A stretch of 52,881 nt of DNA from NCBI GenBank assembly GCA_007693955.1, contig RECR01000135.1:1-52881 (forward strand), given 5' to 3'. The first letter of the stretch is position 1, and each line of letters starts with the position of its first letter. Shown piece after piece: positions 1 to 52,881 of this stretch. This DNA is from Gloeocapsa sp. DLM2.Bin57 (GTDB taxonomy: Bacteria; Cyanobacteriota; Cyanobacteriia; Cyanobacteriales; Gloeocapsaceae). Both the position numbers and the translations under genes were made by a program. The notes beneath the pieces are model-generated. The model saw only the letters and a list, made by a program, of their open reading frames with translations. It was not told where the DNA came from and did no database searches.

Positions 1-114
1 TAATTAAAAAAGTGGGGATGGGCATCGCCTCACTCAAAAACGGTCAATCATCTCTGAAGGTGAAAGACAAGAAGCCTACACCATAATCTTTGATTCGGTG
101 TAGGAGTATGTCAC
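1..114 (+). mobile_element. IS200/IS605-type tnpB 3' end and right-end hairpin (copy 1, window edge)
   Basis: One frame reads a TnpB-like C-terminus ending LKVKDKKPTP and a TAA stop at 84-86. An 8-bp perfect hairpin (CCTACACC/GGTGTAGG) with a 14-base loop follows, and the unit ends in GTATGTCAC. The same unit recurs at 8542-8743, 23950-24034 and, inverted, 52768-52881. In this transposon family the right end also forms the 3' part of the TnpB guide RNA (omega RNA), and the bases just beyond it act as guide. Here those bases are hsdM sequence. The rest of the element, including tnpA/tnpB and the left end, lies outside the window. Confidence 0.75.
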
Positions 115-1214
115 GAGAATTTGCTAGTGCAGAAGGGAAAAAAGGCGGACAATTTTATACGCCTCGCTGTGTAGTAGAAGTATTAGTGGAAATGCTCGAA
201 CCTTACAAAGGTAGAATATATGACCCCTGTTGTGGTTCTGGTGGTATGTTTGTACAATCTGAGAAGTTTGTTTTAGCCCATGGGGGAAGAATTGGAGATA
301 TTTCTATTTACGGTCAAGAATCCAACCCCACAACCTGGAAGCTGTGTAAAATGAATTTGGCAATTAGGGGAATAGAAGGGAATCTAGGTAAAACTAATGC
401 TGATACCTTTCACAGTGATCAACACAAGGATTTAAAAGCTGATTTTATTATTGCTAATCCACCCTTTAATATGAGCGATTGGGGAGCAGAACATCTAGCA
501 GAAGATATACGCTGGCAATATGGCACACCAGCTAAAGGAAACGCTAATTATGCTTGGATACAACATATTATTCATCATTTAGCCCCTAATGGTGTAGCAG
601 GTTTTGTTCTAGCCAATGGCTCAATGAGTTCTAATACTTCAGGAGAGGGTGAGATTCGTAAAGCCTTAATAGAGGCTGATTTAATTGATTGTATGGTAGC
701 TCTTCCGGGACAGTTATTTTACAATACCCAAATACCAGCTTGTCTGTGGTTTTTAACTCGTAACAAGAGAAATGGTTGTCTTGGTGCGCGTTCCCTTGGT
801 GAGGTTTCCTCGCCGGGATCGCACCGCAAGTTTCGCAATAGAGAAAAACAGACTCTCTTTATTGATGCTAGAAAATTAGGGGTATTAATTGATAGAGTGC
901 ATCGGGAGTTAACTAAGGAAGAAATTAGCAGAATCGCTAATACTTATCATGCTTGGCGAGGGGAAAAGGAAGCGAGAGAGTATGAAGATATACCAGGATT
1001 TTGTAAAAGTGCCAGTTTAGAAGAAATACAAAGCCATAGCTATGTTTTAACCCCTGGACGATACGTAGGAGCAGAAGAAGTAGCAGAGGATGATGAGCCT
1101 TTTGAGCAAAAAATGGCGAGATTAACTTCAGAATTAGCGGAGCAATTTACAGAGTCAGCCAGGTTAGAGAAGGAGATTAAGAAGAATTTAGAGGTGTTGG
1201 GGTATGAAATTTAA
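108..1214 (+). CDS. hsdM: Type I restriction-modification methyltransferase subunit HsdM, 5'-truncated
   Basis: HsdM transfers methyl groups from S-adenosylmethionine to adenine within the site chosen by HsdS. The SAM-binding motif DPCCGSGG and the catalytic NPPF motif are both present, followed by the HsdM C-terminal region. The N-terminal helical domain (roughly the first 100-150 residues of a normal ~500-aa HsdM) is missing: homology begins at [16 protein letters not shown], immediately after the tnpB repeat ends at 114. An ATG at 108, inside the repeat and preceded by AGGAG, could restart translation, but loss of the N-terminal domain probably disables the subunit unless the 5' part exists beyond the contig edge. 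An extra 17 codons at 777-827 are a palindromic repeat. The stop overlaps mntA by 11 bases. Confidence 0.85.
777..827 (+). repeat. In-frame palindromic repeat inserted in hsdM
   Basis: 51 bases (17 codons) interrupt the normally continuous HsdM segment between RNKRNG and KFRNR. The block contains a hairpin: outer arms GGTGCG (783-788) and CGCACC (820-825), inner arms GGTGAGG and CCTCGCC around a TTT loop. It is GC-rich against its AT-rich host gene. It resembles the small dispersed repeats and REP-like palindromes of cyanobacteria and adds residues [17 protein letters not shown] without breaking the frame. The family assignment is inference; only one copy is seen in this window. Confidence 0.6.
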
Positions 1215-1494
1215 ACAAGTATTAGCAGAAAGGCGAGAAGAAATTATTAAAATTGCCCGTAAGTATGGAGCATATAATATTAGGATATTTGGCTCTGTTG
1301 CTCGGGGGGAAAATAATGATAATAGCGATCTTGATTTATTAGTAGATATTGAATCTGGGCGTAGTATTTTAGATAGAATCGCTCTTATGCAAGAGTTGGA
1401 GGATTTTCTGGGGTGTAAAGTAGATGTGGTCAAATCACAAAATTTACCTTTGTTAATTAGAGATAAAGTCCTTAATGAGGCTATTTGGTTGTGA
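1204..1494 (+). CDS. mntA: MntA-like nucleotidyltransferase antitoxin
   Basis: A 96-aa minimal nucleotidyltransferase with the GSxARG...SDLDLLVD signature ([19 protein letters not shown], roughly residues 31-49), whose two Asp bind metal. In the MntA/HepT (type VII) toxin-antitoxin family this protein adds AMP to the HEPN toxin HepT and neutralises it. It overlaps the hsdM stop by 11 bases, and its own stop overlaps the GTG start of the following hepT by 4 bases (GTGA), the usual coupled arrangement. The partner toxin is broken, so this antitoxin may now be an orphan. Confidence 0.8.
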
Positions 1495-1806
1495 GAGAGC
1501 AAAGACTATACTTAAATGATATTTTGGAGTCTATCAATTTGATTCAGTCTTATGTATCTGAGGATAAAGATAAATTTTTAAGTACTCGTATGATTCAGGA
1601 TGCAGTGATACGAAATCTAGAGATTATCGGCGAAGCAACTAAAAAGTTATCATAGTCGGATTCCTTGGCGACAAATTGCTGGTTTAAGGGATGTTCTAAT
1701 TCACAATTATATGAGAGTAGATGCTGTTGAGATTTGGGGGGTAGTTGAAAATGATTTAGATGATTTAAAAAAGGAAGTAGAGTTGATTGTGCAGGAGTTA
1801 GATTAA
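1491..1806 (+). pseudogene. hepT: HepT-like HEPN toxin gene, frameshifted
   Basis: From GTG 1491 the frame reads [15 protein letters not shown] to IIGEATKKLS and stops at TAG 1653-1655. In the next frame the rest of the family follows at once: HSRIPWRQIAGLRDVLIHNY and onward to TAA 1804-1806. RDVLIHNY is the RX4HXY motif of HEPN ribonucleases. Only a short stretch that normally joins the two parts (several codons, seemingly not a multiple of three) is missing. The likely history is a small deletion that split the toxin after the duplication or transfer of the module. A sequencing error is possible but would have to remove several bases. Confidence 0.75.
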
Positions 1807-1812
1807 AATATA

Positions 1813-1887
1813 GAGCAATTTAAGGAGTCGGCGAGGTTGGAAGAGGAAATTAAGAAGAATTTGGAGAGGTTGGGTTATGGAATATAA
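1813..1887 (+). repeat. Duplicated 3' tail of hsdM
   Basis: This 75-base stretch encodes EQFKESARLEEEIKKNLERL then GYGI and TAA. By hand count it matches the hsdM 3' end at 1140-1214 at about 61 of 75 positions with no gaps. It has no upstream frame of its own, so it is a leftover of an hsdM gene. It flanks the mntA-hepT pair on the far side, which suggests the pair arrived together with a divergent hsdM end and the original tail was left behind. Confidence 0.75.
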
Positions 1888-1892
1888 ATCTG

Positions 1893-2015
1893 CCACAAGC
1901 TGTGGCAAAAATTTCTTTAACACAATTATTACCTGATAATTTAAGGGGTAATTTGCCTACTATTGAGGAGTTAGAAGAAGAATTAGAAAGGGTGGATATG
2001 GAGGAAGAGGAATAA
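1893..2015 (+). other. Open frame without start, possible gene remnant before hsdS
   Basis: One frame reads PQAVAKISLTQLLPDNLRGN, then a Glu-rich end, and stops at TAA 2013-2015, eight bases before the hsdS ATG. No ATG lies upstream in this frame; only weak GTG/CTG candidates do. The composition looks like protein, but I do not recognise the family. It could be the end of a deleted small gene of the hsd operon, or an expressed small acidic protein using a non-ATG start. Confidence 0.3.
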
Positions 2016-2023
2016 GTTAAATT

Positions 2024-3268
2024 ATGAATGACTCTTGGATTTATACTACACTTGGGGAAGCAATCACTTTACAAAGAGGATTTGATCTTCCAGCAAAGGA
2101 CAGAAAGTTAGGAAATATTCCTGTAGTAGCATCAACAGGCATTGTTGGCACTCATAATCAAGCTAGAGTAAAAGCACCTGGAGTGGTTATAGGAAGAAGT
2201 GGAAGTTTAGGTTTTGCTCAGTTTATTGAAAAGGATTTCTGGGCATTAAATACAACACTTTGGGTTAAGGATTTTAAAGGCAATAATCCAAAATTTATTT
2301 ATTATCTTTTATCTTATCTTGATTTAGGAAAGTACAATGTTGGTAGTGGTGTGCCAACATTAAACCGTAATCACATTCATCCATTAGAGATTTACCTCCC
2401 CCCCCTTGCCGAACAAAAAGCGATCGCCCATATACTCGGTACACTGGACGACAAAATCGAACTCAACCAACGCATGAATCGCACCCTAGAAAGCATAGCA
2501 AGGGCTATATTTAAATCTTGGTTTATTGATTTTGACCCAGTAAGAGCTAAAATGGAAGGTCGAGATCCTGTAGGAATGAGTAAAGAAATAGCCGATCTTT
2601 TCCCCGACTCTTTTGTTGATTCTGAGTTGGGAATGATACCGAAGGGGTGGGAGGTAAAATCAGCTGATAAGATCTTTAATATATCAATAGGAAAAACTCC
2701 TCCAAGAAAAGAATCTCACTGGTTTTCAACTAGTTATCATAATATTCGATGGGTATCAATACGAGATATGGGAGAAAACGGACTTTTTATTACTGATACA
2801 AATGAATACTTAATTCCAGAAGCTGTAGAAAAATTTAATATCAAAATTGTTCCAAATCATACAGTAATTTTAAGCTTTAAATTAACTATAGGTCGTCTAG
2901 CTATAACTGATGGAGAAATGGTTACAAATGAAGCGATAGCACATTTTAATATAGAAGATAGAAAAAAAATATCAAGTGAATATACATACTTGTACTTAAG
3001 TTTTTTTGATTATAGTTTATTGGGTAATACTTCTTCTATTGCACAAGCTATTAATTCAAAAATAATCAAAAAAATACCTATATTAATTCCTAGTAATAAC
3101 TTAATTCATTTTTTTACAAGTAAGGTAAATACAATTTTTACAAAAATTAATACTAACCAAAGAGAATCTAAAAAAATTGCCTACCTTAGAGACACCCTTC
3201 TACCCAAACTAATATCAGGAGAAATTAGAATTAAAGAAGCAGAGAAAATAAGAGAAAAAGAAATATAA
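2024..3268 (+). CDS. hsdS: Type I restriction specificity subunit HsdS
   Basis: HsdS chooses the bipartite DNA target for methylation and cleavage. The 414-aa length and architecture are typical: a first target-recognition domain (about residues 1-125), a central conserved helical spacer (LPPLAEQKAIAHILGTLDDK and on to FKSWFIDFDPVRAKMEG), a second recognition domain, and a C-terminal helix. The second domain (about 2650-3180) is visibly richer in A and T than the first, suggesting it was exchanged separately. ATG 2024 follows the remnant frame by eight bases. The stop at 3266-3268 is directly followed by the DUF4160 start. Confidence 0.93.
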   Translation: MNDSWIYTTLGEAITLQRGFDLPAKDRKLGNIPVVASTGIVGTHNQARVKAPGVVIGRSGSLGFAQFIEKDFWALNTTLWVKDFKGNNPKFIYYLLSYLDLGKYNVGSGVPTLNRNHIHPLEIYLPPLAEQKAIAHILGTLDDKIELNQRMNRTLESIARAIFKSWFIDFDPVRAKMEGRDPVGMSKEIADLFPDSFVDSELGMIPKGWEVKSADKIFNISIGKTPPRKESHWFSTSYHNIRWVSIRDMGENGLFITDTNEYLIPEAVEKFNIKIVPNHTVILSFKLTIGRLAITDGEMVTNEAIAHFNIEDRKKISSEYTYLYLSFFDYSLLGNTSSIAQAINSKIIKKIPILIPSNNLIHFFTSKVNTIFTKINTNQRESKKIAYLRDTLLPKLISGEIRIKEAEKIREKEI

Positions 3269-3529
3269 ATGCCAGAAATAAGCAGATTTTTAGGAATTAT
3301 TATTACCATGTATTATGCTGACCATCCCCCAGCTCATTTTCACGTTAGGTATAATCAACAAAAAGCCCTTATCGATATAGAAAATCTTGCTGTTTTGGAG
3401 GGCAAATTAACACCTAGAGTTCTTGGATTAGTTATTGAATGGGCGGCTCTTCATAAAGAAGAGTTACTCGCCAACTGGCAAAGAGCAAAAGAACAACAAC
3501 CTTTAGAGAAAATTGACCCATTAGAATAG
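3269..3529 (+). CDS. DUF4160 family protein
   Basis: An 86-aa protein matching the DUF4160 pattern: MPEISRFLGIIITMYYADH, then HPPAHFHVRY, then a C-terminal WAALHKEELLANW helix. It begins at the base after the hsdS stop and ends three bases before the DUF2442 gene, so the two are co-transcribed. DUF4160 and DUF2442 genes often occur as a pair and are suspected, not shown, to form a toxin-antitoxin-like module. The biochemical role is unknown. Confidence 0.8.
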   Translation: MPEISRFLGIIITMYYADHPPAHFHVRYNQQKALIDIENLAVLEGKLTPRVLGLVIEWAALHKEELLANWQRAKEQQPLEKIDPLE

Positions 3530-3532
3530 ATT

Positions 3533-3814
3533 ATGTTGAAAGATATTATCGAAGTTAAACCACAAGAAAATTATTTACTCTATCTTAAATTTGAAGATGG
3601 CAAAGATGGAGTAGTTGATATTAGTAGATTGATAGAATTTAAAGGAATCTTTGAACCATTAAACAGCCTAGAGTATTTTAAAAAGGTTAAACTTAACTCA
3701 GAATGGGGAACTATTTATTGGGAAAATGGAGCTGATTTAGATCCTGTTGTTTTGTATTCTGTTATTACAGGAGAAAATATAAAATATCAAGGGGAAACTC
3801 TTACTAATTTCTAA
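3533..3814 (+). CDS. DUF2442 family protein
   Basis: A 93-aa protein with the DUF2442 features: an N-terminal beta strand pattern reading YLLYLKFEDGKDGVVDIS, a central LIEFKGIFEPL segment, and the C-terminal WENGADLDPVVLY motif. It pairs with the preceding DUF4160 gene, from which it is separated by three bases, and lies 33 bases before hsdR. Its partner association and place within a restriction operon fit an accessory or addiction role, which is inference. Confidence 0.8.
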   Translation: MLKDIIEVKPQENYLLYLKFEDGKDGVVDISRLIEFKGIFEPLNSLEYFKKVKLNSEWGTIYWENGADLDPVVLYSVITGENIKYQGETLTNF

Positions 3815-3847
3815 AAAATATTCACAGCCATTACTCCTTATTTTCCT

Positions 3848-6800
3848 ATGTCTTATCTTACCGAATCAATAGTAGAACAAGCAACATTAGACATTCTCTT
3901 AGACCTTGGTTATACAACCTTAAACGCTAATGAAGAGAGAAAATCTTATGCAGATATAGTATTAATAAACCGTCTGCAATCAGCCTTAATCTCAATTAAC
4001 CCAGATATCCCCTTTCATGCTATAGAAGAAGCGATTAAAAAAATTACTCGTACTGACTTCCCCAGTTTGATTGAAAACAACAAACAATTTCATAAATACC
4101 TAACCGAAGGAGTAGATATAGAATACTTTACCGAAGATAGAATCAAATACGATAAAGTTTGGCTAATAGACTTTAATAATCCAGAGAATAATGATTTTTT
4201 AGCTTTAAATCAATTTACCGTCATTGAAAATAAATATAATCGCCGACCTGATGTAGTTATATTTATTAATGGCTTACCCATAGCAGTAATAGAGTTAAAA
4301 AATCCCAGTAATGAAAACGCTACAATTAGAGGGGCATTTAATCAATTACAAACCTATAAAAAAGAAATTCCTTCTCTGTTTCATTACAATCAAATACTGA
4401 TAGTCTCAGACGGGATAGAGGCAAGATTTGGCACTCTTACCGCTGATTGGGAACGTTTTATGCCCTGGCGTACCATAGACGGAGAAATTATAGCACCTAA
4501 AGGCTCAGCCGAGTTTGAAGTAATGATTAAGGGGATTTTTGACAAAGAAATAATACTTGATATCTTGCGATATTTTATAGTCTTTGAAACAGACGGAGAA
4601 AGCATTCTTAAAAAAATGGCAGGATATCATCAATATCACGCTGTTAATAAAGCAATTAAATGCACAATCAAGGCTACTTCAGATCAGGGAGATAAAAAAG
4701 CAGGGGTTGTTTGGCATACACAAGGAAGCGGCAAAAGTCTGACTATGGCTTTTTATGTAGCCAAGATAACCCAACAAGCAGAGTTAAATAACCCTACCTT
4801 AATAATTTTAACTGATAGAAATGATTTAGATAATCAACTGTTTACTACCTTTTCTAATTGTCTTGACTTACTAAGACAAAATCCACAACAAGCAGAAAGC
4901 AGAAAAGACTTAAAAGAATACCTAAAAAATAAACCATCAGGCGGGATAATCTTTACAACAATACAAAAATTTGCTCCTGATACAGGAGAGGAAGAATTCC
5001 CCGTCTTATCAGAGAGACGAAATATTATTTTTATTGCTGATGAAGCCCATCGCAGCCAATACGGATTAAAAGCCAAAATAACCAAAAAAGAAGATGAAGC
5101 TTTTATTTCCTATGGATATGCTAAGTATATCAGAGATGGACTACCCAATGCTTCATTTTTGGGATTTACGGGGACTCCTATTGAGCAAGAAGATAAAAAT
5201 ACTCCTTTATTATTTGGAGATTATATTGATATTTATGACATTCAAAGAGCAGTAGAAGATGAAGCTACTAAAAAGATATATTATGAAAATCGCTTAGCAA
5301 AAATACAATTATTAGAATCATTACGTCCTCTAATTGATTCTGAATTTGAAGAGTTAACAGAAACCGAAGAAATAGATACCAAAGAAAAACTTAAGTCTAA
5401 ATGGGCTAGGTTAGAGGCTTTAGTTGGAGCGGAAAAAAGATTAGAGCAAATCGCCTTTGATATAGTAAATCATTTTGAAAATCGACTGCTAAGTATAGAC
5501 GGGAAAGGAATGATTGTCTGCATGAGTCGCCGTATTTGTGTAGATTTATACAATCAAATTATTAAACTCCGCCCAGAATGGCATAACGAAGACGATGACA
5601 AAGGTTTTATTAAAGTAGTAATGAGTGGATCGGCGGCTGATGATGAAGCTTTTCAAGTGCATAGCCGCAATAAAAAGAGAAGACAGGATTTAGCCAAACG
5701 CTTTAAACAACCCGAAGATGAGTTAAAGCTTGTCATAGTGCGGGATATGTGGCTGACAGGCTTTGATGCTCCTTGTCTGCATACGATGTATTGTGATAAG
5801 CCTATGAAGGGGCATAATTTAATGCAGGCAATTGCTAGAGTTAATCGTGTCTTTAAAGATAAACCCGCAGGGCTGATTGTTGATTACATTGGTATAGCAG
5901 AGCAACTTAAATCAGCATTACAGTATTACACAGATGGCGATAAAGACAATGCAGGTATTCCTGTAGATGAGGCTTTAGTAGTTTTACAAGAAAAATACGA
6001 AATAGTTAAGGCAATGTATCATGGTTTTGATTATTCTGTGTTTTTTACAGGCTCTCCCAAAGAAAGATTGAGTATTATTCCTGCCGCAATGGATTATATT
6101 TTGGGTTTAGAAGATGGTAAAAAAAGATACTTAAAAGCAGTAACTGAGCTTAGTAAAGCTTTTGCTCTTTGTAGTAGTTTAGATGAAGCGATCGCCATTC
6201 GTGATCAAGTTGGCTTCTTTCAAGCTATTAAGGTTGCTATAGTAAAACATACCATTACGGATAGAAAAGATGGGGTATATTTTGATTTTGCTATTAAACA
6301 AATAGTAAGTAAAGCGATTGTGTCTGAGCAAATAATTGATATTTTTCAAACAACAGGGATAGCTAAACCTGATATCTCGATACTCTCTGATCAATTCTTA
6401 GAAGAAGTAAGAGGACTTCCTTATAAAAATTTAGCCTTAGAAACTCTTAAAAAACTTATCAATGATCAAATCAAAACTAAATCTCGTAAAAACATTACCC
6501 AATCTCGCTCTTTTTTAGATATGCTTGAGGCTACGGTTAAAAAGTATCTAAACAGGGCTATAGAAACAGCACAGATTATTGACGAGTTAATTAACCTTGC
6601 TAAAGAATTTAGGGAAGCCCAAACCAGGGGAGAGGATTTAGGGTTAACAGAAGATGAAATAGCTTTTTATGATGCTCTTGATACTAATAATAGTGCAGTT
6701 CAGGTACTAGGAGATGAGACATTAAAAATGATAGCTCGTGATTTAGTGCAGGCTGTTAAAGCCAATATTTCAATCGATTGGAATGTTAAAGAGAGTGCTA

Positions 6801-6928
6801 GGGCTAAGATAAGAATAACTGTTAAAAGACTTCTTAAAAAACATGGTTATCCACCTGACAAACAAGAAAAAGCCACAGAGACTGTCTTAAAACAGGCTGA
6901 ACATTTATGTACTGATTGGGCGGTGTAA
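3848..6928 (+). CDS. hsdR: Type I restriction endonuclease subunit HsdR
   Basis: The ATP-driven translocase/nuclease of the type I system. A PD-(D/E)xK nuclease motif lies at about residues 134-151 (RRPDVVIFI... VIELK), Walker A TQGSGKS at 291-297, Walker B/DEAH at 398-401, then LGFTGTP and the helicase C half with [20 protein letters not shown] and AIARVNR. At 1026 aa it is full length with no obvious damage. It is the last gene of the hsd operon and ends ten bases from the convergent HAD gene. With HsdM truncated, it might be silent or dependent on another methylase. Confidence 0.93.
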
Positions 6929-6938
6929 TAGGAAAATT

Positions 6939-7610
6939 TTAACCGTTCAAAACCCCTATTTTTTGCCAAATATCCTCGTTAATCTCTGACAAAGACTTCA
7001 TCACTAAATCAGCGATAATATATTTAGGATGATAATCAGGGAAGATCTCAGGAATAGCTATACACTTCATTTGTGCTGCTTTAGCGGCTATTACCCCATT
7101 GAGAGAGTCTTCTAAGACTAAACATTCTTGGGGTTTAACTTCTAATTTCTTAGCCGTCGTTAGATACACTCCAGGATGGGGTTTACCATACTCTTCCTCG
7201 GAAGCTGAATAAATTTCAGTAAAGACTTCTTTGATACCTAATCTATTGAGTACTATATCAATAATTGGATAAGCTGAAGAAGATGCTAAAGCGATTTTTA
7301 CGTTTTTATACTTGAGAAACTCGAAAATTTCTTTGACGCCACTTTTAGCTTCTCCTTGCTGAGAAATCAAGTCAATAACTCTTTTAATTATATCTTCTGT
7401 TACTTGTCTTTGACTAATACTTTTCCAGGGAAATTTATTATACCAATACTCCACTACTTCATCAATTCTTAAACCTGTTGTTTGTTTACACAATTTATGA
7501 TTTAAAAAGATATTAACTTCTCGAAAAACTTCTATTTCAGCTTGTTGCCATAGAGGCTCAGAATCAATTAAGAGTCCATCCATGTCAAAAATTACTGCTT
7601 TAATTACCAT
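6939..7610 (-). CDS. HAD-superfamily sugar-phosphatase/phosphoglucomutase-like hydrolase
   Basis: A 223-aa HAD hydrolase with a cap domain. The nucleophile motif FDMDGLLIDSE is at the N-terminus, motif II ALASSS in the middle, the Lys motif GKPHPG, and the acidic motif LEDSLNG near the end. This arrangement matches the beta-phosphoglucomutase/HxpB (2-deoxyglucose-6-phosphatase) group, which dephosphorylates or isomerises sugar phosphates in the cytoplasm. Exact substrate cannot be read from sequence. It converges on hsdR with a ten-base gap, marking the edge of the restriction island. Confidence 0.85.
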   Translation of the reverse strand: MVIKAVIFDMDGLLIDSEPLWQQAEIEVFREVNIFLNHKLCKQTTGLRIDEVVEYWYNKFPWKSISQRQVTEDIIKRVIDLISQQGEAKSGVKEIFEFLKYKNVKIALASSSAYPIIDIVLNRLGIKEVFTEIYSASEEEYGKPHPGVYLTTAKKLEVKPQECLVLEDSLNGVIAAKAAQMKCIAIPEIFPDYHPKYIIADLVMKSLSEINEDIWQKIGVLNG

Positions 7611-7620
7611 AATTATTAGT

Positions 7621-7649
7621 GATAGGGAAAAGGGAAAAGGGGAAAGGGC
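7621..7649. repeat. G-rich short tandem-like repeat in an intergenic gap
   Basis: Between the HAD gene and thf1 lies a run of GGGAAAA/GGGGAAA units. Similar G-rich heptamer-like stretches occur at 33297-33330 (reverse strand) and 52676-52710. Such short tandemly repeated repetitive sequences are common in cyanobacterial intergenic DNA. No gene or promoter function is visible. Confidence 0.5.
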
Positions 7650-7754
7650 GTAAGAATTAGAAGAGGTAGGTTGATCAACTTTCCTTTCTTACTACTTCTT
7701 GTTACCCCACAATGCCAAAAGAGCCATAGGAAAAAAGTTTTAATTTAGAGTAAT

Positions 7755-8465
7755 TTAACTTTGTGCGTCATCTTTTTTTACATCTAATTCTAAACTCTTT
7801 CTCTCTCGTTTCTTGCGATCCGCTTCTAAGGCTTCCTCAAGGACGATAATCATCTGTTGTATTTTTTCCAAATTAGATTGATATAAATCAAAATCTTTTT
7901 GTAATTTTTCAGCAGAAACAGGGAATACCTCCGCTAATTGAGTAGTAATCTCCTCTTTTGATTCTTGCTTTCGCCAAAATTCTGAGTCAATTTCACTGAT
8001 CATAGTATATAGCCCAATACCAAAAAGACGACTATATTTAAACTGGGGATTTTGGGCGATCGCCTTCACCGCTTCTGCTAGGGGGTATTCTCCCTCTTGG
8101 GGATCAGGAGAGTTAAACCAAGAGATTAAATTAGCTATTGACTCTTGTCTTTTAGCCAAATTCAGAGCCAAATCAGCATTAGCTCGATACTCTTGTGGGT
8201 TACTCCCCACTGCGTGACAAATAGCTTGAAAAATCGATTCTTTATCTTTTTCGGGACGATAACCCTGCATAAAACGCTCAAACGAACTAACCACACCCAA
8301 ACAATAGATAGGATCAACTCGAAAATGAATATTGACCGAAAGTAGGTGTATTTCTACGAGTAACTCTTCTACTACCCGTCTGTAGATAGAATTAATCGGA
8401 CGGGTATGCTGAGTATAGAAATCTCGTTTAGTATCTGAAACAGTGCGAACTTTTTCCACAAACAA
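7755..8465 (-). CDS. thf1: Thylakoid formation protein Thf1/Psb29
   Basis: A 236-aa protein beginning MFVEKVRTVSDTKRDFYTQH and continuing with the Thf1 signature RPINSIYRRVVEELLVEIHL and SFERFMQGYRPEKDKESIF. Thf1/Psb29 interacts with FtsH proteases and is needed for normal photosystem II repair and thylakoid membrane maintenance. The C-terminal part is a predicted coiled coil rich in Lys/Glu (LEEALEADRKKRERK). Full length for the family. Its upstream region runs into the tnpB remnant at 8542, transcribed the other way. Confidence 0.93.
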   Translation of the reverse strand: MFVEKVRTVSDTKRDFYTQHTRPINSIYRRVVEELLVEIHLLSVNIHFRVDPIYCLGVVSSFERFMQGYRPEKDKESIFQAICHAVGSNPQEYRANADLALNLAKRQESIANLISWFNSPDPQEGEYPLAEAVKAIAQNPQFKYSRLFGIGLYTMISEIDSEFWRKQESKEEITTQLAEVFPVSAEKLQKDFDLYQSNLEKIQQMIIVLEEALEADRKKRERKSLELDVKKDDAQS

Positions 8466-8541
8466 ATTTAGACTTAATCTATGATAATAACCATTATCTT
8501 CTATTGTGACACGCTTAAACCGTAGTTAAACAGAGTAAACT

Positions 8542-8743
8542 GTAGTTTTTCGACCGAGGTACAGGATGTCCTCAGCAAAGAACCTAGATTCAAGCTTAAC
8601 ACGTGAGCGAGAAGTCCCGAGCGCTGTTAAGCCTGGGGATGAAAGCGAACACCAAAGTTTAGTCAAAAACGGTCAATCATCTCTGAAGGTGAAAGACAAG
8701 AAGCCTACAGCGTAATCTTTGATTCGGTGTAGGAGTATGTCAC
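8542..8743 (+). mobile_element. Orphan tnpB C-terminal remnant with right end/omega-RNA-like region (copy 2)
   Basis: A frame starting near 8542 reads VVFRPRYRMSSAKN, then SLTREREVPSAVKPGDESEH, and ends KVKDKKPTA at TAA 8713-8715. This is a TnpB-type C-terminus without the catalytic domain; a stop lies just upstream. A weakened hairpin follows (arms CCTACA 8704-8709 and TGTAGG 8728-8733) and the unit ends GTATGTCAC at 8743. In IS200/IS605 elements this coding tail doubles as the guide-RNA scaffold, so an omega-RNA-like transcript without its nuclease gene is possible. It fills most of the 8466-8777 gap and ends 34 bases before cpcT. Confidence 0.75.
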
Positions 8744-8777
8744 GTCTATAAGTCTATCTTTGGGGTTAATTTGCGTC

Positions 8778-9353
8778 ATGAGTCTATCTTTTCCTCTCCA
8801 TACCCTAGCTAACTATCTAGCGGGTGAATTTGATAATCAACAACAGGCGATCGCCGAGCCGATTTGGTACGTTCACCTACGCTTATGGTTACGTCCCGTT
8901 CCTCATTTATGGAGTGATAGTATCACTTTATTTGCTGAACAAGCTAATATCGTTAATTTAGAGCAACCCTATCGCCCTCGGTTGCTGCGTTTACGCGAAT
9001 CTCCACAATTACAAGTTGAACATTATATGTTTAAGGATGTGCGAGCCTTTCAAGGTGCGGGAAATAACCCCTCGAAACTAGATACTTTAACCACAGAACA
9101 AGTAGAATTCCTTCCCGGTTGTACTTTAATAGTAGAAACCTCTGATCACGAAAATTTTCAAGCCTTGACCCAATCCTCGCAACCCTGTTGTTTTACTTAC
9201 CAAGGTTCAACCTATCAAGTCTCCCTCGGATTTACCGTTAATTCTCAGGAACTTTGTACTTATGACAAAGGGATTGACCCTAACACCAAAAAAGCCATTT
9301 GGGGAGCTATTTTAGGTCCTTATCGCTTTCATAAGCTCAAACAATTTAACTAG
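8778..9353 (+). CDS. cpcT: CpcT/CpeT-family phycobiliprotein chromophore lyase
   Basis: A ~191-aa protein with CpcT hallmarks: LANYLAGEFDNQQQAIAEP, WYVHLRLWLRP, the FAEQANIVNLEQPYRPRLL segment, and a C-terminal YDKGIDP...WGAILGPYRFHK. CpcT attaches phycocyanobilin to Cys-155 of the phycocyanin beta subunit; CpeT relatives act on phycoerythrin, so the precise substrate is inferred. The ATG at 8778 is preferred over the TTG at 8760, because family members begin a few residues before the LANYLAGEF motif. A mobile-element end lies 34 bases upstream and may have displaced its native promoter. Confidence 0.88.
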   Translation: MSLSFPLHTLANYLAGEFDNQQQAIAEPIWYVHLRLWLRPVPHLWSDSITLFAEQANIVNLEQPYRPRLLRLRESPQLQVEHYMFKDVRAFQGAGNNPSKLDTLTTEQVEFLPGCTLIVETSDHENFQALTQSSQPCCFTYQGSTYQVSLGFTVNSQELCTYDKGIDPNTKKAIWGAILGPYRFHKLKQFN

Positions 9354-9458
9354 GAAAATGTATCGAAAATCACTATTTAACCCAGAGTGATTAGTTAAAT
9401 TTACTGATTGCATTTTAGGGAGGAAATGATAGAATTTTGTTGCGCATCCTCGTGACTT

Positions 9459-10649
9459 ATGACGATTCCTAGTATGTATTCATCCTATGACGAACTTACT
9501 AAAAATACAGCAACAGACATTATTACTATTCTCAAAAGATTTGCAGATTTAAAATCCACTGGAAATTTACAAATAACTTGGGGAGAAGTGAAATGGTCAG
9601 TTTACTTCAATCAAGGGAATATAATTTATCTCACAAATTCTCTTAAACCAGAAGAAAAAATTGATCGTCATTTGCGTTTTTTTAGTAAATATAACTCTCA
9701 AATTACTAGCGCTGTTATCGCTAAAACCAGATTAATACTATTTAAAAGTAGTAAACAAGGTATTTATAATCCTGAATATCAAGTACTTTACTGGTTGTAT
9801 CAAGAAAAAATCCTCTCACCTACCCAGAGTTATAACCTGATTTTTCGGTTGATTCAAGAAGCCTTAGAATCATTGTTATTATTACAGGAAAATGAGTATC
9901 TTTTTGGCTTTCAAAAACATACCGAAAATGAATCGATTTTGATTCGATTTTTTCTGGATGAATTATTAACCAAAACAGAAGAAAGACTAAAAAAATGGCA
10001 ACTACTTACACCAGAAATAGAATCAAGTTATCAATCCCCGTATATATCTCGTGAAATACAAGAATCGCAACAACTACTAGAAGAAGTCAGGAAAAAATAC
10101 GGTAAAATTTTAGTTGGTTATAACTTTCGGGAACTAGGAGGAAGATTAGGTCAGGATGAACTGATTATAGCCCAAAAACTTCACCCAATGATACGTCAAG
10201 GGTTGATTAAACTGAGTCCACCTCAAACACCATTTGACAAATTACCTAACCTAATAAAACTGGTTTCAACAACAACTCCACAACAAGAAAAAATCATTGT
10301 TTGTGTAGATGATAGTCCTACCGTAATCAGGGTGATTAGTCATTATTTAAACTCTCTAGAAGTGAAAATTCACCCCATTACTGAATCTCCCAAAGCGTTA
10401 ATGGAGATTATCCGCATCAAACCTCATTTAATACTATTAGATATAGGTATGCCTGATTTAGACGGGTATCGCTTATGTAGTTTAATTCGGAATCATTCAG
10501 CTTTAAGTGCAACACCAATCATTATGGTAACAGGAAAAAATGGCATCATCGATCGCGCTAAAGCTAAAATAGCAGGAGCAACAGATTATTTAACTAAACC
10601 ATTTGGTCAAGATAAACTCAACGAGATTGTCTTAAAATATCTTGGGTAA
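9459..10649 (+). CDS. PatA/PixG/PilG-type response regulator (PATAN + receiver)
   Basis: 396 aa. The N-terminal part (about 1-110, DLKSTGNLQITWGEVKWSVYF...GNIIYL) is a PATAN/DUF4388 domain. A linker follows, and a receiver domain occupies about 275-396 with CVDDSPT, phospho-acceptor Asp in LLDIGMPDLDGY, and the switch Lys in TKPF. This is the usual first gene of cyanobacterial chemotaxis-like clusters that steer type IV pilus motility (PixG/PilG). It heads a same-strand operon through 17710. No good ribosome binding site precedes ATG 9459; a GGGAGGA sits before an in-frame ATG at 9426 that ends in TGA at 9453. Confidence 0.85.
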   Translation: MTIPSMYSSYDELTKNTATDIITILKRFADLKSTGNLQITWGEVKWSVYFNQGNIIYLTNSLKPEEKIDRHLRFFSKYNSQITSAVIAKTRLILFKSSKQGIYNPEYQVLYWLYQEKILSPTQSYNLIFRLIQEALESLLLLQENEYLFGFQKHTENESILIRFFLDELLTKTEERLKKWQLLTPEIESSYQSPYISREIQESQQLLEEVRKKYGKILVGYNFRELGGRLGQDELIIAQKLHPMIRQGLIKLSPPQTPFDKLPNLIKLVSTTTPQQEKIIVCVDDSPTVIRVISHYLNSLEVKIHPITESPKALMEIIRIKPHLILLDIGMPDLDGYRLCSLIRNHSALSATPIIMVTGKNGIIDRAKAKIAGATDYLTKPFGQDKLNEIVLKYLG

Positions 10650-10673
10650 CTATTACTAATTAAAAAGGAAAAA

Positions 10674-11036
10674 ATGCTGACAGTTCTCGTAGTAGAAGAC
10701 GTACCTTCCCAACAGCAATTAATTGCTAGCTATCTTCAAGAAGTTGGCTACAACGTAATCAACGCTAACAATGGACAAGAAGCACTAGAAAAAGTGAACA
10801 ACCAAAAACCAGACGTAGTAATTACAGATTTAGTAATGCCGGGAATGAGTGGTTTAGAATTATGTCGGAATCTAAAAAAAAATCCCACCACCCAAAAACT
10901 ACCTGTGATAGCTTGTACCTCCAAAAATCAAGAATTAGATAGACTCTGGGGGATGAAACAAGGAATAGACGTTTATGTAACTAAACCCTTTACCAAAGAA
11001 GAAATTATCCGCGCAGTGCGTTCTGTAGCTAATTAG
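10674..11036 (+). CDS. CheY-like response regulator (PixH/PilH type)
   Basis: A 120-aa single-domain receiver: acidic pocket VVEDVPS, phospho-acceptor Asp in ITDLVMPGMSG, and YVTKPF near the end. Position two of the chemotaxis operon, between the PATAN regulator and CheW, matches PixH/PilH/HmpB. It should receive phosphate from the hybrid CheA at 14506-17223 and influence pilus motors, by analogy with those systems. A 24-base gap separates it from the upstream gene, and an ATG preceded by AAAAAGGA gives a clear start. Confidence 0.88.
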   Translation: MLTVLVVEDVPSQQQLIASYLQEVGYNVINANNGQEALEKVNNQKPDVVITDLVMPGMSGLELCRNLKKNPTTQKLPVIACTSKNQELDRLWGMKQGIDVYVTKPFTKEEIIRAVRSVAN

Positions 11037-11048
11037 ATTCAATAATTT

Positions 11049-11082
11049 ATTGAGGATCGTACAATTGGCTACGATTCTCAAT
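11049..11082 (+). promoter_or_regulatory. Intra-operon hairpin between CheY and CheW genes
   Basis: Arms ATTGAGGATCGT (11049-11060) and ACGATTCTCAAT (11071-11082) pair over 12 bases with one G-U, around a 10-base loop. No T-run follows, so it is not a standard terminator. It lies 13 bases after the CheY stop and 31 bases before the CheW start, so it may be an RNA processing or stability element that sets relative expression within the operon. The function is inference. Confidence 0.5.
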
Positions 11083-11113
11083 AGGTGGAAATAGATATTA
11101 TGTAATTGATAAA

Positions 11114-11614
11114 ATGAAGGAATATCCAGAGCTACTACAATCAAGTTCAGGTAAAAAAGAAGCATATTTAAATTTACAAGTAAATAGCTCAACTCAGGTA
11201 ATTTTACCGATGACACAAACCCAAGAAGTAGTTGTAATAGGGAAAGAAAAAATAACCCCTATTCCTAACATGGAATCCTTCGTTTTAGGGTTATTAAATC
11301 AACGTAGTCAGGTAATCTGGGTAATAGATTTAGCAGCAATGTTTAACTTTAGTCCCTTAAACTTAGAAATTGCTAACTATAATATTGCCATAATAAGTAT
11401 TAATAAAAAATCACTAGGATTAGCTGTAGAAGCAATCAAAGGAATTAAACAAATTGAACCAGAAGAAATCCAATCTCCCCTAGGAGTAGTTAACGCTAGT
11501 TTAGTACCCTATCTGAGAGGTTGTGTGTTTGAAAAACCAAGTTCTATGTATCTAGTACTAGATGCTCAAGCATTTTTATCAGGAAAACTTACTAATAACC
11601 CCTATCTAAATTAA
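11114..11614 (+). CDS. CheW-like adaptor (PixI/PilI type)
   Basis: 166-aa CheW-domain protein: PMTQTQEVVVIGKEKITPIPNM corresponds to the CheW N-terminal barrel strand and the SxIxxI-like region, and the VLGLLNQRSQVIWVIDLAAM stretch is the classical GLINLRGxVIPVIDL motif in divergent form. CheW links the methyl-accepting protein and the CheA kinase at the membrane. It is third in the operon; the next gene starts five bases after its stop. A second CheW-like protein is encoded at 17216-17710. Confidence 0.85.
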   Translation: MKEYPELLQSSSGKKEAYLNLQVNSSTQVILPMTQTQEVVVIGKEKITPIPNMESFVLGLLNQRSQVIWVIDLAAMFNFSPLNLEIANYNIAIISINKKSLGLAVEAIKGIKQIEPEEIQSPLGVVNASLVPYLRGCVFEKPSSMYLVLDAQAFLSGKLTNNPYLN

Positions 11615-11619
11615 AGACA

Positions 11620-14502
11620 ATGACTAAAGAATTAGAAATAACCAAAGTAGAAAAAATACCTCTAAATGGTCAACAAAAATCAGCAAAATTAGAGAATAAA
11701 AACCTAAAACTTCCCGAAGCACCTTTACAGAGATGGTTTGCTAAACTACCGATTAACCGTAAACAATTAACGATTTTACTCTTATCACAATTATTATCAA
11801 TACTCGGTATCACTGGATTAGGAGCGTATTTAATTTTACGAACAGGAAATGATAAATTAATCTCACAATCCCAATCAGAAGCAGAAGTCACCCGCATTAA
11901 TTATATGATTAAAATCAACCAAATGGGGTTTGGCTTTAGGGGACAAGCAGATAACGTAGCGATTATTGAGGCAGCGGTATTAGCATCACAAGGTCAAGCA
12001 ATACCACCAGAATTAGAACAACAAGTAAGACAGATTCTCAGAGGAGAGATCATCGCCAGAAGAATCGAATACGCCACTCTAGTAGGGGTAGATCAAAGAA
12101 TAATTATAAATGCCAATAATAACCGTAAAGGAGAAATATTTAATCCCGAAAATTTAGTTACACAAGTCAGACAAACAGGTGAGCAATTTAGAGCTAGCGC
12201 GATTGTATCCAAAGATGAATTAATGAAGGAAGGATCACCCCTAGCTGCTGGATTAGCTACGGATAACGCTTTGATTCGCTATACAGCTACACCAGTAAAA
12301 GAACCAGGTAGTAATCAGATTATCGCAGTTTTAATCTCAGGAGATATAGTAAACGGGAAATTACCCATAGTTAGAGATACAGTAGAAAGTTTTCGAGGAG
12401 GATACAGCGCGGTATATTATCGCAATGCTGATGGTTCGTTTTCCCTAGCGAGTTCCTTAAAACAATTAGAAGATGGTAAGCAAATAGCTGATGTACCTCT
12501 TAGTGAATTAGAAGTGCTGCAAGGTGCGGTAAATAATCCCCAAGAGAGTGTAACCCAACAGGATATTGAGATAGAAGGAGAAGAATATACAGTTACAGCC
12601 ACAACTTTACCTAATATCTGGCAAGAAACAGCAGGAGGATTGATCCCTAAAGATGCAGATAATCCCCCTATAGCTATTTTGATTCGAGGAACACCAGAAA
12701 GAGACTTAAATGAGTTATTAACAAATACTCTCTTGATCCAATTAGGGGTAGCTAGTTTAGCATTACTGTTGAGTATATGGTTAGCCAATCTACTGACTAG
12801 AGCGATCGCCGGACCAATTGAAAAATTACAACAAGCAACAGAAAGATTTGCCAAAGGCGATCGCCGAATACGTGCTCCGATTACTACAGGAGATGAAGTA
12901 GGAGAACTAGCCAAAACCTTTAATTACCTAGCGGATAATATTACTGAATCAGAACAAGAAAAAAGCCAACAAATCCGTCAAAAAGAGCTATTTAACCAGA
13001 TTTTACAAGCCAAAAACGCCCAAGAATTAAGCCAACCTCTAGAAGCAGTACTCCAAGAAGCTTTAAGAGAATTAAAAGTAGATCGTTTGTTAGTATATCG
13101 CTTCTTGCCAGATGGTATAGGTTATCTAGCTTCAGAAGTAGTCAGAGAAGAATATCCTCAAGTTTTAGAAGAAGAGAATCTAACCTCACTACTCAATCTA
13201 GAATCATTAAATAGTTATCTCCAAGGAGAAATAATCAGTCAAGACAATATTGACGAAATCAATTATGACATTACTCAACTGCAATTGCTCAAACGTCTCA
13301 AAGTCAAATCTAACCTGATTGTACCCATTCTCCAAGGTCAAGAACTATTCGGATTATTAATAGCCCATCATTGCCAAAATTACCATAACTGGCAACCAAC
13401 AGAGATAGAATATAGCCAATCATTAGCAACCAATCTCGCTCAAGCCTTAGGGGGGTTAGCTTTAATCGAGAGTAAACAAAAAGAAGCCGAACGAACCGAA
13501 GCACAAAGCCGTCAGATTCAAGAAGAATTACTCAACCTACTTAACGACGTAGAAGGAGCAGCTTCTGGTAACTTAACAGTAAGAGCAAATATTACAGAAG
13601 GACAAATAGGGATTGTCGCTGACTTCTTTAACGTGATTTTGGAAAATTTACGCGATATCGTAACTCAGGTTAAACAAACCACTACAGAAGTCAACCAATC
13701 ATTAAAAAATGAAGCCAAATCAATCTACCAATTAACCGATGAATCCCGAGAACAAGCCCAAAAAATACAACAGATGCTCAACTCGGTTCAAGATATGTCA
13801 CAATCAATTCAAGCAATCACGGAAAACGCAGGCTCAGCCGCTAGCGTAGCGCGAAACGCTTCTAATGTAGCTAAAGCAGGAGAAGAAGGGATGACTCAAA
13901 CAGTAGATAGTATTCTCAATCTCCGCGACACCGTATCTAATACAGCCAAAAAAGTTAAACGACTCGGGGAAGCATCCCAAAAAATCTCCAAAGTAATCGC
14001 CTTAATTAACGAAATCGCCCTCAAAACCAACCTCCTAGCGGTCAACGCCAGTATCGAAGCAGCTAGAGCTGGGGAAGAAGGTAGAGGTTTCGCAGTTGTA
14101 GCCGAAGAAGTAGGACAATTAGCAGCCCAATCAGCCACAGCTACAAAAGAAATTGAGCAAATAGTCGAAACGATTCAACTAGAAACCCAAGAAGTAGTGG
14201 AAGCCATGGAAATCGGGACAACCCAAGTAATCCAAGGTACAGACTTAGTCACCAAAGCTAAAGAAAGTCTCGCCCAAATCGTCAGTGAATCTCAACAAAT
14301 TGACCAACTAGTACAAATTATCTCCCTAGCTACTGTATCCCAAACCGCAACCTCTCAAGAATTAACCGACTTAATGCAGGAAATCGCCGTAATTTCCAAC
14401 CAAACCGCAGCATCAGCCCAGAAAATCTCCTCCTCTCTAGAAACAACTGTAGCTTCGGCTGTAAATTTACAAGCATCTGTAGAAACCTTTACGGTTGAAT
14501 AA
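11620..14502 (+). CDS. Methyl-accepting chemotaxis protein with GAF domain (PixJ/PilJ type)
   Basis: 960 aa. Transmembrane segments lie at about 50-73 and 368-392 and flank a periplasmic sensor region. A HAMP domain (about 390-445), one GAF domain (about 465-615), a second HAMP-like stretch, and the MCP signalling domain follow, with the conserved hairpin tip around EIALKTNLLAVNASIEAARA. The GAF domain lacks the canonical bilin-binding Cys-His (the aligned position reads Thr-Gln before LQLLKRLKVKSN) and lacks a DXCF motif, so a covalent bilin as in PixJ is unlikely. It is therefore closer in function to PilJ/HmpD-type receptors than to photoreceptors. It sits between CheW and CheA genes. Confidence 0.9.
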   Translation: MTKELEITKVEKIPLNGQQKSAKLENKNLKLPEAPLQRWFAKLPINRKQLTILLLSQLLSILGITGLGAYLILRTGNDKLISQSQSEAEVTRINYMIKINQMGFGFRGQADNVAIIEAAVLASQGQAIPPELEQQVRQILRGEIIARRIEYATLVGVDQRIIINANNNRKGEIFNPENLVTQVRQTGEQFRASAIVSKDELMKEGSPLAAGLATDNALIRYTATPVKEPGSNQIIAVLISGDIVNGKLPIVRDTVESFRGGYSAVYYRNADGSFSLASSLKQLEDGKQIADVPLSELEVLQGAVNNPQESVTQQDIEIEGEEYTVTATTLPNIWQETAGGLIPKDADNPPIAILIRGTPERDLNELLTNTLLIQLGVASLALLLSIWLANLLTRAIAGPIEKLQQATERFAKGDRRIRAPITTGDEVGELAKTFNYLADNITESEQEKSQQIRQKELFNQILQAKNAQELSQPLEAVLQEALRELKVDRLLVYRFLPDGIGYLASEVVREEYPQVLEEENLTSLLNLESLNSYLQGEIISQDNIDEINYDITQLQLLKRLKVKSNLIVPILQGQELFGLLIAHHCQNYHNWQPTEIEYSQSLATNLAQALGGLALIESKQKEAERTEAQSRQIQEELLNLLNDVEGAASGNLTVRANITEGQIGIVADFFNVILENLRDIVTQVKQTTTEVNQSLKNEAKSIYQLTDESREQAQKIQQMLNSVQDMSQSIQAITENAGSAASVARNASNVAKAGEEGMTQTVDSILNLRDTVSNTAKKVKRLGEASQKISKVIALINEIALKTNLLAVNASIEAARAGEEGRGFAVVAEEVGQLAAQSATATKEIEQIVETIQLETQEVVEAMEIGTTQVIQGTDLVTKAKESLAQIVSESQQIDQLVQIISLATVSQTATSQELTDLMQEIAVISNQTAASAQKISSSLETTVASAVNLQASVETFTVE

Positions 14503-14505
14503 GTC

Positions 14506-17223
14506 ATGTCTTATTATCAAGAACAACAAATCAGACAACAATTCCTAGAGGAAGCCGAAGAATACATCAAAAACATAGAACTAGGTTTACTAGGTATCGC
14601 TAATCAACCCCTAACAGGCGATCGCCTAGAAACCATTAGAAGAGCGTCTCACTCCCTCAAAGGTGGAGCAGCATTAATGAACTATCCCACCTTGAGCGAA
14701 TTATCTCACCAACTAGAAAACTGTTTTAACTTTTGGCAACCTGGTTATATTTGTGAATCCGTAGCTACAGAACAATTACTCCTTGAAACCATAGATTGTC
14801 TCAAATATTGTGTCAACGAATATCGTCAAGGTGTAGAAACCATAGATCCTAACTGGATAACACAAGTAGCAGAGCCACTCTTTAACCAAGTACAAGAAGA
14901 ACTCGGATACACCTCCGGGGAAGACTCTCTGGCTATCCTAGAGGTTTCCTCCGGGGAAGATATCCGCGTCTTAATGTTTACAACCGAGGTAGAAGGTTGT
15001 TTACAACGTCTAGAAACAGTCATCAATAGTGAAGATAAAACCTGTTTACGGGAAGAATTTACCCTAGTCGCTCAAGAATTAGGAGGTTTAGGGGAAATGC
15101 TCGAACTAAGGGAGTTTCAATCCCTCTGTCTAGCTATTGAACAAGCGCTAAACCAAGCTACAGCAGAAAATCTCCTGGAAATAAGCGAATTAGCCTTACA
15201 ACAATGGCGTTATGCTCAAAGTTTAGTTGTTAATCAGCAATTCTCCCTCATTCCCACCAATCTACCCGAGCTAGATTCCCAACCCCTGATTACAGAAGCA
15301 ACCCTAGTCACCACTACTACTGATGATTCACCATCCCCCACCATCACTCCACCTCCACCCCCAACCACCCCTAGTGAACATAATCTACGCGTATCAGCCG
15401 AAAAATTAGCACAACTAGAGGATTTATTTGGTGAGTTAATTATTGAACGCAATGGTTTAAACCTACAATTACAACAACTAACTAGTCTGATGGGATTACT
15501 CAAACAAAGAGTCAATAATCTAGACCAAGCTAATCGCTCCTTGAGAATTATCTATGATCAGACAGCAAAAATTAGACAACCCCAAAACAGTCAAATTTAC
15601 GCAGATATATCCGACTCCTGGGATAGTTTAGAATTCGATCGCTATACCGAAATACACCCCCTGTTTCAAGACTTGATGGAAATCATCGTTCAAATTCAAG
15701 AGGTAACAGGAGACATCGAAACCAATCTAGACTTAACCGAAAAAGCAGCTAAAGGTATTTCGCGAACATCAGAATTATTACAAAATAATCTTACCCAAGT
15801 CAGATTACGTCCTTTCGCTGATTTAGTCAGACTCTTTCCTAGAGCAATCAGAGAAATGACCATCAAATATGGTAAAGACGTCAATCTCGTCGTCACAGGA
15901 GAATCAACTCTGATAGATCGTACCATTCTCGATCTGCTTAATGATCCTTTAATTCACCTCTTACGCAATGCTTTTGACCATGGGATAGAAGATACCCAAA
16001 AGCGGATAGATTTAGGTAAAAACCCCACAGGAACAATTACAATTGACGCTAGACAAAGAGGAAACCTGATTATTATCACCATCCAAGACGATGGACAAGG
16101 GATTAATATCGCTAAAATTCGCCAAAAAATCGGTAATTCACCCCAACAAAACCTGAGTAACGAAAAACTCATTGATTTAATCTTTGAACCAGGATTTAGT
16201 ACCGCTTCCCAAGTAACCGAACTCTCAGGAAGAGGTCTCGGTATGGATATCGTTCGTAGAGAGTTACAAAAAATTAGGGGTCAGATTCAAGTCAACAGCG
16301 AACCAGGACAAGGTACTACTTTTACCATTATCGTACCCTTTACCCTCTCAGTAGTTAAAGTTTTACTGCTAGAAAGTGGCAAAATGCTCCTAGCGATACC
16401 CGTTAGCGTGGTAGAAGAAATGCTCGTGATTACCCCTGACATGAGAATAGAAACAGCAGGACAACATTTACTCAATTGGGATGGGGAGATTATCCCTTTA
16501 TTATCTCTTGCTCCTTGGCTTAATTTTAACCGCTTGAGTCCAGAATCTCCTGGGGATGGATCACCAATTATTAATCAACCCATTGTCTTGATGATTGCTC
16601 AAGGAAATCGTTTATTTGCTTTGGAAATGGAGCGCTATTGGGGTGAGCAAGAAGTTACAGTACGTACTCTAGAAGGAGTTATACCGTTACCTACAGGGTT
16701 AATTGGTTGTACTATTTTAGGTAATGGGCGTGTAGTCCCTATCGCCGATCCTCTAGCTTTAATTAACTGGTTAGAAACTGATCACTCTGCTGTTAATCTG
16801 ACTACCTCTGTTGATTCCTTCTCAGACACAGAAACTCTCCTTATTAATCAGACAACCACTGCCAAAAAGACTATTATGGTAGTAGATGATTCGATTAATG
16901 TCCGTCGTTTTCTGGCTTTAACCCTAGAAAAAGTCGGTTATAAAGTAGAGCAAGCTAAAGATGGTCAAGAAGCCTTAGAAAAACTAGCTACTAACCATAT
17001 AGATATAGTAATCTGTGATATAGAAATGCCTCGTCTTGATGGTTATGCTTTCCTGAGTCAAGTTCGTTCTCATCCTGAATATAAATCTTTACCAGTGATT
17101 ATGCTCACCTCCCGCAGTGGTGAAAAACATCGCCAAACCGCTATGAGTCTTGGCGCTACAGATTATTTCTCTAAACCATTTCAAGAGCAAGTTTTATTAG
17201 CTACGCTTAAATCTTATGAATGA
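14506..17223 (+). CDS. Hybrid CheA histidine kinase with C-terminal receiver (PixL/PilL type)
   Basis: 905 aa. An HPt domain carries the phospho-accepting His49 in RRASHSLKGGAALM. A Pro-rich linker (about 275-290) leads to dimerisation and HATPase regions with N box LLRNAFDHGIED, G1 IQDDGQGI and G2 ELSGRGLGMDIVRREL. A CheW-like domain follows (about 610-740), then a receiver with VVDDSIN, Asp in ICDIEMPRLDGY and FSKPF. This is the central kinase of the operon, likely passing phosphate to its own receiver and to the CheY-like protein. The start lies three bases after the MCP stop, and the 3' end overlaps the next gene by eight bases. Confidence 0.92.
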   Translation: MSYYQEQQIRQQFLEEAEEYIKNIELGLLGIANQPLTGDRLETIRRASHSLKGGAALMNYPTLSELSHQLENCFNFWQPGYICESVATEQLLLETIDCLKYCVNEYRQGVETIDPNWITQVAEPLFNQVQEELGYTSGEDSLAILEVSSGEDIRVLMFTTEVEGCLQRLETVINSEDKTCLREEFTLVAQELGGLGEMLELREFQSLCLAIEQALNQATAENLLEISELALQQWRYAQSLVVNQQFSLIPTNLPELDSQPLITEATLVTTTTDDSPSPTITPPPPPTTPSEHNLRVSAEKLAQLEDLFGELIIERNGLNLQLQQLTSLMGLLKQRVNNLDQANRSLRIIYDQTAKIRQPQNSQIYADISDSWDSLEFDRYTEIHPLFQDLMEIIVQIQEVTGDIETNLDLTEKAAKGISRTSELLQNNLTQVRLRPFADLVRLFPRAIREMTIKYGKDVNLVVTGESTLIDRTILDLLNDPLIHLLRNAFDHGIEDTQKRIDLGKNPTGTITIDARQRGNLIIITIQDDGQGINIAKIRQKIGNSPQQNLSNEKLIDLIFEPGFSTASQVTELSGRGLGMDIVRRELQKIRGQIQVNSEPGQGTTFTIIVPFTLSVVKVLLLESGKMLLAIPVSVVEEMLVITPDMRIETAGQHLLNWDGEIIPLLSLAPWLNFNRLSPESPGDGSPIINQPIVLMIAQGNRLFALEMERYWGEQEVTVRTLEGVIPLPTGLIGCTILGNGRVVPIADPLALINWLETDHSAVNLTTSVDSFSDTETLLINQTTTAKKTIMVVDDSINVRRFLALTLEKVGYKVEQAKDGQEALEKLATNHIDIVICDIEMPRLDGYAFLSQVRSHPEYKSLPVIMLTSRSGEKHRQTAMSLGATDYFSKPFQEQVLLATLKSYE

Positions 17224-17710
17224 TTTTTCTTCCTTTAAATCTCGGCGTTTGCGTCAACAAACTAACACCAACATCGCTCATTTTTTAACTTTTGCTTATG
17301 ACCAAAATTGGTTTGCTATCTCAGTTTTATCTGTAATTAAAGTCATAACTACAGAAGCAATTTATGGGCTATCTCCTTCTAATCCAATCAGTTTAACCCA
17401 ATATCAAAACCAGGAAATTGTCGTCATTGATTTAGCCTATTTATTAGGATTAGAAAAATCCACCAATCAAACATCTTACCCTTATTTATTAATTATGCAA
17501 TTAGCTAATCAAGATTTAGTCGGGTTACCCCTAGTTAATCCTCCTGTTATTCAACGTGTACCTACAGAGAATATCGCTTCTCTACCCACAAGTTATCTAA
17601 CTAAAAACAAGATTGCTTCCTTAAGCTCTAAAATAGTGAAAATACCCAACTCTCACCCTCTCTTTCTCTTAGATACGGATAAACTAAATGATTTATTTTC
17701 TCTATCATAA
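17216..17710 (+). CDS. Second CheW-like domain protein
   Basis: 164 aa, weakly conserved CheW fold: FLTFAYDQNWFAISVLSVIKVI resembles the first CheW barrel, and NQEIVVIDLAYLLGL is a divergent version of the ...VIPVIDL motif. It overlaps the CheA stop by eight bases and the DHH gene by 23, so translation is probably coupled. Its role may be as an alternative adaptor or phosphate-signal sink for the same kinase. The CheW assignment is moderately secure; the function is inferred from position. Confidence 0.7.
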   Translation: MNDFSSFKSRRLRQQTNTNIAHFLTFAYDQNWFAISVLSVIKVITTEAIYGLSPSNPISLTQYQNQEIVVIDLAYLLGLEKSTNQTSYPYLLIMQLANQDLVGLPLVNPPVIQRVPTENIASLPTSYLTKNKIASLSSKIVKIPNSHPLFLLDTDKLNDLFSLS

Positions 17711-18506
17711 AAACTGTCTAGATGGTTACGGAAGTGCAATAGCTGCTTATCTGAAATTTAAATCCGCTGCTGAATATATACCTGTACAACATCAAGAACC
17801 CTTACCACTATTAAAGCCCCAAAGTACTATTTATCTATTAGATTTCTGTTACCCACGTTCGGTGATGGAAACCTTACCAGAAAATCATCAAGTCATCGTT
17901 TTAGACCATCATAAAACTGCTTTAGAAGATATGACGGGGTTTTTAGGACTTAAAGACTCGGTTTTTGATTTAAAACGCTCAGGAGCAATGATTACTTGGG
18001 AATATTTCCACCCCGAACAACCCATACCTCTACTATTTAAACTAATTCAAGATCGCGACCTCTGGCAATGGCAATACCCCGAAACAGCAGCAGTAACAGC
18101 GGTTTTAATGACTTTTGGTTACGAAGATTTCAACACCTGGTTACCCTATCTAGATAATCAGCAAATCTCTGAATTAGTCAAAATGGGTGAGATTCTGCTT
18201 CAAGCTAATGCTCACAACGTCAAAAGTCAGTTATCTATGTCCTATTTAGGTAAATTACCAGGAAAACAAGAGTTAATCCCCTTAGTTAATACACCCCACC
18301 TGATTAGCGAAACCTGTCACGCGATGCTTAATGCTGAACAATATCAAGATTATCCAGTAGTAGCAGCATGGTATGTTAAACAGGATAAAGTCTGTTATTC
18401 TTTACGTTCTCGTCGGGGGTTTGATTGTAGCAAAATAGCCAAAGAGTATAACGGTGGTGGTCATCCCCAAGCTTCAGGATTTGCTTGCTCAGAGAAACCA
18501 GATTGA
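17688..18506 (+). CDS. DHH-family phosphoesterase
   Basis: 272 aa. The N-terminal half has YHKNCLDGYGSA (DHH motif I region), LLDFCYP and VLDHHKT (the DHH motif); the C-terminal DHHA1-like part ends with GGGHPQASGF, which binds substrate. The family includes oligoribonuclease/NrnA and cyclic dinucleotide phosphodiesterases; the exact substrate cannot be told here. The 5' end overlaps the CheW-like gene by 23 bases. Being fused transcriptionally to a chemotaxis operon raises the possibility of a second-messenger role, but read-through packing is the simpler explanation. Confidence 0.85.
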   Translation: MIYFLYHKNCLDGYGSAIAAYLKFKSAAEYIPVQHQEPLPLLKPQSTIYLLDFCYPRSVMETLPENHQVIVLDHHKTALEDMTGFLGLKDSVFDLKRSGAMITWEYFHPEQPIPLLFKLIQDRDLWQWQYPETAAVTAVLMTFGYEDFNTWLPYLDNQQISELVKMGEILLQANAHNVKSQLSMSYLGKLPGKQELIPLVNTPHLISETCHAMLNAEQYQDYPVVAAWYVKQDKVCYSLRSRRGFDCSKIAKEYNGGGHPQASGFACSEKPD

Positions 18507-18651
18507 ATAAATATAAACTTAGTTAAAGATTTGCAACGAAATAAGAAATATTGCTTATAATCATTACAGACAACTTTAAATCTATGCTTAGAAATCTTAG
18601 TACAGGATTTAGAGATAAGTAACCCTAAACCTCACTGGTAATTGTGTAATA

Positions 18652-19380
18652 ATGCCCCGAATACTCGTAATCGATGATGATCCGGCTATTGCTGAACTAG
18701 TCTCCATTAACCTGGAAATGGCAGGTTACGACGTTAATCAGGCAGAAGATGGAATCAAAGGTCAAGCACTAGCCGTTCAAATACAACCTGACCTAATTAT
18801 GTTAGATTTGATGCTACCGAAAGTCGATGGCTTTACGGTTTGCCAACGCATCAGACGTGATCCTCGCACTGCTGATATACCAGTTTTGATGTTAACCGCT
18901 TTAGGTCAAACTCAGGATAAGGTAGAAGGATTCAACGCAGGAGCAGACGATTATCTCACTAAACCCTTTGAAGTAGAAGAAATGCTCGCTAGGGTGAGAG
19001 CTTTACTCCGTAGGACCGATCGCATTCCCCAAGCGGCTAAACATTCTGAAATCCTCAGTCAAGGACCATTGACTTTGATTCCGGAACGTTTTGAGGCGAT
19101 TTGGTTTAGTAAAACTGTTAAACTAACTCATTTGGAGTTTGAATTACTACATTGCTTGCTACAACGTCATGGACAAACAGTATCACCTAGTGAAATTCTG
19201 CGCGAAGTTTGGGGTTATGATCCTGATGACGATATCGAAACTATTCGCGTTCATATTCGTCATTTGAGAACTAAATTAGAACCAGATCCTCGTCGTCCTC
19301 GTTATATTAAAACTGTCTATGGTGCGGGTTATTGTCTAGAAATACCAGGTACTGAAGAAGCGATTTACTCAACTGTTTAA
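18652..19380 (+). CDS. rpaA: Response regulator RpaA
   Basis: 242-aa OmpR-class regulator: receiver with Asp52 in [13 protein letters not shown], then a winged-helix DNA-binding domain ([53 protein letters not shown]). The sequence starting [20 protein letters not shown] and the linker [16 protein letters not shown] are characteristic of RpaA, the circadian output regulator acting downstream of SasA/CikA that also affects phycobilisome coupling. It is preceded by a 145-base AT-rich gap that should hold its promoter. Its 3' end overlaps the convergent ABC exporter gene by 12 bases. Confidence 0.92.
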
Positions 19381-21150
19381 AGAGTATAAATCGGCGTATT
19401 TACCCCTTTTCTCAAGTAATTCCCTATGGTTACCTACTTCGAGAATTTGACCTTTTTCTAACACAACTATCTGATCTGCTTGTTGAATAGTAGAGAGTCG
19501 GTGAGCAATAACAATGGTGGTACGGTTTTGACATAGTTCGTTGATCGCTTCCTGTACCATTTTCTCTGACACCGTATCTAAAGCACTGGTAGCTTCATCT
19601 AAGATTAAAATATCGGGATTCCTTAATAAAGCTCTCGCGATCGCCAGTCTCTGTTTTTGTCCCCCAGAAAGTAATACTCCGCGATCGCCTATCTTAGTGT
19701 TAAATCCTTCAGATAAATTAACGATAAATTCGTAAGCATTGGCTCTTTTTGCTGCTGTAATTATCTCTGCTTCTTCTACATTTTCCAAACCATAAGCGAT
19801 ATTATAACTAACCGTATTATTAAATAAAAAGGTATCTTGACTTACCACCCCCATATGTTGATGTAAACTTTCTATGTCAAAATCCCTTAAATCCACTCCA
19901 TCTAAACTAATTTTTCCTTGGGTTGGATCATAAAATCTAATCATTAAATCAGTAATAGTTGATTTACCCGCTCCTGATGTACCTACTAAAGCTGTGGTTT
20001 TTCCTTTAGGTATTATTAAATCTATCCCCTTAAGTACAGGTTGTTCACTACCTGGATAAGTAAACTCTACAGACTCAAATCTAATTTCTCTGGTGATTGG
20101 TTGATAGATTTTTGTACCATTTTTAAGGAAGACTTTATTATTTTTATTCAAAAGGTTAACCACTCGTTGTACGCTTGCTGCTTCTTTCGCAAATTGACTT
20201 CTCAAGTTATTTAACTGATTAAAATAGGGAATCAATCTAAATAAAATAGCTAAATAAATTAAAATCAAACTAGCTAAAGATTGAAATTGATTAAAAAATA
20301 AATATCGTCCTACCACAATAATAGTTAAAATCAAGAAAATCCCTAAAGTATCATTAACAGGACCAATTAAACTAGATAATAACTGAGATTTATATTGTAA
20401 AGTTTCCCTCACATCATAAATATCTTTTAACTTTTGATATTCTTTTGATTCTGTATTAACTATTTTGATTAATCTTATACCCATTAAGAACTCAATAAAA
20501 TTATTAGAAAATTCTCGAATTTTTTCAGTTAAAAGTATCCCATAATATTTAGACTTTTTGATAAGAAATTGATTTAAGACAATAATTATGCCAATTATTA
20601 CAGTAGCTAAAACTGTCAATTGCCAAGATATAGACAAGAGAACCCAAGTAAAAAACAAGATAGTTAGAGATATAATCAATAACTCTACTTTAGCTTTAAT
20701 TATATTAGCTGTTTTAAAAATTTCTCCTGTGTTATCACTAATAATTGTGCCGATTTGCTCTTGATGATAATAATCTATACTGACTTTAGTTAAATTTTGA
20801 ATAGCTTCATACAACATAGTTTTACTAATCAGCAAATTTAACCTTAAATTAATAGCGGTAGTTAGAAAATTAGTTAGATTTTTAAGAATAATCATTGAAA
20901 AAACAGCTAACACCATTATAATTATTTTAGTTTGCTCGGGAAAATTATCTAAATAATTACTCAGGAAATTGAGAAAATTAATATTTTTAATAGCTTCATT
21001 CTGATTTAAAATTAGCAAAATAGTTGGGATAACTAAAGCGGTACTAACACCATTAAAAAAAGAGCTAGAAAGACCAAAGATAACAGCTAAAATAACTAGA
21101 GGTAAATTAGCAGAAAGATATTTAATATGTAATTGTTTAGAAGTAAGCAT
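19369..21150 (-). CDS. ABC exporter, fused membrane and ATPase domains (MsbA/HepA-like)
   Basis: 593 aa. The N-terminal ~330 residues hold about six membrane segments typical of type IV (ABC-B) exporters. The ATPase domain has Walker [11 protein letters not shown]-loop VVSQDTFLF, signature LSGGQKQR, Walker [13 protein letters not shown] and switch His in IAHRLST. It overlaps the upstream glycosyltransferase gene by 14 bases, so the two form one operon, suggesting export of a lipid-linked sugar or glycolipid, as for HepA-like exporters. The substrate is unknown. The membrane-domain codons are strongly AT-rich. Confidence 0.88.
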
Positions 21151-22327
21151 TAATAATTGGTGCTAAAATTGCTGACATTTTTTCAAGACTATATTCTTGC
21201 AGACATCGTTGTCTCGCGCGCCATCCTTTGGCTTGGGCTTGTTCAGGATTAGCTAAAATATCGGTAATGGTTAGGGCTATTTCTTGAGGGCTATCAGGAG
21301 TAACTAAGTAACCCGTATCTGCTATAATCTTAGGGATATCTCCTACTCTTGTCGCCAAAACAGGTTTAGCCATAGCCATACCATCGGTTAACTTTAAAGG
21401 AAATTGAGCACAAGCGGCGGGGGTATCTTTTTGAGGTACAACAATGATATCAGCAGCGGCGACAATTTCGGGCATAAATTGATAAGGGGATTTAGGTAAT
21501 TTAATCAACCAACGTCCCCAATTTTTCAGTAATTGTTGGTCATAATCATCATAAGGACTACCACCGACGATAACTAAGCGTAAATCTTCACGATTTAAGT
21601 AGTCTAAAGCTATTAAAACATCTTCTACACCTTTATAGGGACGAGGAGCACCAGGAAACATCAGAATTTTATACTCACTCAAACCATATTTAGCTTTACT
21701 GGTTGCGCAATCGTATAACTCGGGGTTAAATAATTGGGTATCCTTCCCATTGGGGATATAAATACCTCCAAAACGACGTTGTAAAAAATCATTGTGAGTA
21801 GTAATCCCATCAGCGTAGTTAACCAACTTTTCTAACCATTGCAGATAAACAGGGTGATCTAGGTATCGCAAAGCGCCATTTTTTTTGAGTAAATCCCGTG
21901 CTAATTGTGGCAAACTAGGACGATATCGCCATTGATCGCCACCATACCAACTTAATTCCCAATCGTCGATATCCAATAATAAGGGGCGTTTAGTTAGTAG
22001 TTTTTTGATTAAAGCGACACCAAAACTACTCGGTTTGGGTTTAACCGCGTAGATTAGATCACCATCAATTTTGCTTAATAGTTGTTTAATTGCTTTCCCG
22101 AAACCCGCATTAGGTTGACAAGGAATAGCAATTAAGGGAATATCAGTATTACTTGGGGAAAAATCGCTAAAAGCTAAACCAAGTATTTCTACATTATAAC
22201 CTAGGTTTTGTAAAGCTTGCCCTAGAAGAAATGGTCTCACCGCACCCCCCCAACGATTAGCACCTGTAGTGGAAAGGTCACTAACTACTAGAGAGATTTT
22301 ATTTAATCGATTAGCCAAATTTTTCAC
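21137..22327 (-). CDS. GT4-like glycosyltransferase
   Basis: 396 aa with the GT-B fold pattern of family 4: an N-terminal Gly-rich region with GGAVRPFLLGQALQNLG, a middle KILMFPGAPRPYKGVEDVLIAL segment, and the C-terminal nucleotide-sugar site region with PQKDTPAACAQFPLKLTDGM and AMAKPVLATRVGDIPKII. It likely transfers a sugar from a nucleotide donor to an envelope polysaccharide or lipid. Translationally coupled to the ABC exporter downstream (14-base overlap). The gap to the divergent gloB is only 40 bases, so promoters must overlap. Confidence 0.85.
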   Translation of the reverse strand: MKNLANRLNKISLVVSDLSTTGANRWGGAVRPFLLGQALQNLGYNVEILGLAFSDFSPSNTDIPLIAIPCQPNAGFGKAIKQLLSKIDGDLIYAVKPKPSSFGVALIKKLLTKRPLLLDIDDWELSWYGGDQWRYRPSLPQLARDLLKKNGALRYLDHPVYLQWLEKLVNYADGITTHNDFLQRRFGGIYIPNGKDTQLFNPELYDCATSKAKYGLSEYKILMFPGAPRPYKGVEDVLIALDYLNREDLRLVIVGGSPYDDYDQQLLKNWGRWLIKLPKSPYQFMPEIVAAADIIVVPQKDTPAACAQFPLKLTDGMAMAKPVLATRVGDIPKIIADTGYLVTPDSPQEIALTITDILANPEQAQAKGWRARQRCLQEYSLEKMSAILAPIINAYF

Positions 22328-22367
22328 CTAGAATATACTGTTAGATAGTTTAGTTTAATTAATCTCT

Positions 22368-23141
22368 ATGGAAATTGAGTTAATCCCCGCTTTAAGTGAT
22401 AATTATATTTTCTTGTTATTTGATTTAGAGCAGAAAATAGCAGCAGTAGTAGATCCCGCTGAAGCTAAACCAGTGTTAAAACGTTTACAACAGTTGGATT
22501 TACAATTAGTGGCTATTTTTAATACTCATCATCATTATGACCACGTGGGAGGGAATTGGCAATTATTAGAACATTTTCCCGATTTGTGTATCTACGGTGG
22601 AAGTCACGATCGCGGGAGAATTCCTGGACAACATCGCTTTCTAGAAGACGGCGATCGCCTAGAATTTGCCGGGAGAGTAGGGGAAGTTTTTTATATTCCA
22701 GGTCATACTCAAGGACATATTGCTTATTATTTTCGGGCTGTTGGGGATAATCAAACAGGGGAGTTATTCTGTGGAGATACTATCTTCGCGGGTGGTTGCG
22801 GAAGACTGATTGAAGGTACAGCCGAACAAATGGTACAATCTTTAACTAGATTGCGATCGCTTCCTGAATCTACACGAATTTGGTGTGCTCATGAATACAC
22901 CCTGAAAAATCTAGCCTTTGCTCTTACTGTAGAAGCTAATAACCCGCAATTACAACAACGTTATCAACAAGTCCAAGCATTACGTAAGCAAAAAATAGCG
23001 ACTATTCCCTCTCTACTTGGTATCGAAAAGCAGACTAACCCTTTTCTGCGTTGGGATACCCCAGCAGTACAAAAGAATGCTGCAAGTGACCAACCTGTAA
23101 CCGTTTTTGCACATATTCGTAAACTTAAGGATCACTATTGA
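22368..23141 (+). CDS. gloB: Hydroxyacylglutathione hydrolase (glyoxalase II)
   Basis: 257-aa metallo-beta-lactamase fold enzyme. The metal-binding [11 protein letters not shown] motif lies near residues 50-60, followed by [23 protein letters not shown] and HEYTLKN, all diagnostic of GloB. It hydrolyses S-D-lactoylglutathione to lactate and glutathione in methylglyoxal detoxification. The stop TGA overlaps the TTG start of the GT25-like gene, implying a two-gene operon. HIP1 octamers occur inside the gene. Confidence 0.93.
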
Positions 23142-23953
23142 TAGTGATGGCTAAATTAAGAGAAACCATCGGACGCGTATTAATAATTGCCTATAAAGAA
23201 AACACGGATAATTTAGAAACAACTTTAACTCAAGAAGGTTTACCCTATCAACTACTCAGACAACAACACTTACCCGAATATCAAAACTATTCCCCTAGTT
23301 ATCTGTGTCTCCTTAATCATTATCGCGCTTGGGAAATAGCATCGCAACAGACAGATTTAACCCTTATTCTAGAAGCAGATTTTGTCCCCGTAGAAGGTTT
23401 TGCGCAACTTCCCCTACCTTTTAGTTTAGATCAGCAAAATGTAGGTATAGCTTGGTTATATACTTGTGCTCCTCAAGTCTATAGTATTTCCCCACAGGGT
23501 TACGCTGAGGGTTATTCTGCTTCTACTGTTGCTTATATTGTTACTCCTGATGCTGCTCAATTACTACTAAACTTACCGACAAGTTATCAACCTGATAGTT
23601 ATTCTAGTTGGGATTCTCATCTTGACCAATATTTACGTGGTCATAATTTAATTAATTATCTACCTTTTCGCAATTATGGGGAACATGGAGGAAAACCTAA
23701 TTTAGAACATCAGAAAGTAGGTTTAAGCAAAACTCATCGAGCTGACGTTATCTATGGTAAACTGGCGTTTAATCCCTTCTACGCTGAGACAGGAAGTAGC
23801 CAATTTTTTGGGGTAAGATTGCAAGGACGTTTAAAAGGGTTAACTCGTCTAGTTACAGGGAGATTTATTCGTTACAAAATCATCTTTAATTCTCGCAATC
23901 CTTGGCGCTTAATTCGTTTTGCTATTACTCGACAATTGTCTCTGAGGATTTAG
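23138..23953 (+). CDS. GT25-like (LPS-type) glycosyltransferase
   Basis: 271 aa. [14 protein letters not shown] near the start, [15 protein letters not shown], and the acidic [15 protein letters not shown] motif match glycosyltransferase family 25, where the Glu/Asp cluster binds metal and donor sugar. The role would be adding a sugar to lipopolysaccharide or another glycan. TTG 23138 overlaps the gloB stop and has AAGG seven bases upstream; an in-frame ATG at 23147 is the alternative. The reading frame ends exactly where tnpB repeat copy 3 begins, so the native C-terminus may have been altered by that insertion. Confidence 0.7.
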
Positions 23954-24034
23954 TCAAAAACGGTCAATCATCTCTTAAGGTGAAAGATAAGAAGCCTACA
24001 CCATAATCTTTGATTCGGTGTAGGAGTATGTCAC
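23950..24034 (+). mobile_element. tnpB C-terminus/right-end repeat (copy 3) between convergent genes
   Basis: Encodes [18 protein letters not shown] then TAA in the TnpB frame, followed by the perfect CCTACACC/GGTGTAGG hairpin and GTATGTCAC. Compared with copy 2, two differences in the coding part are synonymous (CTG/CTT, GAC/GAT), so this copy derives from a once-functional divergent element, not a recent copy. No other part of a transposon is present. Its first bases supply the stop of the GT25-like gene and its last bases supply the stop of cobK on the other strand. Confidence 0.7.
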
Positions 24035-24831
24035 CTTAGACAAAATTTTATAACTTCGTCAAGGTTATCAGTAATGTTGGGATAGTCTAACTTTGGTCGT
24101 GAAATGATGATCAGGGGAATATTTAAAGTCTTAGCTACCCTTTGTTTAATATCTTCTCCTCCTGCTTTCCCATTAGCTTTACTAACCACTAAAGAGATAC
24201 CCCAATGACGCCATAAGGCTAATTCTAACTCAAAACTTAGAGGAGGACGTATAGCAATGATTCTCTCTGGAGTAAAACCCGCAGCTGTAGCTATTGCTAG
24301 AGAGTCAATAGTCGGTAGAATCCTGGTAAATAGTGTAGCTCTTTCTTGCCATTGTTTAAATAAGTAAAGATGATTACATCCTATGGTTAGTAAGACTTTC
24401 TCTCCTGTTAAATAATTACCCTGAATCAGGGTATCAAAATTATCGCAGATAATCGTTTTACTTGTGTTAGTCTCTAGAGTAGAACGTTCATAACGTAGAT
24501 AGGGAATATCTAAGCGATGAGAAAGGGCGATCGCCCTTTGGGAAATAGCGATCGCAAAAGGATGTGAAGCGTCGATAATTCCTTGGATATTCTCTTCTCT
24601 ACAGAATATTTCTCCTTCTTGATCTGATAATAACTTCCCTACCCTAATCTTAAGATAGGGTGAATCTCGATACAGTTTTTGGGCTGCAACCGTGGTAACA
24701 GTAATAGTGGTTAAAATACCCCTAGTTGCTAGGAGTTGAGCTAAATTAGCACTTTCTGATGTCCCCCCAATTAACCAAAATCGGGGTTTATCCTTTGAGG
24801 GCTTTTTGGAAGTTTCTACGATAAGATCCAC
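24031..24831 (-). CDS. cobK: Precorrin-6A reductase CobK/CbiJ
   Basis: 266 aa. The GGTSESANLAQLLA nucleotide-binding motif, GIIDASHPFAIAISQRA, PYLRYER, and the C-terminal VVSKANGKAGGEDIKQ segment are characteristic of CobK, which reduces precorrin-6A with NADPH in the aerobic cobalamin pathway (CbiJ in the anaerobic one). The stop codon falls in the last bases of tnpB repeat copy 3. The 5' end overlaps the small membrane protein gene by 44 bases, so a later start is possible, though no internal ATG precedes the nucleotide-binding motif. No cobalamin riboswitch was seen upstream. Confidence 0.88.
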   Translation of the reverse strand: MDLIVETSKKPSKDKPRFWLIGGTSESANLAQLLATRGILTTITVTTVAAQKLYRDSPYLKIRVGKLLSDQEGEIFCREENIQGIIDASHPFAIAISQRAIALSHRLDIPYLRYERSTLETNTSKTIICDNFDTLIQGNYLTGEKVLLTIGCNHLYLFKQWQERATLFTRILPTIDSLAIATAAGFTPERIIAIRPPLSFELELALWRHWGISLVVSKANGKAGGEDIKQRVAKTLNIPLIIISRPKLDYPNITDNLDEVIKFCLR

Positions 24832-24979
24832 TGATCATGATTAATAATGGCCATAATAGAGATAGTTTGATTTTATTGACGATACCAGGGTTAAAATTAG
24901 TACGCCGAAACCCCTTTAGAAATTTAACTACTCCAGCTGCATAGACTACTACTAGCAATAAAACTATTAGTTGATACAT
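24788..24979 (-). CDS. Conserved small membrane protein, function unknown
   Basis: 63 aa: one N-terminal membrane helix (YQLIVLLLVVVYAAGVVKFL), a basic loop, a second hydrophobic stretch (LSLLWPLLIMISG) and a C-terminus SYRRNFQKALKG. This ending recurs, as I remember it, in small hypothetical proteins of many cyanobacteria. It is the first gene of a pair with cobK (44-base overlap). Function unknown; membrane location is predicted from the sequence. Confidence 0.65.
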   Translation of the reverse strand: MYQLIVLLLVVVYAAGVVKFLKGFRRTNFNPGIVNKIKLSLLWPLLIMISGSYRRNFQKALKG

Positions 24980-25040
24980 AAATCTTACCTAAGACTTTTT
25001 ATCACTATTTTAGCAATTTTAGGTTATCAGGTGTAAACTC

Positions 25041-25874
25041 ATGAACTTTCCTAACATATCTATTAATTATTTTAACTCTCCACCGCCATTAATCATGACT
25101 CAAGGAGATATACTCTCAGCAAAGGGTTGGCAAAAAAACCTACAGGTAGATGATGTCTTTTATGATTTATATCTACCTCTTAACCCTCCCGTTGGTACTA
25201 TTTTAGTTCTTCCTGGTTGGAATTTTCCCCGCACTAGTTGGTTAGAAAACTCTGATTTAGCTAAATACGCTCAACAATATGGCTATGCTCTGATTTTGCC
25301 AGAAATGAGCACAACTATTTATGAGAGTAGCTATTATCCTGAAACTACCATGCGTTGGAATGCTATACCTGGATTAGAGTTTATCAACACCAGATTTATA
25401 CCCACAATTCAAGCTAGACATAATCTGCTACTACCTGGACAAAATAATACCCTCTTAGGATTATCTACAGGAGGTAGAGGAGTAGCTTTAATCGCTTTGT
25501 CTAACCCTGATTTATTCGTCGCTGGGGCTAGTCTTTCAGGTGATTTTAGTCAGGAAAATATGCCCACAGATAACCTGATGCGCGCTGTTTATGGGGATAG
25601 AGAAGAGTTTGGCGATCGCTGGTTGGGGGTAGATAATCCCCAAGCTAGAATAGCTGAATGGAAAATGCCTCTCTTCCTTACCCATGGTACTGCTGATGAG
25701 GTTGTCCCGGAGTCTCAAAGTCGTCTTTTTTACGAAAAATATCGAGAATTACACGGAAATAACCAGATTATAGAATATTATCCCAGAGAAGGTGCAGGAC
25801 ACGATTATGATTTTTGGAACTCTCAATTAGAAGCTATTTTTAATTTTTGGGAAAAGATTAGAATGAGGAGTTAG
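25041..25874 (+). CDS. Alpha/beta hydrolase (esterase-like)
   Basis: 277 aa. The fold is shown by VLPGWNFPRTSW after the first strands, the nucleophile elbow GLSTGGRG (Ser), the acid in THGTADEVVP and the His in GAGHDYDFW, in the order expected for an alpha/beta hydrolase. The Ser-x-Gly-Gly elbow and the overall plan recall esterase D/putative esterase families. The substrate is not apparent. The first ~40 residues before the strand pattern may be a short extension. It converges on thiC with a 172-base gap containing a hairpin. Confidence 0.75.
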   Translation: MNFPNISINYFNSPPPLIMTQGDILSAKGWQKNLQVDDVFYDLYLPLNPPVGTILVLPGWNFPRTSWLENSDLAKYAQQYGYALILPEMSTTIYESSYYPETTMRWNAIPGLEFINTRFIPTIQARHNLLLPGQNNTLLGLSTGGRGVALIALSNPDLFVAGASLSGDFSQENMPTDNLMRAVYGDREEFGDRWLGVDNPQARIAEWKMPLFLTHGTADEVVPESQSRLFYEKYRELHGNNQIIEYYPREGAGHDYDFWNSQLEAIFNFWEKIRMRS

Positions 25875-25947
25875 TAAGAGTTTGCAGTTATCAAGAGCGT
25901 TTTATTTTCCATTCAATATTAACAATAAAAATCAGATGCCAAAGAAT

Positions 25948-25991
25948 CCCGTTAAATTTCTTGCTCAAAAATGCTTACAGAAATTAACGGG
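25948..25991. terminator. Long hairpin between convergent hydrolase and thiC genes
   Basis: Arms CCCGTTAAATTTC (25948-25960) and GAAATTAACGGG (25980-25991) pair over 12 bases with one bulged A, around a 19-base loop. It lies in the 172-base gap between the 3' ends of the hydrolase and thiC, where a bidirectional terminator is expected. No strong T-run follows on either side, so termination efficiency is uncertain. The gap holds no supported gene. Confidence 0.45.
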
Positions 25992-26046
25992 AGAGATAAG
26001 TAAACCAATAATTAACTCTTATACCCGAAGGTTAACCATGGGAGTA

Positions 26047-27438
<1,392 letters not shown>

Positions 27439-27442
27439 TTAC

Positions 27443-27520
27443 AGCTTCCCTCCGCTGGTATTACCCAGTCTCAGGTTCTTAGGGTCTATCTCAGCCTGGT
27501 TGAGCCAAGCACCCCTAGCT
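27443..27520 (-). promoter_or_regulatory. TPP riboswitch (THI element) of thiC
   Basis: Read on the minus strand the leader contains, in order, AGGGGTGC, GGCTGAGATAGACCC, GAACCTGA, CTGGGTAATACCAGCG and GGAGGGAAGCT, the conserved core of the thiamine pyrophosphate riboswitch. Its 3' end is 22 bases from the thiC start, consistent with control of translation initiation, although no full terminator hairpin was sought by folding. It follows directly after the promoter at 27531-27559. Confidence 0.95.
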
Positions 27521-27530
27521 ATAAAGACGT

Positions 27531-27559
27531 ATCATAGCATAAGGTTTTATTTTTTTCAA
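27531..27559 (-). promoter_or_regulatory. thiC promoter (-35 TTGAAA, -10 TATGAT)
   Basis: Minus strand TTGAAA (27554-27559), a 17-base spacer and TATGAT (27531-27536) give a good sigma-70-type promoter, with start expected near 27524, at the very 5' edge of the riboswitch. The -35 box overlaps the stop codon (27556-27558) of the open frame extending from the upstream operon, so the two transcription units abut. Confidence 0.75.
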
Positions 27560-27841
27560 CTATTACGGTTTAATTCTCTAATTTTTTCAATTAAAGCTAG
27601 ATACTCCTTGAGGGTATCTTCTGCTTTTTTTAATACTTCTAAGTCAGCAGATTGGAGACGACCTTGTTTAGCGAGTTCTTCTAGTTGTTCTTTTTGTCTT
27701 AAAAAATCCATCACTTGAGTAATTTCTAATCCTTTGGTTAAGAATTGGAAACCTTCATTTAAAATAGCATCGAAATTATGAGAAAAATTGTAATCGCTGT
27801 TGCTGTTGCTATAACCGCTGTATTGACTAGAGTTTTTTTTT
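27556..27841 (-). other. Alternative -1 frame coding for a charged helical C-terminal tail
   Basis: If one extra A is read at the A9 run, the 249-aa protein continues NSSQYSGYSNSNSDYNFSHN, then NFDAILNEGFQFLTKGLEIT, MDFLRQKEQLEELAKQGRL and TLKEYLALIEKIRELNRNS, stopping at TGA 27556-27558, for a total of about 317 aa. The stretch is open for more than 90 codons and its amphipathic, Lys/Glu-rich pattern is clearly protein-like. An in-frame ATG at 27711 could instead start a separate ~50-aa protein, but the coherent sequence begins before it. Which form is native cannot be decided without homologues. Confidence 0.6.
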
Positions 27842-28508
27842 CCGTTGCAGTAGTTGGGGTTAATTCGTCTGAAGAGATACGATTAGATAAACCTCGCCAA
27901 ACCTTAAGTCTTTCTAAGTCAATTGCTGATTTAATGCTAGTAATTACTATTAATAATTGGCGATTAGTTGGTAAACAATTAGTTTGAATTTCTAGGGCTA
28001 ATTGTTGTCTGAGAGTTTCATTATTATTACCCAATTGAGCAGGATTATAACTATTATTATAGTAGTTAAGTTTAACTAAATCAGTTAATTTTTCTAGTTG
28101 GTCGGTATCAATTCTAAAACTATTATTTAAGTTGTTATCTCGGTAGATAATCTCTTCAAGTGCGTTAGCTAATTGTCCCTCTAAAGCAGCTACGGTTAAA
28201 CTTCTGATTTGAGCTTCTTCAGGAGAAATCCAAAGTAGAGAATTACGAATTTTTCGCCCCATAAAATCTAATTCTGGTGGTGTTGCTTCTAAACCAGTAA
28301 CCAATAAAATAAAATAGGGTTGCTGATAAGCTAAAACCAGAGAAAACATTTGACTATCAATCAAAGAAACTAGAGATAATCGATTAAGAATCTCAGGGAT
28401 AGCGGTTACTTGGTTATTATCTTCGATTTTTAGCCAACAGTAATCATCTTCGGGAGTAATTCCCCTACTTTGAATATAGATAGACGTATTGTTATTTAAC
28501 TTAGCCAT
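27759..28508 (-). CDS. Protein of GTPase operon with C-terminal hydrophobic tail (standard frame)
   Basis: 249 aa in the standard frame. I do not recognise the family. The N-terminal ~110 residues look like a small alpha/beta domain (SLVLAYQQPYFILLVTGLE); a helical middle follows (LRQQLALEIQTNCLP, LLIVITSIKSAIDLERLKVW). A Thr-rich linker with EKK leads to a final hydrophobic segment AVIATATAITIFLIISMLF, suited to anchor the protein in a membrane. The codons for EKK form part of an A9 run (27833-27841); reading one extra A would swap this tail for a different one (see next feature). It overlaps the upstream GTPase gene by 13 bases and ends a five-gene operon. Confidence 0.7.
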   Translation of the reverse strand: MAKLNNNTSIYIQSRGITPEDDYCWLKIEDNNQVTAIPEILNRLSLVSLIDSQMFSLVLAYQQPYFILLVTGLEATPPELDFMGRKIRNSLLWISPEEAQIRSLTVAALEGQLANALEEIIYRDNNLNNSFRIDTDQLEKLTDLVKLNYYNNSYNPAQLGNNNETLRQQLALEIQTNCLPTNRQLLIVITSIKSAIDLERLKVWRGLSNRISSDELTPTTATEKKTLVNTAVIATATAITIFLIISMLF

Positions 28509-29479
28509 TTTTCCCCTTTTAAAACCGCGAAACCCTCGGTAGTTTTACAACCATTAGCAAATTGATTAATAGCTATTTTCAGATGTTCATCAACTCTCAA
28601 CCAATCCCTGAGAAAATTAAAAATTCCCCAATTACCATTCTCATAGTGTAACTTCAACAGAAAACGTAATAAATAACGTAAGGGTTGTTCACTATCTTGG
28701 GGATTATATTGAGCGTCATGACGTATTTTGCGAAAATAAAAATGAGGGAGATTGTAGGTATCTACTTCTAAACGAGAAAAAACCACACTTCCTACGGTTT
28801 GTACAGGAGTAATTACACTAGCAATCCAGGGGGTAAGTTGTTCAGAATTAAAATGATCTAATAATCCCCCATAACCCTGACGAATAGCGTTAACTAACTC
28901 TTTAGTAGATTTTTCGTTTTTGAGGTATTTTTCGCATTTAATGGGAGCAAAAATCACTAGTCGGGGAGAGTTTAAATCTTGGTACGCTTGTTTAATTAAA
29001 TCTTTAATCTGTTGAGGACGATTGATACGTTCATGAAATTTACCCTTTTGTTCCATTAAAGCAGGTGCATCGATGGCAATTAAGACAGCGACGGAGTTTT
29101 GTAACAAATTTTTAACAAATTCCTTCTCGGTGGTTGTAGCTTTAGCGGTGTGATAACCACCTGGATAGTCACGAAAGTGTAACTCTAATGAGGGAGTACG
29201 TCCTTTTTTACCGATACTAAAGATAAAAGAGCGTAAAGATTCAGGACCTGCGGGAGCTTCTGTACCTTGAATACCTCTTCTATCTCTAGCTTCAAAGACG
29301 TCGAGCATACCTTTTAATTCTACCAAACGATCTTGTAAAATGGCTGAACTTTCTTCATTGGGAGTAAGTTGTAAATCAGTCAAACCAATATTACTCTCAA
29401 ATTGTTCATACATAGCGGTTAACAGGGTAGTTTTACCTACACCCGATGGCCCTAACATGGTGATTTCGAGTTTTTCCAT
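28496..29479 (-). CDS. P-loop GTPase of the GTPase module
   Basis: 327 aa. The Walker A/G1 motif GPSGVGKTT lies at about residues 10-18, a DxxG-type G3 in FRDYPGGY, and a hydrophobic strand VAVLIAIDAPAL before a region where an NKxD G4 motif would be expected but reads FAPIKCEK, so base specificity is uncertain. It lies seven bases downstream of the dynamin-like gene and overlaps the 249-aa gene by 13 bases. Function unknown; the module suggests the three proteins act together, possibly at a membrane. Confidence 0.75.
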   Translation of the reverse strand: MEKLEITMLGPSGVGKTTLLTAMYEQFESNIGLTDLQLTPNEESSAILQDRLVELKGMLDVFEARDRRGIQGTEAPAGPESLRSFIFSIGKKGRTPSLELHFRDYPGGYHTAKATTTEKEFVKNLLQNSVAVLIAIDAPALMEQKGKFHERINRPQQIKDLIKQAYQDLNSPRLVIFAPIKCEKYLKNEKSTKELVNAIRQGYGGLLDHFNSEQLTPWIASVITPVQTVGSVVFSRLEVDTYNLPHFYFRKIRHDAQYNPQDSEQPLRYLLRFLLKLHYENGNWGIFNFLRDWLRVDEHLKIAINQFANGCKTTEGFAVLKGEKWLS

Positions 29480-29486
29480 CGTTACT

Positions 29487-31676
29487 TTAGTTCAAAAATC
29501 GCAACTTATCTAGTTGATTAGCGGATGTTACCTGCTTTACTAAGTCTAACCATTCCCGACGCATTCTGGTTTGTGTTCCAAGTTGGGCGAATTCTTGTGA
29601 CCAAATTTGATCGCGAATTTCTTCGAGGAATATACGCCATTGACTTTTGATTCCTTGGGATCTTAAAACGCGATCTAAAAACTCCTCTAGGATAGCAAAA
29701 GCAGCCTGACTTGGTTCGGCTAATAAGTCGTCTAAAGCGGTTTGACATTTATAGACTGCTTCAGCGTGGAGCGATCGCAAACAGTTTAACACTTCAGAGG
29801 CGTTGGGATTGGTAGATAATTGTAAAGAAGTAAAATTAGGAGTCAAATCATCGAGATGCACTCTAATACGATGTTGGATCATACCCCGATAAGAGAGATT
29901 AAAATCAGCCAGAATTTGAAATCCTAAACTTAAATCGGTTAATTCTGGGGGGATTTGGCTGATAACCTGATTCAGAAAGTCTGTAGCTGTGGTTTTATCT
30001 AGTTTACCAAGATGAGCTTGTTCAGTTAAGATTTGAGCTACTTCTGATTTAACCCTGTCTATACCCTTTTGTAAACCCTCATCTAGTAAGAGGAAATGTT
30101 GAGAGAGATGGGCGCGAATTTCGTTGAGATACTCATAATAAGCGTTAGGATAACCTCCGAGACGTTTACGACGAGTTTCGATTTCTTCTAGAGTAGGAAT
30201 ACCCGTATCGGTTTGACAAGCTTGTATCGCTGCTTCTACTTGTTGTTTAAAGTCTAAATCTTCCCAGTCTCTTTGTTCTCGAAATTTACTGAGTAAATCT
30301 TCTAAACTAGTGGTTAAATTATCCCAAAGTTGCTCAAATAATTGCTCAAACAGAGGAAACCAATTACCCAGAGAGACTAATTTTAAGACTTGTTGGGCTT
30401 TAGCTAATTCAGCGTTAAGGGTATGATGAATCTCCAGGAGACGTTGTTGACAAGAATGACTATACTGTTGGTCTAGGGTAGTAATGTTTTGAGTCAGATA
30501 GTCTAAGACTGGATCTAGTATTTGTTCATGGGCTTCCGTAGGATTAGCACAGTCAGCAATAATACAATCAACGGTGTAGAGATGTTTATCCAGATAAGAG
30601 TTAGCTAAATCCTGACAATAGAGAGAGTTATCTTTAATGGGGGAATCAGCATTAGTGCGATTGAGAATCAAAAAAGACCACTTGTCTAGGGGTAAATCTC
30701 GCAAAGCTTGATTAGCGATATCATAGAGTTGTACATCTACATCAGCCCAATAGTCACGGGGTGGACGTGGTAAACGGATAAATAGGACTAAATCTACATC
30801 TTTACCTAATACCTGAATCAGTCTTTCTTGGTCTCCTAATCCAGTATCTCCTAAACCTGGCATATCTACTAAAGCGATTTGTCCTAAGTCTTGGTTAGGA
30901 AAACTACAGATGATTTTAGCTTCTTTAGCGGCTAGATAGTTAGAGTAGATTCTTTCTCCTTCTGGGGTATCTTGAGCTATATAAGATCTAATTTCCGCTT
31001 TAGGGATAACGTAGGGAGAGGTAACCCGAAAGAGATGACGGTATTTGGGTAAGTTAAGATGATAATGACTGAGATGTTCATACATCGCCCCTGAAACAGC
31101 ATTATTAGCTAGAGTTTCTGGTAAAGGGGGTAGAGGTTGACTAGCAAAGCTATCTAAACTCGGGGGTTTTAAGCCGAGATGGAGTTTATCATAATAGGGA
31201 TAAATCACTTCTTCGAGAAAGGATGTCTCTGAGTGAAACCAGATTTCCCCATAGGTTTCTAATTGGGGATGGTGATAGATAGTGCAACGTACTCCTGTAC
31301 AATGTTGGCGATCGCCTGTAGGAATTTCTGTATTAGTTAAACCCGAGAGACTTTGTAATAAACGGCTTTTACCTTGTCCTGCTCTACCTATTACCCCTAA
31401 ATTAAGGGTTTGACGGGAAAATCTAGCTTTTAGTTGGTTTAATACGCTTATTTCTGTGTCTAGCTTATTGCTAAGAGTGATATAGTCTATTGTTTCTAGA
31501 TAGCTACTGAGTTTAACGTCGTTGCTTTGAGATAAGATTTGTTGTCGGTAATTTTCTAGTTGTTGTAATTTCTCTTGGAGTAGTTTAAGGTTGAGTTCTA
31601 CTTCTTTAATTCTTTCTCCGAGGGGGAGACGTTGAGCAATAATTTGTTTAATTTGGTTACTTGTGGTTTCTAACAT
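29487..31676 (-). CDS. Large dynamin-like GTPase
   Basis: 729 aa. An N-terminal coiled-coil region (about 1-85) precedes a GTPase domain with G1 GRAGQGKSRLLQSL, a possible switch Thr in CTGVRCT, G3 VDMPGLGDTG and a G4-like LNRTNAD. A long helical C-terminal region follows, typical of bacterial dynamin-like proteins, without an obvious membrane segment. The ATG at 31676 directly follows the stop of the Nudix gene (TAGATG), and the next GTPase starts seven bases after its end. Membrane remodelling is possible for dynamin relatives, but the role here is unknown. Confidence 0.75.
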   Translation of the reverse strand: MLETTSNQIKQIIAQRLPLGERIKEVELNLKLLQEKLQQLENYRQQILSQSNDVKLSSYLETIDYITLSNKLDTEISVLNQLKARFSRQTLNLGVIGRAGQGKSRLLQSLSGLTNTEIPTGDRQHCTGVRCTIYHHPQLETYGEIWFHSETSFLEEVIYPYYDKLHLGLKPPSLDSFASQPLPPLPETLANNAVSGAMYEHLSHYHLNLPKYRHLFRVTSPYVIPKAEIRSYIAQDTPEGERIYSNYLAAKEAKIICSFPNQDLGQIALVDMPGLGDTGLGDQERLIQVLGKDVDLVLFIRLPRPPRDYWADVDVQLYDIANQALRDLPLDKWSFLILNRTNADSPIKDNSLYCQDLANSYLDKHLYTVDCIIADCANPTEAHEQILDPVLDYLTQNITTLDQQYSHSCQQRLLEIHHTLNAELAKAQQVLKLVSLGNWFPLFEQLFEQLWDNLTTSLEDLLSKFREQRDWEDLDFKQQVEAAIQACQTDTGIPTLEEIETRRKRLGGYPNAYYEYLNEIRAHLSQHFLLLDEGLQKGIDRVKSEVAQILTEQAHLGKLDKTTATDFLNQVISQIPPELTDLSLGFQILADFNLSYRGMIQHRIRVHLDDLTPNFTSLQLSTNPNASEVLNCLRSLHAEAVYKCQTALDDLLAEPSQAAFAILEEFLDRVLRSQGIKSQWRIFLEEIRDQIWSQEFAQLGTQTRMRREWLDLVKQVTSANQLDKLRFLN

Positions 31677-32101
31677 CTAAAGATAGTTTAGGAATTCTTC
31701 AGGTACTACTGTTAATTCTCGCGAAAGACAGGAGTTTATGTCCACCCATAGGGCGATTTTTGTTCTCGTTTTTTCAGTAAAGGTTAATTCCTGGAGTTGG
31801 TAAAAATGAGGATCGAGGAAATCACAGCTATAGAGTTGGATAATTTCGTGTTTAGGTTGGTCTTCCAAGGTGAAAATATTCTCAATACATCCTAAATAGT
31901 TTATATTGGTTAGTTCTGCTGCTATTTCTTCCCTAAATTCCCTTTTTAAAGCGTCTAAGCTCGTTTCTTGCCAATCTACGCCACCACCTAAAGCCCGATA
32001 AAAAGTGCGTTGAGTGACAGAATCCCACCCCCGAGAGAGAAAGATTCTATCTCTATCTCTGATTAAACCTAGTGCTACAATGCGGATTTTTTTTTACTCA
32101 T
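31677..32101 (-). pseudogene. Nudix hydrolase gene interrupted at an A9 run
   Basis: ATG 32101-32099 reads MSKKKSAL and stops in the frame as given. With ten A instead of nine at 32087-32095 it reads MSKKKIRIVALGLIRDRDRI and stays open to TAG 31677: about 141 aa. The Nudix box is recognisable as GGVDWQETSLDALKREFREE, with Ala replacing the last conserved Gly. Start and stop fit the operon tightly: the ATG overlaps the upstream stop, and the stop abuts the next ATG. That makes a decayed gene less likely than slippage or a one-base assembly error. Substrate unknown. Confidence 0.75.
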
Positions 32102-32420
32102 GGTTACCTTTGATTTCACTAGCTACCTCATAAAAACAAGCAACAGGAGGTTTAACGAATAAATGCTTCATTTCATCGAGAATTTTTTGATAAGCTTCAG
32201 TTTGATTTTCTCCCATGTCTTCGATTCTTTCCCACATAATCACCGCGATTCCTTCATCTGTACCAGGTTTTTGTAATAAATACGCCCCCTGAAAACCGTG
32301 GGTATAAGTGGCGATCGCTTGTTCATACAGTTGTTGGGCTTCGGCAAATTTGCCAGGTTTAAATTCACCAATAGCTACATAAGCGTATTTGTGTTGCAAA
32401 AAATCCATGAATTCACTCAT
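32094..32420 (-). CDS. Small dimeric alpha/beta-barrel-like protein
   Basis: 108 aa. The strand-helix pattern (YAYVAIGEFKPGKFAEAQQLYEQA, GAYLLQKPGTDEGIAVIMWE, EAYQKILDEMKHLF) resembles antibiotic-biosynthesis-monooxygenase/stress-responsive A/B-barrel folds. No catalytic residues can be assigned. It is the first gene of the minus-strand GTPase operon, and its stop overlaps the Nudix ATG. The divergent zinc-ribbon gene starts 67 bases away, so promoters for both lie in that gap. Confidence 0.55.
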   Translation of the reverse strand: MSEFMDFLQHKYAYVAIGEFKPGKFAEAQQLYEQAIATYTHGFQGAYLLQKPGTDEGIAVIMWERIEDMGENQTEAYQKILDEMKHLFVKPPVACFYEVASEIKGNHE

Positions 32421-32486
32421 AATTAACCCTTCTTCAGCGAAAAAAACAATAATATTATATTATGGGAAAAAACCCCTCTTTGTTCA

Positions 32487-32732
32487 ATGGATGCTTTTAG
32501 CCTCATACCCCCTCCTTGGACTGTTAATGCTACTCATGGTCTGAAATTTCGTTGTCCTAAGTGTCAAGCTTCCCCTACTCAAGCCGTTAGCGTTTGGTTG
32601 AATCGGCGATCGCCTGTAATTACAGAAGAAGGCAATCGTAGATGGCAAGAATTTTATCACTGTGAATGTGGACATTCTTGGTGGGCTTGGAATAATGAAC
32701 GTCCACCCAAAGATGAGCATAAATATGAATAA
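32487..32732 (+). CDS. Small zinc-ribbon-like protein
   Basis: 81 aa with two Cys pairs, CPKC (about 23-26) and CEC (about 59-61), plus HSWWAW, suggesting a zinc ribbon. [19 protein letters not shown] is well organised for a folded small protein. It overlaps moaC by eight bases (ATGAATAA), so the two are coupled, perhaps pointing to a link with molybdenum-cofactor enzymes. Function unknown. Confidence 0.65.
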
Positions 32733-33201
32733 TCAACCTCTATCTCATCTTAATTCCCAAGGAGAAGCCCAAATGGTAGATGTCTCGGCTAAATCTCCCA
32801 CCGTTAGAGAAGCGATCGCCCTTGGGGAAGTCAAGATGTCTTTAGATACTTATCAGGCTATTCAACAGGGAAATGCTCCTAAAGGGGATGTGTTAGCTAC
32901 TGCTAAGTTAGCAGGAATTATGGCAGCCAAACAAACTGCTAATTTAATTCCTTTGTGTCACCCTCTACCTTTACATAAGATTAGCGTAGAATTAACCCCA
33001 GATGAGAGTTTACCAGGTTATCAAATTTGCGCCATAGTCAAAACTAAAGCGGAAACAGGTGTAGAAATGGAAGCTTTAACCGCTGTGTCTGTGGCTGCTT
33101 TAACCCTCTACGATATGGCCAAGGCCTTAGATAAGGGAATAATTATAGAATCGATTCGTTTGTTACGCAAAACTGGCGGAAAATCAGAGTACTTATATTG
33201 A
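32725..33201 (+). CDS. moaC: Cyclic pyranopterin monophosphate synthase MoaC
   Basis: About 158 aa. Family motifs are [65 protein letters not shown] and a final [11 protein letters not shown]. MoaC carries out the second half of the first molybdenum-cofactor step, forming cPMP with MoaA. The ATG at 32725, overlapping the previous gene's stop, is chosen over 32662 and 32713, because upstream codons belong to the preceding gene. Its C-terminal region is intact. Confidence 0.93.
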
Positions 33202-33250
33202 ATGAAAAATAAAAGGCTAATTTAGGAGTTAGGTAGAACGGTGTTATTCT

Positions 33251-33330
33251 GAATTAAGAATTAAGAATTAATTATTTTTTCGCTCATTCTACATTCTTCA
33301 TTTCCCGCTCCCTACTCCCTATTCCCTGAT
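33251..33330. repeat. Short tandem repeats after moaC, running into the methyltransferase 3' end
   Basis: 33251-33273 holds overlapping GAATTAA units, and 33297-33330 read on the minus strand holds GGGAATA GGGAGTA GGGAGCG heptamers. These are typical short tandem repeats of cyanobacterial intergenic DNA. The heptamers lie inside the last codons of the cytosine methyltransferase, where they encode GIGSRERE. Confidence 0.6.
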
Positions 33331-34321
33331 TATCATCTAAGATAGTATTATATATTTCTTTGGCTATAATGTAAGCTATTTGTACAGGAACAGCGTTTCC
33401 TACCATTTTGTATCCAGCTGAAACCTTATCATAATAAAAGATGAAATCATCAGGAAAGGTTTGTATTCTTGCACACTCTCGTACCGTTAATCTTCGATAG
33501 AGATGTTCTTTACCAGACTTAAAAATTCTTTTATCTTTTTCTATTAGTTCCATTTTTGGTGCTTGAGGATGTATTGGAGCATGTCTTCCACTCGCTTGAA
33601 TTGTAAAAGAAACTTCGTCCCAATTACGAACTCGATTTCTGGACATATATATTGATGAAAACCCTCCAATCATATATTCATGATTAGGAATTTTCAAAAA
33701 TTCTTTATTTGAATTATTATTTTTCTTAGCAGGAATTGCTGTATCTTTTAAATCATAGATAGTATCACGTAAACTTACCTTTTTAAAAAGATTTGTTGGA
33801 TTTGGAAAACTAAAGCTAATTTTCAAATCTTTTTTGAACCCTATGAAAAAAACTCTTTTTCTATTTTGAGGAACTCCATATTCAGAAGCCTCTAAAAGTT
33901 TAAATTGCAATTCATAACCACAATCTTCAAACATGCTTATAATCATTTTAAAAGCATTTTGATGTCTTGACATTAACATACCTGATACGTTTTCAGCAAC
34001 AAAGAATTTAGGCCGTTTTTCTTTTAAAATTTGAATAAAATTAAAAAACATTTGTCCTCTTTTATCCTCAATTCCTCTTAAAGCTCCTGCTTCACTCCAG
34101 CTTTGGCAAGGAGGTCCACCTATAATGCCTTCACAATTAGGTATTTCTGGTGATTTAATATTTAATATACTTCTTTTATCTAAATAAGTATTTGGATGAT
34201 TTTTCTCGTATGTTTCCCATATTTCTTTATCGTATTCATTAGCCCAAATTACCTCAAATCCAGCTTTAGTAAAGCCTAGATCTAATCCGCCACCCCCTGA
34301 AAAAAGAGATATTACCTTCAT
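33284..34321 (-). CDS. C5-cytosine DNA methyltransferase, M.HaeIII-like (GGCC)
   Basis: 345 aa with all C5-methyltransferase motifs: FSGGGGLDLGF (I), GGPPCQSW with catalytic Cys72 (IV), AENVSG (VI), QNRKRVFFIG (VIII), RRLTVRECARIQTFPDDF (IX) and GNAVPVQIAYIIA (X). The recognition region (NHEYMIGGFSSIYMSRNR, FTIQASGRHAPIHPQAPK) closely resembles M.HaeIII as I remember it, so GGCC methylation is predicted. The gene is more AT-rich than its neighbours, suggesting transfer. Its last ~13 residues are encoded by repeat DNA. A 43-aa ORF directly upstream may be a remnant of a restriction partner; no intact endonuclease is seen. Confidence 0.9.
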   Translation of the reverse strand: MKVISLFSGGGGLDLGFTKAGFEVIWANEYDKEIWETYEKNHPNTYLDKRSILNIKSPEIPNCEGIIGGPPCQSWSEAGALRGIEDKRGQMFFNFIQILKEKRPKFFVAENVSGMLMSRHQNAFKMIISMFEDCGYELQFKLLEASEYGVPQNRKRVFFIGFKKDLKISFSFPNPTNLFKKVSLRDTIYDLKDTAIPAKKNNNSNKEFLKIPNHEYMIGGFSSIYMSRNRVRNWDEVSFTIQASGRHAPIHPQAPKMELIEKDKRIFKSGKEHLYRRLTVRECARIQTFPDDFIFYYDKVSAGYKMVGNAVPVQIAYIIAKEIYNTILDDNQGIGSREREMKNVE

Positions 34322-34453
34322 TTAATATACAGTAAATGTTATTAATATACTTTTAATTAGTTGCGCTGGATTGTTGGGATTTTTAATATCTACTAAGTAT
34401 TCTGTCTTATTAATGATAGTAATAATTGCAGATAAAAGATTAACATTATTCAT
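34322..34453 (-). CDS. 43-aa ORF coupled to the cytosine methyltransferase
   Basis: Reads MNNVNLLSAIITIINKTEYL and on to LIKSILITFTVY; its TAA abuts the methyltransferase ATG (TAAATG). The position is where GGCC restriction endonuclease genes often lie. The N-terminus vaguely recalls NgoPII/HaeIII-type enzymes in my memory, but a normal endonuclease is several times longer. It may be an internally deleted endonuclease, a leader ORF or chance. The rest of the 34454-34567 gap shows no gene. Confidence 0.35.
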   Translation of the reverse strand: MNNVNLLSAIITIINKTEYLVDIKNPNNPAQLIKSILITFTVY

Positions 34454-34567
34454 AAATTAATTTAGTATCTTAACTCGTTATGATATTTTATGTTTAATTA
34501 AGCTCCACTACTTAAGGGAGCAAGATGCTCGCACTATAAATATAAATACTGAAAAAATCATGCTAAA

Positions 34568-35542
34568 TTATCCTATTTTCGGTGATTTAAGCGCGATAAG
34601 AAGTAATAAAAACCAGGGTATGTAGATATCAGGGATAAACTGAGCATAATCTCGCAATGTTGGTATAGTTAAGGGTAACAAAAAACGTAAAGAGCGTAAA
34701 GATACGGGTTGATTTCCTTCTACATCTAGGATATTGTAGCGTCGGGCTAGTTCTGCTACTATTTGAGTAGTTCCTGTATAGCGTATAAGATTTGGTTCTG
34801 TGGCTAAAGCGGCGATCGCTCTTCCTGTGAATAGGGGTGTTTCCCAGTTATAACCTTCACTAATGCCGCTATTTTGGGGGGTGGTATCCCCCTGGTTTTT
34901 AATTTCTTGAGCTAATTGGGTAATATGCTCTGTGCCTACTATACCGGGCCAAAGAGAAATAGAGGTGACATTATAGGGTTGTAATTCTACCGCCATATCA
35001 GCAGCCAAGCGATCGCAAGCGGCTTTACCTGCGCCATAAGCTGCACCAAAGATATAACTCATTCCTCCCCAAGAAGAGATGGTGCAGATTAAACCCTGTT
35101 TTCTAGGGGTCATCATTTTAGCTGCATAGTAACTAGCTATATAATGGCTGCGTAACCCAACCTTATTGCAAGCATCCCACAGGTTTAGTTCTCCTTCCCA
35201 GAAGGGTTTACCTTGATTATTGCGAAGGGCTTTTACTCCACCATAGACGTTGTTTACCAGTATATCTAGTTGTCCATTTTGTTCTTGGGCGATGCGTTGA
35301 AATAGTGTTTCTACGGCTGTATCGTCGCTGTGATCTACCGCTACAGGGATACATTTACCCCCTGCTGCGGTGACTGCGTCAGAGGTTGCTTGTAAATTAC
35401 CGCCTACTTCGGGATCGCTGTTTAAACTACGACCTGTTATATATATAGTTGCCCCTGCTTCTCCTAAACCAATGGCGATACCTTTACCTATTCCTCTGGT
35501 TGCACCTGTGACTAGGGCTATTTTTCCCTCTAGTTTATTCAT
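34568..35542 (-). CDS. Short-chain dehydrogenase/reductase with C-terminal hydrophobic segment
   Basis: 324 aa. The Rossmann motif TGATRGIGKGIA is at the N-terminus, NNVYGG in place of NNAG, the catalytic Tyr-Lys in AAYGAGKAACDR, and SISLWPGIVGTEH. The overall pattern is that of the DHRS1-like group. The last ~25 residues (YIPWFLLLLIALK) are hydrophobic and may tether it to a membrane. It overlaps the upstream TPR gene by eight bases. Cofactor NAD(P)H is expected; the substrate is unknown. Confidence 0.85.
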   Translation of the reverse strand: MNKLEGKIALVTGATRGIGKGIAIGLGEAGATIYITGRSLNSDPEVGGNLQATSDAVTAAGGKCIPVAVDHSDDTAVETLFQRIAQEQNGQLDILVNNVYGGVKALRNNQGKPFWEGELNLWDACNKVGLRSHYIASYYAAKMMTPRKQGLICTISSWGGMSYIFGAAYGAGKAACDRLAADMAVELQPYNVTSISLWPGIVGTEHITQLAQEIKNQGDTTPQNSGISEGYNWETPLFTGRAIAALATEPNLIRYTGTTQIVAELARRYNILDVEGNQPVSLRSLRFLLPLTIPTLRDYAQFIPDIYIPWFLLLLIALKSPKIG

Positions 35543-36593
35543 TGTTTAGTAATAGAGTTATTTTCTCTACTCCTGATTGATTATTTTGCTCTTGATAGAG
35601 GGTTAAAGCTTCTTGCCAAACTTGCAAAGCTTCTTGATGTCTATTTCTTCCCTGTAAGGCGATACCGAGATAATAATAGTTTTCGGGTTGATTCGGGGAT
35701 AACTCGATTAGACGTCGGTAGGCTACTATTGCTTCGAGATAGTTTTCTTGTTGTAATAAGATTGCGGCTATCTTTTCTTGTGCTGGAGTTAAATCTGGTT
35801 GTAGCTGAATTGCTCGATGATAAGCGGCTAAAGCTTGATCAAGGTTATTGATTTGTTGCCAAGTTTGGGCTATTTCTAGCTGTAATTCTATATCTGCTGT
35901 TGCTTGTGCTTCTATGGCTGTTAAATTTTCTAAGGCTAAATCAAATTGTCTTTGTTTTAATAAAGTTCTGACTAACTGTAATTGTAAATCTAGATGTTCT
36001 CTTAAATCTAAACTAGTACTTTCTAAAAATTCTAGAGCTTCTTCGGTACGTTCTTGATATAGTAACAAGGTGAATAAGATTTCTTCTGCTTCTGTGTTGT
36101 CCGGATTAAGAGCGAGAATGCGTTGATAAGTAACTATAGCGCTTTCGTAGTCTTCCTCTCTCAATAAAACTGTACCTAAAGCTAGATGATATTTTAATTC
36201 TAAGGGTTCTAATTGTACAGCGCGATAATAAGCTTTAGCTGCGTTGTGATTATCGTCCATTTGAGCTAAACTATAACCTAGAGCATAGTAAAAACTCCCG
36301 TTATCGGGATCTAGTGATATTGCTCTTTGATAAGCCCTAGTTGCTGCTGCATAATTGTTTTGCAGTGCATAAAGATAACCTAACCCTGAGAATATCTTGG
36401 GGTTATCACTATCTATCTTTGCTGCTTGTTGATAAATAGCGATCGCCCTTTCATAGTTACCTGTTTCAAAATACTCACGTCCTTGACGTAAGAGGTTATC
36501 TAATTTTACTTCGGCTTTAACGGGAAGAATAGAGATACTTAATCCTAAAACAATCCCTGTGCACAATTTAAATATAGTTTTTGAGTAACTCAT
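35535..36593 (-). CDS. TPR-repeat protein with signal peptide
   Basis: 352 aa. A signal peptide (KTIFKLCTGIVLGLSISILP VKA) suggests export to the periplasm or thylakoid lumen. About eight tetratricopeptide repeats follow, for example YERAIAIYQQAAKIDSDNPK, AYQRAISLDPDNGSFYYALG and AYHRAIQLQPDLTPAQEKIA. Such proteins hold partners in assembly or secretion complexes. The eight-base overlap with the dehydrogenase gene indicates an operon of two. Specific partner unknown. Confidence 0.85.
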   Translation of the reverse strand: MSYSKTIFKLCTGIVLGLSISILPVKAEVKLDNLLRQGREYFETGNYERAIAIYQQAAKIDSDNPKIFSGLGYLYALQNNYAAATRAYQRAISLDPDNGSFYYALGYSLAQMDDNHNAAKAYYRAVQLEPLELKYHLALGTVLLREEDYESAIVTYQRILALNPDNTEAEEILFTLLLYQERTEEALEFLESTSLDLREHLDLQLQLVRTLLKQRQFDLALENLTAIEAQATADIELQLEIAQTWQQINNLDQALAAYHRAIQLQPDLTPAQEKIAAILLQQENYLEAIVAYRRLIELSPNQPENYYYLGIALQGRNRHQEALQVWQEALTLYQEQNNQSGVEKITLLLNNE

Positions 36594-36700
36594 TATACTT
36601 TAATTTAATCGACTAAATTTTATAATATCTTAAACTATACTCCTTGCAGATAAGGAATAAAGCCACACCCTACATTTTCATTTCATTTGACTATCATAGG

Positions 36701-36754
36701 AATAAATATATCTTATTTGTCAAAAGATTGATTCTAGTATATGATAAATACTAG
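36701..36754 (+). promoter_or_regulatory. Operator/promoter region of the LysR regulator gene
   Basis: Two palindromic sites lie 19 to 72 bases before the start: a near-palindrome AATAAATATATCTTATT at 36701-36717, and CTAGTAT (36734-36740) inverted as ATACTAG (36748-36754) with a seven-base spacer, containing the T-N11-A form of LysR sites. TATGATAAAT within the second resembles a -10 box, so binding there would repress transcription. A wider TTTGAC (36686)/GTCAAA (36719) inverted pair brackets the first site. Autoregulation by CcmR/NdhR is the expected reading. Confidence 0.55.
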
Positions 36755-36772
36755 TCTTATCGAGCCTGAGTC

Positions 36773-37708
36773 ATGATTCACGCAACACTGCATCAACTCG
36801 CCGTATTTGAAGCCACAGCGCGTTTAGGGAGTTTTACCCGCGCCGCAGAGGAGTTGTATATCACTCAACCGACGGTATCTAGTCAAATTAAGCAACTGAC
36901 TAAAGTAATTGGTTTACCCTTGTTTGAACAAATTGGTAAACGTTTATACTTAACCGAAGCGGGCAAAGAGTTACTGAAAACCTGTCAAGATATTTTTGAA
37001 CGTTTAGATAACTTTGAGATGAAAATTGCTGATCTCAAGGGTACTAAACAGGGAAAATTACGCCTAGCTGTAATTACTACGGCTAAATACTTTATTCCGA
37101 GGATTTTGGGGGCTTTTTGTGAACAGTATCCAGGTATAGACGTCTCTCTTGATGTCACCAATCATCAAAAAATGCAGCGTCAGATGTTGGAAAATGACCA
37201 TGATTTGTATATCCTCAGTCAACCTCCCGAGGAAGTGGATTTACATAGTCAACCATTTCTAGAAAATCCTCTAGTAGTAGTAGCCCGTAGTGATCATCCT
37301 CTGGCTAAAGAGAAAAATATCCCGATTGAATCATTAAATCATGAACCCTTTATTATGCGTGAAGAAGGTTCGGGTACTCGCGCTGCAGTACTAGAACTTT
37401 TTGAACGTAATCAGATTCGAGTAGCGGTAAGGTTAGAGTTAGGTAGTAATGAAGCGATTAAACAGGCGATCGCTGGTGGTTTGGGGATATCAGTATTGTC
37501 TCAACATACCTTAATTTCCCAAATTCCTAACCCTGAGTTAGTCATACTAGACGTGCAACATTTTCCGATTCGGCGTCGTTGGTACGTTGCTCATCTCTCA
37601 GGAAAACGTCTCTCAATTATTGCCCAAACCTTTCTAGACTATTTGATCGTCAAAAGTCAACAGATAGATATTTCTTTGTTAAAAAATAATTTAGTTTCAA
37701 GAGGTTAA
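36773..37708 (+). CDS. ccmR: LysR-type CO2-responsive regulator CcmR/NdhR
   Basis: 311 aa. N-terminal helix-turn-helix (HQLAVFEATARLGSFTRAAE ... TQPTVSSQIKQL) and a LysR effector domain. The sequence belongs to the CmpR/NdhR/CbbR group that controls inorganic-carbon uptake genes, sensing metabolites such as 2-phosphoglycolate, 2-oxoglutarate or NADP. Position just upstream of ndhF3-ndhD3-cupA (three-base gap) on the same strand supports CcmR/NdhR over CmpR. Palindromic sites precede it. Confidence 0.85.
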   Translation: MIHATLHQLAVFEATARLGSFTRAAEELYITQPTVSSQIKQLTKVIGLPLFEQIGKRLYLTEAGKELLKTCQDIFERLDNFEMKIADLKGTKQGKLRLAVITTAKYFIPRILGAFCEQYPGIDVSLDVTNHQKMQRQMLENDHDLYILSQPPEEVDLHSQPFLENPLVVVARSDHPLAKEKNIPIESLNHEPFIMREEGSGTRAAVLELFERNQIRVAVRLELGSNEAIKQAIAGGLGISVLSQHTLISQIPNPELVILDVQHFPIRRRWYVAHLSGKRLSIIAQTFLDYLIVKSQQIDISLLKNNLVSRG

Positions 37709-37711
37709 GGA

Positions 37712-39538
37712 ATGCTCAATAGTCTTTACCAGACTGTCTGGTTAGTTCCCTGTTACTCTTTATTAGGGACGATTTTAGTTATACCTTGGTCACCTGGTTT
37801 GATGCGTAATCTTGGACCTAGAGCTAGTGGGTATATTAATATTTTGCTAACTACGATCGCTTTTTTACATAGTTTGCTCGCTTTGCCAATAGCTCTCCAG
37901 TCTAGTACTCAGTATAGTTCATTTAACTGGTTAGAGACGGCTAATTTAAACATTTCTTTAGATCTAGAATTTTCCCAAGTCAATATTATCGCCCTAATTC
38001 TGATTACAGGCTTAAATCTGTTAGCCCAAATCTACGCTGTAGGTTATATGGAGATGGATTGGGGATGGCCGAGGTTTTTCTCTCTGTTAAATCTATTTGA
38101 AGCGGGGATGTGTACCCTAGTTTTGTGTAATTCCTTGTTTTTTAGTTATGTAGTGCTAGAAATACTGACTCTGGGTACTTATTTATTGATTGGTTTTTGG
38201 TTCAATCAATCTTTAGTGGTAACTGGTGCGCGAGATGCTTTTTTAACTAAACGGGTAGGTGATTTAATCCTGTTAATGGGGGTAGTGGCTTTATTACCTT
38301 TAGCGGGAACTTGGAATTATACCGAACTAGCCAAATGGGCCCAAACCGCCCAAATTAGCTCTCAAACCGCTACTCTTCTCTGTTTAGCTTTAATTGCAGG
38401 ACCTTTGGCTAAATGCGCTCAATTTCCTCTGCATTTATGGTTAGATGAAGCGATGGAAGGACCAATGCCAGCTACTATTTTACGTAGTACAGTGGTTGTA
38501 TCTACAGGAGCTTGGGTATTAATTAAGTTACAACCAGTATTAGCCTTATCGGGGATAACCTCAGAGGTAATGTTGGTAATCGGTGCAGCTACAGCGGTAG
38601 GAGCTTCTTTAATAGCGATCGCCCAAATCGATATCAAAAGATCTCTCTCTTATTCGGTGAGTGGGTATATGGGTTTAGTCTTTATCGCGGTAGCAACTCA
38701 ACAAGAGACGATCGCCCTGAAGCTATTATTAGTCTATGGGTTAGCCATGGCGTTGTTAGTCATGAGTATCGGTGGTATTGTCTTAAACAATATTAGCCAA
38801 GACTTGAGACAATATGGCGGTTTATGGAGTCGTCGTCCGATTTCAGGTGTAGCCTATCTAGTGGGGGCAACAGCTTTAGTAGCTTTTCCACCTTTAGGGG
38901 GTTTTTGGGTATTAAGTGAATTTGTGCAAGGATTATGGAAAGAACACCCAGCAGTAGCCCTAGTAGTAATTCTGGTGAATGGTTTAACCGCTTTTAGCGT
39001 GATGCGGGAATTTTGCGCTATTTTTGGAGGTGAACCGAAAGCTATGACGGTGCGATCGCCAGAAGGTTTATGGGCGTTAGTTTTACCCATGACTTTTTTA
39101 ACGGGAATGGTATTGCATCTACCCTTGTTATTAGGAGTAGCAGGATTATTACCCAACTCGGGAAGTTTTAACGAAGGATTAATCGGGATGTTGTTGCTAT
39201 CAACCTTATTAGGTGGAGGATTAGCGATATATATCTATCTCAACGACAAGATCACCAAACCGATTGTTTTACAACCACAAGGAATACAAGACTTTTTCGC
39301 TTACGATTTTTACACCGCTAAACTCTATAAATTAACCATCGTCGGCGCAGTTAACCTAGTATCTCAATTAATCTCCTGGTTTGACCGCTTTATTATCGAT
39401 GGAATAGTTAATTTAGTTGGTTTAGTCACGGTATTTAGTGGTCAAAGCTTGAAATACAACGTTTCAGGACAAACTCAATTTTACGCCCTATCAATTCTGA
39501 TTGGGGTAGCTATTTTTTGTTTTTTAATCCTACTGTAA
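37712..39538 (+). CDS. ndhF3: NDH-1MS subunit NdhF3
   Basis: 608-aa, about 16 membrane helices, of the NuoL/NdhF antiporter-like family. GARDAFLTKRVGDLILLMGV, AKCAQFPLHLWLDEAMEGPMPATILR and AIAQIDIKRSLSYSVSGYMG are the proton-channel core. It belongs to the low-CO2-inducible NDH-1MS complex with NdhD3 and CupA, which converts CO2 to bicarbonate at the thylakoid membrane. Gene order regulator-F3-D3-cupA confirms the F3 type over the respiratory F1. Four bases separate it from ndhD3. Confidence 0.93.
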   Translation: MLNSLYQTVWLVPCYSLLGTILVIPWSPGLMRNLGPRASGYINILLTTIAFLHSLLALPIALQSSTQYSSFNWLETANLNISLDLEFSQVNIIALILITGLNLLAQIYAVGYMEMDWGWPRFFSLLNLFEAGMCTLVLCNSLFFSYVVLEILTLGTYLLIGFWFNQSLVVTGARDAFLTKRVGDLILLMGVVALLPLAGTWNYTELAKWAQTAQISSQTATLLCLALIAGPLAKCAQFPLHLWLDEAMEGPMPATILRSTVVVSTGAWVLIKLQPVLALSGITSEVMLVIGAATAVGASLIAIAQIDIKRSLSYSVSGYMGLVFIAVATQQETIALKLLLVYGLAMALLVMSIGGIVLNNISQDLRQYGGLWSRRPISGVAYLVGATALVAFPPLGGFWVLSEFVQGLWKEHPAVALVVILVNGLTAFSVMREFCAIFGGEPKAMTVRSPEGLWALVLPMTFLTGMVLHLPLLLGVAGLLPNSGSFNEGLIGMLLLSTLLGGGLAIYIYLNDKITKPIVLQPQGIQDFFAYDFYTAKLYKLTIVGAVNLVSQLISWFDRFIIDGIVNLVGLVTVFSGQSLKYNVSGQTQFYALSILIGVAIFCFLILL

Positions 39539-39542
39539 AATC

Positions 39543-41027
39543 ATGCTGAGTATCTTACTTTGGTTACCCGTTATCGCTGCTTTATTGGTGGGATTTCTCC
39601 CTGTTGCTTTGAATGCTGTACGCTTAAGACAAATTACCACTGTCTTTACTTGTCTAACTATTGCGGTGAGTTTAATTTTACTCTGGCAATTCAACTACTA
39701 TGATACCCAAGGGCAATTTAGTGAGTATCTCCCCTGGATTGAACCCATTGGTTTAAACTATAGTCTAGCGGTAGATGGTATATCCCTACCTTTGTTAATT
39801 CTCAATGGGATTTTAACCCTAGTAGCTATCTACAGTATTGGTGAAAAAGTAGAGCGTCCCCGTTTATACTATTCTCTAATACTGCTAAGTAATGGGGGTA
39901 TCGCAGGAGCATTAATGGCGCAAAATCTGTTATTGTTCGTCATTTTTTACGAAATTGAGCTAATACCCTTTTACTTACTCATTTCTATCTGGGGTGGACC
40001 TAATCGCGCTTACGCTGGAATCAAGTTTCTTTTATATACAGCTATTTCAGGTTTACTAGTATTAGCTGCTTTCTTAGGAATAGCTTGGTTAAGTGGATCA
40101 GGAAATTTTGACTATCAATCTATCTCTACCCTAGAATTATCCTCAAAAACCCAACTAATTCTCCTCACACTTTTAGTAGTAGGTTTCGGTATTAAAATAC
40201 CCCTAGTTCCCCTGCATACCTGGTTACCAGACGCCTATACTGAAGCATCTCCCGCGGTAACGATTCTGTTAGGAGGAATACTAGCGAAATTAGGTACTTA
40301 TGGCTTAATTCGCTTTGGTTTACAGTTATTCCCTGAAACTTGGCGATTAATAGCCCCAGGATTAGCGATTGTGGGGACAATTACCGTAGTCTATGGTGCA
40401 CTAAGCGCCATCGCCCAAAAAGACATTAAGCGCATGGTAGCTTATAGCTCCATTGGTCACATGGGTTATATACTAGTAGCGATCGCCGCTTGGACAGAAT
40501 TAAGCTTACTTGGCGCAGTAGCCCAAATGCTAAGCCACGGCTTGATTTTAGCCCTGTTATTCCACCTAGTAGGTATCGTGGAACGTAAAGCAGGAACAAG
40601 AGATTTAGACGTACTCAATGGTTTAATGAATCCTATCCGTGGTTTACCCCTAACTAGTGCTTTACTAATCCTAGCAGGGATGGCGAGTGCGGGTATTCCT
40701 GGTTTAGTAGGATTTGTGGCAGAATTTTTAATTTTCCAAGGCAGTTTTACTACTTTCCCCATTCCTACCCTACTCTGTATTATCGCTTCAGGTTTAACCG
40801 CTGTTTATTTTGTTATCCTTCTCAATCGTACTTGTTTTGGGAAACTTGATAACCGCTTAGCGTACTATCCCCGAGTACAGTGGTCTGAAAAAATACCCGC
40901 TTTGATTCTCGCAGCAATGATTTTTGTCTTGGGAATCCAACCTAACTGGTTAGTTCGCCCAACAGAAACTACTACCAATGCGATCGCAGCTGCGACTCAA
41001 CTAGTGCAAACATACGCCCAGAGGTAA
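39543..41027 (+). CDS. ndhD3: NDH-1MS subunit NdhD3
   Basis: 494 aa, about 14 membrane helices, NuoM/NdhD family. Key motifs are FYEIELIPFYLLISIWGGPN with the conserved Glu, PLVPLHTWLPDAYTEASPAV, AIAQKDIKRMVAYSSIGHMG and MLSHGLILALLFHLVG. Partner of NdhF3 in the high-affinity CO2 uptake complex; proton pumping is thought to drive CO2 hydration by CupA. It is followed five bases later by cupA. Confidence 0.93.
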   Translation: MLSILLWLPVIAALLVGFLPVALNAVRLRQITTVFTCLTIAVSLILLWQFNYYDTQGQFSEYLPWIEPIGLNYSLAVDGISLPLLILNGILTLVAIYSIGEKVERPRLYYSLILLSNGGIAGALMAQNLLLFVIFYEIELIPFYLLISIWGGPNRAYAGIKFLLYTAISGLLVLAAFLGIAWLSGSGNFDYQSISTLELSSKTQLILLTLLVVGFGIKIPLVPLHTWLPDAYTEASPAVTILLGGILAKLGTYGLIRFGLQLFPETWRLIAPGLAIVGTITVVYGALSAIAQKDIKRMVAYSSIGHMGYILVAIAAWTELSLLGAVAQMLSHGLILALLFHLVGIVERKAGTRDLDVLNGLMNPIRGLPLTSALLILAGMASAGIPGLVGFVAEFLIFQGSFTTFPIPTLLCIIASGLTAVYFVILLNRTCFGKLDNRLAYYPRVQWSEKIPALILAAMIFVLGIQPNWLVRPTETTTNAIAAATQLVQTYAQR

Positions 41028-41032
41028 TAAAT

Positions 41033-42322
41033 ATGGTACAAACTCTCACTACTCTACCCCCTTCTACCCACGAATTCGCCGACATTATCCACCGTCTCGA
41101 AGGGGGAGGATCGATGTTACCCGATACACCAGAAAATCTGATGCAGATTATCGGTATCTATAAAGCTTACGCTGTACCTATGGACTTTTATTGGCGGGAT
41201 TTACTCTATATCGCTGAACAAGTCTTTCTTAACCCGTTACCCTTTTTTAAATATTTCCTCCCTGATAGTTATCTACAACGTCATAACCATTACGCAGGAG
41301 ATGATGCAGTGTTAAGGGTTTGGCGCGGTGAAGCGGAAGCCCATCCAGAATTACTGGCTTTTATGGCAAAGGGTGAAACTATCCCTGGACCAAAAATCTT
41401 CCATCACTTATTACACGATCGCATTAATATGGAATTCGCTGAAGCTTGTATGCGCGCTATGTTTTGGCATGGTCGTGATATGGGTTTGGGTAAGTTTGAC
41501 GCCTATCTAGATAGCGATGAATATAAAGCTAACGCTGACAAAGCGATTAAAGCTTATTTTCGCGGTAACCCCGTGATGTTGGGTTTATATCGTCTCTTCC
41601 CCGAGATGTTTATTGAACAGGTACGCCAATTATCTTATTACGCTAATCTAGGGTTATTCTGGGAAGTCATGGCTCCTGTATTCTTTGAGATGTCGGATCT
41701 CTATGATGAGGGTAAGATGACTACCGTCAAAGAAGCGATGGAGTTTCTAGTTAACGGTATTTTCGCTGCTGCAGGACGCCCCATTTATCATAATGTTTAT
41801 ATTCGGGGGGAATGTTATGAGATTGTCCCTGAATCTGAAGGTTTTACTTGGCTACATGAAGCAGCTTTACCCTACGTGGAAGCGGTTTTTTACCGTACCT
41901 CTCCTTTCCGTGGTACTAAATCATACAATGCTCAAGCTCAACAAGTACCCGATGAACAAAAAGACTTCCATTACGGTATTCTCTACGCTGATGTTTTCCC
42001 TGTAGGTACTGCGGGTATTCCACCTACCCTATTAATGGATGATATGTCTCACTTTTTACCCGAATATCTCAAAGAATATTATCGTCAACATTGTCGCGGT
42101 GAAGATGATATGTTGATTCAATTGGGTATCTCTTTTCAACGTTCTATGTATAACGTTACTTCTGCGGTTATTCAAGCTTTGCGCACCGCTTTACATTATC
42201 CTCTCGATGATCCTAATCCTGAACACCTTTTAATCAACCGTCAGTTTTATGAGAGTCAATTAGACCGTTTTAAACGTCCTGAAGCGAGGTTAAGGGATAT
42301 TCAGAGTCCTGACTATCGCTAA
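41033..42322 (+). CDS. cupA: CO2 hydration protein CupA (ChpY)
   Basis: 429 aa, soluble and without long membrane helices. HEFADIIHRLEGGGSMLPDT, PMDFYWRDLLYIAEQVFLN, and the His/Asp-rich HHLLHDRINMEFAEACMRAM are characteristic of CupA/ChpY, the carbonic-anhydrase-like subunit docked on NDH-1MS. Full length. The small partner gene cupS, which follows cupA in several cyanobacteria, is not present here: a terminator and the convergent tkt gene come next. Confidence 0.92.
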   Translation: MVQTLTTLPPSTHEFADIIHRLEGGGSMLPDTPENLMQIIGIYKAYAVPMDFYWRDLLYIAEQVFLNPLPFFKYFLPDSYLQRHNHYAGDDAVLRVWRGEAEAHPELLAFMAKGETIPGPKIFHHLLHDRINMEFAEACMRAMFWHGRDMGLGKFDAYLDSDEYKANADKAIKAYFRGNPVMLGLYRLFPEMFIEQVRQLSYYANLGLFWEVMAPVFFEMSDLYDEGKMTTVKEAMEFLVNGIFAAAGRPIYHNVYIRGECYEIVPESEGFTWLHEAALPYVEAVFYRTSPFRGTKSYNAQAQQVPDEQKDFHYGILYADVFPVGTAGIPPTLLMDDMSHFLPEYLKEYYRQHCRGEDDMLIQLGISFQRSMYNVTSAVIQALRTALHYPLDDPNPEHLLINRQFYESQLDRFKRPEARLRDIQSPDYR

Positions 42323-42329
42323 AAAACAG

Positions 42330-42349
42330 CCCCACTCAAGAGAGTGGGG
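42330..42349 (-). terminator. Rho-independent terminator between cupA and tkt
   Basis: A perfect 8-bp stem CCCCACTC (42330-42337)/GAGTGGGG (42342-42349) with AAGA loop. On the minus strand it is followed by a T6 run (GCTGTTTTTTAG), making it a good terminator for tkt. It probably also halts cupA transcripts from the other side, where the T-run is poorer. It fills the 35-base gap between the two convergent stops. Confidence 0.85.
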
Positions 42350-42357
42350 ATTTGTGA

Positions 42358-44364
42358 CTAGGCTAATAAAGCTTTAGCTTGTTTAACGATATTATCTACG
42401 GTGAAGCCGAATTTTTCTAAAACTACTTCTCCAGGGGCGGATGCTCCGAAAGTATCGATACCAATACTAGCGCCTTCGCTACCGACGTAACGAGACCAAC
42501 CCATAGTTGAACCCGCTTCTACAGATAGTTTTTTACTAACTGCTTTGGGTAAAACAGATTCTTTATAAGCTGCATCCTGCTGCTCAAATAGTTCCCAACT
42601 AGGCATCGAAACTACTCTGACTTTAACCCCTTCTTGGGCTAAGATAGCTGCTGCTTCTACACAGAGATAGGTTTCACCACCTGTACCAATGAGAATTAGT
42701 TCGGGTGTTCCTTCACAGTCTTCGAGAATATAAGCACCAAGGGCTGTATTTTCGATGGAAGATCCTGCTAGATTGGGTAAGTTTTGACGAGAAAAAGCCA
42801 ATAGAGTAGGTCCATGACGGTTTTCTACGGCTACTTTATAAGCTCCAGAGGTTTCATTACCATCGGCGGGACGAATGACAACCAAGTTAGGAATAAGGCG
42901 TAAAGAAGCGATATGCTCAACGGGTTGATGAGTAGGTCCGTCTTCTCCTAGGGCGATGGAATCATGAGTCATAACCCAGATAACCCCTGCTTCTGATAAA
43001 GCTGACACGCGAATGGCGTTGCGCATATAGTCGGTAAAGACGAGGAAGGTAGCGCCGTAGGGAATCAAACCAGAGTTATGTAGAGCGATACCGTTACAGA
43101 TAGCTCCCATGGCGTGTTCTCTTACCCCAAAGCGCAGGTTACGATTTTGGTATTGACCTTTTTGAAAGTCGCCATAACCCTTGAGTAGGGTTTTGTTGGA
43201 GGGGGCTAAATCCGCTGAACCACCGATTAATTCTGGTAAAACTCCTGCTATAGCGTTGAGGGTAGCTCCCGATTGGTTACGGGTAGCGTCTTTTTTGCTT
43301 TCAGGGGTATAGGTGGGAAGTGCATCTGCCCATCCTTCGGGAAGTTTACCGCTTCTGAGTCTTTCGAGTAGGGCTGCTTCTTCGGGATATTTGGTTTTAT
43401 AGGCGTTGAATAGTTCGTTCCACTCGCTTTCTAGTTGAGCACCTTTAGCTACGGCTTTACGGAAGTGGTCTAGTGCGTCTGCGGGTACTTCAAATTCGGG
43501 ATATTGCCAACCTAAACTTTCACGGGTGGCTTGAATTTCGGTTTTACCTAGGGGTGAGCCGTGAACATCGTGGCTATTGGCTTTGTTGGGTGAGCCATAA
43601 CCAATGGTGGTGGTAATTTTGATCAAAGAGGGTTTATCGGTGACTGCTTTAGCCGCGGCGATCGCTTTTGCCATTGCTTCTAAGTCTGTGTTACCGTCTT
43701 CTACGTGTTGTACGTGCCAGCCATAGGCTTCGTAACGTTTAGCCACGTCTTCGGTAAAGGAGATATCGGTAGAGCCGTCGATGGAGATATGGTTGTCGTC
43801 GTAAAGGGCGATTAACTTACCTAAGCCTAGGTGTCCTGCCAAAGAACAAGCTTCACCAGATATACCTTCCATATTACATCCATCTCCTAGGATGACGTAG
43901 GTGTAATGGTCGATTAGGGGAAAGTCTGGTTTATTAAAGGTTGCGGCTAAGTGGGCTTGGGCGATCGCCAATCCCACTGCGTTAGCGATACCTTGTCCTA
44001 GTGGTCCTGTGGTTACTTCTATCCCTTTGGTTATGTGATTTTCGGGGTGTCCTGGGGTTTTGGAGTTCCACTGACGAAATTGTTTAATATCTTCTAGACC
44101 AACGCTATCGTATCCTGTTAAATATAATAACGCATAGTGTAACATACAACCGTGACCTGCTGACAAGACGAAGCGATCGCGGTTTAACCAATCAGGGTTT
44201 TTGGGGTTATAGCGTAAGAAGCGATCCCAAAGGACAAAAGCCATCGGGGCTGCTCCCATGGGTAAACCTGGGTGACCTGAGTTAGCTTTTTCTACGGCGT
44301 CTATCGCCAGAAAACGGATAGAATTGATACAAAGTTCTGAAAGTGACTGAGCTTGAACAACCAT
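42358..44364 (-). CDS. tkt: Transketolase
   Basis: 668 aa. Thiamine-pyrophosphate domain with [20 protein letters not shown] and [20 protein letters not shown], pyrimidine domain with [14 protein letters not shown] and [19 protein letters not shown], and a C-terminal domain. Transketolase moves two-carbon units in the Calvin cycle and oxidative pentose phosphate pathway. It lies last in acpP-fabF-tkt on the minus strand, an order I recall from many cyanobacteria. Its cofactor is supplied by the thiamine pathway represented by thiC in the same window. Confidence 0.96.
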
Positions 44365-44415
44365 AATCTTGATTTGCTTTAATTTGACTCTACAATAATC
44401 ATCTCATTATTCTGA

Positions 44416-45666
44416 TTAATATTTTTTAAAGATTAGCGTGGCGTTATTTCCTCCAAAACCGAAGGAATTAGATAGCGCTATCTCTACTTTTTGCTCACGA
44501 CTCTCTAGAGGTACATAGTCTAGATCACATTCGGGATCGGCATTATCTAGATTGATCGTGGCGTGAATTTTATCTTGATATATTGACATCACTGTGGCAA
44601 TTGCTTCGATACCTCCTGATCCTCCTAGCAAATGTCCTGTCATGGACTTTGTGGAGCTTATCGCTAATTTATAAGCGTGTTCTCCAAAAGTTTTTTTGAT
44701 TGCTTTAGTTTCATTGATATCGTTAGCGGGGGTGCTTGTGCCGTGAGCATTGATATAATCTACTTGCTCTGGTTTGATTAGAGCGTCTAAGATGGCTAGT
44801 TCCATTGAACGTGTTGCTCCGCGTCCTTCTGGAGCTGGAGCTGTCAGATGATAAGCGTCACAACTTAACCCATAGCCGATTACTTCGGCGTAGATTTTGG
44901 CATTTCTAGCTAGAGCGTGTTCTAACTCTTCGAGAATTAAGATTCCGCTTCCTTCCCCCATTACGAAGCCATCGCGATCCTTATCAAATGGTCTGCTCCC
45001 TTGAGTTGGTTGCTCATTGTGGCTAAAACATAGAGCTTTGGCTGCGCTAAACCCTGCTAATGACAGAGGTGTTATGGCTGCTTCTGCTCCCCCACAAATC
45101 ATAGCTTTGACGTAGCCTCTTTGAATCATGCGCAAGGCTTCCCCAATGCCATGAGTCCCGGCTGCACAAGCTGTTACTGGGCAGAGATTTGGTCCTGTTA
45201 CCCCTAATTGAATTGCCACCTGTGCTGCTGCCATATTAGCGATCATCATCGGTACCATAAAGGGGCTGCAACGAGAGGGTCCTTTAGTTAGACACACTTC
45301 ATGTTGTGTTTCTAGGACTTGCAATCCGCCTATTCCTGTGCCGATGGCTACGCCTATTGCTTCTGAGTTGAGATCGTTAATAACTAATCCTGAATCTGCT
45401 ATGGCTTCTTTACTTGCTACTACAGCAAATTGAGCAAAGCGATCCATTCTTTTAGCTTCTTTGCGGTTGATATATTCATTGGCGTCAAATCCCTTGACTT
45501 CTCCTGCAATTTTACAGGCTTGATTGGAGGCGTCAAATAGAGTAATCGGTCCAATTCCACTCTTTCCACTGAGTAAACCTTCCCAGTATGTTTCCAGATT
45601 GTTTCCGAGGGGGCTTATCACCCCTAATCCCGTTACCACAACTCGTTTCAGTTGTAAATTGGTCAT
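44416..45666 (-). CDS. fabF: 3-oxoacyl-ACP synthase II FabF
   Basis: 416 aa condensing enzyme. The active-site Cys is in [15 protein letters not shown], catalytic His in [14 protein letters not shown] and [15 protein letters not shown], and the end has [15 protein letters not shown]. It elongates acyl chains with malonyl-ACP in fatty-acid synthesis. The acpP gene precedes it by 70 bases and tkt follows after 51 bases. Full length, no anomalies. Confidence 0.95.
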
Positions 45667-45736
45667 TTCTTTTATTTATTTCAAAGGCACTTTTTGCGTC
45701 AGGTAGCTTAGATGGGTTAATGGGGGAGTGAAACAG

Positions 45737-45985
45737 TTATGACACTGGTTCTTTTTCTTTAGATATATGCTCTACTACTTTTGCTACTGTATCTAGTTGC
45801 TCGGCTACTTCGTCACTTACTTCTATGTTAAATTCTTCTTCTAGAGCCATAATTAACTCTACTAAGTCTAGAGAATCTGCGCCTAAATCGTTAGCGAAGT
45901 CAGCTTCTAGTTTGACTTGCTCTTCTTCTACTTCTAGTTTCTCTACTACTACTTTTTTTACTCTAGCAAAGATTTCTTCATTCAT
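45737..45985 (-). CDS. acpP: Acyl carrier protein
   Basis: 82 aa, highly acidic. The phosphopantetheine attachment Ser is in DLGADSLDLVELIMALEEEF. The helices EIFARVKKVVVEKLEVEEEQ and VAEQLDTVAKVVEHI match AcpP. It carries acyl intermediates for FabF, encoded just downstream. The 103-base gap to the divergent HdrB-like gene must hold promoters for both units. Confidence 0.96.
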   Translation of the reverse strand: MNEEIFARVKKVVVEKLEVEEEQVKLEADFANDLGADSLDLVELIMALEEEFNIEVSDEVAEQLDTVAKVVEHISKEKEPVS

Positions 45986-46088
45986 TGTTTTTCTTTTTCC
46001 TAGATGATATCCTTAAAGATAGACATTTTTATATCATATCTGAAAAAGGGATCAAAAAAGCAATCTTTGTTTTAACTACAATAAATCT

Positions 46089-46982
46089 ATGCTCAAATAC
46101 GCTTATTTCCCAGGCTGTGTCGCTCAGGGTGCTTGTCGTGAACTGTATTTATCTACCAATGCTCTGGCTAGTGCACTAGGAATCGAGTTACTCGAACTTA
46201 AACAGGCTGCTTGTTGTGGTTCTGGTACTTATAAAGAAGATTCACAATTGTTGGAAGATACGGTTAACGCTCGCAATCTGGCTTTAGCTGAAGCTCTAAA
46301 TTTACCTATGCTAACTCATTGTAGCACTTGTCAAGGGGTGATTGGTCACGTAGATGAAAGACTCAAATCAGCTCAACAAAATAACCCTGATTACCTCAAT
46401 CAAGTTAACAATTTTCTGACTCAACAAAAATGTAATCCCTACCAAGGAACAACAGAGGTTAAACATTTACTCTGGGTTTTGGTAGGAGATTATGGTTTAG
46501 AAGCATTAGCAGCTAAAGTAAAGCGCAAATTAGCTGGGCTAAACTGCGCGGCTTTTTATGGTTGTTATCTACTCAGAGGTCAAGACCATATACCCTATGA
46601 TAACCCGGTTGCTCCTGAATCGTTAGAAAATGTTTTTCGGACTGTAGGAGCTAATCCAATTTATTATCAAGGTAGAACTCAATGTTGTGGTTGGCCCATC
46701 TCTAGTTATGCCACTACCCAAGCTCTACAAATGGCAGGAAAACATCTAGCTGAGGCGAGAGCAGCAGGAGCAGATTGTTTAGTAACCCCTTGTCCTCTTT
46801 GTCATCTGAATCTAGATTCACGTCAACCAGAGGTAGCTAAAGTTACGGGTCAAACTCTTAATCTACCTGTTCTACATATGTCTCAACTAGTATCTCTAGC
46901 TTTAGGTATAGCGCCAGAAAAATTGGGGTTAGATCGTCATGTGGTCTCAACTAAACCAGTGTTAGCAAAATTAGGCTTCTAA
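46089..46982 (+). CDS. HdrB/SdhE-like CCG-domain iron-sulfur protein
   Basis: 297 aa with two Cys-rich CCG domains: CVAQGAC and [11 protein letters not shown] with HCSTCQG in the first, and [18 protein letters not shown] and [10 protein letters not shown] in the second, as in heterodisulfide reductase subunit B. In cyanobacteria such proteins are annotated as HdrB or as a succinate dehydrogenase subunit C/E type; no SdhA/SdhB or HdrA/HdrC gene lies nearby. It probably binds noncubane iron-sulfur clusters and handles thiol/disulfide or quinone electron transfer. Its 3' end overlaps the convergent lipA by 12 bases. Confidence 0.8.
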
Positions 46983-47885
46983 TTCTCCGGCGTGGTAGGA
47001 ACTCCTAACCAAAGGACCAGAACGCACCTGAGTAAAACCAAGGGAGCGCGCCCAATCACCGAGTTGCTCAAATTCAGCAGGAGTCCAATATTTTTGGACG
47101 GGAAGATGTTCTAGGGAAGGACGTAAATACTGACCTAGGGTAAGGCGATCGCACCCGACAGCTCTTAAATCAGCAAGAGTTTGTTTGATTTCCTCTTCGG
47201 TTTCACCATGTCCTAACATTAAACCAGACTTGGTAGGAAGGTTAGGGTTAAATTCTTTGACTAAACTGAGAACTCCTAAAGAGCGATCGTATTTAGCACC
47301 CCTTCTTACCGGTCCTTGGAGACGTTCCACGGTTTCAATATTATGGTTATAACAAACAGGCTCAGCTTCTACCAATAGTTTAACCCTCTGTTGTTGTTTA
47401 ACAGCTGCATCATGACCACTCCAAAAATCAGGAGTGAGTACCTCAATTTGCGTACCAGGATTGAGTTCACGAATTTTGTCCATTACCTTGACAAACCAAC
47501 TAGCGCCACCGTCGGCTAAATCATCTCTAGCTACAGAAGTAAGAACAACGTAACGTAAGCCTAATAATTGTACTGCTTCAGCGACTTTTTGGGGTTCTTC
47601 GGGGTCTAGGATCATGGGTGCTTGACCTTTTTCTACTTGACAAAAAGCACAAGCACGAGTACAAGTTTGTCCCATTAATAAAAATGTGGCGGTTTTTTGA
47701 GCATAGCATTCACTACGGTTAGGACAACGCCCTTCTTCACAAATAGTATAAATTTGACGTTGTTTAATAATTCGTTGTACCGTAGAAATGTCACTGGCTT
47801 TACCGATACTAGGACGTAACCAAGAAGGTAAATTGCGAATTTCTGAACTCCACTCTTGTTTGAGGTTATTACTAGGGTTAGACAT
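46971..47885 (-). CDS. lipA: Lipoyl synthase
   Basis: 304-aa radical-SAM enzyme. The auxiliary cluster Cys are in [13 protein letters not shown], the SAM cluster is CTRACAFC, and RSSYHAGE at the end supplies the conserved Ser ligand. LipA inserts two sulfurs into octanoyl groups on lipoyl domains of ketoacid dehydrogenases and glycine cleavage H protein. Cyanobacteria often have two lipA genes; which this is cannot be told. A start a few codons either side of MSNPSN is possible. Confidence 0.94.
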
Positions 47886-48039
47886 AAATACGAGGAAAAT
47901 GACAGTTTTTATCTATTATCTAATAATTATCAGCGTTATCTAGATAGTTTTAAGTTCTCTGAGAAGTCAAATAGGCTAAAATAAATCTCAAATCACTAAA
48001 AAAATTAATTAAATAAATAGTTATTAAGGAGTAAAATTG

Positions 48040-48609
48040 GTGGCTAGTCGTAAAATTCTGGTTATTGATGATAGTAGGGTAATTAGACGGTGCGTCAAGG
48101 ATATGTTACCAGAAGGGCAATTTGAAATCATAGAAGCACAAGATGGACAACAGGGGTGGGATTTGATCCAAAGTGCAGAACCTAACTTAATTATGCTGGA
48201 TTTCTTTTTACCAAAAATGAGCGGTTGGGATGTATATCTACAAATTCAGAAGCAACAAGAACTCAAAGCTATACCCCTAGTATTGATGTCTGGTCGTAAA
48301 GAAGAGGTAACAGATAAAATCAAAGAGCCTTTTCTAGATTTCGCTTTTGTAGAGAAACCCTTTGATCAAAAACAACTCATAGAAGGAATTAAAGACGCGA
48401 TGCAGAAAGCGAAGAAATTCGCCGTTGCTAAACCTGTAGCTCCAAAAGCAGTTACTCCCCCAACAACTGCTGTGTCTAGTGATCCTGAAGCGATGGCAGC
48501 AGAAATCAAACAACTTAAAGCCACTATAGCCAAAATGCAGCAAGAAATGACCCAGATGAAGAAACAATTTAATCAAATTGTCCAAATCATTAAACAAAAA
48601 CTCAAATAA
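48040..48609 (+). CDS. Response regulator with C-terminal coiled coil
   Basis: About 189 aa. Receiver domain: VIDDSRV pocket, Asp in IMLDFFLPKMSG, and VEKPFDQ. A Pro/Ala/Thr-rich linker (about 130-150) leads to a coiled coil (AAEIKQLKATIAKMQQEMTQ and on) ending in Lys-rich residues. GTG 48040 is chosen because AAGGAG lies about nine bases upstream; a TTG at 48037 is adjacent. There is no DNA-binding domain, so output is probably by protein contact through the coiled coil. No partner kinase nearby. Confidence 0.85.
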   Translation: MASRKILVIDDSRVIRRCVKDMLPEGQFEIIEAQDGQQGWDLIQSAEPNLIMLDFFLPKMSGWDVYLQIQKQQELKAIPLVLMSGRKEEVTDKIKEPFLDFAFVEKPFDQKQLIEGIKDAMQKAKKFAVAKPVAPKAVTPPTTAVSSDPEAMAAEIKQLKATIAKMQQEMTQMKKQFNQIVQIIKQKLK

Positions 48610-48613
48610 TCCC

Positions 48614-48838
48614 GTGAGAGCAGCAATAATTTTAACTAGTAAAGTATTCGCGATCGCCTTGGTTATAGCAATCTTAATTAAATATGTTGCTGTCGAATTA
48701 CCCATAGCCTTTAGTCCAACTAACGCTTTGATTGGGGTTTTTTTACCTCCAGTAATCATGGTTTTATTGTTAATCTGGAGGACAAGTCAGAACAATGTCA
48801 GCCAAAATGAAGCAAATCAGGACGATTCAATCAATTAA
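48614..48838 (+). CDS. Small conserved membrane protein
   Basis: About 74 aa from GTG 48614. Two hydrophobic segments, IILTSKVFAIALVIAILIKY and ALIGVFLPPVIMVLLLIW, predict two membrane helices, with an acidic Asn-rich tail. An upstream ATG at 48578 lies inside the preceding gene and adds residues unlike a signal, so the GTG is preferred. It sits four bases after the response regulator stop and overlaps the DUF39 gene by 44 bases. Function unknown. Confidence 0.6.
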   Translation: MRAAIILTSKVFAIALVIAILIKYVAVELPIAFSPTNALIGVFLPPVIMVLLLIWRTSQNNVSQNEANQDDSIN

Positions 48839-49982
48839 CGCCAAAATTAAACAAGGCTCAGCTGTAGTTTGGACAGTAGCGGAACTGAAAAAAAAAGTCA
48901 AAGAAATAGGAGTAAAAAACTGTTATGAACAAGTAGATGTTATCTGTACAGGAACATTTGAACCGATGGAGTCATCGGGAGCATTCATCAATATTGGACA
49001 TACAGATCCACCCATCAAAATTCGCCAATGTTGGTTAGATGGAATCCCGGTTTATGCGGGTTTTGGCGCAGTGGATTTATATTTAGGTGCTACTAGTATG
49101 GCTGATTACGGTGGAGAAGTTCCCGAAGCTGAAGAAAAAGGAGGAGGTCATATTATTGAGGAGTTAATCGCGGGAAAAACAATACACTTACGCGCAATTG
49201 GACAAGTAACCGATTGTTATCCGAGAGCGTCTCTGGAAACCTCGATTAACCGTGATACCATTAACCAATTTTATTTATTTAATCCTCGCAATCTCTATCA
49301 AAATTTTATCGTTGGTGTGAATGCCGGCGATCGCCCACTGTTTACCTATCTCGGTCCATTATTACCGCGTTTAGGGAATGCTGTTTACTCTAATCCTGGG
49401 GCGATTTCCCCTTTATTTAACGATCCTAAATTAGAAGTCATCGGTATTGGTACGCGGATTTTTTTAGGTGGAGCAATAGGTTATATTACTTGGGAAGGTA
49501 CACAACATTTTCCCTTGCAAAAACGTTTACCCAATGATACCCCCATTGGACCTGCAGCTACCTTAGCTTTAATTGGTAACGCTAAAGAAATGGATTCTTA
49601 CTGGGTGAGAGGTTGTTATTTTAAACATTATGGACCATCTTTAATGTTAGGTGTGGGGATACCCTTACCTGTTTTACACGAAGGAGTAATTAAACGTTGT
49701 GGGATTCAAGACGAAGAAATAGTTACTCCCATTATGGATTTTTCGATACCAAGAAGAGTACGTCCTACTTTTGGGTTAGTTAGTTATGCTCAATTAAAAA
49801 GCGGTAAAATTACCATTGAAGGGAAAACAGTTAGAACAGCACCCTTAGCTAGTATTGCTCGTTCTTTAGAAGTAGCAGAAGCCTTAAAAAGTTTAATCGA
49901 AAAAGGTGATTTTACCTTAACTGAGTCTGTAGCTTCTTTACCGATGGATCGTTCATTTTTACCTCAAGATAATAGAAAGTAG
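48795..49982 (+). CDS. DUF39/HcyBio-family protein (aspartate semialdehyde sulfurtransferase-like)
   Basis: 395 aa. The conserved pattern TFEPMESSGAFINIGHTDPP, GFGAVDLYLGATSMADYGG, GGGHIIEELIAGK, NPGAISPLFNDP and IGTRIFLGGAIGYITWEGTQ is that of the homocysteine biosynthesis family (DUF39). In methanogens a relative works with a ferredoxin-like partner to make homocysteine from aspartate semialdehyde; the activity in cyanobacteria is inference. The ferredoxin/NIL partner gene is not adjacent. Its stop overlaps the start of the lytic transglycosylase gene by one base. Confidence 0.8.
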   Translation: MSAKMKQIRTIQSINAKIKQGSAVVWTVAELKKKVKEIGVKNCYEQVDVICTGTFEPMESSGAFINIGHTDPPIKIRQCWLDGIPVYAGFGAVDLYLGATSMADYGGEVPEAEEKGGGHIIEELIAGKTIHLRAIGQVTDCYPRASLETSINRDTINQFYLFNPRNLYQNFIVGVNAGDRPLFTYLGPLLPRLGNAVYSNPGAISPLFNDPKLEVIGIGTRIFLGGAIGYITWEGTQHFPLQKRLPNDTPIGPAATLALIGNAKEMDSYWVRGCYFKHYGPSLMLGVGIPLPVLHEGVIKRCGIQDEEIVTPIMDFSIPRRVRPTFGLVSYAQLKSGKITIEGKTVRTAPLASIARSLEVAEALKSLIEKGDFTLTESVASLPMDRSFLPQDNRK

Positions 49983-52207
49983 TGAAAAAATTAACTATAA
50001 AAAAAGGTTCTTTCTTCTTAGCAACAACTTTGTTACTAGGAGGGATTGGGGGTTATTTCTGGTTTCAACCCCAAGTTAAAAGATTAGCTCAAGAAGCAGT
50101 AGCTCTAGTTGAAGAATACCGTTTTTCTCTGAAGGGAACACCTGAAACAACTAATCAGGAATCTTCTAGAGTACTAGCTTTAGTGTTAGAAACACCCGAA
50201 ACTAGAAGAGAAGAGTTAACGATAATTGCTCAAAGTCAACCTAGTTTAGAACGTAATCGCGCTCGTTATTTATTAGCTAATGATTTAATCGCCCAATACG
50301 AAGGTGGTCAAGCTTTAGTTTTATTGAGACGTTTAGAAGTAACCTACCCTGTTTTAGCTCCCTATATTTTACTAAAAAGGGGTAGGGCTTATGAATTAAC
50401 TAATAATATTCAACAAGCACAAAATACCTGGCGTCAATTAATAGAAAATTATCCCGATACTCCTGCTGCAGCTCAAGCATTATTTTCTTTAAGTAATTAT
50501 GATCCTCAAGATCTTGAGCAGATGATCGCGCGTTTTCCTGAACATCCTCTCACTCATGAGATAGTGCGTCAACGTTTAGAAGAAAATCCAGACCAAGTGG
50601 AGTTAATGTTACTATTGGCTACTTATGACCATAGTTATCGCACTAACCCAATTAGAGATCGTTTGATTTTAGAGCATAGTGGCGATCTAACTCGCCAAAA
50701 TTGGCAAAGTATTGGCGCAGGATATTGGCAAAATGGGGAATATCGTAAAGCTTCAGACGCTTATCGTTACGTTGGGGGAGATCCGCGCAGTATCTATCGT
50801 ACAGCAAGAGGGTTTCATATCAATGGCAATACTAGAGAGGCGATTAGTTGGTATAAAAAACTAGTTACAGAGTTCCCTGATGCTCAAGAAACCGCTTTAG
50901 CTTTAGAACATCTAGCGACTTTATCTGGTGCGAAAGCTTCTTTATTTTATCTGGATTTATTAATTGAAAAATTTCCCTCTCAAGCAGCTACAGCTTATTA
51001 TCGTAAATCAATTATCCTAGATTTTCTGCAATCTCCCCAATCAGCAGTAGAAGCTAGAGAGACTTTACTGACAAATTATGCTGATTCAGAAGCAGCTATC
51101 ACTTATCGTTGGCAAACGGCACAAAAACTAGCCAACTCAGGGGATAAACGTCAAGCTATAGCATTGCTCAAACCGATCTTAGAGACTACTTCTGGAGGTG
51201 ATGTTGCTCCTGAAGCGGTGTTTTGGTTAGGTAAATGGTCTTTAGACCTAGGGGAAAAAGAACAAGCTAATCAAGCTTTTGAGTACATTTTAACTCATCA
51301 TTGGCAATCTTATTATGCTTGGCGTGCTGCTGTTTTTCTGGGTTGGGATGTGGGAGACTTTACTGATGTAAGGAATCATCGTCCTGAAGTAGTTAAACCT
51401 ACGCAACGTCCTCTACCTCCTGCGGGGTCGCCAACTTTTCAGGAATTATTTTTACTAGGTCAAGATTTAGACGCCTATTATTTATTTAATGCCGAAATCG
51501 GCGATCGCCAGGATTTAAGCGTAGCTGAACAATTTACCCAAGGGTTACTACTGTTAGAACAACAAGACTATCGTCGAGCTATTAGCTTAATTTGGAATTT
51601 AAAAATGAGGGAAGAACCCCGAGAACAAGAGCAATGGCAAGCTTTACGACAAACACCCACCTATTGGCAGGCTCTTTTTCCTTTCCCATATTATCAAACT
51701 ATCTTGACTTGGTCGGAAAAAAGAGACCTTAACCCTTTGTTAGTTATTTCCCTGATTCGTCAAGAGTCAACCTTTGAGGTTGATGCTCGTTCTCCTGTTG
51801 GGGCTAAAGGATTAATGCAAGTTATGCCTAGTACAGCTCAGTGGATTGCTGATATTAGTGATATTGACTCAGATTATTCTTTGGTTGATCCCGAGGATAA
51901 TATCATTTTGGGTACTTGGTATTTTGATCACACCCATGAGCAATATCAAAATCATTCCCTGTTTGCGGTAGCCAGTTATAACGCAGGTCCTGGTAACGTG
52001 AACAACTGGAAAAAGAGGTACTCTTTGACGGATGTTGATGTATTTGTGAATAATATCCCTTTTCCTGAGACTCAAGGATACGTAAAATCTGTTTTTGGTA
52101 ATTACTGGAATTACTTACGTATTTACAATCCTCAAGTCTCTGAATTAGTCTCACAATACAACGGGGTTAATTTACTTAGCTCTAGTCAATTAGAACAGTC
52201 ACAATAG
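49982..52207 (+). CDS. Soluble lytic murein transglycosylase (Slt70-like)
   Basis: 741 aa from GTG 49982, which shares one base with the previous stop. An N-terminal signal anchor (FFLATTLLLGGIGGYFWF) precedes a long superhelical region with TPR-like repeats, then a C-terminal lysozyme-like domain (about 580-720): catalytic Glu in ISLIRQESTFEVDARSPVGA, GLMQVMPSTAQW, and AVASYNAGPGNVNNW. It cleaves peptidoglycan glycan strands with formation of anhydro ends, acting in wall turnover in the periplasm. Confidence 0.9.
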   Translation: MKKLTIKKGSFFLATTLLLGGIGGYFWFQPQVKRLAQEAVALVEEYRFSLKGTPETTNQESSRVLALVLETPETRREELTIIAQSQPSLERNRARYLLANDLIAQYEGGQALVLLRRLEVTYPVLAPYILLKRGRAYELTNNIQQAQNTWRQLIENYPDTPAAAQALFSLSNYDPQDLEQMIARFPEHPLTHEIVRQRLEENPDQVELMLLLATYDHSYRTNPIRDRLILEHSGDLTRQNWQSIGAGYWQNGEYRKASDAYRYVGGDPRSIYRTARGFHINGNTREAISWYKKLVTEFPDAQETALALEHLATLSGAKASLFYLDLLIEKFPSQAATAYYRKSIILDFLQSPQSAVEARETLLTNYADSEAAITYRWQTAQKLANSGDKRQAIALLKPILETTSGGDVAPEAVFWLGKWSLDLGEKEQANQAFEYILTHHWQSYYAWRAAVFLGWDVGDFTDVRNHRPEVVKPTQRPLPPAGSPTFQELFLLGQDLDAYYLFNAEIGDRQDLSVAEQFTQGLLLLEQQDYRRAISLIWNLKMREEPREQEQWQALRQTPTYWQALFPFPYYQTILTWSEKRDLNPLLVISLIRQESTFEVDARSPVGAKGLMQVMPSTAQWIADISDIDSDYSLVDPEDNIILGTWYFDHTHEQYQNHSLFAVASYNAGPGNVNNWKKRYSLTDVDVFVNNIPFPETQGYVKSVFGNYWNYLRIYNPQVSELVSQYNGVNLLSSSQLEQSQ

Positions 52208-52214
52208 AGACAGA

Positions 52215-52562
52215 CTATTCTGCAGGTAGATTTTTAAAAGCGTCTTTGCTGACTGGAACTAAATCACCGTAGGTAGTTAAACCTAGATACATTTCTGATT
52301 CTTCGGCGATTAGTTTACCAGTGAAAACGCAACTTTCGTCTTTAGCTGCTTTAGCTTCGATTAGAGCACGGATATCAGCTTTGGAGAATTTAGGGCGATA
52401 ATCTCCTGATTTTTGTTGAACATAGTTCCAGAGAATATCACGGATTAAAGCTTGATAACCTTGATTACCAGAGAGTTTTTTTAGTTTCTCTTTGAGCTGT
52501 CTTTCTAGACGAATGCTGGTAACTTCCATTTCAGTGGTTGATGTACGATTCATGGTACGCAT
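52215..52562 (-). CDS. Ribbon-helix-helix-like small regulatory protein
   Basis: About 115 aa. TEMEVTSIRLERQLKEKLKKLSGNQGYQALIRDILWNYVQ has the form of a ribbon-helix-helix DNA-binding domain (beta strand, then two helices), followed by a conserved-looking tail ESEMYLGLTTYGDLVPVSKD. ATG 52562 is chosen because GAGG lies eight bases upstream; longer in-frame starts read through promoter DNA. A promoter is visible at 52607-52634. It may regulate a nearby gene or itself; the target is unknown. Confidence 0.7.
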   Translation of the reverse strand: MRTMNRTSTTEMEVTSIRLERQLKEKLKKLSGNQGYQALIRDILWNYVQQKSGDYRPKFSKADIRALIEAKAAKDESCVFTGKLIAEESEMYLGLTTYGDLVPVSKDAFKNLPAE

Positions 52563-52606
52563 TAAGTTTTCCTCGAATAAACTGTGATTTAACAGTACAT
52601 TAATAT

Positions 52607-52634
52607 ATTGTAGTGTATTTCGAGCTATTGTCAA
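52607..52634 (-). promoter_or_regulatory. Promoter of the ribbon-helix-helix-like gene
   Basis: On the minus strand TTGACA (52629-52634), a 16-base spacer and TACAAT (52607-52612) form a strong sigma-70-type promoter. A transcript would begin near 52600 and give a leader of about 40 bases before ATG 52562. AT-rich direct and inverted bits such as CAGTTTATT/AACAGT near 52580 could bind the encoded regulator. Confidence 0.7.
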
Positions 52635-52675
52635 GAAAAAACTCAAAAAATTTTTTTTTATAGCGTTACTTGAAA

Positions 52676-52710
52676 AGGCAAAAGGGAAGAGATGGGGGAG
52701 ATGGGGAGTA
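52676..52710. repeat. G-rich short repeat near the right window end
   Basis: AAAAGGGAAGAGATGGGGGAGATGGGGAG is of the same low-complexity type as the G-rich runs at 7621-7649 and 33297-33330. It lies between the ribbon-helix-helix gene promoter and tnpB repeat copy 4. No other feature is seen in 52640-52767. Confidence 0.4.
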
Positions 52711-52767
52711 TGATATATAGGAATAATAAAACCGTTCAACCGTTCCCCCTAAAACCTAATACCTAAA

Positions 52768-52881
52768 GTGACATACTCCTACAACGAATCAAAGATTACG
52801 CTGTAGGCTTCTTGTCTTTCACCTTCAGAGATGATTGACCGTTTTTGAGTGAGGCGATGCCCATCCCCACTTTTTTAATTA
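52768..52881 (-). mobile_element. IS200/IS605-type tnpB 3' end and right-end hairpin (copy 4, window edge)
   Basis: The reverse complement matches positions 1-114 with three differences by eye, all within the hairpin region; the outer 80 bases are identical. It encodes the same TnpB C-terminal residues ending KDKKPTA then TAA. The hairpin arms are weakened to CCTACA/TGTAGG. The adjacent gene-side bases (CTTTAGGTATTAGG on the minus strand) would be the guide of an omega RNA from this copy. As with copy 1, the rest of the element is outside the window. Confidence 0.75.

Follow-up and report, generated by a model that had tools for sequence, protein, structure and literature searches.

The third gene of a cyanobacterial operon that also encodes a dynamin-like GTPase and a DO-GTPase is very probably a programmed-recoding gene, whose two reading frames would give membrane-anchored and soluble isoforms. 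Comparison of homologous loci shows that the coding arrangement with two ends exists and is conserved, and programmed recoding is by far the best explanation for it.

The operon and the two ends of its third gene

We analyzed a stretch of 52,881 nucleotides from Gloeocapsa sp. DLM2.Bin57, hereafter the window, in which the three genes are read in one direction, in the order dynamin-like GTPase, DO-GTPase-like protein, and the two-ended ORF as the third of the three. The DO-GTPase-like gene and the start of this partner gene overlap by 13 bases. The features of the unit, all on the minus strand, are as follows.

29487..31676 (-): large dynamin-like GTPase, the first gene of the operon, with a Dynamin_N match below the curated cut-off
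28496..29479 (-): DO-GTPase-like protein (Pfam DO-GTPase2, PF19993, E 2e-7)
27759..28508 (-): frame-0 ORF (249 aa) for the N-terminal domain and a hydrophobic helix at the C-terminus, the predicted membrane-anchored isoform
27843..28508 (-): N-terminal domain, 222 aa, common to both isoforms, alpha/beta fold, no Pfam family
27833..27841 (-): slip site, a run of exactly nine A (AAAAAAAAA) preceded by G and followed by C
27762..27818 (-): transmembrane helix AVIATATAITIFLIISMLF in frame 0, predicted from sequence (hydropathy)
27559..27834 (-): -1-frame tail, 92 codons following the EKK that both isoforms share, with the stop TGA at 27556-27558
27430..27526 (-): TPP riboswitch of thiC, directly downstream, which bounds the unit and lies outside the mechanism

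Other nine-base runs of A or T were observed in the window at 10874-10882, 32087-32095, 48888-48896, and 52651-52659.

In frame 0 the A9 run is read as GAA AAA AAA ACT, with A_AAA_AAA present in phase, and the ORF ends in ...ATEKKTLVNTAVIATATAITIFLIISMLF. With one A added, which corresponds to the -1 frame, reading proceeds through EKKNSSQYSGYSNSNSDYNF...LNRNS for 95 residues counted from the slip codon, so that the frameshift isoform has about 317 aa compared with 249 aa for the standard one; a shift in the other direction at A9 meets a stop within a few codons. The tail consists of a linker rich in Ser, Asn, Asp, and Tyr, followed by three predicted helices, and its stop ends at 27556, from which 29 bases separate it from the thiC TPP riboswitch. 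Both ends thus agree with the sequence-only reading made earlier of this DNA, which had described a hydrophobic segment at the end of the standard frame and, after slippage, a soluble linker plus helices running up to thiC. The frame-0 product is predicted from its hydropathy to be a membrane protein. The helix and the disordered linker are two readings of the same bases, given by the genetic code: a helix written in NTN codons reads as rich in Ser, Asn, Asp, and Arg in the -1 frame, and the linker composition therefore follows from the helix.

We propose that the standard reading would yield a protein with a single C-terminal transmembrane helix, tail-anchored and with its N-terminal domain facing the cytoplasm. 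At A9, RNA polymerase would slip in some of the events and add one A, and the ribosome may also slip back one base, given the in-phase A_AAA_AAA that A9 holds. The -1 frame would then swap the anchor for the hydrophilic linker and helical tail domain, resulting in a soluble isoform with the same N-terminal domain. This organism would then make both proteins, and the two forms would split the GTPase partner between membrane and cytoplasm.

The N-terminal domain was modeled by AF2 with a pLDDT of 91. Its best PDB matches listed were mostly longin/roadblock regulators of GTPases, among them TRAPP, FLCN, GATOR1, DENN, and Ragulator (Z near 4), at unspecific Z values of only 3-4; Foldseek gave E values of about 0.01 or worse for this domain, no Pfam or NCBIfam model matched it above chance, and models of defence systems gave chance-level matches only. 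Of the two neighbors, the DO-GTPase-like protein matched PF19993 at 31.3 bits against a cut-off of 27, and the large GTPase reached 20.4 bits with Dynamin_N, for which the cut-off is likewise 27, with PDB sequence matches only at E 0.02. On the grounds of the strict operon together with the weak GTPase-regulator-like fold, we consider the chances about even that the partner protein regulates or scaffolds the two GTPases, one form being held at the membrane and the other free.

Conservation of both ends among homologues

On this sequence alone, an equally long open frame was kept in 2 of 5000 dinucleotide shuffles of the tail DNA (probability 4e-4). Runs of exactly nine A occur 59 times in the 3.45 Mb of this genome, about once per 58 kb, so that a single A9 run is weak evidence. 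The case for a real arrangement comes from the homologues and not from this sequence by itself: A9 is kept at one place in homologues that are just ~35-45% identical, and chance is therefore no explanation.

A sample of about 1,070 genomes was queried with the gene or its N-terminal domain, together with a search for the neighboring GTPases. It yielded 128 distinct homologous ORFs, a set that includes some fragments and same-genome paralogues; nearly all were gene 3 of the operon, with a DO-GTPase gene recognizable on the same strand in 122 of the 128, and the comparison of neighborhoods across homologues covered the three-gene unit. Two copies of the operon, elsewhere cyanobacterial (L033 and L035), lie on contigs titled Chloroflexaceae and Hyphomicrobiales MAGs, which may reflect mis-binning or transfer.

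Loci were scored as dual-frame when an A-run of at least six lay just before the frame-0 helix and the -1 frame was open for at least 60 codons and not hydrophobic. This rule selected 33 loci, reduced to 30 by dropping the doubtful L100 and two loci of the genus g10 (L009 and L147), which were left out of the counts because their frame with one added A is not tail-like. The run was exactly A9 in 26 of these 30, A7 in two, and A6 in two; overall, an exact A9 was found in 26-27 of about 30 loci that combine a frame-0 helix with a -1 tail of at least 60 aa, with kin treated as independent in such counts. Dual-frame loci without A9 carry A_AAA_AAG, A_AAA_AAA, or A_AAT_TTT in phase, and in L083, L084, and L085 there is no A-run, with A_AAT_TTT at the equivalent site and the tail in the -1 frame. 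The congeners G001 and G002 share A9, helix, and tail with the window, and the dual architecture reaches many families beyond them. Comparison of C-termini, the check suggested by the sequence-only reading, thus found that about 30 divergent homologues combine the frame-0 helix with the -1 tail, in nearly every case at an A9 run or some other slippery site. Nor do the homologues consistently have one end and no A-run: A9 was present in 25 of 35 homologues with a long -1 frame versus 5 of 69 without one (Fisher p 1.8e-11, relatives being treated as independent). A few loci deviate, namely L082, where A9 is followed by a -1-frame stop ahead of the tail; L004, a low-coverage assembly; and genus g10, in which the other frame holds the soluble alternative. 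Among the A9 loci, some (L100 and L015) have -1 frames that are short or of low complexity.

Each end also shows conservation of its own. High-hydropathy helices lie at the equivalent place in most tail-less homologues, so the helix is no by-product of the tail. In the tail past the frame-0 stop, dN/dS was 0.13-0.30 in 13 of 13 pairs; dS in the overlap was mostly lowered, as dual coding would be expected to lower it, several of the dS values being large and rough. Tails could be aligned across families, and an HMM built from 14 of them recovered tails that had not been used to build it, in L083 (6e-22), L032 (2e-18), L082 (4e-11), L030 (2e-6), L086 (4e-5), and L163 (2e-4); with the exception of L095, none of the matched tails shares a frame with the N-terminal domain. 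In 291 genomes, a profile of seven tails gave 14 matches, all adjoining this gene, and no tail gene away from it. AlphaFold predicted a disordered linker and three helices with moderate confidence (pLDDT 68, too uncertain for a fold search), and no Pfam or NCBIfam model matched the tail above chance. The pairwise dN/dS comparisons show that purifying selection acts at the protein level on the tail past the frame-0 stop.

Slip mechanism, alternatives, and evolution

The heptamer would need 8 A in phase-1 runs and 7 in phase-2 runs, yet the length is nine in both: the ninth A was found in 23 of 23 phase-1 runs, and phase-2 A9 runs carry two extra. The conserved surplus argues that run length itself matters, and hence for transcriptional slippage, which is also favored by the absence of both a downstream structure and a Shine-Dalgarno-like motif at most A9 sites. 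Downstream fold z values are scattered around zero at most A9 sites, versus -3.1 to -3.8 at three A_AAT_TTT sites; two sites with A_AAA_AAG gave -1.7 and -0.7. The latter five loci form one clade, with A_AAT_TTT in L083, L084, and L085 and A_AAA_AAG in L086 and L127, X at codon position 3 in all, and a stem-loop 3-6 nt downstream, with energies of -20 to -22 kcal/mol in four and about -14 in L086. L083 and L127 are near-identical downstream, and the heptamer itself differs. Some of the hairpins include GCGATCGC, a palindrome that is common in cyanobacteria and may have helped these hairpins arise. Family searches for further members of this stem-loop clade found few. On these sequence features, the A9 lineages probably slip mainly during transcription, and the clade with heptamer plus stem-loop probably shifts by -1 on the ribosome. 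In Escherichia coli, cassettes of another gene shifted at 40% with A9 and 10% with A7, and slippage at A9 is described for dnaX of Thermus thermophilus (PMC3711429).

Ribosomal -1 frameshifting on A_AAA_AAA could instead operate everywhere, with transcriptional slippage playing no part. An in-phase A_AAA_AAA does lie inside every A9, nearly all loci shift by -1, and the related clade with A_AAA_AAG or A_AAT_TTT and a stem-loop must be ribosomal or nearly so; set against this are the surplus As past the heptamer, conserved in both phases, the scarcity of structures and Shine-Dalgarno-like motifs around A9, and the A9/A10 loci of genus g10, whose soluble end lies in a frame that -1 frameshifting from the helix frame does not reach. 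We consider this account unlikely, though worth keeping in mind. It is decidedly improbable that the run changes length in the DNA at replication, so that each cell would make one form by phase variation. Such a process could have left the runs of 10 and 11 with a swapped coding frame (L011, A10; L095, A11), but in the A-run class of dual-frame loci the length is 9 over many genera instead of being spread over 8-11, and the A_AAT_TTT and A_AAA_AAG loci are unable to vary in that way.

A slightly smaller chance still is given to the tail being a separate small protein, with translation beginning either at a start codon inside the gene or, by reinitiation, at the frame-0 stop. The sequence-only reading had raised the question of whether any genome encodes the tail as a separate gene, and at most one case was found: in L175 (G189, about 1365-1842), a distant paralogue, a tail ORF of 98 residues begins with an ATG that overlaps the stop of frame 0 (ATGA). 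No A-run precedes the helix in L175, and its tail is possibly translated separately. Against this account as a general one, no conserved start codon was found in the tail frame, a start with a Shine-Dalgarno-like motif was found in 1 of 31 loci, and no ATG, GTG, or TTG in the tail frame of the window leaves 60 aa; it would also leave the conserved slip sites unexplained. That a sequencing or assembly error, or decay of the gene, hides a run of another length and a single real frame is hardly credible. Homopolymers are error-prone and some of the assemblies have low coverage (L004), but an equal length recurs in 26-27 loci of separately sequenced genomes and in two codon phases, both ends are conserved, with the tail under purifying selection, and at other loci that lack an A-run a slippery heptamer takes over its role. 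Error and pseudogene were thus rejected on conservation and dN/dS.

We placed the loci on a FastTree of 119 N-terminal domains, a quick tree in which several deep forks are weak. The A9 state occurs in two deep groups, the heptamer sites occur in one clade of five members and in two single loci, and about 80 of the 119 rows have no tail and keep the anchor only, so that those lineages can do without the second product. On this FastTree, gains are indistinguishable from losses. In genus g10 (L009, L147, and L011), an A9 or A10 run lies at the equivalent place and the soluble end, 40-41 aa, is in the opposite frame, which fits slippage in either direction. Two loci reverse the arrangement of the window, with frame 0 encoding the soluble end and a different frame the helix: L095 (G453), which has an A11 run and whose soluble end is the tail, and L011 (G039), which has an A10 run. 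In a deep second clade (L101, L161, L102, L103, L019, L163, and L156), the -1 tails are longer, at about 200-280 aa, in several of them the tail motif looks doubled, and the DO-GTPase match is followed by a gap of some 350-500 bases. For the family as a whole, we lean toward an old cyanobacterial GTPase module in which slippage would serve as a switch of membrane/cytosol partition, with the homopolymer setting the ratio, and in which polymerase and ribosome were exchanged as the slipping machinery while the -1 outcome was kept.

Relation to known systems and significance

Outside mobile elements, programmed recoding in bacteria is known from a limited set of genes (dnaX, prfB, csoS2, copA, and others). 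Our search found no described bacterial membrane/soluble switch of this kind. This gene family was not found in the main text of the GeneTack study (Antonov et al. 2013), whose clusters resemble the present case in that bacterial genes change frame at conserved poly-A sites, with some of these transitions verified in E. coli. A close parallel is dnaX, which encodes the tau and gamma forms of DNA polymerase III, in that two C-terminal forms come from one bacterial gene and the sites divide into A9 and heptamer-hairpin types: A_AAA_AAG with a stem-loop in some species, and transcriptional slippage at A9 in T. thermophilus (PMC5009743, PMC3711429). In dnaX, however, the shift gives a truncated subunit, whereas here, in another protein family, a coded soluble domain would take the place of the membrane anchor. 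In transcript editing of the Ebola virus glycoprotein, slippage at an A-run determines whether a soluble or a transmembrane form results (PMC5009743), and a frameshift in alphavirus 6K yields a second product, TF (PMC5580485); unlike the present gene, both depend on viral machinery and unrelated proteins, and the standard Ebola product is the soluble one, whereas the standard product here is predicted to be anchored.

Among GTPase systems, the DO-GTPase/GAP1 systems have a GTPase gene followed by a partner gene, commonly contain membrane segments, and are reported to be nearly absent from cyanobacteria (Kaur et al. 2020, PMC7159879). The operon is similar in that the neighboring GTPase matches DO-GTPase2 and the partner gene follows it; however, Pfam GAP1 models found no GAP1 domain in the partner protein or in 16 homologues, and a dynamin-like GTPase is the constant third gene. 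On this Pfam test, assignment to a GAP1 system was rejected because of the missing domain and the reported near-absence from cyanobacteria. Bacterial dynamin-like proteins (such as cyanobacterial SynDLP and paired DLP operons) offer another likeness, a large GTPase with a weak Dynamin_N match beside a second GTPase; unlike the solved members, the large GTPase here has no significant sequence match to them, the second GTPase is of the DO type, and the partner belongs to no known family.

If true, the finding would add a recoding family that extends over many cyanobacterial genera and in which recoding chooses between an anchor and a soluble domain. Alongside dnaX, it would offer a further natural example of A9 slippage and heptamer-plus-hairpin frameshifting standing in for one another, and since the two interchange, selection on the outcome, and not on the mechanism, can be studied. 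Annotation ORF by ORF reveals the anchor form only. The finding may also serve as a handle on an uncharacterized operon of dynamin-like and DO-type GTPases.
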